Source: Lachnospiraceae bacterium (GTDB taxonomy: Bacteria > Bacillota > Clostridia > Lachnospirales > Lachnospiraceae). Taken from it: a DNA stretch of 64,000 nt. The notes under the pieces are model-generated. The model worked only from the letters and a program-made list of their open reading frames with translations, had not been told where the DNA came from and made no database searches. Shown piece after piece: positions 1 to 64,000 of the stretch (position 1 is its first letter; each line of letters starts with the position of its first letter). Location of the stretch: assembly GCA_017634455.1 (NCBI GenBank), contig JAGBNK010000035.1, positions 1-64,000 of the forward strand, given 5' to 3'. The position numbers were made by a program, and so were the translations under genes.

Positions 1-14
1 AACTCTCATGTTAA
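1..14 (-). rRNA. rrs: 16S ribosomal RNA, extreme 5' end (cut by window edge)
   Basis: Read on the minus strand, the first bases give ATGAGAGTT, the start of the universal 16S 5' motif that continues into the 27F primer site. Only this start lies in the window; the gene runs off the left edge. The exact mature 5' end is inferred. The upstream leader and two rRNA-type promoters support the call. The gene is co-oriented with replication from the origin near 47 kb. Confidence 0.82.
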
Positions 15-228
15 AAAGTTTTGATGATTTCTCATCTGATCCAGTTTCAAAACTTCGCTAGCTTAATTTCATCAAGCTGTCCGTTTTCCTTACTGTTAAG
101 GTTTTGCTTATAAAAGCTGTTCGTTTGTCTTGATTATTCAAGACCTTAAATAATTCTCTTAGAATCTTTCAAGGTTGTTTCACTGTTCAGTTTTCAATGT
201 TCTGTTTCTTTGTCGCCTCAGCAGCAAC
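15..228 (-). other. 16S rRNA precursor leader
   Basis: About 210 bases separate the 16S start from the downstream promoter's expected start site. The leader includes TTGAAAACTGAACA near 184-198, which resembles the boxA-like antitermination and processing motifs found in Firmicute rRNA operons. A short open frame on the plus strand at 175-390 crosses the leader and promoters and is not a gene. Confidence 0.7.
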
Positions 229-234
229 TCGTAT

Positions 235-263
235 ATAATAACACGCTCTCGGCCGCTTGTCAA
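235..263 (-). promoter_or_regulatory. rRNA operon promoter P2 (proximal)
   Basis: The minus strand has a perfect -35 box TTGACA at 258-263, a 17-base spacer, and a -10 box TATTAT at 235-240. It lies about 230 bases upstream of 16S. The GC-rich spacer next to the -10 is common in stringently controlled rRNA promoters. Confidence 0.85.
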
Positions 264-329
264 CAACTTTTTTAAATTATTTTTTGCAAACTTTTTAGTT
301 GTTTGCCGCACATCAACCGTGCAGAAAGT

Positions 330-358
330 ATATTACCAAAGTAGACACCTAGTGTCAA
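330..358 (-). promoter_or_regulatory. rRNA operon promoter P1 (distal)
   Basis: The minus strand has TTGACA at 353-358, a 17-base spacer, and TAATAT at 330-335. It lies 95 bases upstream of the second promoter, giving the tandem P1/P2 layout typical of rRNA operons. Confidence 0.83.
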
Positions 359-420
359 CACATTTTTTGCAAAAATCCCAATTTTTTTAAGACTTTTTTG
401 ATGAAAAACTTTAAAAGGAT

Positions 421-458
421 AGATATTGTGGTTTTTACTGCCTAAACCCCAATATCTA
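421..458 (-). terminator. Hairpin after cvpA, probable terminator
   Basis: An inverted repeat pairs TAGATATTG..GGTTT with AAACC..CAATATCTA around a loop of about 9 bases. It lies between the end of cvpA and the rRNA promoters. The following T-tract is weak (CCTTTT), so termination is inferred from position and fold. Confidence 0.5.
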
Positions 459-522
459 CCCTCTACTTTTATCGACTTTCTTCTATTATAAATGTATCTA
501 TATTTTACACATATGTATATGT

Positions 523-1284
523 CTAAACGAAGGCCATTATCAAATTATTTTCATATAAAGTAATCAAGAATGGATTCTCATATATTGCTGCAATCACCTC
601 CTGGCCAAAAGCAGTTGTACCAGCCAATGCAACTATATAAAACAGTATCCACACAACCAGAAAACCTTCTACCGCTCCAGCAACAACTCCAAGCATCAGA
701 TTCGTTGGTCTGATTACCGGCATTCTACCTATAGCCTTTACAATCAGGCTCAATATACACACAACTATTTCTGCCACCATAAATGTCACAACTACAGCAA
801 TACAATGAATAATAAATAATGTAATTCTGTCAGATATCACATGTAGCACCGTTATCTGTCCGTCACCAACAGCCAGCAATCCTGCTGTTCCACCCACTTT
901 ATCTGCAGATATACCACCATTATTTAACAATCCTGATAAATCAACCTCATTATTAAACTGCTGCAGATTCTCTGAAATCTCTCTCGTCTCACCACTTGGC
1001 AACCCTTGCATCAGCGAATTGTACCATTCACTTACATTTGCCTGAGAATCCTCCGCAGCTTTCTCGCTTACATGCTTTTCAACCTTTTCATAAACAGCAT
1101 CATATATATGAGTTCCGCTAAGTAGACTGTTCTCCACTGTAGGTGTAACGAAATACATAAATGCAATAACAAACACCCATGCCAGCAAGGAAAAGATCAT
1201 TCCTAGTATCCCCTGGCGCCAGCCTTTTATAGCGAAAAAGGTTATTATCACCAAAGTCACAACAAATACCCAATTTAATTCCAC
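523..1284 (-). CDS. cvpA: CvpA family membrane protein
   Basis: This protein of about 253 residues has an N-terminal pair of hydrophobic helices, a hydrophilic stretch (roughly residues 55-150), then three or more C-terminal membrane helices, matching the CvpA/colicin V production fold. CvpA proteins sit in the inner membrane; their biochemical role is poorly defined. I prefer the GTG start at 1284, because the AGGAG ribosome site is eight bases upstream of it and directly abuts the alternative ATG at 1293. It is the last gene of a four-gene minus-strand run after the DUF5711 gene. Confidence 0.8.
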   Translation of the reverse strand: MELNWVFVVTLVIITFFAIKGWRQGILGMIFSLLAWVFVIAFMYFVTPTVENSLLSGTHIYDAVYEKVEKHVSEKAAEDSQANVSEWYNSLMQGLPSGETREISENLQQFNNEVDLSGLLNNGGISADKVGGTAGLLAVGDGQITVLHVISDRITLFIIHCIAVVVTFMVAEIVVCILSLIVKAIGRMPVIRPTNLMLGVVAGAVEGFLVVWILFYIVALAGTTAFGQEVIAAIYENPFLITLYENNLIMAFV

Positions 1285-1299
1285 GTCTATCATCTCCTG

Positions 1300-2478
1300 C
1301 TATCTAAATCTAACCATATCTGTCTTGCCATCTTTAATGAATACATATCTCTTGGATCCGTCCCCAGGCAAAATATTATAAATCTGCTCGTCAAAAGTAT
1401 ATTTAAACTTCTCTATTCCTGTCAGAGTATAAATTGATACATCTATTCCGTTGGAAAGTAGAATTTCATCATTACTCATAAAAGAAATGTCTGTATATGT
1501 TCCGTCAACAGCTTTCTGCACTCTGCGCAAACCCATACCTGAATATACATTTAACTGATTTATAATCTCACCAGACTTATTAGTAGCATCACAGATATAT
1601 CCGAAATATTTATCATTATATACTACCTTTTTAATATCCCCCTCTGGGAAATATTCTTTCTTCACGCTAACCTTGGAATCGTTGTTAAATAAAACAACTT
1701 CTCCATTTCCAAATGCAACTGCATTACCGTTTGACAGATAGACAATCTTTGGAAAAATCTGATTTGAATAACTGTAGGTAGCTACAATATTATTATCCTT
1801 GTTCTTGCCTGCGGCGCCAAAATTGTAAAATGCTATTGTTGTCTTCACATTTCCAATTCCCAAATCCATCTGTGTGACTGCCAAGTTCTCGCCATCATCA
1901 GAAATATCAATACTCATAGGATAACCGCTTTTACTCATATGCAGCTCTCCAGACGCCAATACAGTACCTGTCACATCACAAAGCTCTATATAGCCTGTGC
2001 CACCATCCTGCATGAGAATACCAACTGTACCCTGCTCCGCAATATGTGCATCCACAATAGGCATAGAAGTCTTGATACTTTGTTTAAATCCAGTAGGAGT
2101 CATAATCGCAATCTGTGTACCGCTCTTATCGTAAATCAGCACATAATTACCACATACATCCACTCTTGGATTAGTCATCTCATATGTATAGTTCCATATA
2201 AGGTCGCCATTATAATTAGTATAGAAAGCTCCATCTCGGCTGTATCTCAACAGATTGTTCTGAAAATCCATATAAATGGTCTCAGCGCCGTCACTTCTAT
2301 CATAGGAAGCTGTTACATCATAATCCTTGAACTTCCTGAGATTATGCGCCAACAGAAACATAATCACCAACACAGCCAACAGGCAGAAGATTATAATCTC
2401 CTTTTTCTTGGATTTCGCACCTTCTGCCAATTTTGAAATTGTATATTTTACCTTTGATTCTTCCTTACCTTGGTCCAT
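1300..2478 (-). CDS. DUF5711 family membrane-anchored protein
   Basis: This 392-residue protein has a lysine-rich N terminus, a single transmembrane segment near residues 28-46, and a long extracytoplasmic part with repeated short strand-turn units (DKSGTQIAIMTPTG, FNNDSKVSVKKEYF), suggesting a beta-propeller-like fold. I recognise it as the DUF5711 family common in Lachnospiraceae. Its function is unknown. It lies 15 bases after glgB and 6-15 bases before cvpA, so the three are probably cotranscribed. A role at the cell surface is inference only. Confidence 0.7.
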   Translation of the reverse strand: MDQGKEESKVKYTISKLAEGAKSKKKEIIIFCLLAVLVIMFLLAHNLRKFKDYDVTASYDRSDGAETIYMDFQNNLLRYSRDGAFYTNYNGDLIWNYTYEMTNPRVDVCGNYVLIYDKSGTQIAIMTPTGFKQSIKTSMPIVDAHIAEQGTVGILMQDGGTGYIELCDVTGTVLASGELHMSKSGYPMSIDISDDGENLAVTQMDLGIGNVKTTIAFYNFGAAGKNKDNNIVATYSYSNQIFPKIVYLSNGNAVAFGNGEVVLFNNDSKVSVKKEYFPEGDIKKVVYNDKYFGYICDATNKSGEIINQLNVYSGMGLRRVQKAVDGTYTDISFMSNDEILLSNGIDVSIYTLTGIEKFKYTFDEQIYNILPGDGSKRYVFIKDGKTDMVRFR

Positions 2479-2493
2479 CTAATCGTCCTATTT

Positions 2494-4398
2494 CTAATAT
2501 GAAAATGTAAAAATAGCAACTCCATAGGCAGGAAGCGGATATGCAATAGAATAATCTCGGCCATCACATTCCATCTGCTCTGGCTTAAATGTCTTTGGTC
2601 TACCGCTGTCTTCACCGCCAAATTTTGGATCTTCACTATTTAAAATCAATTTATGAGTATTGGCACTGGCAACACCCACTCTATAATCATCATATGCAAC
2701 CGGAGTGAAATTACCTACATATAATATATTATTCTTGCCATCCTTGGACTTTCTGACAAAGCTAAAAATTCCTCTATAAGAATCATTGGCATTTATCCAC
2801 TCAAAGCCTTCCCATGACACATCCAGCTCATACATAGCAGGATTCTTCTTATATATATGTAACAATTCCTTATAAAACAGTGAGAGATTTTTGTGATTGG
2901 CATTATCAAGCAAATACCAATCCAACTCTCGCTTCTCACTCCATTCCTGTCCCTGACCAAAATCCTGCCCCATAAAGAGAAGTTTCTTGCCAGGATGACA
3001 CATCATAAATGCATAACCCGCCTTGAGATTCTTGAATTTGTCACCCTCTAAACCTGGCATCTTGCCAAGCATAGAACATTTCAAATGAACAACCTCATCA
3101 TGAGATAAAACCAGAATATATCTCTCTGCCTCATTGTAGCTCATGGCAAAAGTCATCTTGTTATGATTGTCTTTTCTAAAATATGGATCCAACTTCATGT
3201 AATCAAGGAAGTCGTGCATCCATCCCATATTCCATTTATAAGAGAAATTCAGGCCGCCGTCAGCCACATCGCCTGTTACCTTTGGCCATGCTGTAGATTC
3301 CTCTGCAATCATGACTACGCCTTTGAATTTGCCTCTAATCAATGTATTCAAATGACGGAAAAACTCTACTGCTTCAAGATTTTCCTTGCCGCCAAATTTG
3401 TTTGGAATCCAATTTCCATCCTGCTTACCGTAGTTGAGATAAAGCATTGATGCCACCGCATCCACGCGAAGTCCATCCACATGATATTTCTCAATCCACA
3501 TCAACGCGCTTCCTATAAGGAAGTTCTTCACTTCGTTCTTGCCATAATTAAATATCTTGGTGCCCCAATCAGGATGCTCGCCCATTCTAGGATCAGCATA
3601 CTCATACAGTGCCTCTCCATCAAAATCTGCCAGACCATGTGCATCCTTTGGAAAATGTGCTGGCACCCAATCCAGAATTACACCTATCCCCTTCTTGTGA
3701 AGATAATTAACCAGAAATGCGAAATCCTCAGGGCTTCCATATCTGGAAGTAGGCGCATAGTATCCTGTTACCTGATATCCCCACGAACCATCATAAGGAT
3801 ATTCTGATATACCCATTAATTCCACATGTGTATATCCCATATCTGTAACATATGAAGCCAATCTCTTGGCCAATTCTCTATAAGTATAGAAGCCATCATC
3901 CTCACGACCCGGATGTCTCATCCAAGAACCCGGGTGAACCTCGTAAATAGACATAGGCTGCTCCCAGAAATTCTCGTGAGACTCTCTGGTCTTCATCCAT
4001 TCCTCATCAGTCCACTTATATTTGAAGTCTTTGGCAATTCTAGAAGCTGTTCCAGGTCTAAGCTCTGCTTCTGCTGCATATGGATCAGCTTTGTATAACT
4101 TTCTGCCATCTGGAGTATAGATAAGAAACTTATATAACTGCCCTGGCTTGGCACCAGGAACAAAGGTCTCATAGATTCCCATATCAGAATCTTCTAAGCG
4201 CTCCATCATATTGGCAGATTCATCCCAGTCGTTAAACTCTCCAATAACCGCTACAGCTGCAGCATGTGGAGCCCATACATCGAAATACACACCCTTTTTC
4301 TTATTTACAGTGGCAACATGCGCTCCCATCTTCTTGTAAATATCATAATGTGTGGCCTGTCCCAACAGGTACATGTCCAAATCTGTAAAATTACTCAT
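2494..4398 (-). CDS. glgB: 1,4-alpha-glucan (glycogen) branching enzyme
   Basis: This GH13 enzyme makes alpha-1,6 branches in glycogen. It has an N-terminal CBM48-like domain (about residues 30-120) and a catalytic barrel with the nucleophile Asp in GLRVDAV (about residue 313), the acid Glu in AEES (about 366) and the HDE motif (about 433-435). At 634 residues it is the shorter form, lacking the extra N-terminal module of the E. coli enzyme. The ATG at 4398 follows AGAGGGAAGAG; an upstream in-frame TTG would put that ribosome site inside the gene. No other glycogen genes are nearby. Confidence 0.95.
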   Translation of the reverse strand: MSNFTDLDMYLLGQATHYDIYKKMGAHVATVNKKKGVYFDVWAPHAAAVAVIGEFNDWDESANMMERLEDSDMGIYETFVPGAKPGQLYKFLIYTPDGRKLYKADPYAAEAELRPGTASRIAKDFKYKWTDEEWMKTRESHENFWEQPMSIYEVHPGSWMRHPGREDDGFYTYRELAKRLASYVTDMGYTHVELMGISEYPYDGSWGYQVTGYYAPTSRYGSPEDFAFLVNYLHKKGIGVILDWVPAHFPKDAHGLADFDGEALYEYADPRMGEHPDWGTKIFNYGKNEVKNFLIGSALMWIEKYHVDGLRVDAVASMLYLNYGKQDGNWIPNKFGGKENLEAVEFFRHLNTLIRGKFKGVVMIAEESTAWPKVTGDVADGGLNFSYKWNMGWMHDFLDYMKLDPYFRKDNHNKMTFAMSYNEAERYILVLSHDEVVHLKCSMLGKMPGLEGDKFKNLKAGYAFMMCHPGKKLLFMGQDFGQGQEWSEKRELDWYLLDNANHKNLSLFYKELLHIYKKNPAMYELDVSWEGFEWINANDSYRGIFSFVRKSKDGKNNILYVGNFTPVAYDDYRVGVASANTHKLILNSEDPKFGGEDSGRPKTFKPEQMECDGRDYSIAYPLPAYGVAIFTFSY

Positions 4399-4420
4399 AC
4401 TCTCTTCCCTCTTCAATCCC

Positions 4421-7400
4421 TTAATTTAGGTCAAAATCCTTCTCTCTCAAAATAAGATTTCCATCTTCATCATAGCGTTTTGAACCTAATCGGCCAAAGG
4501 CCGCCTTGATACCGCCTCGCTCAGCTTTTGAAATAGCATTTTCCATAATATCTCTAACTTCAATAAGAGAAGTTGGTCTTCCCAAATGCTGAATGAGATT
4601 AATTCTATTGTACATTGCAAGAATAGCCATCTCATCAACGGCGTAGCCATTTTCCAAAGCATATACCTTGCCGAAGTTTACCAGTTCATCTATGGTAAAT
4701 ATTGGAATTGTAATCTTCTCTGTAAACATAGAAGCAAACTTGGTATTCTTGGCAAGCTTCTTCTCCACCTGATCTTTCTCAGCTTCCAAAACCACAAGTA
4801 CATGTGTTGAAGACAGTGACATCTGCTGTCTCAAGGTCTCCATTGAAGACTCTGTAAGATTTGAAGCATGCTCGATAATGAGGCTTCCACCTTCAACCTT
4901 GGACATAACAGCTGCAATATCCTTCTTATTGAGCTGCTCAGCATCAATCTTGCCTGCAGGTCCCATAAGCTTACCTGTCTCATTCTGAAGCACCTTAATA
5001 AGGTTGGATGCAAGCATTGTCTTACCACTTCCAGTAATACCCTGAATGATAATATTGCCTGTAGCAGAGTTCTTGCGAGTCTCAATGTGACTCTTGGCTC
5101 CTGTAAGAGCCTGACAGATAGTATTCTTCATACCTGATATTGGCATAAAATATGAGAAAATCTCCTGTTCGTCTTCTGTAAGCTCCATCTGTGGCATCTC
5201 TGTAGCAATAGCTTTCTCCAAAACTTTCTCATCTACAAGCTCAGCAACCTCTTCCAGTTCAAGTTCCACTTCAGCAATTTCAGGAAGAACTTCCTCCTCA
5301 GATTCATCAGTTTCTTCTTTCAGAAGTTCCTCCGGATCAATAATTGTTGGAAGATCATCATCTGCTTCCTGTACTGCTGGCTCTTCTGCAACTAATTTCT
5401 CTGAAGTTAACGCTTCAGCAACCTCCTGATCCTTCTCTTCATCAGAATCTTCTTCCTCAAGCATCTCTTGTACTTCAGCTGCCAGATCTATCTCTGGCAA
5501 ATCCTCAGATTCACCATCTGATGTTTCCTGAATTTCGGTCTTCTCTTCAGCAACTTCCTGATTTACCTCATCATCTGACTCTTCAGCATCAAGCATCTCC
5601 TTTGTATCTTCTACAATTGCTTCCTGCTCTCTGGCTGCATCCTCTGCCATTATTCTATCAATTTCCTGCTGAAGCATATCGTTTACTCCGGCAACAATCT
5701 TGCTAGCTTCCTCAATATTCACCTGGTCATCCTCCTCAGTCACATCATGTACGGTTGTCTCCCCAGGCTCAATCATGTCCTTATGCACAGCCTCATGAGC
5801 AATTTCTTGTATCTCTTCTTTCAAGCCCTTAGATATTTCATTTTCCTCTGGGCTCTTGCTATCAATATCAATATGTGGAGGCTCCCATCTACGAGTGTCT
5901 CCCAGATTTACGCTTTTCTCAACTGCAGGCTTGTCTGCCAGTTTTTCTGCCAAATCCACTGCGCCCTCAACTGCATCTGCGCCATGAATAACCGGCACTG
6001 CAAGTCCAACACCTGCAACAGCCCCTGCTGCCGCTCCAGCTACCGCAACCTTTGGTATGTTAAATACATCCATATGTTTATTAGTAGCATCCTCAACCGG
6101 TTCGTCAAACTTCTGCTCTGGTTCCGACTCATCAGGCTTCTGTTCTGGTTCCTCAGACTTCTGCTCTGATTCATCATATGACTCTTTTGAATTCTGAGAA
6201 ATCTGATTCTCGTACTCTATTTCCTCAATACTAGGGATATAATCATCCATATTTACAGGAGCAGTTGACGCAGGCTCCGACTCCTGTGGGTCTTCGGTCT
6301 TGGACATATATTTCTCTTTTAATAATTCATTTGGAGACACCCCTGCCTCAAGTCTAGGCATAGCATCCTCAAGTCTATCCATAATCTGGTTAGCCTCACG
6401 CAAAGCCTGATCTTTGGCTTCCTCCAGCTCCTTCTTCTCTGCATCCTGCAATGTTGCTTCAGCAGCTCTCTTGGTCTTCTCCCATTCAGCCATGACATCC
6501 TCTATTGTCATCTGGCCTTCTATCTGTTCTTCTATTTCCTTTGGTTCAGGAACTAACAGAGACATCTGACCGTCATACTCCTCTGCCAGATAACCCTTGA
6601 AGGTATCTATAAGAGACTCAGTATTATGCTGCTCTTTAACTACCGGCTTCTCCTCAGGCTCTTCTGAAACCTGCAAATATGGAATCTCCTCAACCAATGT
6701 CTTGATATTTTCCATATTTTCATTGACAGCTCCAGCCTCAGTAGCCTTCATTATCTCATCAATATTCTTCTTGATTTCCGCCTGAAGATTAATTGTATTA
6801 AAACGCTCTGCCTGTATTTCAACAGAAGGTATAGCAATATTTTTGGAAACAATCTCACCAGAAGAGAGAAGTTCATTGGCCTTGATTTCAGTAATGCCAT
6901 CTCTCTTATTCTGGAAGCTGCGATATTTGTCCTCCTGCATCTTATCCAGTGGCTGATAAATCATCTTCATCTCAAGAGCACGCTCCACATATGGACCATC
7001 ACCAAACCACAGAATAATCTCATCACAGAGATCTATACATTTATCAATTTGAAGTGTCTTGTGATATAAATAAGCTAATTCATAAGACCATTCCTCTAGA
7101 AAGTCGTGTTCTTTCAACTCTTCAAGAATAGCAATCAGGGTAGTATTTTCTGCACCCTGAGCTTTGCTTAATTTATATTTCAGAATATATTTCAAACTGT
7201 CATGTGGAGCAATCTCTACAAACTCATCGTAGAAATCCTTGGCCTCAGCCATATCTCCCAACTGTATACAATCCAATGCCAAATGATAGATTATAGTTCT
7301 ACCAATAGGCGATCTCTCATGTGCCAAATATAATAATTCTCTCGCCTCTTCATATCTGCCGGCATTCTCATAAACCTCTGCCGCCAACACGATGGCATTA

Positions 7401-7519
7401 ACATTATTGCATTTGTTCCAATTAGTACCTTCCACAATCTCTATTGCTTCCTGCTGCTTATTAGCATCAAGTAAGCTCTTTAATCGATTATATTTCTCTC
7501 TGTACTCATTTCTTTCCAA
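4421..7519 (-). CDS. Large TPR / acidic-linker / P-loop protein, function unknown
   Basis: This 1032-residue protein has three parts. Residues 1-210 look like TPR repeats (AEVYENAGRYEEARELLYLA). Residues 210-790 are acidic, Glu-rich and probably disordered, broken by an Ala/Gly-rich hydrophobic patch (VAGAAAGAVAGVGLAVPV). The C-terminal 230 residues carry a Walker A motif GITGSGKT at 827-834 and a Walker B-like GGSLIIEHA, resembling an AAA ATPase fold. Initiation appears to be TTG, since GGGGG lies ten bases upstream and no ATG is close. I do not recognise an assigned function. It leads the operon with glgB, DUF5711 and cvpA. Confidence 0.75.
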   Translation of the reverse strand: MERNEYREKYNRLKSLLDANKQQEAIEIVEGTNWNKCNNVNAIVLAAEVYENAGRYEEARELLYLAHERSPIGRTIIYHLALDCIQLGDMAEAKDFYDEFVEIAPHDSLKYILKYKLSKAQGAENTTLIAILEELKEHDFLEEWSYELAYLYHKTLQIDKCIDLCDEIILWFGDGPYVERALEMKMIYQPLDKMQEDKYRSFQNKRDGITEIKANELLSSGEIVSKNIAIPSVEIQAERFNTINLQAEIKKNIDEIMKATEAGAVNENMENIKTLVEEIPYLQVSEEPEEKPVVKEQHNTESLIDTFKGYLAEEYDGQMSLLVPEPKEIEEQIEGQMTIEDVMAEWEKTKRAAEATLQDAEKKELEEAKDQALREANQIMDRLEDAMPRLEAGVSPNELLKEKYMSKTEDPQESEPASTAPVNMDDYIPSIEEIEYENQISQNSKESYDESEQKSEEPEQKPDESEPEQKFDEPVEDATNKHMDVFNIPKVAVAGAAAGAVAGVGLAVPVIHGADAVEGAVDLAEKLADKPAVEKSVNLGDTRRWEPPHIDIDSKSPEENEISKGLKEEIQEIAHEAVHKDMIEPGETTVHDVTEEDDQVNIEEASKIVAGVNDMLQQEIDRIMAEDAAREQEAIVEDTKEMLDAEESDDEVNQEVAEEKTEIQETSDGESEDLPEIDLAAEVQEMLEEEDSDEEKDQEVAEALTSEKLVAEEPAVQEADDDLPTIIDPEELLKEETDESEEEVLPEIAEVELELEEVAELVDEKVLEKAIATEMPQMELTEDEQEIFSYFMPISGMKNTICQALTGAKSHIETRKNSATGNIIIQGITGSGKTMLASNLIKVLQNETGKLMGPAGKIDAEQLNKKDIAAVMSKVEGGSLIIEHASNLTESSMETLRQQMSLSSTHVLVVLEAEKDQVEKKLAKNTKFASMFTEKITIPIFTIDELVNFGKVYALENGYAVDEMAILAMYNRINLIQHLGRPTSLIEVRDIMENAISKAERGGIKAAFGRLGSKRYDEDGNLILREKDFDLN

Positions 7520-7560
7520 CTTAATTTACCCCCGAAAAATCGTCCTGGATATACAGATTT

Positions 7561-7589
7561 AGTGTATCATATCCACTTATTGATTGCAA
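7561..7589 (-). promoter_or_regulatory. Promoter for the TPR/P-loop-glgB operon
   Basis: The minus strand has -35 TTGCAA at 7584-7589, a 17-base spacer, and -10 TACACT at 7561-7566. It lies about 40 bases before the TTG start and directly after the terminator of the AI-2E family gene. Confidence 0.55.
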
Positions 7590-7623
7590 AAAAAATGGGC
7601 TTCTTCCAATATGGAAAAAGCCC
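7587..7623 (-). terminator. Rho-independent terminator after AI-2E family gene
   Basis: A 12-bp stem (GGGCTTTTTCCA with TGGAAGAAGCCC, one mismatch) with a 3-base loop is followed on the minus strand by ATTTTTTTT. Confidence 0.9.
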
Positions 7624-7638
7624 TGTTTTCTCGTAAAT

Positions 7639-8997
7639 TTATTCTGATTTATCTGCCTGTTTTTTTGGCACTCGTTTCTTCCTTCTAAACATCTTAATAT
7701 TTACATATTTCTTAGATCTCTCATAATCCGGATCATGATTAATTATGGTGTTGTTATCCTCGTCCACTCGCTCCATATTATAGTAATCATCAGTTTCTTC
7801 CGGCAAACCTTTCTTTCTGACTCTATAGCTTGTCAATCGTCCAACTAGATAGTAAATCAAAGCCATTGTTGGCACACCTATAATCATTCCCGGCACACCA
7901 AAGAGTCCACCACCTACAACGATGGCAACCACAACCCAAAATGGAGATAAACCTGTGGAATCTCCCAATATGGCTGGTCCAATAATATTTCCATCAACCT
8001 GCTGTAATATAATTACAAAAATCAGGAAGGTAATTCCCTGTGGTGGGTTGGTAAGGAAAATAATAATAACCGTCGGTACCGCTCCAAAATATGGTCCAAA
8101 CACAGGAATAATATTTGTCACGCCAACAATAACCGAGCACAATAGTATATAAGGCAATCCTGCTATCTTCATAAATATTGCACAGATAATTCCTATAATT
8201 ATCGAATCTATTATCTTGCCAATTATAAAGCCATAGAAAATATCAGATGTCTTTCTGGCAATCTCCAAAACTACATTGGCATTCTTTGGAGCAAATATAC
8301 TATAGATTATCTTCTTGGCCTGAGCCTTGAAACTCTCCTTGCTGCAAAGCACGTACACAGATACAATCAAACCAATTACAATATCAACCAGTAATCTACC
8401 AACACTTATGGCACCGGTTACAACCTGCTTCACCACCTGATCTGTTGTAAGATTCAAGTAATTCTGAACCCAATCCAGTCCTTCTTCAATAGCTGCATTG
8501 AAATCACTGTGCTTAGCATCTGTCAGCTGTTTCTCAAAGTGTCCTCTTGTAACATAATTTGCCCAGTCCAGAACACCTTGAATCTGTTCTGTCATATGAT
8601 CCACCAGGAATTTGATGGTGCTATACAACTCAGGAATTACATACAGGAAGAATATAGTTATTATTCCCATAATAACAGCCAGAGCCACTATACTCCACAG
8701 CACTCTCACTGATTTCCTGGTCTTGGCCTCGTTTCTGGTATGTCTCAGGAAAAACGGTAAGGTCTTCTTCTCAAAGAAATCCATAATTGGATTCATAAGA
8801 AATGCCAATACAAATCCTATAATAATTCCAGTCCATACCTTCACGAACTTGTTCCAGCCTTCGCTGAAGCCAGAATATCGCTGCACTATAAAGTAAAATA
8901 ATATAATGCAGCAGGCGGTAAATATTACCACTCCGGCAATTGTCATTAGGTTTTTGAAATTAAATTTCTCTAGGTTTTCTTTCTTTTCTGGTTCCAT
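7639..8997 (-). CDS. AI-2E family transporter (PerM-like membrane protein)
   Basis: This 452-residue polytopic membrane protein has the family layout: two N-terminal helices, a third near residues 105-125, a soluble loop (130-200), then a C-terminal bundle with GVTNIIPVFGPYFG and a late GLFGVPGMIIGVP motif. Members of this family export small molecules or ions; E. coli TqsA is linked to AI-2, but the substrate cannot be assigned here. A basic tail of about 70 residues follows the last helix. The start has AAGGGATTTGAA before the ATG, and a strong terminator ends the gene. Confidence 0.88.
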   Translation of the reverse strand: MEPEKKENLEKFNFKNLMTIAGVVIFTACCIILFYFIVQRYSGFSEGWNKFVKVWTGIIIGFVLAFLMNPIMDFFEKKTLPFFLRHTRNEAKTRKSVRVLWSIVALAVIMGIITIFFLYVIPELYSTIKFLVDHMTEQIQGVLDWANYVTRGHFEKQLTDAKHSDFNAAIEEGLDWVQNYLNLTTDQVVKQVVTGAISVGRLLVDIVIGLIVSVYVLCSKESFKAQAKKIIYSIFAPKNANVVLEIARKTSDIFYGFIIGKIIDSIIIGIICAIFMKIAGLPYILLCSVIVGVTNIIPVFGPYFGAVPTVIIIFLTNPPQGITFLIFVIILQQVDGNIIGPAILGDSTGLSPFWVVVAIVVGGGLFGVPGMIIGVPTMALIYYLVGRLTSYRVRKKGLPEETDDYYNMERVDEDNNTIINHDPDYERSKKYVNIKMFRRKKRVPKKQADKSE

Positions 8998-9063
8998 TTC
9001 AAATCCCTTCTATCCCCTTATACATTGTGTAATGTAAATATTTTTATATCCCGCAAATATAGA

Positions 9064-11349
9064 TTAGCCTCTATAATAATTGATTAAGCAACCCTTTAAA
9101 ATGATATCACGCTCGTCGTCTGTCAAATCTCCCAGCTTCATCTCAAATGGCTTAAGCTGTCCATCTTTTACAACAAATGCTTCTATAACATCAGCCTTGT
9201 CGATTACAGCCTGTCTAATTCCTGGTACGAAGATATAGTCATTTAATGTAAATGGCAAGTCTCCCTCTGGAATGATAAATGGAAGCATACCCCAGTTAAT
9301 AAGATTTGAACGATATCTCTTGGTTGCATATTCATTGGCAATATTTGCCCAACCGCCTAATACCTTCTGGCAAGATGCAGCCTGTTCTCTTGCAGAACCA
9401 TCTCCTGGCTTAACTGCAAAGATTGTGCTTCCAACGCCGAAATTATCATGATTTACATCTGGATATGTCTTCTTAACAGTATGTACAATTTCCTTCAACT
9501 CAGGAACTGCTTCACCTGCACACTCTCCTGCTTCAAGAGCCTTCTGTGCTTTCTGAATCTCCTTGGCGCGTCCTACATACTCTGGATCTTTTCTGGACAG
9601 AGTAAACTCAGCAAGTCCAAGAGGATTTGATCTGTAAGATGAAGTCTCACCTGATGGAATCAGCTCATCTGTTGTTGTTACAGGATCATGAATCTCTGAT
9701 ACAACCTTTAAGAACAGATTCTCAGGAAGAGCACTCATTGCTGGCCAATCCTTGATATTTGGTCCAAACTTAATATCCACGCTTGAATCAGCAACTCCAT
9801 GGCTGTCAAATACTCTATTCTCATAAATCTTGCTATCGAAGAAATACTTAGGCTTAGTATAATTTACATCCATATCTGTTGCTGCTGTAAGGTAACCCTT
9901 GTTAGCTGCTGTCGCTGCAATTGAACGAGCATCCATAAGAGCAACTGATGAAATCTGACCATTCTGTAACTTAGAACCTTCTCTGTTAGGGAAATTTCTA
10001 GTTGAATGTCTGATAGAGAATCCATTATTACTTGGAGTATCTCCTGCACCAAAGCAAGGTCCGCAGAATGCAGTCTTTACAATTGCACCTGTCTCCATAA
10101 GGTCTGCTACACTACCATTTCTCACAAGTTCCATATAAATTGGTGTACTTGCTGGATATACACTAAGTGTAAACTCATCTGGTCCAATTGATGTGCCACG
10201 CAAGATGTCTGCTGCGTCAGTAATATTTTCAAAACCGCCGCCGGCACATCCTGCAATGATACCCTGATCTACATAGAGGCGACCATTTCTCACCTTGTCT
10301 TTCAAAGTAAAGTCTACCTGACCATCCAGGCTAACCTTAGCACGCTTCTCACAGTCATCTAAGATATCCATGAGATTAGCATTTAACTCTTCAATAGTAT
10401 ATGTATTGCTTGGATGGAATGGCATAGCAATCATAGGCTTGATTTCTGAGAGATCAATCTCAATCATTCCATCATAGTAAGCTACATCTCCAGGATTAAG
10501 CTCAGAGTATTCGCCGATTCTACCGTGTATATCATAGAATTCCTTTACCAAATTATCTGTCTTCCAGATTGATGATAGGCAAGTTGTCTCTGTTGTCATT
10601 ACATCAACGCCGATTCTGTAATCCACAGACATATTGTTGACACCAGGTCCTACGAACTCCATAACCTTGTTCTTGACATAGCCTTTGTCAAATACCTCAC
10701 CAATAATAGCAAGGGCAATATCTTGAGGACCTACACCCTTGGCAGGAGTACCTGTCATATAGACACCGATTACTCCTGGCATTGCAATATCATATGTCTT
10801 GTTGAGAAGCTGCTTAACAAGCTCAGGACCACCTTCACCCATTGCCATAGTACCAAGGGCACCATAACGGGTATGTGAATCTGAACCCAAAATCATTTTA
10901 CCAACACCAGCAAGCATCTCGCGAGCAAACTGATGAATTACAGCCTGATGAGGTGGTACATATATTCCACCGTACTTCTTGGCACATGTAAGTCCAAACA
11001 TGTGATCATCCTCATTGATTGTACCACCTACTGCACAAAGTGAATTATGGCAGTTGGTCAATACATAAGGAATTGGAAATTTCTCAAGTCCTGATGCTCT
11101 GGCTGTCTGAATAATTCCTACATAAGTAATATCATGTGATGTAAGCTTATCAAACTTAATCTGGAGATTTTGCATATTGCCAGAAGTATTATGCTTCTGT
11201 AAAATGCCATAAGCCATTGTCTGAGTTGCAGCCTCAGCCTTGTCTACATCCTTGCCTGTCATCTGCTTAATCTGTGCAGCAGCTTGGGCATCATCCACAA
11301 CAAGCTTCTCTCCATTTACTAGGTACACACCCTGTTCGTATAGTTTCAT
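9064..11349 (-). CDS. Aconitase-family hydratase (4Fe-4S)
   Basis: This 761-residue protein has the aconitase layout, with cluster cysteines Cys368 (AGCAGGG) and Cys429/Cys432 (CGPC), the substrate-binding GSDSHT (155-160) and RNFPNREG (451-458), and a C-terminal swivel domain. Family members interconvert hydroxy-acids by dehydration and hydration; this subgroup is usually annotated simply as hydratase (YbhJ-like), so citrate specificity is not certain. The ATG follows AGGAGGAAAGAC. It lies 63 bases after the coiled-coil gene with no terminator between them, so cotranscription is possible. Confidence 0.88.
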
Positions 11350-11412
11350 GTCTTTCCTCCTGAATGTTTATTTATAACAATACTTCACAAATATGTGAGA
11401 TTTATCAAATTA

Positions 11413-12204
11413 TTATTTCTTTCCGAAGAATGGGAACCCACTTTTTTTGGAAGTTTTCTCCTCCTGAGGTTCCTCCCCTTCCTTCCAATCGAAATACTCG
11501 TTATCCAGTTCCGCCTGCATTGCAGCTATCTGCTCGTCTGTCATGCCAACCTCTCCTGCTTCAGATGGCTTCTCATCGCCAGCATCATCGAGAGGAATAC
11601 CATTTTGTATGAAATAATCTTTGTTAATTCGTATTTCAGGTTGCGCTGGAGCAACTCCCATTCCGCCGGAACTTGTAGAAATTCCAGGTTCTGATCCGGC
11701 TTCTTTGGCCTTCTCCAAGCGACGATTCTCATCCTCTATGAGTCGCAAATATTTCTGTGTATCAATTAAATCATTTAACTGGGATTTCAAGTCTAATTGA
11801 TTAGCCTTGACTTCCCGCTGCTCCTTTTTAAGCTGAGCATCTGTATCCTTGTAAATCTTCTCAATAGACTTATTTGCCTCCTTCATAATATCAATAATAT
11901 TATTCAGGGCATTGTCTGTATACATTATAGATGCTGCATATATATCCTCGGCCTTTCTTGTTGCCTCAAAGATTATATCATCACCTTGCTTCTGCATCTC
12001 GCGATTTGCCTTGTCCTTTTTGATAACAGACAAATCATACTCGTCCTGCATCTCATACATACAATTATTTAATTCTTTTAACAGCTCCATCATCTCGTTC
12101 TTGTCTACGATTACATCTTTCTTGCTGCCATTATATGGTTTTGCCTTTGAAAATAAGACATGTATGTCTCTTAAGACTTTCTCTGTGCGGTCTGTTGCAC
12201 CCAT
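11413..12204 (-). CDS. Coiled-coil protein, DivIVA-like region
   Basis: This 263-residue soluble protein has a long predicted coiled coil spanning about residues 35-170 (KKEQREVKANQLDLKSQLND), followed by a low-complexity acidic C-terminal tail that ends in basic residues. It resembles DivIVA/V-type ATPase subunit H-like coiled-coil proteins common in Lachnospiraceae, but carries no diagnostic motif. Function is unknown; a scaffold role at the envelope is speculation. The ribosome site AAGGAG precedes the ATG. It lies downstream of the SRP RNA terminator. Confidence 0.7.
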   Translation of the reverse strand: MGATDRTEKVLRDIHVLFSKAKPYNGSKKDVIVDKNEMMELLKELNNCMYEMQDEYDLSVIKKDKANREMQKQGDDIIFEATRKAEDIYAASIMYTDNALNNIIDIMKEANKSIEKIYKDTDAQLKKEQREVKANQLDLKSQLNDLIDTQKYLRLIEDENRRLEKAKEAGSEPGISTSSGGMGVAPAQPEIRINKDYFIQNGIPLDDAGDEKPSEAGEVGMTDEQIAAMQAELDNEYFDWKEGEEPQEEKTSKKSGFPFFGKK

Positions 12205-12285
12205 AACTATTCTCCTTGATACTATCTGCTAGAAATATTTGATAATCATCTCAAAATAAACTTCTACATCTAAAAAATATAACAT

Positions 12286-12324
12286 AGTAAAAGGCGATTT
12301 AGCAAATAATCTTACTAAATCGCC
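12286..12324 (-). terminator. Rho-independent terminator after SRP RNA
   Basis: A perfect 10-bp stem, GGCGATTTAG (12293-12302) with CTAAATCGCC (12315-12324), and a 12-base loop are followed on the minus strand by TTTTA. It lies about 40 bases after the SRP RNA 3' end. Confidence 0.88.
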
Positions 12325-12364
12325 GTCATCTAATTCAACTTCCTCTAATATAAAGAACATTTAA

Positions 12365-12512
12365 AAGCCGATACCCTCGCAGTTAGCTCAACCCAGGCGA
12401 CCTCGCGGCACCCGGAAAATCAAACTTAGTGCTGCTCCATTCCTGACCTGACACGATTCGTAAGCATCCGTCGCGCAAGACCCAAATCTCAACGCCACTT
12501 ACGAAGGCCGGC
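12365..12512 (-). ncRNA. ffs: Signal recognition particle RNA
   Basis: The minus strand contains the universal SRP RNA helix 8: GTCAGGT, then a GGAA tetraloop, then the AGCAGC internal-loop strand (around 12428-12455). The predicted transcript of about 150 nt begins GCCGGC and ends CGGCTTTT, so the two ends pair. A good promoter lies immediately upstream. The RNA binds Ffh and targets membrane proteins to the Sec translocon. The tadA-SRP RNA neighbourhood is common in Firmicutes. Ends are estimated. Confidence 0.9.
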
Positions 12513-12518
12513 TCTTGT

Positions 12519-12547
12519 ATTCTATAATCTGACCAACTAAATGTCAA
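12519..12547 (-). promoter_or_regulatory. SRP RNA promoter
   Basis: The minus strand has -35 TTGACA at 12542-12547, a 17-base spacer, and -10 TAGAAT at 12519-12524. This predicts a start at about 12512, at the GCCGGC that begins the RNA. Confidence 0.8.
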
Positions 12548-12558
12548 GATTCATCTGA

Positions 12559-13062
12559 CTAGTATTGCTTCTTCTGCTCTCGTAAATCCGCGAAAAACTT
12601 AGATAGCATCTCTGAACACTCTGCCTCCAGCACTCCTCTTGTCACATCAACCTGATGATTAAACTCCTGCATCTGCAATATGTTTAACACAGATCCTGCA
12701 CATCCTGCTTTGGCATTCATTGCACCAATTACAGCTCTTTGTAATCTGGCCTGCACCATTGCTCCAGAGCACATCTGACATGGCTCCAATGTAATATACA
12801 TAGTGCAGTCCTCCAGTCTCCAATCCCCGGTCTTCTTACAAGCCTGCTTTATAGCCAAAAGCTCAGCATGAGACAATACATTCTTGTCACTGTTTCGCTT
12901 ATTACATGCCTTGGCAATAACCTTATCGTCTCTTACTATTACACAACCTATTGGCACTTCATTAAGATCTGCTGCCTTTTTGGCCTCTTTTAAAGCCATC
13001 TTCATATATTTCTCGTCGCGCTTTGCCGCCTTGTTTTCCTCTAATTTATCCATTAGTCCCAT
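12559..13062 (-). CDS. tadA: tRNA-specific adenosine deaminase
   Basis: This 167-residue enzyme converts the wobble adenosine of tRNA-Arg(ACG) to inosine. The zinc and catalytic motif HAE is at residues 65-67 and PCQMC at 94-98, with the TadA-type RLQRAVIGAMNAKAG segment after it. About 18 extra charged residues precede the usual start, but AGGAGG nine bases before the ATG at 13062 supports the long form. It is divergent from nrdG and lies upstream of the SRP RNA. Confidence 0.93.
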   Translation of the reverse strand: MGLMDKLEENKAAKRDEKYMKMALKEAKKAADLNEVPIGCVIVRDDKVIAKACNKRNSDKNVLSHAELLAIKQACKKTGDWRLEDCTMYITLEPCQMCSGAMVQARLQRAVIGAMNAKAGCAGSVLNILQMQEFNHQVDVTRGVLEAECSEMLSKFFADLREQKKQY

Positions 13063-13130
13063 ATGGATTTACCTCCTGTGAAATGCTATACTCATACTAA
13101 CACATTTTGTTGATTTGGGGGGTGTTTGAA

Positions 13131-13820
13131 ATGAATATTTTCGGTTTACAGAAAACTACTCTTGTAGATTATCCCGGACGCGTTGCAGCTACCCTCTTTA
13201 CCGGCGGCTGTAATTTCCGATGTCCCTATTGTCAGAACAAGGATCTTGTTTTAACCCCTAATAATATTGAACCCTATACACATGATGAAATATTTGAATT
13301 CCTAAATAAACGAGTTGGCATATTAGAAGGTGTTGTTATCACAGGTGGAGAGCCAACACTACATTCTGATTTGCCTGATTTTATTAGAGATATAAAATCC
13401 CTCGGTTATCTTGTGAAGCTTGATACCAACGGATCAAATCCCGATATGCTAATCAATCTATGTAACGATAAACTCATAGACTATGTGGCAATGGACATCA
13501 AACAATGCCCTGACAAATACAATGAAGTAGCATGCATGAGTAATTTTGACTTCGAGAAAATATCTGCCTCTGTAGCTTTTCTACTCTCAGATAAAATTGA
13601 CTATGAATTCAGAACCACCGTCCCTGCAGAACTTTTTACGGAAAATGATTTTAGAGAAATCGGTAAATGGATTGCAGGCGCACACAAATATTTTCTACAG
13701 CCTTATAGAGAATCTGAAGGAGTTATAAATCCAATATTTACCGCTCCTAAAGCAGAAACCTTGGAAACATATGTTAAGATATTACAAGAATCTATAGAAA
13801 CTGTTGAGACAAGAGGATAA
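13131..13820 (+). CDS. nrdG: Anaerobic ribonucleoside-triphosphate reductase activating protein (radical SAM)
   Basis: This 229-residue radical SAM enzyme has the cluster motif CNFRCPYC (Cys27, 31, 34) and the SAM-binding GGEPT. It belongs to the NrdG2-type activases that install the glycyl radical on class III ribonucleotide reductase. The reductase itself is not in this window. The ATG at 13131 follows GGGGGGTG; the earlier in-frame TTG would place that site inside the gene. It is on the plus strand, against the prevailing direction of this arm, and abuts the GNAT gene. Confidence 0.88.
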   Translation: MNIFGLQKTTLVDYPGRVAATLFTGGCNFRCPYCQNKDLVLTPNNIEPYTHDEIFEFLNKRVGILEGVVITGGEPTLHSDLPDFIRDIKSLGYLVKLDTNGSNPDMLINLCNDKLIDYVAMDIKQCPDKYNEVACMSNFDFEKISASVAFLLSDKIDYEFRTTVPAELFTENDFREIGKWIAGAHKYFLQPYRESEGVINPIFTAPKAETLETYVKILQESIETVETRG

Positions 13821-13824
13821 TATA

Positions 13825-14370
13825 ATGACTTTAGAAATAGAAACCAAGAGACTTATACTTAGAGTCCTAACCCCTGACTATGCACAGGATACTCTGGACT
13901 TCTATATGGCTCATCCTGAAATATATGAGAAATATGAACCTATATTCAAAGACGAGTTTTACACGCTCAATTATCACGAGAAATTACTTCAGGCAGAATA
14001 TCAACAAACTCTACTTATGCGGATGTTTCGCTTCTGGATATTTGAAAAAGATAATCCTGAGCAAATTGTAGGAACTGTCAGCTTCCATGGTATATCTCCT
14101 GACATTTACTCATGTTGTAGTGTGGGATACAAAATCGCTCCGGAATATTGGAGAAAAGGCTATGCCTATGAAGCAATAAATGCCAGCATAGAAATGATTG
14201 CAAAAGAAATTGGCATTAGACGTTTCGAAGCTCTAGTTCTTCCAGACAACACTCCTTCCATTAAACTTCTGGAGAAACTCGGTTTTGAAAAAGAAGGGGT
14301 ATTAAAAGAAAAAATATTTATTCAGGGCCAGTGGCGTGACCATATTATGTACGGACTACTGGTTAAATAG
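13825..14370 (+). CDS. GNAT family N-acetyltransferase (RimJ/RimL type)
   Basis: This 181-residue protein has the GNAT fold: an N-terminal ETKRLILR strand as in RimJ/RimL proteins, the acetyl-CoA loop in YWRKGYAYEA, and the C-terminal NTPSIKLLEKLGFEKEG. It probably acetylates a protein N-terminus or a small amine; the substrate cannot be read from sequence. The ATG at 13825 is four bases after the nrdG stop with AGAGGATAA upstream, indicating translational coupling. It converges with kdgK seven bases away. Confidence 0.88.
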   Translation: MTLEIETKRLILRVLTPDYAQDTLDFYMAHPEIYEKYEPIFKDEFYTLNYHEKLLQAEYQQTLLMRMFRFWIFEKDNPEQIVGTVSFHGISPDIYSCCSVGYKIAPEYWRKGYAYEAINASIEMIAKEIGIRRFEALVLPDNTPSIKLLEKLGFEKEGVLKEKIFIQGQWRDHIMYGLLVK

Positions 14371-14377
14371 CTTATTA

Positions 14378-15430
14378 CTATCTCTTTATATCATAATTCA
14401 TATTCATAAGATTTCTAATGGTTTCAGCATCGTCTGTTATATTGGCATCTCCTCTGATGGTATGCTTGATGACGCTGCTGGCCACTGCGAAATTCACTAT
14501 ATCTTCTGGAGAATAATTCTCCATCATGGCATATATTAATCCGCTAGCAAAGGCATCGCCTCCTCCAACTCTATCTAATATAGTAAACCTAAAAAGCTTA
14601 CTCTCGTATGTCTGACCATTTAGCCATAGATATGCCTTGAGACTATTCTCTGTTCCACTATGCGCATAACGCACATGTCTACCTATACACTTAATATTAG
14701 GATATCTGGCTACAAAATGCTTAAATACCTCATCCTGTTCTTCATAGGTTGGTTGCATAGGTATATTGTCCTTGTAATCTCCAAGTTCATGATTATTGTC
14801 ATCGCGCCATAAATGATATGGTTCGATTCCAAAGAGTACATCTACATAAGGCAGACAAGAAGTACAGAAATCTCTTGCCTCCTCCCAGGTCCATAAGGTA
14901 CTTCTGAAATTTCCGTCAAAACTTACTGTTAGACCTAATTCCTTGGCAATTCTCATACTATCTATAGTTAACTTACGCAGATTATCTGAGAGAGCCGGTG
15001 TTATTCCGCTCATATGTAACCAGGTATAATCTGACAACAAAGCTCTCAAGTCATATTCACTGAAATCATATTCTGAAAATGCACTATGCTTTCTATCATA
15101 AGTCACCTGGCTAGGACGAATTCCAAATCCCGTCTCCAGATAGTATGTCCCCAGTCTATGAGTAGGAGTCTCTTCCGGAGTAGATCTGATTATCGGACTA
15201 CAATGTACATCATAGCTTCTAAGCATACGAATAGCACTTTTGCCTATGCTGTTATCAGGCACCACCGTAAAGAAGCTACTATCGATACCTAAATTGGCCA
15301 AAGCCAGAGCAATATTTGCTTCAGCTCCACCAAAACTTGCCTCATAAGTCTGAGTCACACGAATCTTCTCATAATTCGGCGGAGTCAATCTCATCATTAT
15401 TTCCCCAATTGTTATAAACTTATGCTCCAT
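14378..15430 (-). CDS. kdgK: PfkB-family sugar kinase, probably 2-keto-3-deoxygluconate kinase
   Basis: This 350-residue ribokinase-fold protein has the N-terminal GG motif (ASFGGAEANIALALANLG) and the C-terminal signature DRVGGGDAFASG, with catalytic base Asp292. The layout resembles KdgK, which phosphorylates 2-keto-3-deoxygluconate in pectin and uronate breakdown, but other PfkB substrates are possible. It is a lone gene with AGAGGAGG before the ATG. No KDPG aldolase gene is adjacent. Confidence 0.78.
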   Translation of the reverse strand: MEHKFITIGEIMMRLTPPNYEKIRVTQTYEASFGGAEANIALALANLGIDSSFFTVVPDNSIGKSAIRMLRSYDVHCSPIIRSTPEETPTHRLGTYYLETGFGIRPSQVTYDRKHSAFSEYDFSEYDLRALLSDYTWLHMSGITPALSDNLRKLTIDSMRIAKELGLTVSFDGNFRSTLWTWEEARDFCTSCLPYVDVLFGIEPYHLWRDDNNHELGDYKDNIPMQPTYEEQDEVFKHFVARYPNIKCIGRHVRYAHSGTENSLKAYLWLNGQTYESKLFRFTILDRVGGGDAFASGLIYAMMENYSPEDIVNFAVASSVIKHTIRGDANITDDAETIRNLMNMNYDIKR

Positions 15431-15565
15431 AGAAACCTCCTCTTTTTACAAGCCATTGATAATCTGACTTATAATCTATTCCTACTTCTTATATTGTAAT
15501 TATAGCATCATTTAATTCACAGAATATGTGCATATCTTGCTATGAATATTACATTTCTTGCGATA

Positions 15566-15610
15566 TAAAAAGCTCTGAAGCTTGTCACATCAGTGATTTC
15601 CTTCAGAGCT
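15566..15610 (-). terminator. Rho-independent terminator after rubrerythrin
   Basis: A perfect 10-bp stem, AGCTCTGAAG (15571-15580) with CTTCAGAGCT (15601-15610), has a 20-base loop and is followed on the minus strand by TTTTTATA. Confidence 0.88.
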
Positions 15611-15647
15611 CTGTCTATTCATTATTGTATGAAATTATTGTGAGAAA

Positions 15648-16238
15648 TTATTTTCTGAAATATCTCTTCAACATTCCCTCAAGAGCCTTGCCATGTCTAG
15701 CCTCGTCTCTTGCCATCTCATGAACTGTGTCATGAATTGCATCCAGGTTATTCTTCTTAGCGCAAGCTGCCAAATCAAACTTACCAGCTGTTGCACCATA
15801 TTCGCAATCTACTCTCCATGCCAGGTTCTTCTCTGTAGAATCTGTCATATGAGGCTCCAATTCAGAGCCAAGAAGCTCTGCGAACTTTGCCGCATGCTCA
15901 GCTTCCTCATAAGCAGCTTTCTCCCAATACAAACCAATTTCTGGATATCCCTCACGATGAGCGATTCTAGCCATGCACAGATACATACCTACCTCAGAAC
16001 ACTCACCTGTGAAATTAGATTTCAACTGCTCGAAGATATATTTCTTATCCTCATCTGAAATTTCTGGATTGTTCTTTACTGTCTTGGCATATACACCATA
16101 TTCATGCTCTGCTGCAAGCTTCATCTCGCCTTCCTGCTTCTTGAACTTATCAGCATCTACATGACATACTGGACACTCCTCTGGTGGTTCATCTCCCTCA
16201 TGTACATAACCGCATACGCTACAAACCCATTTTGCCAT
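15648..16238 (-). CDS. rbr: Rubrerythrin with N-terminal rubredoxin domain (reverse rubrerythrin type)
   Basis: This 196-residue non-haem iron protein detoxifies hydrogen peroxide in anaerobes using NADH-derived electrons. The rubredoxin-like iron site comes first (Cys6, 9, 22, 25), followed by a four-helix diiron domain with EXXH-type motifs (EEAEHAA, ARDEARHG). This reversed order matches the Clostridium rubrerythrin/NADH peroxidase group. The ATG at 16238 has AAAGGAG seven bases upstream; an in-frame ATG six codons earlier would include that site. Confidence 0.92.
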   Translation of the reverse strand: MAKWVCSVCGYVHEGDEPPEECPVCHVDADKFKKQEGEMKLAAEHEYGVYAKTVKNNPEISDEDKKYIFEQLKSNFTGECSEVGMYLCMARIAHREGYPEIGLYWEKAAYEEAEHAAKFAELLGSELEPHMTDSTEKNLAWRVDCEYGATAGKFDLAACAKKNNLDAIHDTVHEMARDEARHGKALEGMLKRYFRK

Positions 16239-16307
16239 AGTCGCTTCTCCTTTCATGTCTTACATAAATACTCTGTATAGCTATTAACTAACTATATTCT
16301 TGGTTTG

Positions 16308-16336
16308 AGTATAACATTGACGATAGCAATTATCAA
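16308..16336 (-). promoter_or_regulatory. Rubrerythrin promoter
   Basis: The minus strand has -35 TTGATA at 16331-16336, a 17-base spacer, and -10 TATACT at 16308-16313, giving a 5' leader of about 60 bases. Confidence 0.68.
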
Positions 16337-16368
16337 ACCAATTCTAGGCCAAAAGCTATATTATTTTT

Positions 16369-18519
16369 CTACACCAACAAATCCGTATTTTCCTTGCTTT
16401 CCTCAATCATCTTGTTAAGCTTGGCACATGGAATACTTATTATCAGACCAAATAATAATGCAACCAATACATATATTCCCATTCCGCCTAAATATAGCCA
16501 GTAATCCTTACCATGGAATCCTGCTATTGTCTCACGAATTGCATTCATACCATAGGCAAATGGCATGTATTTATACATATACTGGAATACTATTGGAAGA
16601 ACTTCCACAGGGAAAGTTCCACCTGAACCTGCAACCTGAATTACAAGTAATACTACCGCTGCTGCCTCGCCTACATTTCCAAAGGCATAGGACAGAGAAT
16701 ACATAAACAAAGTAAATGTAAAGCTTGTAATGGATGCAGCCAGCCAAAACATAAACGGATGCTCACACTGTATTCCAACAAATAACAGACAACCTAGCAC
16801 CGTGATAATTGTCTGGATCTGACCTATGAAATAGAACACCATATATCTGCCGAAGAACTTCTGGTAATTCATAAGATTTACGCATCCAGCCGGCACAGTC
16901 TTTAATGTGCTGTGTACAATGGCTATGAGAATAAGCGCTCCAAACCAGATGGACAGTATTATGTAAAATGGTGCTGTAGCAGATCCATTATTTGCCACAT
17001 AATATATAGGCTTCTCATCCAGATTTACAGGACTTGATATAAAGTCTGCAATAATAGCCGGATCAGTCTCTATAAGCTTCATAAGAGTAGCATACTGATG
17101 ATTATTTTCCAGATCATCCACATCAGCTATAAGCTGTCTCAGCTTACTCTGCATATCAAGAGCTGTATTCAATGTCTCTGTAAGCTTGTCTTTACCAAAG
17201 CCCATCATCTCAGGATAGCTATTCAATGCTCGAGATACATCATCTATACTGTCACTTGAATAATTCAATATCTGCTGAATCTCATTCATAGACGCCTGAA
17301 TAGAATTCATTGTATTATTCAGCTGAGGATCAATAGTATTATTGTATGTCTCATACAGATTATCAATATCACGCTTTGACGCTTCCATATCGTTGTTGAG
17401 ATTTTCAATCAAAGCTTTGGCATCAGCAGAGGTAACATCTCCAGTTGCCTTCAATGCATTTAAGTCATTCTCAATAGCAGTTAAGTCTGTATCTATTGAT
17501 TTCTTCTCATTATCGATTTCTGTATTTAGACTGACTGTATCTCTGATATTTGTATTGTACAACTCATGTAGAGATGTAACTGCTGTCAGAAGGGAGTCAA
17601 CCTGTGACGAGCCAACCTTACCTACATTATCTACCTGATTGAGCATTGAGTTGGTCATATCAGATATAGAATAAATTGAAGTCTTGGCATTTCCAATATT
17701 AATTCTCATAAGGTCTGATGTGGTATCAACAGCATTTTCCCCACTATCAATAGCTGAGCTGGCTGAATTGGCAATGGTTCTTCCTGACTGCATAATGCTA
17801 TCAAGCTGATCTGTCACTTTGTCTGTAGCCTCTGTCAGACTTGTAGCCGCATCAATAATACTGATATATGACTCCAGAATTGTGATATATGTAGTCATAT
17901 CACCATCCAACTTCTCAAGCTTCTCCTGGACTGTATCTGTAAGTCCGGCTGTTGTAGAGCCTTCAGAAGAAGCCACATAGTTACTTACCTGAAGCATGGT
18001 CTTGGCCAGAGTTGATACAAAGGCCTTGTCGATTTCCTCCTCCAAAGTGGTCTTTACCTTGCCGGTAATCTTGGGAGCGATGGCATTCTTCTTCTCATTT
18101 TCATAATAAGTAATCTTGGGATTCTGCAAATCTCCACCCAGGAAACTTATAATGTCGGATGAAAACTTCTCATCCACCACGAGAGCCGCATAATATTTAC
18201 CACTGTATACCCCCTCTACAGCTTCCTCTTTGGTATCAACAAATACCCAACCGATAGTCTTGTTTTCCTTCAGGTTGGAGATAATCATATCACCTACATT
18301 CAAAGTGATACCACCAACCTCTACTCCTGTATCCGAACTGGCGACAACTACCTGTAAGTTCTTAGTAGCATTTTCGCCATAAGGATCCCAGTTGGACAAT
18401 ATGTTGAACCATGCATATAAACATGGCATAACTGACAATCCCATAATAACCACAAGGGCTACTACATTTGTTATTAGTCTCTTGAAATCAGCGGAGGCTA
18501 CACGAAATATATTGGTCAT
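16369..18519 (-). CDS. YhgE/Pip family membrane protein (second copy)
   Basis: This 716-residue protein has one N-terminal membrane helix with LYAWFNILSNWDPYG, a large extracytoplasmic coiled-coil region (about residues 150-460), and a C-terminal block of five to six helices (about 500-700). This is the YhgE/Pip layout: an ABC-2-like membrane core related to phage infection protein and to EsaA of type VII secretion. Function is not established. It overlaps the stop of the 148-residue membrane gene by four bases, so the two are translationally coupled. Confidence 0.85.
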   Translation of the reverse strand: MTNIFRVASADFKRLITNVVALVVIMGLSVMPCLYAWFNILSNWDPYGENATKNLQVVVASSDTGVEVGGITLNVGDMIISNLKENKTIGWVFVDTKEEAVEGVYSGKYYAALVVDEKFSSDIISFLGGDLQNPKITYYENEKKNAIAPKITGKVKTTLEEEIDKAFVSTLAKTMLQVSNYVASSEGSTTAGLTDTVQEKLEKLDGDMTTYITILESYISIIDAATSLTEATDKVTDQLDSIMQSGRTIANSASSAIDSGENAVDTTSDLMRINIGNAKTSIYSISDMTNSMLNQVDNVGKVGSSQVDSLLTAVTSLHELYNTNIRDTVSLNTEIDNEKKSIDTDLTAIENDLNALKATGDVTSADAKALIENLNNDMEASKRDIDNLYETYNNTIDPQLNNTMNSIQASMNEIQQILNYSSDSIDDVSRALNSYPEMMGFGKDKLTETLNTALDMQSKLRQLIADVDDLENNHQYATLMKLIETDPAIIADFISSPVNLDEKPIYYVANNGSATAPFYIILSIWFGALILIAIVHSTLKTVPAGCVNLMNYQKFFGRYMVFYFIGQIQTIITVLGCLLFVGIQCEHPFMFWLAASITSFTFTLFMYSLSYAFGNVGEAAAVVLLVIQVAGSGGTFPVEVLPIVFQYMYKYMPFAYGMNAIRETIAGFHGKDYWLYLGGMGIYVLVALLFGLIISIPCAKLNKMIEESKENTDLLV

Positions 18520-18962
18520 TCGTCCTCTCCTCCCTTTATCTCTTCGATTCTCTCATCTATCTCATCGCGAACTTTCTCCCGGATTTTGGCTCTGCGCTCA
18601 TCTACCTTATCCAGGCGCTCATTTACAATCTCCTCGGCAGCTTCTATGTTCTCGCTGTTCACCACAAGAGAAGCATTTTTCATAACATCCACGCCGTAAT
18701 CCTTCATTCTCTCCATCATCTTATAATCCGTATACTCCACATATATCAGATAGAAAGCGATTCCAAACAAAGAGAGAATCCACATTATAAGAAATATTAA
18801 TTTCCCCGAAGATATGGCAAAGCTTAATATCAGAAATATCATTGGCAGGAAAATATTTACCTTGATTCCCACCTGTATTCTCTTCTGATTCTGTTTATGA
18901 ACTTGTTGTTCATAGTCCACGAATTTATCCAGGACATCTTTATAATCAGGTTCCATACTCAT
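18516..18962 (-). CDS. Small two-helix membrane protein with charged C-terminal tail
   Basis: This 148-residue protein has two hydrophobic segments near residues 34-52 and 54-74 separated by a short turn, then a tail rich in Lys, Arg and Glu (KVDERRAKIREKVRDEIDER) likely to be helical and cytoplasmic. I do not recognise the family. It sits between, and is coupled to, two YhgE/Pip genes, which suggests it is a partner of theirs. AGGAG lies eight bases before the ATG. Confidence 0.72.
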   Translation of the reverse strand: MSMEPDYKDVLDKFVDYEQQVHKQNQKRIQVGIKVNIFLPMIFLILSFAISSGKLIFLIMWILSLFGIAFYLIYVEYTDYKMMERMKDYGVDVMKNASLVVNSENIEAAEEIVNERLDKVDERRAKIREKVRDEIDERIEEIKGGEDE

Positions 18963-18973
18963 TTCACACTCTC

Positions 18974-21115
18974 CTACATCATCTCTGTGTCTTCCATACG
19001 CTTATGCATATAATTGTTGACTCCGTCAAATGGAATTCGCAACAACAATCCTATAACCAATGCCGGCGCAATAAATATAACCAGCTCCAGCAAATAGATT
19101 CCATAATCCATCTGATACAATCCACATATTGCCTCTCTCATAGCATTGATGGCATATGGGAATGGGAAGATAATATATACCTTCTGGAAAAATTCTGGCA
19201 GAAGTTCAATTGGATAGGTTCCTGATGAACCTGCAATCTGAAGCACCAACACAACTACTGCTGCTGCTTTACCTACATCACCAAAACTATATACCAAAGC
19301 ATATATCAACATTGAAAATACTACTGAAGCAAGTGCTGCTGCCAACCAGAACATAAATGGATGGAGGCACTGAATTTTCAAAATCAATATATCTCCCAAT
19401 ACAGTAATCAAGGTTTGAACCTGTCCCATAAACAGGAAGAACATGCCTCTACCAAAGAATAGCTCATGTGGCTTTGCCTCTGGATATTTCTTCTTATTGA
19501 CTCTGGTCTTCACAATTGCCACCAGAATTGTAGCACCAACCCATATAGATAGGGTTGTGTAAAATGGTGCAACTGCTGATCCGTAATTCTCTACCGGATA
19601 TACAGCTACTGTATCAATTACAACAGGCTCAGAGAAGAATTCTCCGTACAAATCAGGATTTCCTGTAAGAGTATCCACCAAAGCTTCCACTCTCTCATCC
19701 TCACGAACCTTCTTCACCTTATCTAGAGCTGTTGTGATTCTCTCATTGATTTTGCCAAGGGCATCTCTTGTCTTGATTAAACTTGTGTTGGTACTTCCAA
19801 TTGTAGTCTGAAGAGAGCCAAATACATCTCCCATACAACCTAGGATACCGCTCATGTTATTCATTAAGTCACTGGCATTGGATACTATATCCTGTAAACT
19901 ATCCACGCAACTTCTCACCTGTGGAATCATCTGATTATCTACAGTATTTCTAGTACTATTTAAATTTGTCAGCGCATCTCCAATTGCATTTGCCGTGCGT
20001 GCTTCCTTAGTTTTCACATCAGCAGAAGCATCTGCATAAGACTGTCCTAAATTCAATGTACCCAAAATCTTCTGTACATTTTCCACATTGCCTGTAACAA
20101 AATTGATGGTATTAGTTACATCCTGACTTGCCCCGCCGGAAGCCGCCAGAGAACTTGATAGGGCACTTAAATCCTGCAATACCACATTAGTGTCTGTCAC
20201 TGTCTGAGCTGCTGCCTCTTCCATCTTGTCCACATCGCCACTTAACTGGGCTGCATAAAGAGCATTTTGCATATTAGTAAGCATGGTGCTTATGGTATCT
20301 AGGGTGAGATCCACCTGGGTCTTGTAAGAATTCAAAGTATCTCTTGTAGTCTGAATAGAACCTGCTGACTCACCCAGAGAATCTGCACTGGATTTAGTCT
20401 TCTTCTCCATTTCAGCTGCGTCATGGCTTGCTCCATCCACTGTTGTATTAAGCACTGCATTGGCCTGAATAATCTTGTCAAGCATATCCTGATAATCTGT
20501 CAGTTCAGCACTCAGCTTCTCCAGACGCTCTATAAAGGCATCCACACCGCCGTCTTCCTCAATATCTTCATACATGTCATTTGCTTCTGAAAATACAGAG
20601 GCTGTCATGACTTTAACGAATTTCTTGTTAATGCTGGTTTGCACATTTGAAATGACAGTATCTGAAATCTTGGTTGCCACAGGATTCTTCTTCTGATTTT
20701 CATAGAATATAAGTGTTGGCTGAGTCACATCCTCCACAAACATATTGTACATATTGTATGTGAAGTTCTCCTCAATAACGATGGCCGCATAATAATAACC
20801 AGACTCTACACCTTTTAAGGCCTCATCTTGGTCATCTAGGAATTGCCAATCCACTTTATCGCTTCCAGACAGCTCCTCAATAATATCCTTACCTACATTC
20901 TTGTACTCGCCGTCCTCGTCTGTATAACCCTTATCCAGACACACTGCTGCCAATTTCAAATTTCCTGTATTTCCATATGGGTCCCAATTTGAATAAATAT
21001 TGAACCACGCATATAACGCAGGCAGGAAACATACTCCCACCGCGATTATTAGCGCAAATAGATTTTTAGATAGATTCTTAATATCTACAAGAAATATTTT
21101 CTTTATAATCTTCAT
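18974..21115 (-). CDS. YhgE/Pip family membrane protein (first copy)
   Basis: This 713-residue paralogue of the protein two genes downstream has the same order: N-terminal helix with LYAWFNIYSNWDPYG, a long Ser/Thr/Asn-rich coiled-coil ectodomain (about 150-470), and a C-terminal multi-helix core containing GSSGTYPIELLPEFFQ. The two copies share these landmark motifs but differ widely in the ectodomain, suggesting old duplication and divergence or a heterodimer. Its ATG lies one base after the stop of the GGDEF gene. Confidence 0.85.
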   Translation of the reverse strand: MKIIKKIFLVDIKNLSKNLFALIIAVGVCFLPALYAWFNIYSNWDPYGNTGNLKLAAVCLDKGYTDEDGEYKNVGKDIIEELSGSDKVDWQFLDDQDEALKGVESGYYYAAIVIEENFTYNMYNMFVEDVTQPTLIFYENQKKNPVATKISDTVISNVQTSINKKFVKVMTASVFSEANDMYEDIEEDGGVDAFIERLEKLSAELTDYQDMLDKIIQANAVLNTTVDGASHDAAEMEKKTKSSADSLGESAGSIQTTRDTLNSYKTQVDLTLDTISTMLTNMQNALYAAQLSGDVDKMEEAAAQTVTDTNVVLQDLSALSSSLAASGGASQDVTNTINFVTGNVENVQKILGTLNLGQSYADASADVKTKEARTANAIGDALTNLNSTRNTVDNQMIPQVRSCVDSLQDIVSNASDLMNNMSGILGCMGDVFGSLQTTIGSTNTSLIKTRDALGKINERITTALDKVKKVREDERVEALVDTLTGNPDLYGEFFSEPVVIDTVAVYPVENYGSAVAPFYTTLSIWVGATILVAIVKTRVNKKKYPEAKPHELFFGRGMFFLFMGQVQTLITVLGDILILKIQCLHPFMFWLAAALASVVFSMLIYALVYSFGDVGKAAAVVVLVLQIAGSSGTYPIELLPEFFQKVYIIFPFPYAINAMREAICGLYQMDYGIYLLELVIFIAPALVIGLLLRIPFDGVNNYMHKRMEDTEMM

Positions 21116-21116
21116 T

Positions 21117-22751
21117 TTACTCTTTCGCCCCTAAATATTTTTCTCTTTCCTCAGCCAAAGTACCTATTTTGATACTGTTTCTTGATATCCTCTTCACCTT
21201 GTAGAGGAAATCATCTGCTGCATGAAGATAATCCCATACTCTGGCATTATCATCCGGGATTCCCCAGCATATACCCTGAGATATTGTCAAATGATCAGAT
21301 GCCAATGAGAATTTGTGCTCCATGTTTTCCTGTTCAACAATATGTTTCAGATGCTCCGCCAGCTTCTGAGTCTCTTCCATACTGAATCCTTCGTAAATAA
21401 TTACAAATTCATCACCGCCATATCTTGAGCAAAATACATTACCACCCTTAGCAGATTTACGCATCTTCATAAGGCTGTCTGCCACGAATTTTATAGCTAT
21501 ATCTCCAGCCTGATGTCCGTAATTGTCATTATATTGTTTGAAATAATCTATATCCAAAATTTCAATAGCCAGAGGCTTACGCTTCTGATAAGCATATTCA
21601 AAAGCATTTTCCCCGAAGGTATTCAGCTTGGCTCTATTATATATACCTGTCAAAGCATCTGTCTGAGACTGACGCTGGAGAAGTTCATTTTCCATCTCAA
21701 CTTCTCTGTTTATCTGAACCAGACTGTTAATGGAACTGCGCATTCCAATCATATTGATGACCATCATACGGTTTTCCTTCTCCATAAGTTCAGACATGTC
21801 GAAGTATTCAATGGCAGCCTTCTCATATTCCTCTCTGTCACCTAGTTGCTTATAAAATCTGATTTTCAGAGATAGAATCTTCTTCCTGAGATTCTTGATA
21901 TCTGTACGCTCTATAAGCTTTTCCACAACAGAATAAGCCACCAGGAAATCGTCCGACTTAGCTCTTAGCATAAGCATCTTGAGATAGTCATACAAATCAT
22001 CAAACATATCCATAATAGGCATATCCAGTGTCAACTTGCCATTAATAACTGCCACCGCCTCATCTGTCTGCTTGTCCATTCTCTTGGAGTAATATATTCT
22101 AGCCTTCAGACAATCCAGTAACAGGGCATTCATATCATCCAATCTGGCGTAATCAATCTTGGCCAGATAGCTCTCTGCCACATTTTGCTTTCCTAAGCTG
22201 AGATAATTCTTGCCCATACCCAGATATGCTGTAATGAGATTGTTGTAATAATCCGGCATCTCCGGGTGCGCAATAATATAATGATAGCCTATCTCCATCT
22301 GATCCAGACTCTTCTGATATTCCCCAATATTGTAGTACAGAGATGCCACATTCATGTGAATCATCCATTCCAAATCAGGCAATTTGTAATTCTGACAATA
22401 ACTGATAGCTTTGAGATAATAGTCCATGGCAAATGGAGCATTTCCCCTGTTAAGGGACATGATTCCCAACATATTGTTGGCCATAGTCACATAACCCCAC
22501 TCTTCTATTTCCTCCATAGGATCTAGGCATGCTATCATCTGAGCATAGAAATTCTTCATATCATTTAACAGATAATATGTCTCGCCTCTTGTGAAACAGG
22601 CGAAGCCTATAAGGGCCTTATCATTTATCTGTCTGCCATAATCCTCTAATCTGTCGCAGTTATGCAGGATTTTAGCGCTATCCAGTCCACGAGAACTTTG
22701 AATCTCTAATATACAATTTCTAATTTCTGAATTATATCTGTTTATATCCAT
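21117..22751 (-). CDS. TPR-GGDEF diguanylate cyclase
   Basis: This 544-residue soluble protein has an N-terminal array of TPR-like helices (about 1-330), a coiled-coil linker, and a C-terminal GGDEF domain with the intact active site GGDEF at 445-449 (RYGGDEFVIIYEG). It should make cyclic di-GMP from two GTP. The inhibitory RxxD site normally found just upstream is absent (GGNV instead), so product feedback is probably lost. It lies between rsmA and the Pip genes and has no membrane segment, so TPR partner binding may control it. Confidence 0.88.
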   Translation of the reverse strand: MDINRYNSEIRNCILEIQSSRGLDSAKILHNCDRLEDYGRQINDKALIGFACFTRGETYYLLNDMKNFYAQMIACLDPMEEIEEWGYVTMANNMLGIMSLNRGNAPFAMDYYLKAISYCQNYKLPDLEWMIHMNVASLYYNIGEYQKSLDQMEIGYHYIIAHPEMPDYYNNLITAYLGMGKNYLSLGKQNVAESYLAKIDYARLDDMNALLLDCLKARIYYSKRMDKQTDEAVAVINGKLTLDMPIMDMFDDLYDYLKMLMLRAKSDDFLVAYSVVEKLIERTDIKNLRKKILSLKIRFYKQLGDREEYEKAAIEYFDMSELMEKENRMMVINMIGMRSSINSLVQINREVEMENELLQRQSQTDALTGIYNRAKLNTFGENAFEYAYQKRKPLAIEILDIDYFKQYNDNYGHQAGDIAIKFVADSLMKMRKSAKGGNVFCSRYGGDEFVIIYEGFSMEETQKLAEHLKHIVEQENMEHKFSLASDHLTISQGICWGIPDDNARVWDYLHAADDFLYKVKRISRNSIKIGTLAEEREKYLGAKE

Positions 22752-22778
22752 AACTAACTCTCATAAAAATCTCTTGTC

Positions 22779-23645
22779 TTATAAAGTCTCTAACAAAGCT
22801 TCTGAAAATGCTGCAAACTCCTCCAGTGTAAAAGTCTCCCCTCTGACTGAAGCAGGATATCCCAGCTTCTCAATTGTAGCTATAATATTTTCCTTTGGCA
22901 CATTTAACTCTCCGGAATTGCTCAAACCATTGGCCAGAGTCTTCCTTCTCTGGTTAAATGATGCTCTAATAACCTTGAACATAAAGCTCTCGTCGCTTAT
23001 TTTCACCGGTGGATTGTCGTACTTGGTAAGCTTAATCACTGTGCTCTCCACCTTTGGTTGAGGTACAAAACATGCAGGAGAAACAGTGCATATAACTTCC
23101 GGCTTAGAATAATACTGCACTGCAAGAGATAATGCTCCATAATCCTTGGTTCCAGGACCAACCTGCATTCTGTCTGCCACTTCCTTCTGAACCATTATGG
23201 TAATAGATTCAATAGGTACATGACTCTCAAACAATCCCATAATAATCGGTGTTGTAATATAATATGGCAGATTTGCTACCACCTTGGCTGGACGACCACC
23301 ATTTTTCTCTTTTACAAGTGAATTGATATCCACCTTGAGAATATCTTCGTTTATAACAGTTACATTATCATACTCCTTCAGAGTATCATCTAATACCGGC
23401 AGAAGGTTAGTATCAATCTCCACTGCAACTACCTCTCTGGCAGCCTCGCAGAGATACTGAGTCATGGTTCCAATTCCTGGTCCGATTTCAATTACAAAAT
23501 CATCCTTGGTAATATTTGCCGCACCTATAATCTTCTCCAGAATATGGGTATCTATAAGAAAATTCTGTCCGTACTTCTTCTGAAAACGAAAACCATGCTT
23601 CTCAAGCACAGCCATTGTATACGCTGGATTTCCTAAATATGCCAT
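22779..23645 (-). CDS. rsmA: 16S rRNA (A1518/A1519-N6)-dimethyltransferase
   Basis: This 288-residue enzyme (KsgA) dimethylates two adjacent adenines near the 3' end of 16S rRNA in late 30S assembly. The SAM site EIGPGIGTMTQYL (around 54-66), the catalytic NLPYYI, and the C-terminal helical domain with FNQRRKTLANGL are all present. Length is normal. It heads a run of five closely spaced minus-strand genes and follows tatD, a frequent neighbour in Firmicutes. Confidence 0.95.
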   Translation of the reverse strand: MAYLGNPAYTMAVLEKHGFRFQKKYGQNFLIDTHILEKIIGAANITKDDFVIEIGPGIGTMTQYLCEAAREVVAVEIDTNLLPVLDDTLKEYDNVTVINEDILKVDINSLVKEKNGGRPAKVVANLPYYITTPIIMGLFESHVPIESITIMVQKEVADRMQVGPGTKDYGALSLAVQYYSKPEVICTVSPACFVPQPKVESTVIKLTKYDNPPVKISDESFMFKVIRASFNQRRKTLANGLSNSGELNVPKENIIATIEKLGYPASVRGETFTLEEFAAFSEALLETL

Positions 23646-23744
23646 CTTTTACTTCCTTAATCTATACTCTACTATCTAATTCTTCACAATATACATATCT
23701 ATATATATTGTATCCTCGCTATATACACCATTTAACATATGGCG

Positions 23745-24530
23745 CTATATGCCATACATTCGTCTGGCATTGGTCTCTGTAATTGCTTCAACTTCCTGGG
23801 GATCCATCTCCTTTATCTCAGCAATCTTGTCAATTACATATTTGATTCTGGCAGAATCATTTCTCTCGCCTCGATATGGCTCCGGGGACATATATGGTGC
23901 ATCTGTCTCCACCAGGATTCTATCTATAGGAATAGCCTTCACAGTCTCCACCAGTTTCCTGGCTTTCTTGAATGTAACTACTCCACCTACTCCAATATAG
24001 AAACCTAAATCTATAAATTCCTTGGCCATCTCAGGTGAATAAGAATAACAATGTACTACTCCTGGATTGGTAATATCTGGATGGTTCTCTACATATTCGC
24101 GGAGAATATCCATTGTATCCTTGGCTGCATCTCTGGAATGAATTATAACAGGCAATCCCATTTTATAAGCCAGATCCAACTGTTTCTTGAACCATTTCTT
24201 CTGAGTATCCACATAATCTGTTCCCTCTTTGCGGAAATAATCCAATCCAATTTCACCTATGGCTACCACCTTGTCAGCAGTTTCAGCCAGTCTCTCTATT
24301 TCCTGGAGACCTTCCTTCTCAAGGCAATCAACCTCATCAGGATGGCAACCTACTGTGGCATATATGTAATCCCATTTAGACGCCAACTCAACTGCCTTCC
24401 TGGAAGTCTCGATATCTGCACCTACATTTACCACATAACCTACATTTCTCTTTGGGAGTTCTTCTAGAAGAGCCTCTCTATCCTCGTCATAGCACTCATC
24501 ATCATAGTGAGCGTGTGTTTCAAAAATCAT
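23745..24530 (-). CDS. tatD: TatD family metal-dependent hydrolase (DNase)
   Basis: This 261-residue TIM-barrel hydrolase has metal ligands in the N-terminal HAH, the Glu of AIGEIGLD, IHSRDA, and the C-terminal ETDAPYMSPEPYRGERN signature. The family cleaves DNA 3'-5' and acts in DNA repair or turnover; some members also deacylate D-aminoacyl-tRNA. It lies between metG and rsmA, the common Firmicute order. About 100 bases separate it from rsmA, and only a weak hairpin separates it from metG. Confidence 0.92.
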   Translation of the reverse strand: MIFETHAHYDDECYDEDREALLEELPKRNVGYVVNVGADIETSRKAVELASKWDYIYATVGCHPDEVDCLEKEGLQEIERLAETADKVVAIGEIGLDYFRKEGTDYVDTQKKWFKKQLDLAYKMGLPVIIHSRDAAKDTMDILREYVENHPDITNPGVVHCYSYSPEMAKEFIDLGFYIGVGGVVTFKKARKLVETVKAIPIDRILVETDAPYMSPEPYRGERNDSARIKYVIDKIAEIKEMDPQEVEAITETNARRMYGI

Positions 24531-24553
24531 CTAATCACCTATTAAATCAACTA

Positions 24554-24581
24554 AAGTGCAAGCAGTATACTACTTGCACTT
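24554..24581 (-). terminator. Hairpin between metG and tatD, weak terminator
   Basis: A perfect 9-bp stem, AAGTGCAAG with CTTGCACTT, has a 10-base loop. The sequence after it on the minus strand (TAGTTGATTTAA) is only moderately T-rich, so it may be a partial terminator or a processing site. Confidence 0.4.
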
Positions 24582-24605
24582 GTTGTCATTATTATATCTA
24601 TTATA

Positions 24606-26561
24606 TTAGCAAATCTCTGCTCCGGCTGGCATAGCCTTCTCAGGAGTCATAAGCGCCAGATTGCCCTCTGCATCCTCTGCGCAAAGCAACATTCCCTCAG
24701 ACAATACTCCTGCAAGCTTAGCTGGCTTTAAGTTCACAAGAACCATAACCTTCTTGCCTACCATCTCCTCTGGAGAGTAGTATTTCTTGATTCCTGATAC
24801 AATCTGCTTTACCTCAGATCCAACCTTAACCTGTGAACACAATAACTTATTTGACTTTGGAACTGCCTCACAAGCAATAATCTCACCAACCTGGAACTGC
24901 ATCTTCATAAAGTCGTCAAATGTAATTTCTGGCTTAGCCTCAATATCGATTACATTTTCATCCTCTGCTGCAGGCTCTTCCACCTGTGGATGCAACTCCT
25001 CAACTCTTGCCATAACCTCGTTAATATCAAGTCTCTGGAAGAGAATCTCTGGCTTATCTGTAACCTTCACACCATTCTCACGATGTCCGAATTTGTCCAA
25101 ATCATCATATGCAATCTTATCTGCATTTAACTGCTTCAAAATAGCCTCTGTTGTATTTGGCATGAAGCTCTCCAACAGGCAAGCTCCAATTGTAATACTC
25201 TCAACTAAGTTATAAAGCACTGTTGATAATCTGTCAGCCTTGGCTTCATCTTTGGCAAGTACCCATGGCTCAGTCTCATCAATATATTTATTGCATCTCT
25301 TAAAGAGGGCAAATACTTCTGTAATAGCATCTGCTACACGAAGTTCATCCATCTTGGCTTCAACGCGAGCTCTTGTAGATGTAACAACATTTTTTAGATC
25401 ATCATCTACAGCCTCTGTCACTCCCTTGTCAGCAACAACTCCATGGAAATACTTATTGCTCATAGAGATTGTTCTATTTACAAGGTTTCCAAGTGTATTA
25501 GCCAAATCAGAATTAATTCTCTCCACAAGAAGTTCCCATGAAATAACACCGTCGTTGTCAAATGGAATCTCATGCAATACGAAATATCTAACAGCATCTA
25601 CTCCAAAAAAATCTACCAGCTCATCAGCATAAAGTACATTTCCCTTTGACTTACTCATCTTGCCATCTGCCTGAATCAACCATGGATGACCAAATACCTG
25701 CTTAGGAAGTGGCTCACCAAGTGCCATAAGGAAGATTGGCCAATAAATTGTATGGAAACGGATAATATCCTTTCCGATAAGATGAAGGTCTGCTGGCCAG
25801 AAGTTCTTATACTGGTCGCTGCTCTCGCCATCGCAATCATATCCAATTCCTGTTATATAGTTTGTAAGAGCATCAAGCCATACATATGTTACATGCTTAG
25901 GATCAAATGTAACTGGGATTCCCCACTTAAATGATGTTCTTGATACACACAAATCCTGCAATCCTGGTAACAAGAAATTATTCATCATCTCATTCTTTCT
26001 AGATACAGGCTGGATGAACTCTGGATGAGTATTGATATGCTCAATAAGTCTGTCTGCATATTTGCTCATCTTGAAGAAGTATGCCTCCTCCTTGGCAGGC
26101 TGTACTTCTCTACCACAGTCAGGACATTTTCCATCTACAAGCTGTGACTCTGTCCAGAATGACTCGCATGGTGTACAGTACATTCCTTCGTATGCGCCCT
26201 TATAGATATCTCCCTGATCATAGAGCTTCTTGAAAATCTTCTGAACCTGCTTCTCATGGTCCTCATCTGTTGTACGGATGAATTTGTCATAAGAAGTATC
26301 CATCAAGTTCCAGATTTCCTTAATCTGTCCAGATACATTATCTACGAACTCCTTTGGTGAAACTCCAGCCTCACCTGCCTTGAGCTCGATTTTCTGACCA
26401 TGCTCATCTGAACCTGTCTGGAAAAATACATTGTATCCTTCCTGTCTCTTAAATCTAGCAATACTATCTGCAAGTACAATCTCATATGTGTTACCAATAT
26501 GTGGCTTACCTGATGTATATGCAATTGCTGTTGTGATGTAATAATTTCCTTTGTTTGACAT
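24606..26561 (-). CDS. metG: Methionyl-tRNA synthetase with C-terminal tRNA-binding domain
   Basis: This 651-residue class I synthetase has the HIGH-type motif PHIGNTYE near residue 20, a zinc knuckle with CTPC and CPDC (about 125-150), the KMSKS loop in DGKMSKSKGN, an anticodon-binding helical domain, and a C-terminal EMAP/Arc1p-like tRNA-binding domain (about 545-651) that usually dimerises the enzyme. It starts five bases after the zinc-ribbon gene stop and shares its promoter. No T-box leader is visible. Confidence 0.96.
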   Translation of the reverse strand: MSNKGNYYITTAIAYTSGKPHIGNTYEIVLADSIARFKRQEGYNVFFQTGSDEHGQKIELKAGEAGVSPKEFVDNVSGQIKEIWNLMDTSYDKFIRTTDEDHEKQVQKIFKKLYDQGDIYKGAYEGMYCTPCESFWTESQLVDGKCPDCGREVQPAKEEAYFFKMSKYADRLIEHINTHPEFIQPVSRKNEMMNNFLLPGLQDLCVSRTSFKWGIPVTFDPKHVTYVWLDALTNYITGIGYDCDGESSDQYKNFWPADLHLIGKDIIRFHTIYWPIFLMALGEPLPKQVFGHPWLIQADGKMSKSKGNVLYADELVDFFGVDAVRYFVLHEIPFDNDGVISWELLVERINSDLANTLGNLVNRTISMSNKYFHGVVADKGVTEAVDDDLKNVVTSTRARVEAKMDELRVADAITEVFALFKRCNKYIDETEPWVLAKDEAKADRLSTVLYNLVESITIGACLLESFMPNTTEAILKQLNADKIAYDDLDKFGHRENGVKVTDKPEILFQRLDINEVMARVEELHPQVEEPAAEDENVIDIEAKPEITFDDFMKMQFQVGEIIACEAVPKSNKLLCSQVKVGSEVKQIVSGIKKYYSPEEMVGKKVMVLVNLKPAKLAGVLSEGMLLCAEDAEGNLALMTPEKAMPAGAEIC

Positions 26562-26566
26562 ACTGC

Positions 26567-26941
26567 TTACTGTTCCTCTTCATAAATATCGTCTAATTTT
26601 GTTCCACACTTAGGGCAGAAAGTTGCACCTACTGCTACTCTTGCCTCACATTTAGGGCAAATTGTCTCACCCTTAATATTTGATAATTCTTCTTTAATCT
26701 GATTGATTCTGGTATCTGCCTCATCAATCTTATTAAACAACTCCATCATATCTTCAGGAATTGCATCTTTGTTTGACTCATAAAACTTACGGCCAATTTC
26801 AATAAATGCTTCCTTCTTTAAATCTTCCTTTGCCTTCATTTCAAACTGAAGTTTTGCAGAATCTGTCATTTCCTTTGTCTTCTCACCAAGTTCACTTGCT
26901 GCTGAAGTGATTGCATCCCCGATTGCGTTAAAAAAATCCAT
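26567..26941 (-). CDS. Small zinc-ribbon protein
   Basis: This 124-residue soluble protein has a helical N-terminal half and a C-terminal double-CxxC zinc ribbon (CPKCEAR, then CPKCGTKLD at about 94-116). Related short zinc-ribbon proteins are common in Firmicutes but have no defined role. GGAGG lies seven bases before the ATG. It is the first gene of the transcript that continues into metG. Its promoter abuts a perfect DnaA box. Confidence 0.78.
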   Translation of the reverse strand: MDFFNAIGDAITSAASELGEKTKEMTDSAKLQFEMKAKEDLKKEAFIEIGRKFYESNKDAIPEDMMELFNKIDEADTRINQIKEELSNIKGETICPKCEARVAVGATFCPKCGTKLDDIYEEEQ

Positions 26942-26990
26942 AATTTATCCTCCAAAATCCATATACATATGAAATTATGCATACTTAGTT

Positions 26991-27019
26991 ATTATATACA
27001 AGTAATCCCTTGTTTTCAA
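26991..27019 (-). promoter_or_regulatory. Promoter of the zinc-ribbon/metG operon
   Basis: The minus strand has -35 TTGAAA at 27014-27019, a 17-base spacer, and a perfect -10 TATAAT at 26991-26996, about 50 bases before the zinc-ribbon start codon. Confidence 0.75.
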
Positions 27020-27022
27020 TGT

Positions 27023-27031
27023 TTATCCACA
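27023..27031 (+). promoter_or_regulatory. Isolated perfect DnaA box upstream of the metG-operon promoter
   Basis: TTATCCACA matches the DnaA consensus exactly and lies three bases upstream of the -35 box, about 20 kb from oriC. Regulation by DnaA is inference from position. Confidence 0.5.
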
Positions 27032-27064
27032 TTTCACATAATAATTGTTAATATACGATCTGTA

Positions 27065-28300
27065 TTATTTCAAATCCATAAGTATAGACTCTCCAATAGT
27101 ATCTGCCGGCATATTCACACCGAAGTTGTCTGCTATTGTAGCTCCTATTGTTGCAAATGTATCTGTATCGTCTAATCTTCCACTACCTTCAAATCCCTTG
27201 GAATACATAAGAAGTGGCACGCACTCTCTGGTATGATCTGTTCCTGTATAGGTTGGATCATTTCCATGATCTGCTGTAATCATAAGCAAATCATCATCAC
27301 CTAATAATGGGAGAAGCTGTCCTAACTTCTCGTCGAAGCGCTCAATCTCCTGACCATATCCGATTGGATCTCTACGATGTCCCCACAGAGCATCGAAGTC
27401 CACCAGATTTACAAAGCACAAACCTGTGAAATCTCTCTGGGCAATTTCAATGGTCTGCTCCATTCCATGTACACTACTCTTGGATCTGTTGCTCTCTGTA
27501 ATTCCTTCTCCTACAAAGATATCATTTATCTTACCCACAGATATAACATCATATCCTGCGTCCTTTAAGCTATTCAAGGCTGTTGGTCCTGTAGGCTTCA
27601 AGGCATAATCATGACGATTGGCAGTTCTGACAAATTCGCCCTTCTTCTTGCCGGTATATGGGCGGGCAATTACTCGTCCAACTTTCCACTCATCCTTCAT
27701 GGTAAGCTCTCTGGCAATCTCACAGTATTTGTAGAGAGTCTCCACTCCCATGGTTTCCTCATTTCCACAAATCTGAAGCACTGAATCAGCTGAAGTATAG
27801 ACAATCAACTTGCCTTCATTGATTTCCTGCTCAGCCAACTCCTCTAATATCTCTGTACCGCTGGCTGATTTATTACCAATTATCTCACGACCACATCTCT
27901 TCTCTAATTCATGTATCAACTCCGGTGGAAAACCTGTGTCTGTAAATGTGATAAATGGCTTCTTGGTATTGATACCCATCATTTCCCAATGACCTGTCAT
28001 AGTATCTTTGCCATTGCTGGTCTCATACATTTTCAAATAATGACCTGTTGGATCAGCTTCACCATCTACTCCCACAATAGGCTTTAAATTTGTAAGTCCA
28101 AGCTTTCTCAAATTAGGTATCTTGAATCTCTGTCCTTCTGGAATTCCCTCGTCAATTCCTCTTGCTTCCATTTTCTCAGCAATGTGACCCAAAGTATCAA
28201 CGCCCACATCACCGAATTTCTCAGAGTCAGGCATAGCTCCAATTCCCATGGAATCTATAACTATGACAAATACTCTCTTGTATTTCTTATAAGCTGACAT
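27065..28300 (-). CDS. deoB: Phosphopentomutase
   Basis: This 411-residue enzyme interconverts (deoxy)ribose 1- and 5-phosphate. It is an alkaline phosphatase-superfamily protein with an N-terminal metal site ([10 protein letters not shown]), the phosphorylated Thr region KDTMTGHWE, and the C-terminal TADHGNDPT and TDHTRE metal ligands. It is the last gene of the udp-cdd-deoB run, where it channels sugar phosphate released by uridine phosphorylase into pentose metabolism. Confidence 0.95.
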
Positions 28301-28374
28301 ATTTATCTCCCTCCATTATTATTTCTTTTCTGAAATTCATTCACCAATGGTATGAATTCCATGATGATTTCAAT

Positions 28375-28797
28375 CTATAGATTATCCGGACCGAATCCCT
28401 GTGGCAGTAAATCTGCCAAAGTATATTCCTTGTAATCAATATTTTCATTTTCATCTCTGCAGCCCAAATAGATTTTGAAATCCTGACCGCAGAACTCTCT
28501 CATAACCTGACGGCACACTCCACATGGAGGACATATATTGGTAGCTTTGCGGCTCATTGGTCCACCTACAATAGCTATAGCCTCGAAATCTGTTATTCCT
28601 TCACTTACCGCTTTGAAAAAAGCTGTTCTCTCAGCACAGTTGGTTGGAGTGTAAGCTGCATTTTCTATATTACATCCTAAAATAATCTGCCCGTCTGTTG
28701 TAAGAAGAGCTGCTCCTACTCCATGATTGGAATAAGGTACATAGGCCTTATCTCTGGCCTCAAAGGCTGCTCTTACCAATTCCTTTGCATTTGCCAT
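28375..28797 (-). CDS. cdd: Cytidine deaminase
   Basis: This 140-residue homotetrameric-type enzyme deaminates cytidine and deoxycytidine. It has the active-site CAERTA (Cys and Glu) and the zinc cysteines in PCGVCRQ, and is the usual length. It starts two bases after udp, so the two are tightly coupled: cytidine becomes uridine, which Udp then cleaves. The gap to deoB is about 75 bases without a clear terminator. Confidence 0.95.
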   Translation of the reverse strand: MANAKELVRAAFEARDKAYVPYSNHGVGAALLTTDGQIILGCNIENAAYTPTNCAERTAFFKAVSEGITDFEAIAIVGGPMSRKATNICPPCGVCRQVMREFCGQDFKIYLGCRDENENIDYKEYTLADLLPQGFGPDNL

Positions 28798-28799
28798 AA

Positions 28800-29573
28800 T
28801 TATTTCTCCTGTCTAATAAGCTCGCGTATTGCTTCCACTGCTGTTGTAATTGCTATCTCTGTATCATGAGCCTGCTCATTTGGCAAACCAAGCTTAGCTC
28901 TCTCCTGGTTTGCTACTACCAAAAAGCATGAACCAACACGAACTCTTAGGAAGCTACCTGCTATAAATAATGCTGCTGACTCCATCTCAGATGCCAGACA
29001 TCCCATTCTAAGCCAAGCCTCCCACTTATTTTGTAATTCATAACTTACAGGCATTACCTCTGGCTCATGCTGACCAAAGAATGAGTCCTTACATTGAACC
29101 ACTCCTGTATGATGATTAACTCCAAGCTTCTCAGCCGCCTGAACCAAAGCGTTGGTTACTGTGAAATCAGGAACTGCCGGATATTCAATAGGTGCATATT
29201 CACGGCTTGTTCCCTCCATTCTAATTGCTCCTGTGGCAATTACCACATCTCCTCCGCATACATCTGTCTGCATGCCTCCGCAGGTACCTACTCTGATAAA
29301 TGTATGAGCTCCATTTTTGGAAAGTTCCTCAATGGCAATAGCAGCAGAAGGACCTCCGATTCCTGTAGATGTTACACTTACCTTCACTCCATCGAGTGTA
29401 CCGGTGTATGTGACATATTCTCTGCTGTCTCCCACCAATACCGGATTGTCAAAGTGAGCTGCTATCTTGGCGCATCTCTTTGGATCACCTGGCAGAATCA
29501 CATATTTACCTATATCTTCCGGTCCAACACCTGTATGATATTGTTTTCCTGAACCTTCTGTATAATCAACCAT
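28800..29573 (-). CDS. udp: Uridine phosphorylase family nucleoside phosphorylase
   Basis: This 257-residue PNP/UDP-superfamily enzyme cleaves a nucleoside with phosphate to a base and ribose 1-phosphate. It has the phosphate-binding [28 protein letters not shown], and the ribose-binding EMESAALF. Uridine is the likely substrate given the adjacent cdd, but purine use is not excluded. The ATG at 29573 has GGAGGG seven bases upstream; an in-frame GTG eleven codons earlier would contain that site. It heads the salvage operon. Confidence 0.88.
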
Positions 29574-29668
29574 ATTTATACCCTCCAAATCTATATATTT
29601 GCCCACCTAATATAGGTTGGACCTATGATTTTATTCTACGCATGCACAATAACTAAATATATTTTCCA

Positions 29669-29702
29669 TAAAAAATAGAGATAGCACATGCTACCTCTAT
29701 TA
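29669..29702 (-). terminator. Rho-independent terminator after the cation antiporter gene
   Basis: A 13-bp stem (AATAGAGGTAGCA with TGCTATCTCTATT, one mismatch) with a two-base loop is followed on the minus strand by TTTT. Confidence 0.85.
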
Positions 29703-29773
29703 TATCTCATAATCAATTTATATAAAATCATTATTACGAGTTCCATGCCTATGAATATAGTTTCAATTCATAT

Positions 29774-30760
29774 CTATCTGATGCAAATATATACCAGATA
29801 TGCTGCATACAACACAAGCATAAGGATTCCTTCCGGTCTTGTAATCTTCTTCTTAGTTGCACAGAAGAGCCATACAATGAGAGAAAATACAAGTAATACT
29901 GCAATATCAATCATATTTTCCATAATAAATGCTACCGGACTGATTGCTGCTGCTGTACCTAAAATCAGAAGCACATTGAAGATATTAGAACCAACAACAT
30001 TTCCTATAGCCATATCAAGCTCATTCTTTCTGGCTGCTGCAATTGATGTAGCAAGCTCAGGAAGAGATGTACCACATGCCACGATTGTAAGACCGATAAG
30101 AGTCTGAGATACTCCGAAAGATGAAGCCAATGTTACAGCACCATTTACCACGAAATCTCCACCGTATTTAACAGCAACTGCACCAAGAATAATAAGGAGA
30201 ATTGCCTTCCACATAGGCATGTCCTTATCAATGTCATCCTCGCCTTCAACTACAACTTCCTCACCATTTTCTCTGGCCTTGATAGCCTGCTTAATCATAA
30301 ATGCAAGGAAAAGTGCAAACAACACAAGGAAAGCAATTCCATCTATTCTACCAAGTGTCATTCCATTATCACCCATGATTCCATTCATTCCAATGAATCC
30401 TAAAATAAGAAGCAATACTGCAGTAAATGCAGAAAATGGGAAATCTCTTCTGGTTGTTTCCTTTGAAACCATAAGTGGATTAAATAATGCTGAAATTCCA
30501 AGAACCACCATAAGGTTGAAAATATTTGAACCAACCACATTACTGATTGCCAAAGTATTGGCACCTGCAAGGGATGATGTAATACTAACTGACAACTCAG
30601 GTAGACTTGTTCCCATAGCAACTACTGTCATTCCAATTATAAGTCCCGGTACTCTCAATTTGTAAGCCACTGCAGATGCGCCATCTACAAAGAAGTCCGC
30701 CCCCTTTACAAGCAATACAAATCCCACCACAATAGCTAAGATAGCAAGCAAAATATTCAT
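29774..30760 (-). CDS. Calcium/sodium antiporter family (YrbG-type CaCA) protein
   Basis: This 328-residue protein has about ten membrane helices and two inverted repeats, each with the CaCA alpha motif: GTSLPELSVSITSS with NVVGSNIFNLMVVLG, and GTSLPELATSIAAA with NVVGSNIFNVLLILG. It exchanges a divalent cation for Na+ or H+ across the membrane. Calcium is the family's default substrate. It sits 51 bases after mntP under the same manganese riboswitch, so Mn2+ efflux is a reasonable alternative. Confidence 0.9.
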   Translation of the reverse strand: MNILLAILAIVVGFVLLVKGADFFVDGASAVAYKLRVPGLIIGMTVVAMGTSLPELSVSITSSLAGANTLAISNVVGSNIFNLMVVLGISALFNPLMVSKETTRRDFPFSAFTAVLLLILGFIGMNGIMGDNGMTLGRIDGIAFLVLFALFLAFMIKQAIKARENGEEVVVEGEDDIDKDMPMWKAILLIILGAVAVKYGGDFVVNGAVTLASSFGVSQTLIGLTIVACGTSLPELATSIAAARKNELDMAIGNVVGSNIFNVLLILGTAAAISPVAFIMENMIDIAVLLVFSLIVWLFCATKKKITRPEGILMLVLYAAYLVYICIR

Positions 30761-30811
30761 TCTCTGTTCTCCTTCTCTTTTTTTGTTTACTATTAGTTTT
30801 ATTTAAAAAAG

Positions 30812-31387
30812 CTACATAAATACGCCTTTTACAAATATCTCAATTCCTATACCAATTAGTATCAAGCCGCCAAGTATAGTTGCTCTTCCAGCCAGTTTCA
30901 TTCCTATTCTCTTGCCTGCTAGAAGTCCAATCATACATATGATAAATGTAACAACTGCAATTACAACACAAGCACACAAGGCTTCCATAAATACATATTC
31001 TGAAATTGTAAATCCAACAGATAAAGCATCGATAGAAGTGGCAACGCCCTGTATCATCAGCAGTCCCAGAGTCAATTCAGTTGTTATAATCTCCTCTGAA
31101 TATTTATCTCTGATTCCTTCGTATAGCATCTTGCCACCTATATATCCCAATAACAACAAGGCAATCCAGGGAATAAATAATTCAAATACCTTGAACTTCT
31201 CCACAACTGTTCTAACACAAACCCATCCTATAAGAGGCATGGCAAATTGGAAAAAAGCATAGGTAAAAGCAATAATGCACATTCGTCTTTTTCGCATATT
31301 GGGTTCATTTAATCCGTTAGCAACAGATACTGTAAATGCATCCATAGCCAGACCCACACCCAATAATATACTGTTTATTAAGTTCAT
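30812..31387 (-). CDS. mntP: Manganese efflux pump MntP
   Basis: This 191-residue six-helix membrane protein (DUF204) has the conserved acidic motif GLAMDAFTVSVANG in the first helix and a matching one (TSIDALSVGFT) in the second half. It exports Mn2+. The yybP-ykoY riboswitch directly upstream independently supports the assignment, since that RNA senses Mn2+ and commonly controls mntP. Confidence 0.95.
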   Translation of the reverse strand: MNLINSILLGVGLAMDAFTVSVANGLNEPNMRKRRMCIIAFTYAFFQFAMPLIGWVCVRTVVEKFKVFELFIPWIALLLLGYIGGKMLYEGIRDKYSEEIITTELTLGLLMIQGVATSIDALSVGFTISEYVFMEALCACVVIAVVTFIICMIGLLAGKRIGMKLAGRATILGGLILIGIGIEIFVKGVFM

Positions 31388-31431
31388 ACTTACATCCTTT
31401 TATTATATTTTCCAACGTAAAGGCTACAAAC

Positions 31432-31563
31432 AAAAAAGACCTGCGGTGCAAAAGGATATAACAATCCTCTTACACGCAAGTCTCATTCTTTAAGATCAGC
31501 CAGGTCACAATGACCGAGATTGTTGACTAATCACGGCTATGCCGCGAATTACTCCCTTACGGA
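31432..31563 (-). promoter_or_regulatory. Manganese riboswitch (yybP-ykoY) with expression-platform terminator
   Basis: The minus strand has the yybP-ykoY signature elements GGGAGTA near the 5' end (about 31549-31556), the GTCAACA segment (31521-31527), and GAGACTTGC (about 31485-31493). A terminator hairpin follows, AGACTTGCGTG with CACCGCAGGTCT, then TTTTTTG (31432-31493). The terminator strand overlaps the aptamer's 3' side, so Mn2+ binding should favour read-through into mntP. It lies about 45 bases before the mntP start. Confidence 0.9.
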
Positions 31564-31570
31564 TGTATGA

Positions 31571-31600
31571 AGTATAATTTATAAAACGTATGTTAGTCAA
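31571..31600 (-). promoter_or_regulatory. Promoter of the riboswitch-mntP operon
   Basis: The minus strand has -35 TTGACT at 31595-31600, an 18-base spacer, and -10 TATACT at 31571-31576. The -35 box lies inside the last codons of the upstream PAP2 gene. Confidence 0.75.
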
Positions 31601-32264
31601 CACTAACTTCTTTTTCATCACCAAATTTATCCTGAATCTTCTTAGCAATCCAAGAACCAACTACTCCACAGAATACTCCAATGAAGAGTGATACGAATAC
31701 ATCTGTTGGCCAGTGAATAAAGAGATACAATCTGGAAACTGCAATACATGCGGCCAATACAATTGCTGGGATTCCCCATTTCTTATTGTTTCTATAAATG
31801 GCAACTGCTGATGCAAATGATGCTGATGTATGTCCTGATGGAAATGAATAATCATCCTGAAATACAAGCATCTGATTAAGTGGATCCAAAATCCATGCTG
31901 GACGGCAACGAACAGTCACTCGCTTTAATACAATATTTACAATGAAGACTGATAATACCAGCGCCCAAAAGGATGCCCATGCAATCTGCTTCTGATGTGC
32001 AAATATAAATGTCTTCAATGTCTTGTGATCTGAGTTCATCCAAGCTCTGGTGCCTACGCATATCAACATAAACAATGTGAGAGCTATCCAGAAAATTCCA
32101 GCATCTCCAAGTGATGTGACAAATAAATTGATTTTATCAAGCACTGGATTATGAAATCCCTGAAACCAATCTAAGAGATCCTTCTCCCACTGGAAATAGA
32201 AGATATCTCCACCTGCCACCAAGTCTGCATACTGACTTGAAACCGCTTCCCCTGTTGTAATCAT
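31593..32264 (-). CDS. PAP2 family membrane phosphatase
   Basis: This 223-residue protein has about six membrane helices and the three PAP2 motifs: KRVTVRCRP, PSGH (about 145), and SRLYLFIHWPTD. Bacterial members dephosphorylate undecaprenyl pyrophosphate or phosphatidic acid-type lipids at the outer face of the membrane. An N-terminal extension of about 40 residues precedes the first helix. It lies 53 bases after tyrS and may share its T-box-controlled transcript. Confidence 0.87.
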   Translation of the reverse strand: MITTGEAVSSQYADLVAGGDIFYFQWEKDLLDWFQGFHNPVLDKINLFVTSLGDAGIFWIALTLFMLICVGTRAWMNSDHKTLKTFIFAHQKQIAWASFWALVLSVFIVNIVLKRVTVRCRPAWILDPLNQMLVFQDDYSFPSGHTSASFASAVAIYRNNKKWGIPAIVLAACIAVSRLYLFIHWPTDVFVSLFIGVFCGVVGSWIAKKIQDKFGDEKEVSVD

Positions 32265-32317
32265 ATATATAACCTCCCATATGACTTATTTATTATGATT
32301 ATATCATTTTGGGTTAA

Positions 32318-33541
32318 TTATTTTACAACAATCTTGCAGAAATTCTTCTTGCCCTTTTTCAATACAAAGTCTGTGTCAAATGCGCTCTTATCATATGCGG
32401 TAAATGGGTCTGTAACCTTCTCATCATTTACAGAAACACCATTTTGCTGAACAGCTCGACGAGCCTCTCCACGAGATGTAGTAAGTCCTGATGAAACCAA
32501 AAGTGTAAGGATATCTACTTTGCCATCTCTGAAGTCTTCATCTGCAATTGCTGCTTCAGGCATATTGTCTGCTGAGATTGCTCCTGAGAACAAAGCCTTG
32601 GATGTATCACGAGCCTTGGAAGCTTCCTCCTCACCATGAACCAACTTTGTAAGTTCGTAGGCTAAGATATCCTTGGCTTCATTAAGCTGGGAACCTTCCC
32701 ATTTTTCCATAGCTTCAATCTCTTCAAGAGGAAGGAATGTAAGCATTCTAAGACATTTCAAAACATCAGCGTCAGCTACATTTCTCCAGTATTGATAGAA
32801 GTCAAATGGAGAAGTCTTCTCAGGGTCAAGCCATACAGCACCAGACTGTGTCTTACCCATCTTCTTACCCTCTGAATTGAGAAGCAATACCTGTGTCATA
32901 GCATATGCATCTCCACCAAGCTTTCTACGGATAAGTTCTGTACCACCAAGCATATTGCTCCACTGGTCATCACCACCGAACTGCATGTTACATCCGTACT
33001 TCTGGTACAACATGTAGAAATCGTATGACTGCATAATCATGTAGTTAAACTCAAGGAAACTAAGTCCCTTTTCCATACGCTGCTTGTAACACTCTGCAGT
33101 AAGCATACGGTTAACTGAGAAATGTGGTCCTACTTCACGAAGAACCTCCACATAGTTAAGTCCCATTAACCAATCTGCATTATTTACCAAAATAGCTTTA
33201 TCATCGCTGAAATCGATAAATCTACTCATCTGCTTCTTGAAGCATTCTACATTGTGATTAATCTGCTCTGTTGTCATCATCTGGCGCATATCACTTCTTC
33301 CTGAAGGATCACCAATCTGTGCAGTACCTCCACCGATAAGGGCAATAGGTTTGTTTCCTGCCATCTGTAATCTCTTCATAAGGCATAAAGCCATGAAGTG
33401 ACCTACATGTAAACTGTCAGCTGTTGGATCAAATCCAATATAGAACACTGCCTTTCCATTATTTACCAATTCTCTAATTTCCGGTTCATCTGTTACCTGA
33501 GCTATTAAACCTCTGGCAACTAATTCTTCGTATACTTGCAT
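32318..33541 (-). CDS. tyrS: Tyrosyl-tRNA synthetase
   Basis: This 407-residue class I synthetase has the HIGH-type HVGHFMALC, the KMSKS-type loop KMGKTQSGA, and a C-terminal S4 domain (about 345-407). The ATG at 33541 follows AAAGGAAAAAGAG and gives the expected N terminus; an upstream in-frame ATG adds 15 charged residues and is unlikely. A T-box leader with a Tyr specifier codon precedes it. Confidence 0.96.
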
Positions 33542-33621
33542 CTCTTTTTCCTTTCTTCTTCTATTATTTACCGGTTCTGCTTCCATGGAAGCTTATTCCT
33601 TGTAGAAAATATTTATGCAAT

Positions 33622-33903
33622 AAAAAAGTCCCTATCTCCTACATGGAAGATAAAGGACGAAAAATCGTGGTACCACCTTTATTCATATATACCTCACAGT
33701 ATATATCTCATCGAGTTACTATCATAACTACCAGCAACTATAACGTGCGCCAACCCGTCTTACCCTACTGTTAATTTCAGGCAGCCCCTCCGGAATGTAT
33801 TCAATTTACCGACGCATCAGCCTCGCACCACCCGGCATCTCTCTCATCACATCCGACATAAATCTACTTGTTTCCATCTCTGGGTTTTCTAAATTCAATT
33901 ACG
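33622..33903 (-). promoter_or_regulatory. T-box leader of tyrS
   Basis: The minus strand carries a full T-box leader of about 280 nt. The T-box core AGGTGGTACCACG is at 33666-33678, with UGGU able to pair with the ACCA end of tRNA-Tyr. A TAC specifier in GAATACATTCC is at 33797-33799 and is followed by A as expected. The terminator hairpin ends at a T-run (33622-33658). Uncharged tRNA-Tyr should stabilise the antiterminator and turn on tyrS. Confidence 0.93.
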
Positions 33904-33909
33904 GTCTTT

Positions 33910-33939
33910 ATTATATAAACTCACATAATCTAATGTCAA
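33910..33939 (-). promoter_or_regulatory. Promoter of the tyrS T-box leader
   Basis: The minus strand has -35 TTGACA at 33934-33939, an 18-base spacer, and a perfect -10 TATAAT at 33910-33915. Confidence 0.85.
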
Positions 33940-34034
33940 GATTATTCTATTTAATCCTGTTAAATATTTTTATCTAATTCTGGAAAATAATCCTGTCACT
34001 TTTTGATTATAGAATCATTTCTCACAATATAAAG

Positions 34035-34070
34035 AATTGGGAATAACCAGTGTGTCGGCTATTCCCAATT
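34035..34070 (-). terminator. Terminator after the GPH transporter gene
   Basis: An 11-bp stem (AATTGGGAATA region with TATTCCCAATT) has a loop of about 13 bases and is followed on the minus strand by TCTTTATATT. The T-tract is imperfect. Confidence 0.65.
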
Positions 34071-34100
34071 GGTTTAACTACAATAATTTACTTTTATTAA

Positions 34101-35588
34101 TTATGCTTCTGCTTTAGCATTCTCTCTCATTTCATGAACTTCGTTAGCAACATTTACCATCTCTTCTTTTGTAAGATGATACCACTTCATTGCAAGTATT
34201 GTACAAGCAAATCCGATAATTGGAAGTCCGAATGATAAGAACATTGACATCCAGAAGAGTGGCCATGTAGCAGGATCACCCATCTGAGGTGTTGTTGTCT
34301 TATATCCGATAAATGCGATCATAAATGCAGCAATTGCATTTCCAAATGCTGATATAACCTTATCAAGAAGTGACTTGATATTTGCTACAATACCAGGAAT
34401 ATAATGTCCTGATCTTGTAAGCTCATAATCTGTAACGTCAGCAATCATTGCAGTATTTGCTGTTGTAACTGCCATCTGTGCACCCTGCTTGATAACCATA
34501 AGTCCGCAGTAGATTATTGTAGGAATTATAGCTAAACCAATTTCTGACATCTTTCCTGCTGAGAACAATACGAAACTTGCACCAATCAATACAGCGTTAG
34601 CAACAAGAGAAACCCATGTCCAAAGAACTGTTGTCTTCTTTGTTCCAAGCTTACCTATCATTGCTCCTCCAAGCAATGCGAATGCAATACCAATAATCAT
34701 TGTTACGTTTCCAAGCATTGTAGAAACCTTGTAAGATCCAATCAAAATACCTGCTAAAAGAGTATTAACCAGTGACTGTGATGCTGTTGTTGTTGCAATC
34801 TTATCTGAGGCTGTTGCAACAATCATCATCTGAAGTGGCTTATTACCCTTCAATATATTCCACATTTCCTTCAGATTAAGCTTCTGCTCAGCTTCATCAG
34901 GATTCTTCTTTGGCTTGCTAGCCTCAAATATCTCAATAGTATCAACCTTCCAAAGTGCAATACATGCTACAAGTACAAATACACCACCTACAATTGCGTA
35001 TAAGAAACATGCTTCCTTAAGCATTGGTGCATTATACTGATTATCGTATTTAGGCAAAATAAGGAATGAGATAATTGTATTAAATGCCATCGGTGTAAGA
35101 TATGAATACATTGTACCGATAAGTCCAACCATTCCTCTTTGCTTTGGATCATTTGTAAGAACAGTACCTACTGCTCCACCTGCAATACCGTTAATCGTGT
35201 AACCTATAAAGTAAAGAATGTAAATAATAACGAAAATAACTATTCCCGTTACACCTTTATATTTACTTGCTGCCCAGTTGAACATTGCAAATGCTGAAAG
35301 TGCTTCAATTGCAAAACCAATAATAAGGAATAATCTGATTTTTCCTTTTTTAGGATTTACAACGTCGAACAACCATCCTGCTGCTGTATCAGTTACAGCA
35401 TCAAACAATCTTGTTACTGTAGCAATAATACCCATTGTTGCTACAGCAATTCCATATCCTTCCGTAGCAATATATGATGCATACATCATAAGCAAATAGA
35501 AACATATACCGTTACCGTTATTTGCCATTCCGAATATCAACTGAAACCAATTGGCTCGGCGATACTCTATCTTTTTTTCCTCTGCCAT
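34101..35588 (-). CDS. GPH-family (MFS) sugar:cation symporter
   Basis: This 495-residue protein has twelve predicted membrane helices and the GPH-type N-terminal segment with DAVTDTAAGWLFD and the loop KKGKIRLFLI, as in MelB/XynP symporters. It would take up a glycoside, pentoside or hexuronide with Na+ or H+. No adjacent glycosidase gene fixes the substrate. The ATG at 35588 has GGAGGG seven bases upstream; an earlier in-frame ATG overlaps that site. It is a single gene with its own terminator. Confidence 0.85.
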   Translation of the reverse strand: MAEEKKIEYRRANWFQLIFGMANNGNGICFYLLMMYASYIATEGYGIAVATMGIIATVTRLFDAVTDTAAGWLFDVVNPKKGKIRLFLIIGFAIEALSAFAMFNWAASKYKGVTGIVIFVIIYILYFIGYTINGIAGGAVGTVLTNDPKQRGMVGLIGTMYSYLTPMAFNTIISFLILPKYDNQYNAPMLKEACFLYAIVGGVFVLVACIALWKVDTIEIFEASKPKKNPDEAEQKLNLKEMWNILKGNKPLQMMIVATASDKIATTTASQSLVNTLLAGILIGSYKVSTMLGNVTMIIGIAFALLGGAMIGKLGTKKTTVLWTWVSLVANAVLIGASFVLFSAGKMSEIGLAIIPTIIYCGLMVIKQGAQMAVTTANTAMIADVTDYELTRSGHYIPGIVANIKSLLDKVISAFGNAIAAFMIAFIGYKTTTPQMGDPATWPLFWMSMFLSFGLPIIGFACTILAMKWYHLTKEEMVNVANEVHEMRENAKAEA

Positions 35589-35720
35589 AATATAACCCTC
35601 CATATCATGTAAATAATAACTTCTATAACTTTATTATAAATACGGAGAATAATTATTTTTCTAATTTTTATATAATGTGTCTAAATTTTCGTTAATAAAT
35701 GTTAAATAATTCATTTTTTT

Positions 35721-35755
35721 TACAAAAAAACTCTTACAAATTATTGTAAGAGTTT
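35721..35755 (-). terminator. Terminator of the tRNA-Ser/tRNA-Cys transcript
   Basis: A 12-bp stem (AAACTCTTACAA with TTGTAAGAGTTT) with a short loop is followed on the minus strand by a run of T. It begins ten bases after tRNA-Cys. Confidence 0.9.
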
Positions 35756-35764
35756 CCTATGAAC

Positions 35765-35835
35765 AGGTGCCAGTCGGATTTGAACCAACGATCAGGGAGT
35801 TGCAGTCCCACGCCTTACCACTTGGCTATGGCACC
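35765..35835 (-). tRNA. tRNA-Cys (GCA)
   Basis: The 71-nt cloverleaf on the minus strand has acceptor GGTGCCA pairing with TGGCACC, anticodon loop CTGCAAC (anticodon GCA), and U as the discriminator base, the identity element of tRNA-Cys. The 3' CCA is not encoded. It is the second gene of a two-tRNA transcript. Confidence 0.96.
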
Positions 35836-35859
35836 ATATTAAGTTATTACGTTGAAAAA

Positions 35860-35947
35860 CGGAGAAGGAGGGATTTGAACCCTCGCGCCGGTTACCCGAC
35901 CTATACCCTTAGCAGGGGCACCTCTTCGGCCACTTGAGTACTTCTCC
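35860..35947 (-). tRNA. tRNA-Ser (GCT)
   Basis: The 88-nt class II tRNA on the minus strand has acceptor GGAGAAG with CTTCTCC, anticodon loop CTGCTAA (anticodon GCT, codons AGC/AGU), a long variable arm as required for Ser, and G as discriminator. CCA is not encoded. Confidence 0.96.
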
Positions 35948-35986
35948 CTGTCAATTAAATTCTTCTTTAATCACAACGCATAGACA

Positions 35987-36015
35987 ATTCTACTAAATCA
36001 CTATATTTTTGTCAA
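35987..36015 (-). promoter_or_regulatory. Promoter of the tRNA-Ser/tRNA-Cys transcript
   Basis: The minus strand has -35 TTGACA at 36010-36015, a 17-base spacer, and -10 TAGAAT at 35987-35992, about 35 bases before tRNA-Ser. The -10 is the same as that of the SRP RNA promoter. Confidence 0.8.
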
Positions 36016-36089
36016 TGAATTTTTCTTTATTCTCCCTATTTTTCTTTTAAATAATTAATAATTTAATACCTGTAACTGTATTAACTACT

Positions 36090-36644
36090 TTAATTATCCT
36101 TTTTAAATTGTAAAATAGCTGTATCGTACAAGTTATTGCCGTGGCAATCTCCAACAACTATTACTGGAAAATCAACTACTTTTATCTTTCTAATAGCTTC
36201 TGCCCCTAAATCCTCATAACATACTATCTCTGATTCAACTATACATTTAGAAAGCAAAGTTCCAGCTCCACCTATTGCTGCGAAATATACAGCATTATTT
36301 CTCTTAATTGCCTCCAATACTTCAGGTGTTCTCTTTCCTTTGCCAATCATGGCTTTCAAACCTAAGTCAAGAAGAGTTGGAGCATATTTGTCCATACGAC
36401 TTGCAGTTGTAGGTCCAGCAGATCCTATAGGTCTGCCCTCCCTTGCAGGAGATGGCCCCATATAATAGATAGTAGCATCCTCCAATTCAATTGGAAGTTT
36501 ATGACCTTTTTCTATTAATTCCATAAGTCTCTTGTGAGCTGCATCCCTTGCTACATACATCTCACCTGTGAGATATACATAATCTCCGGCTTTTAAATCC
36601 TTTGCTATCTCTGCTGTTATTGGTAAATTTATTTTCTTATCCAT
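36090..36644 (-). CDS. fumB: Fumarate hydratase, Fe-S type, beta subunit
   Basis: This 184-residue protein matches the C-terminal (beta) half of class I fumarases and L-tartrate dehydratases, with GSAGPTTASRMD, IGKGKRTPEV, an IGGAGTLLSK segment and a conserved GDCHGNNLYD near the C terminus. With the alpha subunit it hydrates fumarate to malate; tartrate dehydration is the main alternative. It lies 90 bases after the alpha gene on the same strand. The symbol is by family convention. Confidence 0.9.
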   Translation of the reverse strand: MDKKINLPITAEIAKDLKAGDYVYLTGEMYVARDAAHKRLMELIEKGHKLPIELEDATIYYMGPSPAREGRPIGSAGPTTASRMDKYAPTLLDLGLKAMIGKGKRTPEVLEAIKRNNAVYFAAIGGAGTLLSKCIVESEIVCYEDLGAEAIRKIKVVDFPVIVVGDCHGNNLYDTAILQFKKDN

Positions 36645-36736
36645 TTCACACCTATACTAATTTTTATTTTCTATACTTCATATCTTGCCCACACTAAAAA
36701 AAGAGCAGGCTTTCCTCGTTTTATAAATATTTTTGG

Positions 36737-37582
36737 CTATATCTCTCTAACACTATGACGATTTACATGGCAACATATATTTATTGCCACAGGCAAACCG
36801 GCTATATGAGTTGGATAAGTATTAATATTTACCGCAAGGGCTGTAGTTGTACCTCCCAAACCCCCAGGACCAATACCTAAATCGTTAATTTTCTCCAACA
36901 TTTCCTGTTCTAAATCAGCCACCCATCCAATTTTACTGTGGCAATTTATATCTCTCGTAAGCGCTTTTTTTGACAGTAGAGCACATTTTTCAAATGTACC
37001 TCCAATTCCTACTCCCACAACCATAGGAGGACAAGCATTTGGTCCAGCATCCTTTACAGCTGTCAAAATAGCATTCTTCACACCTTCAATTCCATCAGCA
37101 GGCTTTAACATAAATACCCTGCTCATATTCTCACTTCCAAATCCCTTTGGTGCCAGAGTTATTCTCACCTTGTCACCTGGTACAATACTGTAATGGATTA
37201 TGGCAGGAGTATTATCTTCTGTATTCACACGTTCTATTGGATCAGATACCACGGATTTTCTGAGAAATCCTTCTGTATAGCCAGCCTTTACACCATTATT
37301 GATAGCTTCTTCAATATTTACCCCTATGAAATGCACATCCTGACCAACTTCAATAAATACAACTGCCATACCAGTGTCCTGACAAATAGGTATTACCTCT
37401 TTGTCTGCTATTTCAAGATTATCTTCCAGCTGGTTTAATATTTTCTTACCCAGCTCAGACTCTTCATTTACACATGCTCTATCCAATGCTTCTCGCATAT
37501 CTTTTGATAGATAATGATTGGCTTCAATACACATTTCCTTAATATTTTCTGTAATAACAGCTGTATCTATTTCTCTAATCAT
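36737..37582 (-). CDS. fumA: Fumarate hydratase, Fe-S type, alpha subunit
   Basis: This 281-residue protein carries the oxygen-sensitive 4Fe-4S catalytic half of a class I fumarase: CQDTGMAVVFIE, APKGFGSENMS, and NACPPMVVGVGIGG hold conserved cysteines and substrate residues. I chose the ATG at 37582, with GGAGG five bases upstream and the typical MIREID start; two in-frame ATGs lie a few codons earlier. A short T-rich stretch with a weak hairpin separates it from the beta gene, so partial termination is possible. Confidence 0.9.
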   Translation of the reverse strand: MIREIDTAVITENIKEMCIEANHYLSKDMREALDRACVNEESELGKKILNQLEDNLEIADKEVIPICQDTGMAVVFIEVGQDVHFIGVNIEEAINNGVKAGYTEGFLRKSVVSDPIERVNTEDNTPAIIHYSIVPGDKVRITLAPKGFGSENMSRVFMLKPADGIEGVKNAILTAVKDAGPNACPPMVVGVGIGGTFEKCALLSKKALTRDINCHSKIGWVADLEQEMLEKINDLGIGPGGLGGTTTALAVNINTYPTHIAGLPVAINICCHVNRHSVREI

Positions 37583-37613
37583 ACCTGCCTCCATTTTTTC
37601 CATTGGCTCTATT

Positions 37614-37655
37614 ATAAAACAAATAGCCTGCCAGTTAAAGGTTAACCAGCAGACT
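37614..37655 (-). terminator. Terminator after the SDR gene
   Basis: An imperfect stem of about 13 bp (AGTCTGC.GGTTAA with TTAAC.GGCAGGCT) is followed on the minus strand by ATTTGTTTT. It separates the SDR gene from the fumarase genes. Confidence 0.72.
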
Positions 37656-37695
37656 ATAACATTTCTTTTGTTATTATTTACATTCTATAGATTAT

Positions 37696-38502
37696 CTAGT
37701 TATTTCTTATTTCAGGATGCTTCCACTGAGATACATTCTGGTGACCGGCACTTAGAGCGCCATCCACAGGAATAGCCGCTCCCGTAATATATCTGGCCAT
37801 ATCACTTGCCAAAAACAGAGCCAAATAACCACATTCCATAGGATTTCCCATTCTCTGAGCCGGACAATCCTTGGCAAACATATCAAGTGCAACCTCAGGA
37901 ATATCTCCAAAAATTGAAGTCTTGGTATATCCAGGACAGATGGCATTTACTGTAATATTATAAGGTGCATAATCCAATGCTGCAGCCTTGGTCATTCCAA
38001 CTACACCATGCTTGGTTGCTGTATACAAAGCCTGACCTCGCTGAGCCATTATACCGGCTACAGAAGCTACATTTATAATAAATCCACCTTCAGATTTTGT
38101 CTCAAACATAGCCTTGGCCGCATATTTCATACCAATATATACAGCCTTGCTGTTCAAATCGAATATCTTGTCATAATCCTCGTCCTCATATTCATGAATA
38201 GGAAATCCTCCCATTCCAATGCCCGCGTTACTTACAATTCCATCTAATCTGCCATAAGTCTCAACAGCCTTGTCTACCAATGCCTTGATCTGATTAGCAT
38301 CGCTACAATCTGTCTGGACAAATGTAGCCTCTCCTCCATTAGCTTTGATATCTGCTACAACCTTTTCTCCCTGCTCCACGCTTCTGGCAGCCAGCACAAC
38401 CTTCATACCATTTTCAGCATAGACTCTTGCAATAGCCTCACCTATACCTCGGCTTGCTCCTGTTACAATTGCTACCTTTCCTTTTACACTTGTAAAATCC
38501 AT
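37696..38502 (-). CDS. Short-chain dehydrogenase/reductase
   Basis: This 268-residue classical SDR has the NAD(P)-binding TGASRGIGEAIA at 14-25, the NAG motif (NAGIGMGGFP), the catalytic Ser in INVASVAG, and YTATK (Tyr and Lys). A basic residue just after the second strand (AARSVEQ) hints at NADPH use. It resembles gluconate 5-dehydrogenase and related sugar or hydroxy-acid dehydrogenases; the substrate is not assignable. It is divergent from a TetR-family gene, a likely regulator. Confidence 0.88.
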   Translation of the reverse strand: MDFTSVKGKVAIVTGASRGIGEAIARVYAENGMKVVLAARSVEQGEKVVADIKANGGEATFVQTDCSDANQIKALVDKAVETYGRLDGIVSNAGIGMGGFPIHEYEDEDYDKIFDLNSKAVYIGMKYAAKAMFETKSEGGFIINVASVAGIMAQRGQALYTATKHGVVGMTKAAALDYAPYNITVNAICPGYTKTSIFGDIPEVALDMFAKDCPAQRMGNPMECGYLALFLASDMARYITGAAIPVDGALSAGHQNVSQWKHPEIRNN

Positions 38503-38552
38503 AATTTTACCTCCATTTACTAATATATCTTTGTTCTATAACCCTACTCACA

Positions 38553-38570
38553 GACTAAGATGTATTAGTC
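38553..38570. promoter_or_regulatory. Inverted repeat in the SDR-TetR divergent region
   Basis: GACTAA and TTAGTC are separated by six bases. It lies between the divergent SDR and TetR-family genes, downstream of a possible SDR promoter (TTGAAT, 17 bases, TAAGAT on the minus strand at about 38578-38611). It is one of three candidate operators. Confidence 0.35.
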
Positions 38571-38636
38571 ACTGACAATCTTATTTCTTGAAGGGGTCAC
38601 ATTCAACTATCACATTTTGGCAAATATAACTTTTAT

Positions 38637-38659
38637 GTACATTTCTCAAAAACATGTAC
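38637..38659. promoter_or_regulatory. Inverted repeat GTACAT/ATGTAC
   Basis: Six-base arms are separated by 11 bases, centred between the two divergent genes. It is a second candidate operator for the adjacent TetR-family regulator. Confidence 0.35.
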
Positions 38660-38668
38660 TAGAACTTA

Positions 38669-38686
38669 ACATTTTCTCTAAAATGT
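38669..38686. promoter_or_regulatory. Inverted repeat ACATTTT/AAAATGT, probable operator
   Basis: Perfect seven-base arms surround a four-base centre, giving an 18-bp site typical in length for TetR-family operators. It ends six bases upstream of the -35 box of the TetR gene promoter. Confidence 0.5.
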
Positions 38687-38691
38687 AATCC

Positions 38692-38720
38692 TTGTTAAGG
38701 GGTATTAACATACATAATAG
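38692..38720 (+). promoter_or_regulatory. Promoter of the TetR-family gene
   Basis: -35 TTGTTA at 38692-38697, a 17-base spacer, and -10 TAATAG at 38715-38720, about 34 bases before the start codon. Confidence 0.5.
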
Positions 38721-38753
38721 GAATGATTTCTTATACAGGAGGACTATTTTCAT

Positions 38754-39305
38754 ATGGAAAATGATATTAGATATACGGTAACCAATGAGATAATCAAAAA
38801 AAGTCTCAAAAATATTATGGAAAATAAGCCCATAAACAAAATCAAAATAATTGATATATGTAAGGAAGCCAATATATCCCGTACAACCTTCTACAATCAC
38901 TATGTGGATATATATGACTTAATTGAAGATTTCGAGAAGGATATTCTAAATGATTTGGATATTAATAATTTTCAAAACATAGACAACTCTGAGAAGCACC
39001 TTATTAAGCTTCTGGAAAATGTACTTGATTATGTTCTGGCAAATGAGAATATGTACATCCGTTTTTTTGAGGCCAATAATATGACTTTCTATAATATAGT
39101 TTTGGATTTCTGCATGGAAAAAATATTCAGGGATTTTTCTACTACAAAGAATTTTGCCAGTGAGTCGGAAGCCATATTCTATTTTAGATATCACTCTTTT
39201 GGATTCCTATCAACCTTGGAGGATTGGCTTATGACCTCTCCTAAAATAAGAATATCAAAGAGAGAACTAGCCACTTATATGGCTAGAAATATGAAAAAGT
39301 ATTAA
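38754..39305 (+). CDS. TetR/AcrR family transcriptional regulator
   Basis: This 183-residue protein has an N-terminal TetR helix-turn-helix (residues 8-55; CKEANISRTTFYNHYVDIYD) and an all-helical C-terminal ligand or dimer domain of the DhaS/TetR_C_8-like type. AGGAGG lies before the ATG. It is transcribed divergently from the SDR gene, against the direction of its neighbours, so the SDR gene and itself are the likely targets. The effector is unknown. Confidence 0.88.
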   Translation: MENDIRYTVTNEIIKKSLKNIMENKPINKIKIIDICKEANISRTTFYNHYVDIYDLIEDFEKDILNDLDINNFQNIDNSEKHLIKLLENVLDYVLANENMYIRFFEANNMTFYNIVLDFCMEKIFRDFSTTKNFASESEAIFYFRYHSFGFLSTLEDWLMTSPKIRISKRELATYMARNMKKY

Positions 39306-39311
39306 AAAATA

Positions 39312-39347
39312 GAGGATGAATTATTAACTAATTCATCCTCTGATTTT
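39312..39347. terminator. Bidirectional terminator between the TetR-family gene and gyrA
   Basis: An 11-bp perfect stem (GAGGATGAATT with AATTCATCCTC) and seven-base loop has T-runs in both directions, serving the convergent TetR-family gene and gyrA. Confidence 0.9.
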
Positions 39348-39366
39348 TCAATATAAATGACTTATT

Positions 39367-41874
39367 TTATTCCTGGTCACTTTCTTCTGATTCATTATTT
39401 TCTATAGGATTTCCATCCTCGTCAAATAGTAAATCTTCCTTGGCAACTACTGCAATACTTGCAACTCGCTCATTTTCCTTTAAGTTAATAAGCTTAACAC
39501 CTGATGTAATTCGACCAAGCAATGTTGTATCGCTGATTCTGATACGGATGATAATGCCATCTGTATTAATAAGCATCATTTCATCTTCCTTAACAACTGC
39601 CTTGGCACCTACTAAGTTACCAGTCTTTTCAGTAATCTTATAACATTTAACACCCTTACCACCACGGCGCTGAGTAGAAAATTCAGTCATAAGAGTACAT
39701 TTTCCAAGTCCCTTTTCAGAGACAATCATAAGTGACTCACCAGCTGATGCAAGTTGCATAGCAATTACATCATCCTCATCCATGAGATTCATACCAATTA
39801 CACCCATAGATGTACGACCTGTAGCTCTTACATCCTTCTCATTAAATCTGATACACTGACCAAATTTTGTAATGAGAATTACATCTTCGCTGTTATCTGT
39901 AAGCTTAACTTCAATAAGCTTATCATCATCTCTTAAGTTAATTGCAGCCAAACCATTCTTTCTGATATTAGAATAATCAGTAATCTTGGTCTTCTTGACA
40001 ATACCTGACTTTGTAGCCATAAACAGGTACTGATCATCATTATATTCCTTAATAGGAATCATTGATGTGATTTTCTCATCAGGCTGTAACTGCAATAGGT
40101 TTACAATAGCAGTTCCACGAGCTGTTCTTGAACACTCAGGAATCTCATATGCCTTCAATCTATATACTCTACCGAAGTTAGTGAAGAACATAAGGTAATG
40201 ATGTGATGTGGTCATCATCATTTCAACAATGTAATCCTCATCAATTGTCTCCATTCCCTTGATTCCCTTACCGCCTCTATGCTGGCTCTTGAAGTTATCT
40301 ACATTCATTCTCTTGATATATCCAAGTTTTGTAAATGTAATAACTGTATTAGTTACAGGAATCATATCCTCCATTGAAATATCATATTCATCAAATCCAA
40401 TAGCAGTTCTTCTCTCATCACCGAACTTATCAGCGATTTCTGAAATCTCTTTCTTGATTACTCCAAGAAGTAATTTCTCGTCTGCTAATATTGCCTTTAA
40501 TTCAGCAATTAATTTCAAGAGATTATTATGCTCTTCCTCAAGCTTGCTTCTCTCCAAACCTGTGAGAGCTCTAAGTCTCATTTCTACAATAGCATTGGAC
40601 TGAGCTTCTGATAATTCAAATCTCTCAATCAATCTCTCCTTAGCTGTTGCTGTATCCTTGGAATTTCTAATAATTGAGATAACCTCATCAATATTGTCCT
40701 GGGCAATTAATAAGCCCTGAATAATATGGTCTCTCTCCTCAGCTTTGTTCAAATCATACTTAGTTCTACGTGTAACAACATCCTTCTGATGATCAAGATA
40801 ATACTTAAGCATCTCTAAGATATTCAATACCTTTGGCTGATTATTTACCAAAGCAAGCATAATTACACCAAATGTATCCTGCAACTGAGTATGCTTGTAA
40901 AGCTGGTTCAATATAACATTTGGATTAACATCACGACGAAGCTCGATTACCACTCTGATACCTTCACGGTTTGACTCATCTCTCAAATCAGTAATACCAT
41001 CAATTTTCTTGTCACGATGTAATTTTCCAATGTATTCTACTAACTTAGCCTTGTTAACATTGTATGGTAACTCTGTTACAACTATACGATTCTTACCATT
41101 GTCCATTGGCTCAATCTCTGTAACAGCACGAACTCTAATTTTACCACGTCCAGTTCTGTAAGCCTCTTCAATTCCAGATCTACCAAGAATTACACCACCT
41201 GTTGGAAAATCAGGTCCCTTGATTATCTCCATAATCTCATCAATTTCAGTTTCTCTATCTTCCTCGATTTCATTATCAATAATCTTGTTAACAGCGCTTA
41301 CAACCTCACGAAGATTATGAGGTGGAATATTTGTTGCCATACCAACGGCAATACCAGTTGTACCATTTACCAGAAGATTTGGAAATCTTGATGGTAATAC
41401 TACTGGCTCTTTTTCTGTCTCATCATAGTTTGGTATAAAATCTACAGTATCTTTTCCTAAATCTTCAATCATATACTGAGCCATCTTGGCAAGTCTTGCC
41501 TCAGTATAACGCATGGCTGCAGCTCCATCACCATCTTCTGAACCGAAGTTACCATGTCCATCTACAAGTGTATATCTCATATTCCATTCCTGAGCCATAT
41601 TAACCAAGGCTCCGTAAATAGAACTATCACCATGTGGATGGTACTTACCCATTGTATCACCTACGATACGGGCACATTTCTTGTGTGGCTTATCATATGT
41701 ATTACCAAGCTCGTTCATAGAATATAAAATTCTACGCTGAACCGGTTTCATACCATCTCTAACATCCGGAAGAGCACGTGCCGCAATAACACTCATGGCA
41801 TAATCAATATATGAAGATTCCATTGTAGTCTTTAAGTCTACTTCATGAATTTGGTCAAAAATCTTATCATCCAT
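39367..41874 (-). CDS. gyrA: DNA gyrase subunit A
   Basis: This 835-residue subunit cleaves and rejoins DNA during negative supercoiling. It has the winged-helix region with HPHGDSS, the catalytic Tyr in AAMRYTEARL, and a C-terminal domain with repeated beta-pinwheel blades, including the gyrase-box-like QRRGGKGVK. The position equivalent to E. coli Asp87 in the quinolone region is Gly. It lies 14 bases after gyrB at the end of the dnaN-yaaA-recF-gyrB-gyrA run. Confidence 0.97.
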   Translation of the reverse strand: MDDKIFDQIHEVDLKTTMESSYIDYAMSVIAARALPDVRDGMKPVQRRILYSMNELGNTYDKPHKKCARIVGDTMGKYHPHGDSSIYGALVNMAQEWNMRYTLVDGHGNFGSEDGDGAAAMRYTEARLAKMAQYMIEDLGKDTVDFIPNYDETEKEPVVLPSRFPNLLVNGTTGIAVGMATNIPPHNLREVVSAVNKIIDNEIEEDRETEIDEIMEIIKGPDFPTGGVILGRSGIEEAYRTGRGKIRVRAVTEIEPMDNGKNRIVVTELPYNVNKAKLVEYIGKLHRDKKIDGITDLRDESNREGIRVVIELRRDVNPNVILNQLYKHTQLQDTFGVIMLALVNNQPKVLNILEMLKYYLDHQKDVVTRRTKYDLNKAEERDHIIQGLLIAQDNIDEVISIIRNSKDTATAKERLIERFELSEAQSNAIVEMRLRALTGLERSKLEEEHNNLLKLIAELKAILADEKLLLGVIKKEISEIADKFGDERRTAIGFDEYDISMEDMIPVTNTVITFTKLGYIKRMNVDNFKSQHRGGKGIKGMETIDEDYIVEMMMTTSHHYLMFFTNFGRVYRLKAYEIPECSRTARGTAIVNLLQLQPDEKITSMIPIKEYNDDQYLFMATKSGIVKKTKITDYSNIRKNGLAAINLRDDDKLIEVKLTDNSEDVILITKFGQCIRFNEKDVRATGRTSMGVIGMNLMDEDDVIAMQLASAGESLMIVSEKGLGKCTLMTEFSTQRRGGKGVKCYKITEKTGNLVGAKAVVKEDEMMLINTDGIIIRIRISDTTLLGRITSGVKLINLKENERVASIAVVAKEDLLFDEDGNPIENNESEESDQE

Positions 41875-41888
41875 TTTATAAATTCCTC

Positions 41889-44894
<3,006 letters not shown>

Positions 44895-44898
<4 letters not shown>

Positions 44899-45110
44899 CT
44901 TATAACTTTTACACTCTCTCCATTAAAAGAAACAACATCATCAGGATATATCTTCTTACCGCGCTGTAATTCAACTTCACCATTTACTTCAACTAAACCA
45001 TCCTGAATTACAAATTTGGCATCTACCCCTGAACCAACCATACCGGCTTTCTTTAATAATTGGCCAAGCTTAATAAATTCTTCGCCTTCTCTTAAACTTA
45101 TTTCTTCCAT
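44895..45110 (-). CDS. yaaA: S4-domain RNA-binding protein YaaA
   Basis: This 71-residue protein is a single S4 domain (FIKLGQLLKKAGMVGSG, VNGEVELQRGKKIYPDDVV). The family lies between dnaN and recF in many Firmicutes and binds RNA, with a probable role in ribosome assembly or function. Its stop overlaps the recF start. Confidence 0.9.
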
Positions 45111-45137
45111 AATTTAATTAAATCCTATCTAATAAAA

Positions 45138-46247
45138 CTAATTTGCAATATTGAAGTTAACTGGAAGAATCAGATATATATATCTGTTATCAGCATCCTT
45201 GATATAACATGGAGCTTTTGGATTTACCATATATATATCAATTGTATCTTCATCAATTACACGAAGAGCATCAATAAAGAATTTAGGATTAAATCCAATC
45301 ATAATATCCTTACCTTCTTTATTAATCTCAATATCTTCCTTCATGGAACCTATTACAGAATTAATACTTAATTCCATATTTCCATTTGTAATATTCATAA
45401 TAATAGGCTTCTTATCTCCTTCTTTTACAAGAAGAGTAGCTCTATCTATACAATCAAGGATTTCTTTCTTATTAATAGAAAGCTTTGTATCATAATCACT
45501 TGAAATCATCTGATCAATCTTGAAGTATTCACCATCAATAAGTCTTGAAACCATTGTAGTCTTATCAAATTCAAATACAATATGGTTATCAGAGATATAG
45601 ATATTTACATCTTCATCTACTGATCCACCAATAATCTTGCTTATTTCATTTAAGCTCTTTCCTGGTACAATAACCTTCTTATCTTCATAGGATTCCTTCA
45701 ATTCAATATTTCTAACTGAAATTCTATGTCCATCAAGTGATACTACCTGTAAGTTATTTGCCTTAATATCAAATAACTCACCCATCATAATCTTATTATT
45801 ATCATTATCAGCAATAGAGAAAATTGTTTGTCTAATGACTTCCTTTAAGGTGAACTGTGAAATTACAATTGGTTTATTTCTAGTTACCATAGGAATAGCA
45901 GCAAAGTCTTCACCAGATTTACCAACCAGATTGAAGTTTGCCTTTTCACAAGAAATAGTAGTTTTATAAGTAACATCACTTTCTATAGTAACTTCATTAT
46001 CAGGAAGCTTTCTTACAATATCACCAAATAACTTAGCATCAAGAGCAATGATACCTCTTTCTTCTATATTACCTTCAATAATTGTCTCAATTCCAATTTC
46101 CATATCATTGGCAGTTAATTTAATTTCATTAGTAGAAGCATCTATTAAAATACATTCAAGGATAGCCATAGTAGTTCTAGTAGGAACTGCTTTGGATACA
46201 ATATTAACTCCTTTTACTAACTCTGATTTTGAACAAACAATTTTCAT
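45138..46247 (-). CDS. dnaN: DNA polymerase III sliding clamp (beta subunit)
   Basis: This 369-residue ring-forming clamp tethers polymerase to DNA. It has the three-domain repeat fold, with the N-terminal MKIVCSKSELVKGVNIVSKAV and a C-terminal YIYLILPVN close to the partner-binding pocket. GAAAGGAGC precedes the ATG. It is the first gene after the dnaA-dnaN gap and heads the recF-gyrase run. Confidence 0.97.
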   Translation of the reverse strand: MKIVCSKSELVKGVNIVSKAVPTRTTMAILECILIDASTNEIKLTANDMEIGIETIIEGNIEERGIIALDAKLFGDIVRKLPDNEVTIESDVTYKTTISCEKANFNLVGKSGEDFAAIPMVTRNKPIVISQFTLKEVIRQTIFSIADNDNNKIMMGELFDIKANNLQVVSLDGHRISVRNIELKESYEDKKVIVPGKSLNEISKIIGGSVDEDVNIYISDNHIVFEFDKTTMVSRLIDGEYFKIDQMISSDYDTKLSINKKEILDCIDRATLLVKEGDKKPIIMNITNGNMELSINSVIGSMKEDIEINKEGKDIMIGFNPKFFIDALRVIDEDTIDIYMVNPKAPCYIKDADNRYIYLILPVNFNIAN

Positions 46248-46524
46248 TATGAATGAAGCTCCTTTCTCATAAATAAATATATATAAATATTATTAGTATT
46301 AGTATTATGCTGTGTTTATATGTATATAACTCGTGAAACTATTGTGAAACAAGAATTTATTATAAAAATTAAATGAAAGATTTCTGTTGAAAGTATCTTG
46401 ATTTTATCTTGATAGAGTGTATATAAACTGGTTTAACATTTTATATACATCTGTATAATAAATATCAATTCACAAATAATACATATGGTTTTAACAAGTT
46501 ATCAATATAGTTATCCACAAAATA
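46248..46524. other. dnaA-dnaN intergenic origin region
   Basis: This 277-base AT-rich gap contains one perfect DnaA box, TTATCCACA, at 46511-46519 (plus strand). It also has a 9-bp direct repeat TATCTTGAT at 46394-46402 and 46405-46413, an 11-bp-spaced GTGAAAC pair (46333-46339, 46344-46350), and short ATTAGT repeats near 46292-46308 that resemble DnaA-trio steps. In related Firmicutes the unwinding site lies in this gap. The dnaN promoter should also be here; a weak candidate spans 46328-46356. No gene is seen. Confidence 0.65.
46511..46519 (+). promoter_or_regulatory. DnaA box
   Basis: A perfect TTATCCACA lies just downstream of the dnaA stop codon, within the dnaA-dnaN gap. Confidence 0.8.
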
Positions 46525-47898
46525 CTAATTAGGATTAATCTTTTTCTTAATAGTTTCAATATCATTGGCTAATTTTTCATCAGTCTTGATATCTTCATCT
46601 ATTTTGTTATATCCGTGAAGGACAGTAGTATGATCTCTACCATTTAAGAGTTTACCAATTCCATCTAAAGTAGAATTAGTCATTGTCTTACATAGATACA
46701 TAGCTATCTGTCTAGGTATGGAAATTGCTTTACTTCTGTCTTTTGATAGCATCTTTTCCATAGAAATATCATAATGTTCACAAACTACTTCTATAATAAG
46801 CTGTGGAGTTACTTCTCTTGGCTTATCAGGAGTAATAATATTTTGCAATTCTTTTTCTGCAATTTCTAAAGTAAGAGGTTTCTTCTCTAAGTTATAGTAA
46901 GCTATAAGTCTATTGAGAGCTCCCTCTAATTCTCTAATATTGGATTTAATATTTTCTGCAATATAATCTAATATCTGATTATCAATTTCTATATGTTCTG
47001 TTTCTACTTTATTTTTAAGAATCGCCATTCTAGTTTCATAATCAGGATAGCCAATATCAGCCATAAGTCCCATTTCAAATCTAGATCTAATTCTATCTTC
47101 TAGTGTCTCCATTTCTTTTGGAGGCTTATCACTTGTAATTACAATCTGTTTTCCAGCAAGTGATAATGTGTTAAATGTGTTAAAGAACTCTTCCTGAGTA
47201 CCTTGTTTTCCAATAATAAATTGAATATCATCAATCAAAAGTACATCTACTGATCTAAATTTATCTCTAATAGGAGATACGTTCTTAGCTTTAATTCCAT
47301 CAATTAATTCATTAGTAAATTGCTCTGTTGTTACATACAATACTTTTTTATCAGGATTCTGTTCTAATACATAATTTCCAATTGCATGTAATAAGTGAGT
47401 CTTACCAAGTCCTGGTCCTCCATAGATATATAGAGGATTGTAAGCATCTCCAGGTGATTCAGCTACTGCAAGTGAAGCCTGTCTTGGAAAACTGTTATTT
47501 CCTCCAACTACGAAGTTTTCAAATGTAAATTTTGGACTAAGATTAGATTTAATATAATTAGATGATTTGATGCTTAAAGGTTGAGTTTCCTTATTATTAG
47601 TCTTTTCTTTTTCAGCACCTATTTCAAATCTAAGTTTTAATTCTTGATTTAAATCAAATAATTCACTAATTACAATAGAAATAAATTTGGAATATTTCTT
47701 TGAAATAAAAGTGATTGTCATTTGATCTGCTTCAAATCCGTCTGTTGGTATATAAGATAAAACCAAAGTATCGTCTTCTAAAGCAGTTGGATATAATGGT
47801 TTTAACCATGAAGAAAAAGAAAGATCAGTAATTGGATATTCTGTCTTTAAAGTTATTAAGACTTCGTCCCATTTCGATTGAATTAATTCTAAGTTCAT
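46525..47898 (-). CDS. dnaA: Chromosomal replication initiator protein DnaA
   Basis: This 457-residue AAA+ initiator has an N-terminal DnaB/SirA-interaction domain (1-80), a linker, the ATPase domain with GGPGLGKTHL and LLIDDIQF, and a C-terminal DNA-binding domain with GRDHTTVLHGYNKI. The ATG at 47898 follows TGAGGAAATAT; an in-frame ATG four codons earlier lies on the ribosome site. It binds the boxes on both sides of the gene. Confidence 0.97.
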   Translation of the reverse strand: MNLELIQSKWDEVLITLKTEYPITDLSFSSWLKPLYPTALEDDTLVLSYIPTDGFEADQMTITFISKKYSKFISIVISELFDLNQELKLRFEIGAEKEKTNNKETQPLSIKSSNYIKSNLSPKFTFENFVVGGNNSFPRQASLAVAESPGDAYNPLYIYGGPGLGKTHLLHAIGNYVLEQNPDKKVLYVTTEQFTNELIDGIKAKNVSPIRDKFRSVDVLLIDDIQFIIGKQGTQEEFFNTFNTLSLAGKQIVITSDKPPKEMETLEDRIRSRFEMGLMADIGYPDYETRMAILKNKVETEHIEIDNQILDYIAENIKSNIRELEGALNRLIAYYNLEKKPLTLEIAEKELQNIITPDKPREVTPQLIIEVVCEHYDISMEKMLSKDRSKAISIPRQIAMYLCKTMTNSTLDGIGKLLNGRDHTTVLHGYNKIDEDIKTDEKLANDIETIKKKINPN

Positions 47899-47938
47899 AT
47901 ATTTCCTCATTCTATAATTACAAAATTTTCTAACTTAT

Positions 47939-47967
47939 ATATTACTCTAAATAGGCTTATTTTACAA
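47939..47967 (-). promoter_or_regulatory. dnaA promoter
   Basis: The minus strand has -35 TTGTAA at 47962-47967, a 17-base spacer, and -10 TAATAT at 47939-47944, about 40 bases before the dnaA start. DnaA boxes lie 90-120 bases upstream, which allows autoregulation. Confidence 0.65.
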
Positions 47968-48307
47968 CTAAATATGTAAATATGTGGTGGGGGTTGTATA
48001 TGGGTTAAAACGCCTTAAAATCGAAAATAAAAGGTTTTAAGGGGAATGTTGTATAATGTGGATATTTTTGATTAAATGTGGATAAGTATGTCAACTTATA
48101 AACATTTGCAAATATTCCTTTAAATATAGGATTTTTTTACTGAAAAGGTTTTCGATAACTTGACAATGTTTATTATTTTATAATTTATTAACATTTATAT
48201 TAACAATCATATTTCAAATCTATATTTTGATATAAAAAATGGAAAATAACTATATATAGTTGTTTATTGAAATAAGTATTAAAAATCCCTAAATTATGCT
48301 GTTTTTA
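47968..48307. other. oriC: Origin of replication, dnaA-rpmH region
   Basis: The region between dnaA and rpmH is the switch point of gene orientation. It holds one perfect DnaA box on the minus strand (48077-48085), a near-match TGTGGATAT (48057-48065), and about 200 bases of very AT-rich DNA (48160-48290). No gene is seen. Together with the dnaA-dnaN gap it forms a bipartite origin of the Bacillus type. Confidence 0.75.
48077..48085 (-). promoter_or_regulatory. DnaA box
   Basis: TGTGGATAA on the plus strand is a perfect box on the minus strand, 180 bases upstream of dnaA. A one-mismatch copy lies 20 bases away at 48057-48065. Confidence 0.8.
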
Positions 48308-48336
48308 TTGACTTTAAAGGCTTTTCCTAATATAAT
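48308..48336 (+). promoter_or_regulatory. rpmH promoter
   Basis: -35 TTGACT at 48308-48313, a 17-base spacer, and a perfect -10 TATAAT at 48331-48336, about 40 bases before rpmH. Confidence 0.85.
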
Positions 48337-48375
48337 AGTAGCGATGTTTTCTTATAATAAAGGAGGTGGATATAT

Positions 48376-48510
48376 ATGAAGATGACATATCAACCAAAGA
48401 AGAGACAGAGAGCTAAAGTACACGGTTTTCGTTCAAGAATGAGCACAGCAGGTGGAAGAAAAGTTTTAGCTGCCAGAAGAGCAAAAGGCAGAAAGAGTTT
48501 ATCAGCTTAA
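48376..48510 (+). CDS. rpmH: 50S ribosomal protein L34
   Basis: This 44-residue basic protein ([18 protein letters not shown] at the start, KGRKSLSA at the end) is the standard L34 length and pattern. AGGAGGTG at 48361 precedes the ATG. It begins the conserved rpmH-rnpA-yidD-yidC-jag block on the rightward arm. Confidence 0.97.
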
Positions 48511-48514
48511 TTAA

Positions 48515-48540
48515 GGCCACAGACCATGTGGTCTTTTCTT
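48515..48540 (+). terminator. Hairpin after rpmH, attenuating terminator
   Basis: Seven-bp stem GGCCACA with TGTGGTC (G-U closed) and five-base loop, followed by TTTTCTT. It may end most L34 transcripts while allowing some read-through into rnpA. Confidence 0.7.
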
Positions 48541-48588
48541 CTATTTACATTTATTTATAAATAGGAGAAAACTCATTCCATTTGTTCC

Positions 48589-48625
48589 TTAAATAGGAAG
48601 TGAATATAATTCATTTCCTATTTAA
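48589..48625 (+). repeat. Strong hairpin just before the rnpA ribosome site
   Basis: A 17-bp inverted repeat with a single G-U mismatch and a three-base loop (48589-48605 with 48609-48625) ends three bases before the AAGGAG ribosome site of rnpA (48628-48633). No T-run follows, so it is not a classic terminator. It may be an RNase processing site or may limit rnpA translation. Confidence 0.75.
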
Positions 48626-48643
48626 ATAAGGAGAATTAATTAT

Positions 48644-48979
48644 ATGAAGTTCAGTGAATCTTTAAAAAAGAATAATGATTTTAAAAATGTATATAATGGT
48701 GGGATTTCTAAAGCTAATAGATATCTCATTTTATATATTAGAAAAAATGAACTGAATATAAATCGTGTAGGTGTTTCTGTTAGTAAAAAGGTTGGAAACA
48801 GCGTAGTTAGACATCGATTGACGAGACTGATCAGAGAAAGTTATCGACTGAATGAAGACCAGTTCAATAGTGGTTTGGATCTGGTGGTCGTTGTAAGAAA
48901 TAGTGCAAAGGGTTGTTCTTATGGAGATATAGAATCAGCTTTGATGCATCTTGCAAAACTTCATGACATTTTAAATTAG
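48644..48979 (+). CDS. rnpA: Ribonuclease P protein component
   Basis: This 111-residue basic protein cofactor of RNase P helps cut the 5' leader of precursor tRNAs. It has the N-terminal FKNVYNGG and the conserved basic helix VGNSVVRHRLTRLIRESYR. Length is normal. AAGGAG precedes the ATG. Confidence 0.95.
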   Translation: MKFSESLKKNNDFKNVYNGGISKANRYLILYIRKNELNINRVGVSVSKKVGNSVVRHRLTRLIRESYRLNEDQFNSGLDLVVVVRNSAKGCSYGDIESALMHLAKLHDILN

Positions 48980-48997
48980 AAAATATTGGATAAGAAG

Positions 48998-49219
48998 ATG
49001 AATTCGATTTTAAAAAAAGGATTAATTGGAATAATAAAATTTTATAGAAGAAAAATATCACCACTTAGATCTGTAAAATGTCCTTATTATCCAACATGCT
49101 CAACATATGGATTACATGCAGTTGAAAAGTATGGATTTCTAAAGGGTGGAACTCTAGCTGCATGGAGAATTATGCGTTGCAATCCTATTTCTAAAGGAGG
49201 ATTTGATCCTGTTCCATAG
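48998..49219 (+). CDS. yidD: Membrane protein insertion efficiency factor YidD
   Basis: This 73-residue protein has the YidD pattern IKFYRRKISPLRS, CPYYPTCSTYGLHAVEKYG, and RIMRCNPISKGGFDPVP, and aids YidC-dependent insertion at the membrane surface. I chose the ATG at 48998; an in-frame TTG four codons earlier is less likely. It lies between rnpA and yidC, the conserved position. Confidence 0.93.
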   Translation: MNSILKKGLIGIIKFYRRKISPLRSVKCPYYPTCSTYGLHAVEKYGFLKGGTLAAWRIMRCNPISKGGFDPVP

Positions 49220-49237
49220 AATTTAGGAGGTTTTACA

Positions 49238-50515
49238 TTGACTGAAATTTATTTAACAGCCTATGATGGTGCATTTCTTGGACCAATTGCAAAATGCTTA
49301 GGCTGGGTAATGGACAAGATTTATTTATTTTTAAGTAATGTACTTGGAATAAACAATGTAGCTGTTACAATTATTGTATTTACAGTATTTATTTATTTAT
49401 GTTTATTCCCATTTACTTATCAGCAGCAGAAGTTTTCTGTATTGAATAGTAAGATGCAACCTGAGTTAAATGCTATTAGAAAGAAATATGCTGGTAAGAA
49501 AGACCAGGCTTCTATGGCAGCTCAGCAGGAAGAAACACAGATGGTTTATGATAAATATGGTGTTTCTATGATGGGTAGTTGCGGACAGATGTTGATTCAG
49601 ATGCCTATTTTGTTTGCACTTTATAGAGTTTTCTATAATGTTCCTGCTTATATTACAAGTGTAAAAGGTATTTTTACAAATCTTGTAGATGGAATTATGG
49701 CTACAGATGGTTTTGCTGACAAGATGCAGACACTTTATGATACAGCAGGTGTTACTTTGAGCAAGAAACCTGATTTTACAGCAGCTAGTGATGCAGTAGC
49801 AAATAATATTGTTGATGTATTATATAGACTTGGTGAAAATGGTTGGGATAAACTTGCTGATACTTTTCCACAGTTATCAGATAGTATTTCTTCAACACAT
49901 AGTGCTTTATCAGATGTAAATTATTTCTTTATTTTAAATATTTCTGATACACCACTTAATCTTATTAAGTCAGCTTGGGCTGATAAATATTTCTTATTGA
50001 TAATTGCAGCTATTTTGGTTCCTGTTGTTTCTTATTTGGGACAGGTTATTAATATGAAATTAATGCCAACTACTCAGACATCAGGAAATGATCAGTCTGA
50101 TCAGATGGCGCAGCAGATGCAGACAATGAACAAGTTTATGCCACTTATGACATTATTCTTTGCTTTTACTGTTCCTGTTGGTTTGGTTATTTACTGGACA
50201 ATGGGTTCTGTTGTAAGAATTGTGCAGCAGTATTTCTTAAACAAGCACTTCGAGAAGATTAATCTTGAAGATATTGTTGAAAAGAATAAAGAAAAAGCCG
50301 CTAAGAAGAAGGAAAAGCGTGGTATTAGACAGGCTCAGATTTATGAAGCAGCTAGAACTAATACAAGAAATAATTCTATGGCATCAAAGGCTAACTTCTC
50401 TCAAGATAAGTTGGATGCTTTGAATAAAGCTGATGAAGCTAGAGCAAAGGCTAAAAAGGGTAGCTTGTCTTCGAAGGCTAACATGGTGAAGAACTTTAAT
50501 GAAAATAATAAGTAG
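49238..50515 (+). CDS. yidC: YidC/Oxa1 family membrane protein insertase
   Basis: This 425-residue protein inserts membrane proteins. It has the family core of five helices: an early helix near 25-55, the TM2-like QMPILFALYRVFYNVPAY, and late helices with PLMTLFFAFTVPVGLVIYW. A long loop of about 100 residues (130-235) and a basic cytoplasmic tail are present. No lipobox is visible at the N terminus. The start is TTG at 49238, with AGGAGG seven bases upstream and no closer ATG. Confidence 0.94.
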   Translation: MTEIYLTAYDGAFLGPIAKCLGWVMDKIYLFLSNVLGINNVAVTIIVFTVFIYLCLFPFTYQQQKFSVLNSKMQPELNAIRKKYAGKKDQASMAAQQEETQMVYDKYGVSMMGSCGQMLIQMPILFALYRVFYNVPAYITSVKGIFTNLVDGIMATDGFADKMQTLYDTAGVTLSKKPDFTAASDAVANNIVDVLYRLGENGWDKLADTFPQLSDSISSTHSALSDVNYFFILNISDTPLNLIKSAWADKYFLLIIAAILVPVVSYLGQVINMKLMPTTQTSGNDQSDQMAQQMQTMNKFMPLMTLFFAFTVPVGLVIYWTMGSVVRIVQQYFLNKHFEKINLEDIVEKNKEKAAKKKEKRGIRQAQIYEAARTNTRNNSMASKANFSQDKLDALNKADEARAKAKKGSLSSKANMVKNFNENNK

Positions 50516-50529
50516 TGGGGTATAGAAAA

Positions 50530-51153
50530 ATGGAATATGTTGAATTCAGTGGAAAAACAGTTGATGAAGCATTAACAAATGCATTGGTTTCACTTGGAAC
50601 AACAAGTGATCAGATTGAATATGAAGTAATTGAAGAAGGAAGCAACGGAATCTTCGGTATTGGAAGCAAAGATGCTGTTATTAAAGTGGCAAAGAAGTCT
50701 TCTCCAGAAGATATTGTTAAGAACTTCCTTTCAGAAGTATTTGAGAAGATGAACCTTGAAGTTGAGATTATCACAAAGGTTGACGATATTGAAGGATATA
50801 TCGAAGTTGAATTAAAGGGACCAGAGATGGGTGTTCTCATTGGAAAGCGTGGACAGACACTTGATTCACTTCAGTATCTTACAAACTTAGCTCTCAATAG
50901 AAAGAACGATAACTACATGAGAGTTAAGATTGATACAGAGGATTATCGTCGTAGAAGAAAAGAAACTTTGGAAAATCTTGCTAAGAATGTATCTTACAAA
51001 GTTAAGAAGACAAGAAAGAATGTATCTCTTGAGGCTATGAATCCTTATGAGAGAAGAATTATTCATTCAGCTCTTCAAAATGATAAATATGTTGAAACTC
51101 ACTCAGAGGGTGAGGAGCCATATAGACATGTTGTTGTTACATTAAAAAAATAA
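50530..51153 (+). CDS. jag: RNA-binding protein Jag/KhpB (Jag-N, KH and R3H domains)
   Basis: This 207-residue protein has an N-terminal Jag-N domain (1-52; EEGSNGIFGIGSKDA), a KH domain with GxxG loop LIGKRGQTLDSLQYL, and a C-terminal R3H domain (NPYERRIIHSALQ). KhpB with KhpA binds small RNAs and affects cell division in related Firmicutes. The ATG at 50530 lies 15 bases after the yidC stop; an in-frame GTG overlaps that stop. Confidence 0.94.
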   Translation: MEYVEFSGKTVDEALTNALVSLGTTSDQIEYEVIEEGSNGIFGIGSKDAVIKVAKKSSPEDIVKNFLSEVFEKMNLEVEIITKVDDIEGYIEVELKGPEMGVLIGKRGQTLDSLQYLTNLALNRKNDNYMRVKIDTEDYRRRRKETLENLAKNVSYKVKKTRKNVSLEAMNPYERRIIHSALQNDKYVETHSEGEEPYRHVVVTLKK

Positions 51154-51177
51154 TGTAATTAAATCTTGAATTATTTG

Positions 51178-51218
51178 GGCTTTATCTTCATAATGTATGA
51201 AGGTAAAGCCTTTTTTAT
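51178..51218 (+). terminator. Rho-independent terminator after jag
   Basis: A 15-bp stem with one mismatch (GGCTTTATCTTCATA with TATGAAGGTAAAGCC) and a three-base loop, followed by TTTTTTATT. Confidence 0.93.
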
Positions 51219-51284
51219 TGCTTTAATATACTTGGCTTATATAAATTTGTAGTTTATTAATTAATAGATTTTGTAGGTATTATA

Positions 51285-52655
51285 ATGAGTGAATTTGATA
51301 CAATATGCGCCATAGCTTCTGCTATGACAAATAGTGGTATTGGAATTATAAGAGTTTCTGGCGAAGATGCCATTGAGAAAGTCGATAATATTTTCCAGGG
51401 AAAAAATAAATTAACAGAAATGGATAGTCACACTGTATCCTATGGTCATATTGTCTTGGATAACAAGATAATAGATGAGGTTATGGTGCTTGTTCTTCGT
51501 GCACCTAGAACTTATACCAGAGAAAATACTGTTGAAATTGATTGCCATGGTGGAATTATTGTAATGCAGCAGATTCTAAAAGCTGTAATTGCTCAGGGTG
51601 TAAGACCTGCTGAGCCTGGTGAATTTACTAAGAGAGCTTTTCTAAATGGTAGAATTGATTTAAGTCAGGCTGAATCAGTTATGGATATTATTGATTCTAA
51701 AAGTGCTTTGGCTTTAGAAAATTCCAAAAATCAATTATTTGGACTTCTGTCCAAGAAGATTAAGGAAATGAGAGCTTCAATTATATATGAGATTGCTTTT
51801 ATTGAATCTGCTTTGGATGATCCTGAGCATATATCATTGGATGGATATGAAGAAAAACTTCGTCATAAGGTTATTAGTTTAGAAAATGATATTAATAGAA
51901 TGATTAAAAGTGCTGATAATGGTTCTATGATAAAGGATGGAATCAAAACTTCTATTATAGGAAAGCCTAATGCTGGTAAGTCATCTCTTCTGAATCTATT
52001 GTCTAAAAAGGAGAGAGCAATAGTAACTGATATTGCCGGAACTACAAGAGATACTCTTGAGGAACAGATAATGCTTAATGGTATATCACTTGTAATTATG
52101 GATACAGCCGGTATTCGTCAAACTGATGATGTGGTTGAGGCAATTGGAGTTCAGAAAGCTATTGATACAATTGATGAAGCTGATTTAATATTGTATGTGG
52201 TTGATGGTTCAACTGATTTAGATGAAAATGATCATCAAATTATTGATAAAATTAAGAATTCTAATGTAATAGTACTTCTCAATAAATCAGATTTGAATTC
52301 CAAAGTTAATGAGGATGAAATTTCTAATCTGGTAGATGGTCCTGTAATTACATTTTCTGCAAAAAATGGTGATGGACTTGATATATTAGAAGATAAAATT
52401 GATGAGATGTTCTTCTCTGGAATTCTATCAGATGATCATGAGATATATATTACAAATGCCAGACATCTCAATGCACTGACTAATGCTTATAATTCTATGA
52501 AAAATGTAGAGCAGAGTATTGATATGTGTATGCCAGAGGATTTTCTGTCCATTGATTTGATGGAGGCTTATTCGCAATTAGGATATATTATTGGTGAATC
52601 TATAGATGATGATTTGATGGATGAGATATTCTCTAAATTCTGTACTGGTAAGTAG
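51285..52655 (+). CDS. mnmE: tRNA modification GTPase MnmE
   Basis: This 456-residue enzyme, with MnmG, modifies the wobble uridine of several tRNAs. It has an N-terminal formyl-THF-binding domain, a helical domain, an inserted Ras-like G domain with GKPNAGKSS, DTAG and NKSD (about 225-375), and the essential C-terminal CTGK. Length is normal. Two structured elements separate it from its partner mnmG. Confidence 0.96.
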   Translation: MSEFDTICAIASAMTNSGIGIIRVSGEDAIEKVDNIFQGKNKLTEMDSHTVSYGHIVLDNKIIDEVMVLVLRAPRTYTRENTVEIDCHGGIIVMQQILKAVIAQGVRPAEPGEFTKRAFLNGRIDLSQAESVMDIIDSKSALALENSKNQLFGLLSKKIKEMRASIIYEIAFIESALDDPEHISLDGYEEKLRHKVISLENDINRMIKSADNGSMIKDGIKTSIIGKPNAGKSSLLNLLSKKERAIVTDIAGTTRDTLEEQIMLNGISLVIMDTAGIRQTDDVVEAIGVQKAIDTIDEADLILYVVDGSTDLDENDHQIIDKIKNSNVIVLLNKSDLNSKVNEDEISNLVDGPVITFSAKNGDGLDILEDKIDEMFFSGILSDDHEIYITNARHLNALTNAYNSMKNVEQSIDMCMPEDFLSIDLMEAYSQLGYIIGESIDDDLMDEIFSKFCTGK

Positions 52656-52712
52656 GTTTTATTATTTTATATGATTTGTAAATGGTAGATAATAAGATTA
52701 ACGGCCGGGTCG

Positions 52713-52832
52713 ACCTTGTATGTCTATGACAGAATCGCTTTCGCTACGGTAAAAACGCAACAGTACTAAATTCGCACTTCGTGCTCATTAAGTGCTGGCG
52801 TTTTTAACGTTTCTTCTATAGACATACAAGGT
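52713..52832 (-). repeat. Structured inverted-repeat element A
   Basis: This 120-bp element is bounded by perfect 15-bp complementary arms (52713-52727 and 52818-52832). Inside, read on the minus strand, it has an AAAAACGC/GCGTTTTT stem continuing as CAGCACTTA with TTAGTACTG, an apical GCAC-GAA-GTGC hairpin, and a side hairpin GC-GAAA-GC with a GNRA-type loop. It shares this core with element B nearby, in opposite orientation. No T-run follows and no frame is open through it. The family is not recognised. Confidence 0.8.
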
Positions 52833-52951
52833 TTCCCTGGGTAAGAAATATTCATATATAGTTTTAAAAGTAACTAATACAAGAAATATTTTTTACTAAA
52901 AAATAATAAAATTGGATGGGATAGTAATTTATTAATTTCTTCCATTTGCGA

Positions 52952-53086
52952 CAGATTATATAAATAGTATTCTAAGAAAAAACCTTGAAAACGACAGCAC
53001 TTAGCGAATGCGTTAGCATGAGCTTAGTACTGCTTCGTTTTCAGGTAGCGCGAGCAGTTTTTCGAGAATACTATTTATATAATCTG
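52952..53086 (+). repeat. Structured inverted-repeat element B
   Basis: This 135-bp element is bounded by perfect 22-bp complementary arms (52952-52973 and 53065-53086), unrelated in sequence to those of element A. The core has an AAAACG/CGTTTT stem, CAGCACTTA with TTAGTACTG, an apical ATGC-GTTA-GCAT hairpin, and a side hairpin GC-GCGA-GC. The paired bases differ from element A in compensating ways. It ends 100 bases before mnmG. Of the rest of the mnmE-mnmG gap, I see nothing in 52833-52951 or 53087-53170. Confidence 0.8.
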
Positions 53087-53186
53087 GACAAATTTATTTA
53101 ATCAATAATATTTAACAAGATTATTTAATAAAGACATTTAGCACAATAAGATTAAATTAAAAAAGTGATTTTTAGAAGGAGTAGAT

Positions 53187-55073
53187 ATGTCTGTAGTTGA
53201 AGAAACATATGACGTAGTAGTAGTTGGAGCCGGTCATGCTGGTTGTGAAGCAGCATTAGCATCTGCAAGACTTGGATTAAATACAATTATATTTACAGTA
53301 AGTATGGATTCAGTGGCAATGATGCCTTGTAATCCAAATATTGGTGGAAGTTCTAAGGGACATCTTGTAAAAGAGATTGATGCTCTTGGAGGCCAGATGG
53401 GAATAAATATTGATAAAACATTTATCCAATCTAAAATGCTGAACAAGTCAAAGGGTCCAGCAGTTCATTCTCTTAGAGCACAGGCTGATAAAGCTGCTTA
53501 TTCCATGGAGATGAGAAGAACTCTTCAAAATACAGATAATCTTACATTAAGACAGGCTGAGGTTTCTGAAATTATTGTTGAAGATGGAGCTATTGCAGGA
53601 GTGAAGACATTTTCCGGAGCAATATATCATTCCAAAGCAGTTGTGTTATGTACAGGAACTTATCTAAAAGCCAGATGTCTATATGGAGATGTAATTGAAC
53701 ATACAGGTCCAAATGGTTTGAAAGCTGCTAACTATCTAACAGATTCTCTTGTAGCAAATGGAATTGAGATGTACAGATTTAAAACTGGTACACCAGCCAG
53801 AATTGATGGAGATTCAATTGATTATTCCAAGATGGAAGAGCAATTTGGTGATGAGAGAGTAGTACCTTTCTCATTTACTACAAATCCTGAGGATGTGCAG
53901 ATTGATCAGGTTTCATGTTATCTAACTTATACTAATGAGAAAACTCATGAGATTATCAGAGCTAACCTGGACAGATCACCAATGTATTCTGGAGTTATTG
54001 AAGGAACAGGTCCTAGATACTGTCCATCCATAGAAGATAAGGTTGTAAAATTTGCTGATAAGAATAGACATCAATTATTTATTGAGCCGGAAGGCCTCAA
54101 CACAAATGAAATGTACATTGGTGGAATGAGTAGTTCTCTTCCTGAGGATGTACAGTATGAGATGTATCACACTGTTCCAGGTTTGGAAAATGCTAGAATT
54201 GTAAGAAATGCTTATGCTATTGAATATGATTGTATCAATGCAAATCAGTTGTATCCTACTTTGGAATTCAAAAATATCAGAGGATTATTCAGTGGCGGAC
54301 AGTTTAATGGAAGCTCAGGTTATGAGGAGGCAGCTTGCCAGGGATTAATTGCAGGTATTAATGCTGCTTTGGAAATTTTAGGAAGAGAGCAGGTTGTTCT
54401 TGATAGATCTCAATCATATATTGGTGTATTGATTGATGATCTGGTTACAAAGGAAAATCATGAGCCTTATCGTATGATGACATCCCGTGCAGAATATAGA
54501 TTACTTCTTCGTCAGGACAATGCTGATTTGAGATTAACTCCAATTGGTCATGAAATCGGTTTGATTTCTGATGAGAGATATAATTGGGTTGAGACCAAGA
54601 AGAAGTTAATTGCCCAAGAGATTGATAGAGTTAAGCATACTAATGTGGGAGCGAGAGCAGAAGTTCAGGAGCTTCTTGAATCTTATGGAAGTATTCCTCT
54701 TGATCATGGTGTAACTATGGCGGATTTAATTAGAAGACCTGAGTTGGATTATGATAAGTTAGCTCCAATTGATAAGGAAAGACCTGATTTACATTATGAA
54801 GTAAGAAAGCAGGTAAATATTGAAATCAAGTATGAAGGTTACATTACTCGTCAGCAGAAACAGGTAAATGATTTCAAGAAGATAGAATCCAAGAAGATTC
54901 CAGAAAATATTGATTATGATGAAGTAGGAAGTCTTAGAATAGAAGCCCGACAGAAGTTAAAGGCTTTAAAACCTCTTAACATCGGCCAGGCTTCCAGAAT
55001 AGCAGGAGTTTCACCTGCAGATATTTCTGTATTGCTTGTTTATCTGGAGATGATTAATAAAAATAATAAATAA
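53187..55073 (+). CDS. mnmG: tRNA uridine-5-carboxymethylaminomethyl modification enzyme MnmG
   Basis: This 628-residue FAD enzyme (GidA) is the MnmE partner. It has the N-terminal dinucleotide motif [17 protein letters not shown], the [21 protein letters not shown] segment, the GidA signatures [13 protein letters not shown] and [17 protein letters not shown], and a C-terminal helical MnmE-binding domain. AGAAGGAG precedes the ATG. Confidence 0.97.
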
Positions 55074-55113
55074 TACATTCTATTCTTATAAGTAATGTAA
55101 AAAATTATTTAAT

Positions 55114-55158
55114 AAAATGGATGCCATCCGTAGTTGTAGGATAGCATCCATTTTTATT
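55114..55158. terminator. Bidirectional terminator between mnmG and rsmG
   Basis: A strong stem (AAAATGGATGC with GCATCCATTTT, then an inner CATCC/GGATA-type stem) has T-runs on both sides, serving the two convergent genes. Confidence 0.88.
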
Positions 55159-55252
55159 TACCGTAAATAAGCAATCAAAAAAATAAATATATATATATTT
55201 GGAAATTGTAATTAATATTTTATAATTCTATATTTGAAATAGTAATAATAAT

Positions 55253-55972
55253 TTACAAAGGATTTTTGGAAGGAGTTCCAGCTTTTCTTGGGTAGGTCTT
55301 TGGTGTTGATTGATTTTTGTCAATGATGACGAAGGACCTGCCCTGTTTATTTTCTCCTAAATCAAATTTATGTACATCAGTAATTGTTCCACCTAATATC
55401 TTGATTCCTTTTTTTGCTGCATCCAATTCTTCATCTATATTTCCTGATTTATAGGAAATGAATTCTCCACCTACTTTTACAAAAGGAAGGCAATACTCAC
55501 TTAGAGTTGAAATATTGGCAACAGCTCTTGAGACACATAAATCATATTTCTCTCTGTATTTTTTATTTCTTGCAGCTTCCTCTGCTCTGCCATGAATTGC
55601 TTCTATATCTGTAAGACCTAATTCATTTATCACATCCTGCAGAAATAGAATTCTCTTGTTTAATGAATCCATTAAAGTGATATTTAATTCTGGAAAAGCA
55701 ATTTTGAGAGGTATACCAGGAAAGTCTGCACCAGTTCCTAAATCCAGAACATTTGTTCGATTATGTAAATCCTTCACTTTAATGAGTGAGAGACTATCTA
55801 AGAAATGTTTCTCTATGACTTCATCAAATTCTGTTATGGCAGTTAGATTCATAACTTTGTTTTTCTCAACTAGCATTTCATAGTAAGTGAGAAATTCATC
55901 AATCTGTTTTTCTGTTAATTCTATTCTAAGGTCACTAAGACCTGATTTAAATTTATCTGTATTATATTCCAT
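55253..55972 (-). CDS. rsmG: 16S rRNA (guanine527-N7)-methyltransferase
   Basis: This 239-residue SAM-dependent enzyme (GidB) methylates G527 in the decoding region. It has VLDLGTGADFPGIPLKIAFP, LMDSLNKRILFLQDV, and CVSRAVANISTLSEYCLPFV. In most Firmicutes rsmG follows mnmG on the same strand; here it is reversed and convergent with mnmG. It lies 67 bases after the alpha/beta hydrolase gene. Confidence 0.95.
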   Translation of the reverse strand: MEYNTDKFKSGLSDLRIELTEKQIDEFLTYYEMLVEKNKVMNLTAITEFDEVIEKHFLDSLSLIKVKDLHNRTNVLDLGTGADFPGIPLKIAFPELNITLMDSLNKRILFLQDVINELGLTDIEAIHGRAEEAARNKKYREKYDLCVSRAVANISTLSEYCLPFVKVGGEFISYKSGNIDEELDAAKKGIKILGGTITDVHKFDLGENKQGRSFVIIDKNQSTPKTYPRKAGTPSKNPL

Positions 55973-56039
55973 TAATTTATCCTATTTTCTGTTTTTTTGG
56001 GGGTATATAAATGTACCCTTGAAAAAATTCATTTTTTTA

Positions 56040-56975
56040 TTATTTCAAATATTTTTCAATCAAATTCATACAAGCATCTGGTTCTTCTATTTGAGGAAGC
56101 AACTTCGAATTGTCCAGGTATGAAATTTCAATTTCATTATTTACCTCAAGATAGGTAGATATGATTTCATCTGAATTTGATCTTCTATTACTGGCAATGA
56201 TATATAAGTTGCTTCTATTTCTTAAACCAATTCGCATATCAATATTAGTATAGTGACATAGAATGCTGGCAAATAGATACTTACCTTTACTACTATTAAA
56301 ATGAGCTGCTTCATAGGAAGCATCAATGTAAGATTGAATGTCAGCATTGGTATTTAAGAAATACTTGTTGCTGGTAGTTTCTTTGATTCTATTTTCATTA
56401 ACATAATAATTGTAGAGTGAAGTACCAACCAATGGCATGAAGAGAATTTGTTTCTTGAGCATATCAACTTTGGTTGTTTCAAAATTCATCTTACATAAGT
56501 CATTAGGATTAATCATAATAATCTTGTTAAAGAGATTATGCATATTATTGGCCATAACTATAAAGGACGCAGAATCACCTGATGTTATGACATCACATTT
56601 TTCATCGATTATGTCATTACAGAAATCATTTATCAGTTGGACAAATAAGTAATTTGTATAAGTTGTGGCAGGCTTAGTTGATTGACCACATCCAATTAAG
56701 TCCAAAGCATAAACTGTATGATTTTCTGATAATTGATCTATAATCTGATTCCATTCATAAGAGGAACTCATTACATTCATATTATGAATAAGCAACACAG
56801 GAGAACCTGTACCTGTTTTGGTATAGTAGATTTTATCATCTTTCCAACTATAGAAATAACCATGGATGGTAGATAGTTTGTTTTTGCTGGCAGCGAGTTT
56901 ATCTATAATTGCATTTGCAGCAAATAGAGTAGTAGCCGTAGCTACAGCAAATTTTAGAAGTTTATGATTACTCAT
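56040..56975 (-). CDS. Alpha/beta hydrolase fold protein, catalytic His apparently lost
   Basis: This 311-residue protein has an N-terminal hydrophobic segment (about 8-25) likely to anchor it, the oxyanion region LLIHNMNVMSSSYEW, the DLIGCGQSTKP strand, and a nucleophile elbow SGDSASFI. Where the family normally has His in KHLPQLExP, this protein has Leu (KLLPQIEEP, codon 56100-56102). It may be inactive as a hydrolase or use another residue. Substrate is unknown. The ATG at 56975 follows GAGGTG; an in-frame GTG four codons upstream overlaps that site. Confidence 0.8.
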   Translation of the reverse strand: MSNHKLLKFAVATATTLFAANAIIDKLAASKNKLSTIHGYFYSWKDDKIYYTKTGTGSPVLLIHNMNVMSSSYEWNQIIDQLSENHTVYALDLIGCGQSTKPATTYTNYLFVQLINDFCNDIIDEKCDVITSGDSASFIVMANNMHNLFNKIIMINPNDLCKMNFETTKVDMLKKQILFMPLVGTSLYNYYVNENRIKETTSNKYFLNTNADIQSYIDASYEAAHFNSSKGKYLFASILCHYTNIDMRIGLRNRSNLYIIASNRRSNSDEIISTYLEVNNEIEISYLDNSKLLPQIEEPDACMNLIEKYLK

Positions 56976-57147
56976 ATCGCACCTCACATAAATATAGTAA
57001 TCTAATTATAAGTTACTTATAAATCCTTATCAATGTTAAATTGAAAATCTTGACTTTCATTGTAGTTATTATAAAATTTATAGAAGAGGCAAGACTTAAA
57101 ATCTGTATGTATGTACGGATGACACTACAAAACAAAAAGGTGGATTT

Positions 57148-57621
57148 ATGACAATAATAGAATATTTAGAAAAACAGGAATCTGATTTAAATAATGAGAA
57201 GATGCAATTTCAGGAAGATTTGGAATTGGTTTTGAGTAAAATCAAGGAAAATGAAAAGTTTTATGAGCTTTTGAAAAATGAGGAATCTCAGAAATTCAAT
57301 GATTTCTCTCCTAGAGATGTTAATGCCAAGAATGCTGAGAAGATGAAAGAGATAGAAGTAGCTCTTGATCAACTGGAAAATGATAGAGATATACTGGAAA
57401 ATAGAATAGAATCTATAGAAGAAAACTTAAGTACAATAGCTTCTCTTATAGAAAATAATAATAAAACTTCAGTTGATAATGGAATAAATAATAATCCAAA
57501 AGATGTATCAATGGAGAAAATAATTCATAGATTAATGAACATCTCAAGCTTTGCAATTAGTGATCCCGCTAGAACACATCTTGAATTAGAAAAACTTATA
57601 AAAGATTTGAAAAATATTTAA
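57148..57621 (+). CDS. Coiled-coil protein, function unknown
   Basis: This 157-residue soluble protein is rich in Glu, Lys and Asn, with heptad-like helices over about residues 5-45 and 60-105 (KMKEIEVALDQLENDRDILE) and a short C-terminal helical tail. I do not recognise it. It has a good AAAGGTGG ribosome site. It lies directly upstream of the first parS site, whose palindrome may terminate its transcript, and next to parA-parB; a link to chromosome segregation is only positional. Confidence 0.68.
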   Translation: MTIIEYLEKQESDLNNEKMQFQEDLELVLSKIKENEKFYELLKNEESQKFNDFSPRDVNAKNAEKMKEIEVALDQLENDRDILENRIESIEENLSTIASLIENNNKTSVDNGINNNPKDVSMEKIIHRLMNISSFAISDPARTHLELEKLIKDLKNI

Positions 57622-57641
57622 AATACTAGATATAGGGATGA

Positions 57642-57685
57642 ATCCTTAAAATGTTTCACGTGAAACATTTTAGGGATTTTATTTT
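57642..57685 (+). terminator. Long palindrome around parS1, probable terminator
   Basis: An 18-bp stem (57642-57659 with 57660-57677) broken by one G-U pair is centred on the parS site and followed by TTTTATTTTTT. In RNA it would be a strong intrinsic terminator for the upstream coiled-coil gene. Confidence 0.65.
57652..57667. promoter_or_regulatory. parS centromere site 1
   Basis: TGTTTCACGTGAAACA is an exact match to the bacterial parS consensus, bound by ParB. It lies about 250 bases upstream of parA and 10 kb from oriC. Confidence 0.96.
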
Positions 57686-57761
57686 TTGTAATATTTCTAC
57701 ACACAATATTTAGTGTTCAATTAGAAATAGAATCCCAATTACTTGCTATATATTGAAATAA

Positions 57762-57777
57762 TGTTTCACGTGAAACA
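57762..57777. promoter_or_regulatory. parS centromere site 2
   Basis: A second exact TGTTTCACGTGAAACA lies 110 bases from the first and about 140 bases before parA. It could both seed ParB spreading and autoregulate the operon. Confidence 0.96.
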
Positions 57778-57918
57778 TTTAAAAATATAATATTTACCAA
57801 TCTAGATATAGTATTTTAAACCCATAAATATAGGGGTTTCATGAGAAAATGTCTGTGGAATTGATGTTTTAGAAATGTTATAATGGCAAAAGTACGAAAA
57901 AAGGAAAGGGTATGAAAG

Positions 57919-58695
57919 ATGAAAAAAGGGAGAATTATTGCAATAGCAAACCAAAAAGGAGGAGTAGGAAAAACAACTACTTCTATTAATTTGTCAGCAT
58001 GTCTCGCAGAATTAGGAAAAGACGTGTTGGTTATAGATGTGGATCCTCAGGGAAATACAACAAGTGGATTTGGTTTAAATAAGGAAGATATTGAAAATAC
58101 TGTTTACGAACTTTTACTTGATGAGTGTACTGTAAAAGAGAGTATGATGGATGTTCCAGGTTTGGAACATTTGAAGTTAATCGCAGCCAATGAAGACTTA
58201 GCTGGTGCAGAAATCGAACTCTTGGATGATGAAAATAGATCATATATTTTGAGAGATACAATTGATTATGTACAGAATGATTTTGATTATATTATCATTG
58301 ACTGTCCACCTTCATTGAACTTACTTACAATTAATGCTATGACAACAGCTGATTCAGTATTAGTTCCTATTCAATGCGAGTACTATGCTTTGGAAGGAAT
58401 TAGTCAGTTGATGAAGACTATCGATTTGGTTCATAGCAGATTAAATCCAAAGTTAAAAATTGACGGTGTAGTATTTACCATGTATGACGCTAGAACAAAT
58501 TTATCATCAGATGTTGTAAATACTGTTAAGGAGAATTTAAGTTCAAAGGTATATCAGACTATTATTCCAAGAAATGTCAGATTAGCCGAGGCTCCATCTC
58601 ATGGATTGCCTATTAACTTGTACGATCCAAAGTCTGCTGGTGCAGATAGTTATAGAAACCTGGCAAAGGAAATTATAGAGAGAAAGGATATCTAA
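57919..58695 (+). CDS. parA: Chromosome partitioning ATPase ParA (Soj)
   Basis: This 258-residue deviant Walker ATPase has KGGVGKTT (about 14-21), the switch DVDPQGNTT, and IIDCPPSL. With no N-terminal DNA-binding domain it is the chromosomal type. ParA binds DNA non-specifically with ATP and interacts with ParB on parS to segregate origins; in Bacillus Soj also regulates DnaA. It is one base upstream of parB. Confidence 0.95.
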   Translation: MKKGRIIAIANQKGGVGKTTTSINLSACLAELGKDVLVIDVDPQGNTTSGFGLNKEDIENTVYELLLDECTVKESMMDVPGLEHLKLIAANEDLAGAEIELLDDENRSYILRDTIDYVQNDFDYIIIDCPPSLNLLTINAMTTADSVLVPIQCEYYALEGISQLMKTIDLVHSRLNPKLKIDGVVFTMYDARTNLSSDVVNTVKENLSSKVYQTIIPRNVRLAEAPSHGLPINLYDPKSAGADSYRNLAKEIIERKDI

Positions 58696-58696
58696 G

Positions 58697-59641
58697 ATGG
58701 CTACAAAGAAAAGTTCACGTGGTTTAGGTAGAGGTCTGGATTCACTTATTCCTGTAAGTAAGGAAGTGGAAGTACAGGAAGAAGAGAAGAAAACAGAAAA
58801 AGCAAAGGACGATGCAAAAGACGGAAAAACTATAATAGTAAGTATTGATAAGGTTGAACCAAATCCTGATCAGCCTAGAAAAGAATTTGATCCAGATGCA
58901 TTGCAGGATTTGGCAGATTCTATAAAAGAAAAAGGTGTTCTTGCTCCTCTTTGGGTACATGAGGTTGGAAAAGGAAATAAGAAGTATTATGAGATTATTG
59001 CCGGTGAGCGTAGATGGAGAGCATCTAAGCAAGCAGGTTTAAAAGAACTTCCTGTTATTGTAATGGATTTAACAGAGCAGGAAATTGTAGAAATCTCCCT
59101 TATTGAAAATATCCAGAGAGAGGACTTAAATCCAATTGAAGAAGCATTGGCTTATAAGAAGTTATTGGATGAGTTCAATTTAAAACAGGATGATGTAGCA
59201 AAGCGTGTATCTAAGAGCCGTGTTGCTATAACAAATTCTATGCGTCTGTTGAAACTTGATGATAGAGTACAGCAGATGGTAATCGACAAGATCATTCCAA
59301 CAGGTAGTGCTAGAGCATTACTTAGTGTGGATGACAAAGATAAGCAGTATGAATTTGCTCAGAGAATTCTTGATGAGAAGATGAGCGTCCGCGATGTTGA
59401 GCGTGAAATCAAGAAATTCCAAAATGAGAAGAACAATCCTAGTAAGCCTTCAGGAAATGAAATTGATCCAAAGCTCATTGCAATTTACAATGAGTGCCAG
59501 GAGAAATTAAAGAGCGTACTTGGCACTAAAGTTTCAATCAATCCAAAAGATAACAGAAGAGGAAAGATTGAAATTGAGTATTACAACCAGGATGAGATGG
59601 ACAGAATCATTGACATGCTTATGGATGTAAAGAGAGATTAA
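58697..59641 (+). CDS. parB: Chromosome partitioning protein ParB (Spo0J)
   Basis: This 314-residue CTPase clamp has an N-terminal ParA-stimulating basic segment (SSRGLGRGLDSLI), the ParB/Srx CTP fold with PNPDQPRKEFD and GERRWRAS, a helix-turn-helix (KQDDVAKRVSKSRVAITNSMRLL) that reads parS, and a C-terminal dimer domain. Two perfect parS sites lie just upstream of its operon. Confidence 0.95.
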   Translation: MATKKSSRGLGRGLDSLIPVSKEVEVQEEEKKTEKAKDDAKDGKTIIVSIDKVEPNPDQPRKEFDPDALQDLADSIKEKGVLAPLWVHEVGKGNKKYYEIIAGERRWRASKQAGLKELPVIVMDLTEQEIVEISLIENIQREDLNPIEEALAYKKLLDEFNLKQDDVAKRVSKSRVAITNSMRLLKLDDRVQQMVIDKIIPTGSARALLSVDDKDKQYEFAQRILDEKMSVRDVEREIKKFQNEKNNPSKPSGNEIDPKLIAIYNECQEKLKSVLGTKVSINPKDNRRGKIEIEYYNQDEMDRIIDMLMDVKRD

Positions 59642-59687
59642 AGTGTAATATTGCAAATAGAACATATGTTCGAGAATGAGGTTAATT

Positions 59688-60182
59688 ATGATTGAGAAAT
59701 ATTTGGGTATTAGTACAGACTATATTGTAATAGGTTTAGCAGCACTTGTTGTTGTATTAATTATTTTAATGATTGTAAATGTAGTCCAGATGTCAAAATT
59801 GAAGAAGAGATATAGAATTTTCATGGAAGGTAAAAATGCTAAGTCTCTTGAGGATACATTAATCTACAGATTAGATCAGATGGATGAGCTTATTGAAAAT
59901 AATGCAACAAACGAGAGAAATATTGATACAATATTTAGCAAAATCAAATTTGATTTCCAGAAGTTTGGATTAATCAAATATGACGCCTTGGATGAGATGG
60001 GCGGAAAACTTAGTTTCACATTGGCTATGTTAAATGAGAAGAATGATGGATTTGTATTGAACTCAGTTCACAGCAGTAGCGGATGTTATACTTATGTTAA
60101 AGAAATAATTGATGGCAATGCCATTATTCCTTTGGCTGAGGAAGAGCAGCAGGCTCTTGAGGAAGCTTTGAAGGAGAATTAG
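59688..60182 (+). CDS. DUF4446 family membrane-anchored protein
   Basis: This 164-residue protein has one N-terminal membrane helix (about 9-32), a helical linker, and a cytoplasmic domain with IKYDALDEMGGKLSFTLAML and an acidic C terminus. I recognise the DUF4446 family, which typically follows parB in Clostridia. Function is unknown. The ATG at 59688 follows GAGG. It lies 46 bases after parB and is probably cotranscribed. Confidence 0.8.
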   Translation: MIEKYLGISTDYIVIGLAALVVVLIILMIVNVVQMSKLKKRYRIFMEGKNAKSLEDTLIYRLDQMDELIENNATNERNIDTIFSKIKFDFQKFGLIKYDALDEMGGKLSFTLAMLNEKNDGFVLNSVHSSSGCYTYVKEIIDGNAIIPLAEEEQQALEEALKEN

Positions 60183-60198
60183 TAGAGAGGAATATTAG

Positions 60199-61071
60199 AT
60201 GCATAGTTACATGAGGGCAATCGGTTTTTCAGAAATAAGCAATGAAGAACTGGATGATTTGTTATATAGAATAATTAAATTTCCGCAAATACATCAGGCT
60301 GCCTTTAATTCAGAAGAGGTATGTTATATAGAGATGCGTCATGAAGTATGCAAAAATATGGGAATTGCCATTAGAGGTATATATAATAAGGATGATACTT
60401 TTAAGATGGATTATTATTTTCCATATTATATAGGAAAGAAAAATTCTACTAATTGTGATTTTGAGATTATAAGACAGTCAGATAGGGAAAGTTATCAGGG
60501 TTGGGCAGATGATTCGCGAATAGGCGTAAGTCTCATTTTCAATCTTGATAACATAATAGATTATCTGAAATCTTATAAGGGCAGAACCAGGTTTGAAGGA
60601 GAGAATTTTAGAAATATATATTTATCAGGATTATCTCTGGAAGGAAAGGTTCTGTTGCCTAATTGTGAGGTTGATCCAAATTACAAGAATAAAAACAGTT
60701 CCAATCGTAGTAATCTGGTAGCCAAGGCCAGAGAAGGCGATGAGGAAGCTATTGAAAATCTTACATTAGAAGATATCGATATGTATGCTATGATTTCTCG
60801 TAGAATTACAAAGGAAGATATCTATAGTATTGTTAAAACTTCTTTTATGCCATTTGGAATAGAAAGTGACAAATATTCAGTAATTGGTATAATTAAAGAT
60901 ATAAAAGAATATATAAACGAATATTCTCAGGAAGAAGTCTATATATTGACAATAGAGACAAATGATCTTCCTATAGAAATTTGTATAAATAAAAAATGTC
61001 TTATGGGTGAACCCAAAGTAGGAAGACGATTTAAAGGAAATATATGGCTTCAAGGCCATGTAGATTTTTAA
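60199..61071 (+). CDS. DUF3881 family protein
   Basis: This 290-residue soluble protein begins MHSYMRAIGFS and contains a central GISLIFN-like strand (RIGVSLIFNLDNIIDYL). I recognise the DUF3881 family of Lachnospiraceae. No catalytic motif is apparent. AGAGGAAT precedes the ATG, 16 bases after the DUF4446 stop, so it is the last gene of the parA-parB operon before tRNA-Arg. Confidence 0.75.
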   Translation: MHSYMRAIGFSEISNEELDDLLYRIIKFPQIHQAAFNSEEVCYIEMRHEVCKNMGIAIRGIYNKDDTFKMDYYFPYYIGKKNSTNCDFEIIRQSDRESYQGWADDSRIGVSLIFNLDNIIDYLKSYKGRTRFEGENFRNIYLSGLSLEGKVLLPNCEVDPNYKNKNSSNRSNLVAKAREGDEEAIENLTLEDIDMYAMISRRITKEDIYSIVKTSFMPFGIESDKYSVIGIIKDIKEYINEYSQEEVYILTIETNDLPIEICINKKCLMGEPKVGRRFKGNIWLQGHVDF

Positions 61072-61103
61072 GGCAAGCAAACCTAAGGGTGCTTGTCAAC
61101 TAT

Positions 61104-61175
61104 GCCCCCTTAGTTAAATGGATATAACAAGTCCCTCCTAAGGATTAGTTATCAGTTCGATTCTGGTAGGGGGCG
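61104..61175 (+). tRNA. tRNA-Arg (CCT)
   Basis: The 72-nt cloverleaf has acceptor GCCCCCT with AGGGGGC, anticodon loop CTCCTAA (anticodon CCT, codon AGG), T-arm ATCAG/CTGGT, and discriminator G. CCA is not encoded. A T-run (TTTTTT) directly follows and may terminate it. Confidence 0.92.
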
Positions 61176-61247
61176 TTTTTTAATTTTGTATTTTATAAAT
61201 ATGCCGATATATATATTAAGTACATTTTGACATAATAGGAGAAGTTT

Positions 61248-63155
61248 ATGAGAGAGAAAACAAAGCCTGAAAGACAAGAAAACAAAAAGAGAGATAGCAT
61301 TGTGAAAACCAAGATGATTATTGCTTTCACAAGTGTTATTGAGATTCTCTTCATGATTTTGGAACTGTATTTTATGCTTAAAGTGGAAAATGCAATTCCA
61401 ATGATAATTGTGATTGCTATCTGTATGGCAGTGGTATTATTTGTGCTGGTTACAGAGGCTATTGAATTATCTCAGCGAAATAAAGAAAAAGATAGGCAAG
61501 AGTTTGAGGATTTGTATAAAGCTCAGAAAGCTTCTTATATAGCTCTTAAGAAATATTTTGATGAAATTGCTGATAGATTAAATATTATTGAAGAAAGTGC
61601 TGATTATCGAGAAGAGATTATCAACGCTCAGAAGGCAGTAGCCAAGGTTACTATAAATAGAAGTAAGGAAAATACAGATGCTCTTATGAATTCAAATGAT
61701 GAATTGATAAAGCATATTTTCGGATTTCAGGAGAAGATTCAGGAAAATAATGATGAATTAATTCGTCAGAATGAGGAAATGCTTCTGAAGACTAAAGAGG
61801 AATTGTTGCAGCAGACCAAGAATGATATTGAGTCATCAAATAGCGGAATGCAGAATCAGTTCGAGATGCTTCAGTCAAAATTACAACAGATGCAGCAGGA
61901 GATAAATGCGCTGGATAATAAGGTTGCTATTCCAGTTGTAATGCCAGCTATGCCACAGGAGCCAGTTGCAGCACCAGTGATGGCAGAAGAGCCAGCTGTA
62001 GAGGAAGTTCCAGTAGAGGAGCCGGTAGTTGAAGAAGCTGTTGCAGAGATGGTTGAGGAACCAGTAGCTGATATTGAAGAAAGTGTTAGCGATGATGATA
62101 TAAGCGACGATGATGTGGCTGCAATGTTGGAAAGCCTACAGGCTGATACAGAGAATATGGCTGCAGAGGAAGAAAGCCAGGCTGATGAAGTAGATGATAT
62201 GTCTACAGAAGATATTGATGCTATGTTGGCTAGTCTGCAGGAGGAGCCAGTTATAGAAGAGGCTCCAGTAGAAGAAGTTGCAGTTGAGGAACCTGTAGTA
62301 GAAGAAGCTCCAGCAGAGGAAGCTCCAGTTGAAGAGCCAGCTGCAGAAGATCCACTGGCAGCATTTGACACATCAGATCCAAATAAGCAGCTGTCACCAG
62401 ATGAAATTGCAGCAATGTTTGCAGCATCAGGAGATGCAGCACCAGCAGATGAAATTGTAGCAGAGGAGCCGGAAGTAGAAGAGGTTCCAGCAGAAGAAGC
62501 TCCAGTTGAAGAGTCAGCAGCAGAAGAACCAGCAGAAGATCCACTGGCAGCATTTGACACATCAGATCCAAATAAACAGCTGTCACCAGATGAAATTGCA
62601 GCAATGTTTGCAGCATCAGGAGATGTAGCACCGGCAGAGGAGCCAGAAGTAGAAGAAATTACAGAAGAGGCTCCAGTTGTAGAGGCTCCAGTAGAAGAAG
62701 TTGTAGTTGAGGAACCAGCAGAGGATCCACTGGCAGCATTTGATACATCAGATCCAAATAAGCAGCTGTCACCAGATGAAATCGCAGCAATGTTTGCAGC
62801 ATCAGGAGATGCAGCACCGGCAGAGGAGCCGGAAGCAGAAGAAATTACAGAAGAGGCTCCAGTAGAAGAAGTTGCAGTTGAGGAACCTGTAGCAGAAGAG
62901 CCGGTAGTTGAGGAAACAGCAGTAGAAGAGCCAGCAGTAGAAGAACCAGCAGAGGACCCACTGGCAGCATTTGACACATCAGATCCAAATAAGCAGCTGT
63001 CACCAGATGAAATCGCAGCAATGTTTGCAGCAGCATCAGGGGATGCACCAGCTGAGGAACCAAAAGAAGAGAAGCCACCTATGCCGGAATTATCTGATGA
63101 TCCAAACAAGCAATTGTCACCAGAAGAGATTGCAGCACTATTTGCAAATGTGTAA
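61248..63155 (+). CDS. Acidic repeat membrane protein with FliM-like short motifs
   Basis: This 635-residue protein has two membrane helices (about 22-42 and 48-70), a coiled coil (75-225), then a very acidic Glu/Pro/Val/Ala-rich C-terminal part. That part holds four near-identical 29-30 residue units containing DPNKQLSPDEIAAMFA, one truncated unit at the C terminus (QLSPEEIAALFANV), and two diverged ones (DISDDDVAAMLESLQ, MSTEDIDAMLASLQ). These resemble the FliM N-terminal CheY-binding peptide (LSQxEIDALL). Function is unknown. ATAGGAGAAG precedes the ATG. Confidence 0.75.
   Translation: MREKTKPERQENKKRDSIVKTKMIIAFTSVIEILFMILELYFMLKVENAIPMIIVIAICMAVVLFVLVTEAIELSQRNKEKDRQEFEDLYKAQKASYIALKKYFDEIADRLNIIEESADYREEIINAQKAVAKVTINRSKENTDALMNSNDELIKHIFGFQEKIQENNDELIRQNEEMLLKTKEELLQQTKNDIESSNSGMQNQFEMLQSKLQQMQQEINALDNKVAIPVVMPAMPQEPVAAPVMAEEPAVEEVPVEEPVVEEAVAEMVEEPVADIEESVSDDDISDDDVAAMLESLQADTENMAAEEESQADEVDDMSTEDIDAMLASLQEEPVIEEAPVEEVAVEEPVVEEAPAEEAPVEEPAAEDPLAAFDTSDPNKQLSPDEIAAMFAASGDAAPADEIVAEEPEVEEVPAEEAPVEESAAEEPAEDPLAAFDTSDPNKQLSPDEIAAMFAASGDVAPAEEPEVEEITEEAPVVEAPVEEVVVEEPAEDPLAAFDTSDPNKQLSPDEIAAMFAASGDAAPAEEPEAEEITEEAPVEEVAVEEPVAEEPVVEETAVEEPAVEEPAEDPLAAFDTSDPNKQLSPDEIAAMFAAASGDAPAEEPKEEKPPMPELSDDPNKQLSPEEIAALFANV
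62349..63155 (+). repeat. Coding tandem repeat units in the acidic membrane protein gene
   Basis: Copies at 62349-62435, 62538-62624, 62724-62810 and 62955-63044, and a partial copy at 63098-63155, encode the DPLAAFDTSDPNKQLSPDEI unit. They are nearly identical at DNA level, while the spacers between them vary in length and sequence. The fourth carries one extra Ala codon. Confidence 0.93.
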
Positions 63156-63184
63156 TAGAAGGTACTTAATAAGATGATAAATAG

Positions 63185-63227
63185 TAGGGGAAATGCCATG
63201 GAAAAACCTGGTATTTCTCCTATTTTT
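63185..63227 (+). terminator. Terminator after the acidic repeat protein gene
   Basis: A 14-bp stem with two G-U pairs (63185-63198 with 63209-63222), a ten-base loop, and then TTTTT. Confidence 0.85.
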
Positions 63228-63277
63228 AACTCAAAGAAAATTATTTGAGGAATTTTGAAAAAAATTAAAAAAAGTAC

Positions 63278-63306
63278 TTGCAAAACATGAAACAATACTA
63301 TATACT
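63278..63306 (+). promoter_or_regulatory. tRNA-Lys promoter
   Basis: -35 TTGCAA at 63278-63283, a 17-base spacer, and -10 TATACT at 63301-63306, about 37 bases before the tRNA. Confidence 0.68.
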
Positions 63307-63343
63307 TATACAAGTGTTCAGCAAGGAGCACAAAAACAAATAA

Positions 63344-63416
63344 GCGCGACTAGCTCAGCTGGCAGAGCACCTGACTCTTAATCAGGGTGTCCAGGGTTCG
63401 AACCCCTGGTCGCGCA
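63344..63416 (+). tRNA. tRNA-Lys (CTT)
   Basis: The 73-nt cloverleaf has acceptor GCGCGAC with GTCGCGC, anticodon loop CTCTTAA (anticodon CTT, codon AAG), T-arm with GGTTCGAACCC, and discriminator A. CCA is not encoded. Confidence 0.95.
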
Positions 63417-63568
63417 CTAGAAAGAGTGTTGGATTTAGTAGATACTAGGTTCGACGCTTTTTATTTTTGCCTAAAAAAGTGTAATAAATAAATCAAATAA
63501 AAAGTAGTGTTTATATTAGTTAATGTTAAAATGAAATAAACATATTAATGTATGGAGGAGAGGTATAT

Positions 63569-64000
63569 ATGGACACTACTAAATTTATAGAAGAGGGGAA
63601 GGGAATTCTGGGTATTGAATTCGGTTCAACCAGAATCAAAGCTATCTTAATTAACGACAGCTATCAGGTAATAGCATCAGGTGATTTTGAGTGGGAGAAT
63701 CATCTGGAAAATGGATTCTGGACATATCATGAAGATGAGATATGGACAGGATTGCAAACCAGCTATTCAAATCTAAAGCAGGATGTAAAAGCAAAGTACG
63801 GAGTTGACCTAAAGGAAGTAAAAGCTATGGGATTCAGCGCTATGATGCATGGCTATCTGGCTTTTGATAATAAGGGCAATATGCTTGTTCCTTTTAGAAC
63901 CTGGAGAAATGCTACAACAGCAGAAGCTGCCAAGATTTTGCGCGAGAAATTTCAATATAATATTCCTGAGAGATGGTCGATAGCTCATTTATATCAGGCT
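63569..64000 (+). CDS. FGGY-family carbohydrate kinase, N-terminal part (cut by window edge)
   Basis: The first 144 codons are open to the end of the window. They contain the FGGY N-terminal phosphate-binding [17 protein letters not shown], a [10 protein letters not shown] segment, and FRTWRNATT, where related kinases have the sugar-contacting W-D/R region. The pattern suggests a ribulokinase- or xylulokinase-like enzyme, but the substrate is not clear. GGAGGAG lies eight bases before the ATG. Confidence 0.87.

Follow-up and report, generated by a model that had tools for sequence, protein, structure and literature searches.

In MITEs, the TIRs are normally the conserved part of the element. 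Transposition by Y1 enzymes should leave no target duplications, and the ends of IS66-family elements start with GTAA. Insertions of the IS66 family are accompanied by 8-bp duplications (PMC3281130). Template switching between inverted repeats homogenises the arms and inverts the spacer (PMC8604942); it also creates and repairs hairpins, with apparent compensatory changes (PMC8794818).

We analysed two hairpins, A and B, located between mnmE and mnmG in a 64,000-nucleotide stretch of Lachnospiraceae DNA, hereafter the window (Table 1). The original prediction had described them as two copies of one unrecognised structured element in opposite orientations, and our reading of the sequence agrees with its positions, its orientations and its perfect arms of 15 bp (A) and 22 bp (B). 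Once A is reverse-complemented, the AAAACG/CGTTTT stem, the CAGCACTTA/TTAGTACTG pairing, the apical hairpin and the GC-GNRA-GC side hairpin all align with B, and the claim of a common core between arms that are unrelated in A and B was borne out. Folding z-scores of the two elements range from -8 to -11, none of 200 shuffled sequences being equally stable. Both lack coding capacity and measure at most 135 bp. The Rfam search, HEARO/OMEGA-type RNAs included, gave no match at A or B, in line with the element having been called unrecognised, and other copies gave only weak matches to plant miRNA precursors, below the gathering score. A literature search on such Lachnospiraceae repeats and on their end motif found nothing relevant; the family is uncatalogued. 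The ortholog of A was found in two other species of the genus (G001 and G002) and that of B in G001, the latter being missing in G002; both elements are therefore old. The arms of B differ from those of the G001 ortholog by a single pair change, A-T to G-C. Elsewhere, the window holds a tandem-repeat coding region rich in Glu, Ala, Pro and Val (61955-63146) with a recurring DPNKQLSPDEIAAMFA motif.

Table 1. Position, strand and basis of the features of the window
Feature	Position	Strand	Basis
Element A, whole hairpin	52713..52832	- (core reads on - strand)	Sequence, alignment with B, fold z -8 to -9.5, covariance-model match
Element A outer arm, 15 bp	52713..52727	.	Perfect complement of 52818-52832; direct sequence reading
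Element A outer arm, partner	52818..52832	.	Pairs with 52713-52727; direct sequence reading
Element A conserved core	52731..52814	-	84-position covariance model, E 9e-23, 100.9 bits; A is a seed member
Element A side mini-hairpin of core, GC-GAAA-GC on - strand	52737..52744	-	Sequence
Element B, whole hairpin	52952..53086	+	Sequence, inverted-repeat detection, fold z about -10
Element B outer arm, 22 bp	52952..52973	.	Perfect complement of 53065-53086; direct reading
Element B outer arm, partner	53065..53086	.	Pairs with 52952-52973; direct reading
Element B conserved core	52978..53061	+	Covariance model, E 9e-20, 89.5 bits; B is a seed member
Element B side mini-hairpin of core, GC-GCGA-GC	53048..53055	+	Sequence
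mnmE, 456 aa, upstream gene (context)	51285..52655	+	ORF list; identity from recognised sequence
mnmG, 628 aa, downstream gene (context)	53187..55073	+	ORF list; orthologs in G001 and G002
T-box leader	33650..33889	-	Rfam
Bacterial large SRP RNA	12357..12544	-	Rfam

The further copies anticipated in related genomes were found in number. BLAST with the core of B retrieved more copies, both from its own genome and from two congeneric species. A covariance model built from nine cores over 84 positions, with A and B in the seed, counted 20 copies in the window genome (G000), 21 in G001 and 7 in G002. A survey of Lachnospiraceae sampled at about one genome per genus gave matches in 89 of 299 genomes, with 13 to about 146 copies each in 16 of these. 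Given these copies in the same genome, in the genus and in 89 of 299 genera, A and B are not a product of chance. A second model, run on a class-wide sample of 391 genomes, yielded 10 positives, all of them Lachnospiraceae, and zero copies outside this family. Exact-core matches in named records belonged to Lachnospiraceae or Eubacteriaceae MAGs, one Agathobacter, one Eubacterium and three stretches from one further bacterium. Such matches were also present in 14 stretches of viral contigs, about as many as estimated by chance (18 fixed bases with a variable gap), and the phages and plasmids searched gave no match. Copies are commonly paired, ~130-430 bp apart and mostly in opposite orientation (L036, L037, L038, L042, L050, L060, L067, L123, L124 and L024/L029, as well as A/B).

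Presence of the hairpin varies among close relatives. At four sites (L195, L202, L170 and L165), the whole hairpin is found in G088 and absent in the sister species G302 or G301. Neither arm is present at the readable empty sites, for which reason insertion into a pre-existing hairpin and an inverted target duplication were both rejected. A truncated remnant was left in G302 at L203 and L222, and further truncations were seen in G000/G001. The element is missing from outgroups at L203, L165 and L202, which makes gain likelier than loss there; at L195 the empty site belongs to the closest relative, which suggests that precise loss occurs too. No target duplication was seen at some of the empty sites of the G088 genus.

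Clearer traces of insertion were found in other genera. In G269, GTAACAGTTCAGCC forms the ends of many hairpins, with exact 8-bp repeats on either side; copies with GTAACAGTTCAG ends are bordered by TAATAATC, TTTTCCAT, GATAAGAT, AAAATAAC and GTTTGTTT. The end motif GTAACAGTTCAG, common to G269, G076 and G117, was counted 37 times in G269 vs 2 for the reversed control. A second end type of G269 has repeats of 9-10 bp, G053 harbors the 8-bp target duplications GACAGCAA and TCTCGCAT, and the flanking repeats of G076 agree at 7 of 8 positions. A systematic scan for repeats at arm ends was positive for 8 of 99 copies, 3 of which are palindromic artefacts within arms (null: 6 of 1959 mismatched pairings); it detected such repeats in G269 and G053, and recovered L099, L102 and L104 again. 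TIRs at the arm ends together with short target duplications in several genera thus mark insertion there by a transposase acting on the ends. In the window's genus (G000, G001 and G002), A, B and the other copies showed no target duplication or terminal motif, the scan giving only an internal palindromic artefact in B; it is through the homologous core that they are classified with the family and that the mechanism is extended to A and B. The right arm of copies in this genus is often followed by GGAY (CTGGAC, CCCGGA, ACCGGAT, AGCGGAT), as for B at 53086-53090, perhaps an end or target motif.

From outside to inside, each copy consists of arms of ~13-110 bp, a three-way junction with the side hairpin, a stem, a middle helix and a variable apical hairpin, the conserved core extending outward into the junction. 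The middle helix, CAG(C/T)ACTTA/TTAGTACTG, has a conserved T-T mismatch in addition to the C-A mismatch named in the original prediction; the latter is usual and, in the cores of A and B, reads G-U on the opposite strand. Covariation of the core, expected from the two copies, proved strong: both sides vary in 23 of 25 core pairs, with a score of 0.599 vs 0.197 for shuffled alignments, and 2130 of 2289 pair cells are Watson-Crick. Of 86 unique cores, 85 have a side hairpin with a GNRA loop on a closing C-G pair, which suggests a strand-specific role of the core. Identity between cores within one genome is 72% in the old set of G000 and 95-99% in G269 and G088. Orthologs diverge by 3.0% in the core, 4.2% in the arms and 4.8% in the flanks.

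The arms, found in nearly all of 99 copies, bear directly on whether these elements are leader/attenuator elements or structured non-coding RNAs, whose arms would covary because selection on the RNA fold preserves the stem. The strong folds, the two-sided changes in the core and the near-invariant GNRA loop all favour such RNAs. However, selection on one RNA strand should leave more G-U than A-C on it, whereas the ~3600 arm pairs of the 99 copies include 113 G-U and 106 A-C. As a control, 14 tRNAs from the same DNA gave 8.9% G-U and no A-C, a result that the tRNA finder itself favours. In the core, both types are rare (37 G-U vs 15 A-C of 2,289 cells), and a single column pair next to the apical loop supplies 20 of the 37 G-U cells; without these the counts are 17 vs 15. 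Copies in intergenic gaps are independent of gene direction, 42 being on the strand of the flanking genes and 49 on the opposite one. Moreover, 13 ortholog comparisons from the G088 genus, nine between copies of like orientation and four between flipped ones, gave 77 one-sided differences, 2 two-sided Watson-Crick differences and 4 two-sided non-Watson-Crick ones, so arm pairing is not maintained by slow compensation. Between copies of one genome, arms are 61-66% alike (56% when shuffled) and match their own partner at 77-92%; in L181/L209, and in L195 compared with G301, ortholog arms differ strongly yet remain complementary within each copy, as if re-made in one step. The covariation is real, yet it is poor evidence for RNA. 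An RNA reading of the arms was thus rejected on the G-U and A-C balance, the lack of strand preference relative to genes and the one-sided ortholog decay; with the missing Rfam match and the target duplications at arm ends also against it, structured RNA is an unlikely account of the elements. The original prediction had taken covarying helices as a sign of selection on RNA or ssDNA structure, which is not supported as regards RNA in the arms; the core may still have a minority RNA or ssDNA role, based on its GNRA-type loop. More improbable again is a REP/BIME-like system in which a Y1 (RAYT/IS200-type) transposase uses single-stranded hairpins as its substrate. Intergenic location, frequent pairs in opposite orientation, a palindromic single-strand structure and a GTAG ahead of the side hairpin in many copies would all suit it, but GTAG is not conserved across genera, and the target duplications are foreign to Y1 transposition. 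The Y1_Tnp domain (PF01797) is found in 170 of 299 genomes, with a distribution that does not follow that of the element; at E<=1e-5 it was undetected in G039, G062, G076, G088 and G117, which carry 70, 72, 87, 16 and 13 copies. Y1 transposase was accordingly rejected as general partner because the gene is missing in several element-rich genomes.

The search for a mobilising enzyme covered the genes flanking the copies and the end motif in G269, where no transposase with matching ends was found. No gene family recurrently adjoins the copies, and a search at up to 3 mismatches gave no sequence elsewhere in the genome from which the arm of a recently inserted copy could derive. Twice in G269, GTAACAGTTCAG motifs paired at a spacing of 1.8 kb were considered as an autonomous parent, and both candidates were rejected. 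One (L261) consists of two separate hairpins; the other (L262) is an IS of the IS4 family that has inserted into a core and is flanked by an ~11-bp repeat of its own. This IS (L262:404-1999, on G269:C9) lies in the apical loop of a core copy, encodes a 438-aa DDE transposase (NF033592), is bordered by the ~11-bp direct repeat GCACTTACGCA and has ATGCCATTAAGTTAAG ends; a preference for the loop is possible.

Some copies are inverted in place between colinear flanks, as seen in metagenome assemblies, both in the window's genus (L030/L032, L040/L025) and in that of G088 (L176/L196, L176/L212, L211/L213, L181/L209, L195/G301). From these comparisons, we infer that template switching acts on these hairpins. 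Once inserted, a hairpin would be a hotspot of replication template switching, during which one arm could be copied onto the other, the core flipped in place and parts deleted. Arm copying of this kind would keep the two arms of a copy complementary while letting them differ from those of other copies, and selection on RNA pairing would not be needed. Arm sequence can also be duplicated directly: in the mnmE-mnmG gap of G002 (L013), the right arm of the A ortholog (ATATATAAGTGTTGAACCTAGTAAATTGAATA...) recurs in a tandem duplication of ~57 bp that lies downstream of this ortholog. At L008/L032 (G001:C17:3470) and L030 (G000:C37:21380), a second, related inverted repeat (GGGCYATGRGCCTATGT) lies outside the arms; it looks as though part of an arm had been doubled on each side.

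We therefore regard A and B as old copies of a Lachnospiraceae-wide family of MITE-like transposable elements, which are small, palindromic and non-coding and share a conserved structured core, with a probability of roughly 0.78. A non-autonomous mobile element was among the options originally listed, and it is this one that copy number, presence or absence in close relatives, and the TIRs and 8-bp target duplications of related genomes sustain. The DDE transposase of a resident insertion sequence would act in trans on the ends, and DNA-level copying and decay are the best-supported source of the arm covariation. A MITE family would not usually combine one core with several end types and duplication lengths, and template switching alone does not fully explain cores that are 99% alike next to arms at 66%. 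A tentative further possibility is that the core itself is the replicating unit, a selfish or host-recognised structured DNA module riding hairpins with different terminal repeats and transposases, whose arms are rebuilt at or soon after transposition. It is rather doubtful that the core is simply a DNA site recognised by the host, e.g., by a nucleoid, repair or replication protein, and kept by selection or gene conversion, with hairpins and MITE ends as its vehicles. Such a site would be shared by different end types, as is the core, and would account for the 99% likeness of the G088 copies; similarly, 6 of 9 colinear ortholog cores have 0-1 differences in 85 bp while flanks average 4.8%. However, the remaining three have diverged freely, with 4, 5 and 11 differences; species also differ through deletion or truncation of copies, and copy number varies greatly among genera. 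Most cores with 0-1 differences and a few with many suggest selection or conversion on some cores.

Strong covariation is commonly read as proof of a functional RNA, and this family exhibits strong covariation without any sign of RNA strand selection in the arms, hence a practical class of false positives for structured-RNA discovery in gut Firmicutes. As a multi-copy family, it is also a natural assay of template switching, with many natural loci in close species for timing arm copying, core flipping, truncation and hairpin insertion. A further question that it poses is why a single folded core has been retained across elements whose ends differ.

Compared with known systems, the elements resemble MITEs in being short, non-coding, intergenic and of high copy number, in their TIRs and target duplications (G269, G053, G076) and in their presence or absence among relatives. 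They differ from MITEs in that arms and ends vary by copy and genus whereas the central structured core is conserved, in that a parental insertion sequence was not found here, and in that the window's genus is without visible duplications. Like the REP/BIME sequences of RAYT systems, they are intergenic imperfect palindromes in many copies and frequent inverted pairs; unlike them, they have no link to Y1, have target duplications and carry much longer arms. One end type starts with GTAA and has 8-bp duplications, as in the IS66 family, but other end types start differently and the likeness is limited to end shape and duplication length. With template-switched inverted repeats (PMC8604942, PMC8794818), they share concerted arm changes and a spacer inverted in place, whereas the spacer here is a repeated, conserved and mobile core present in hundreds of loci.
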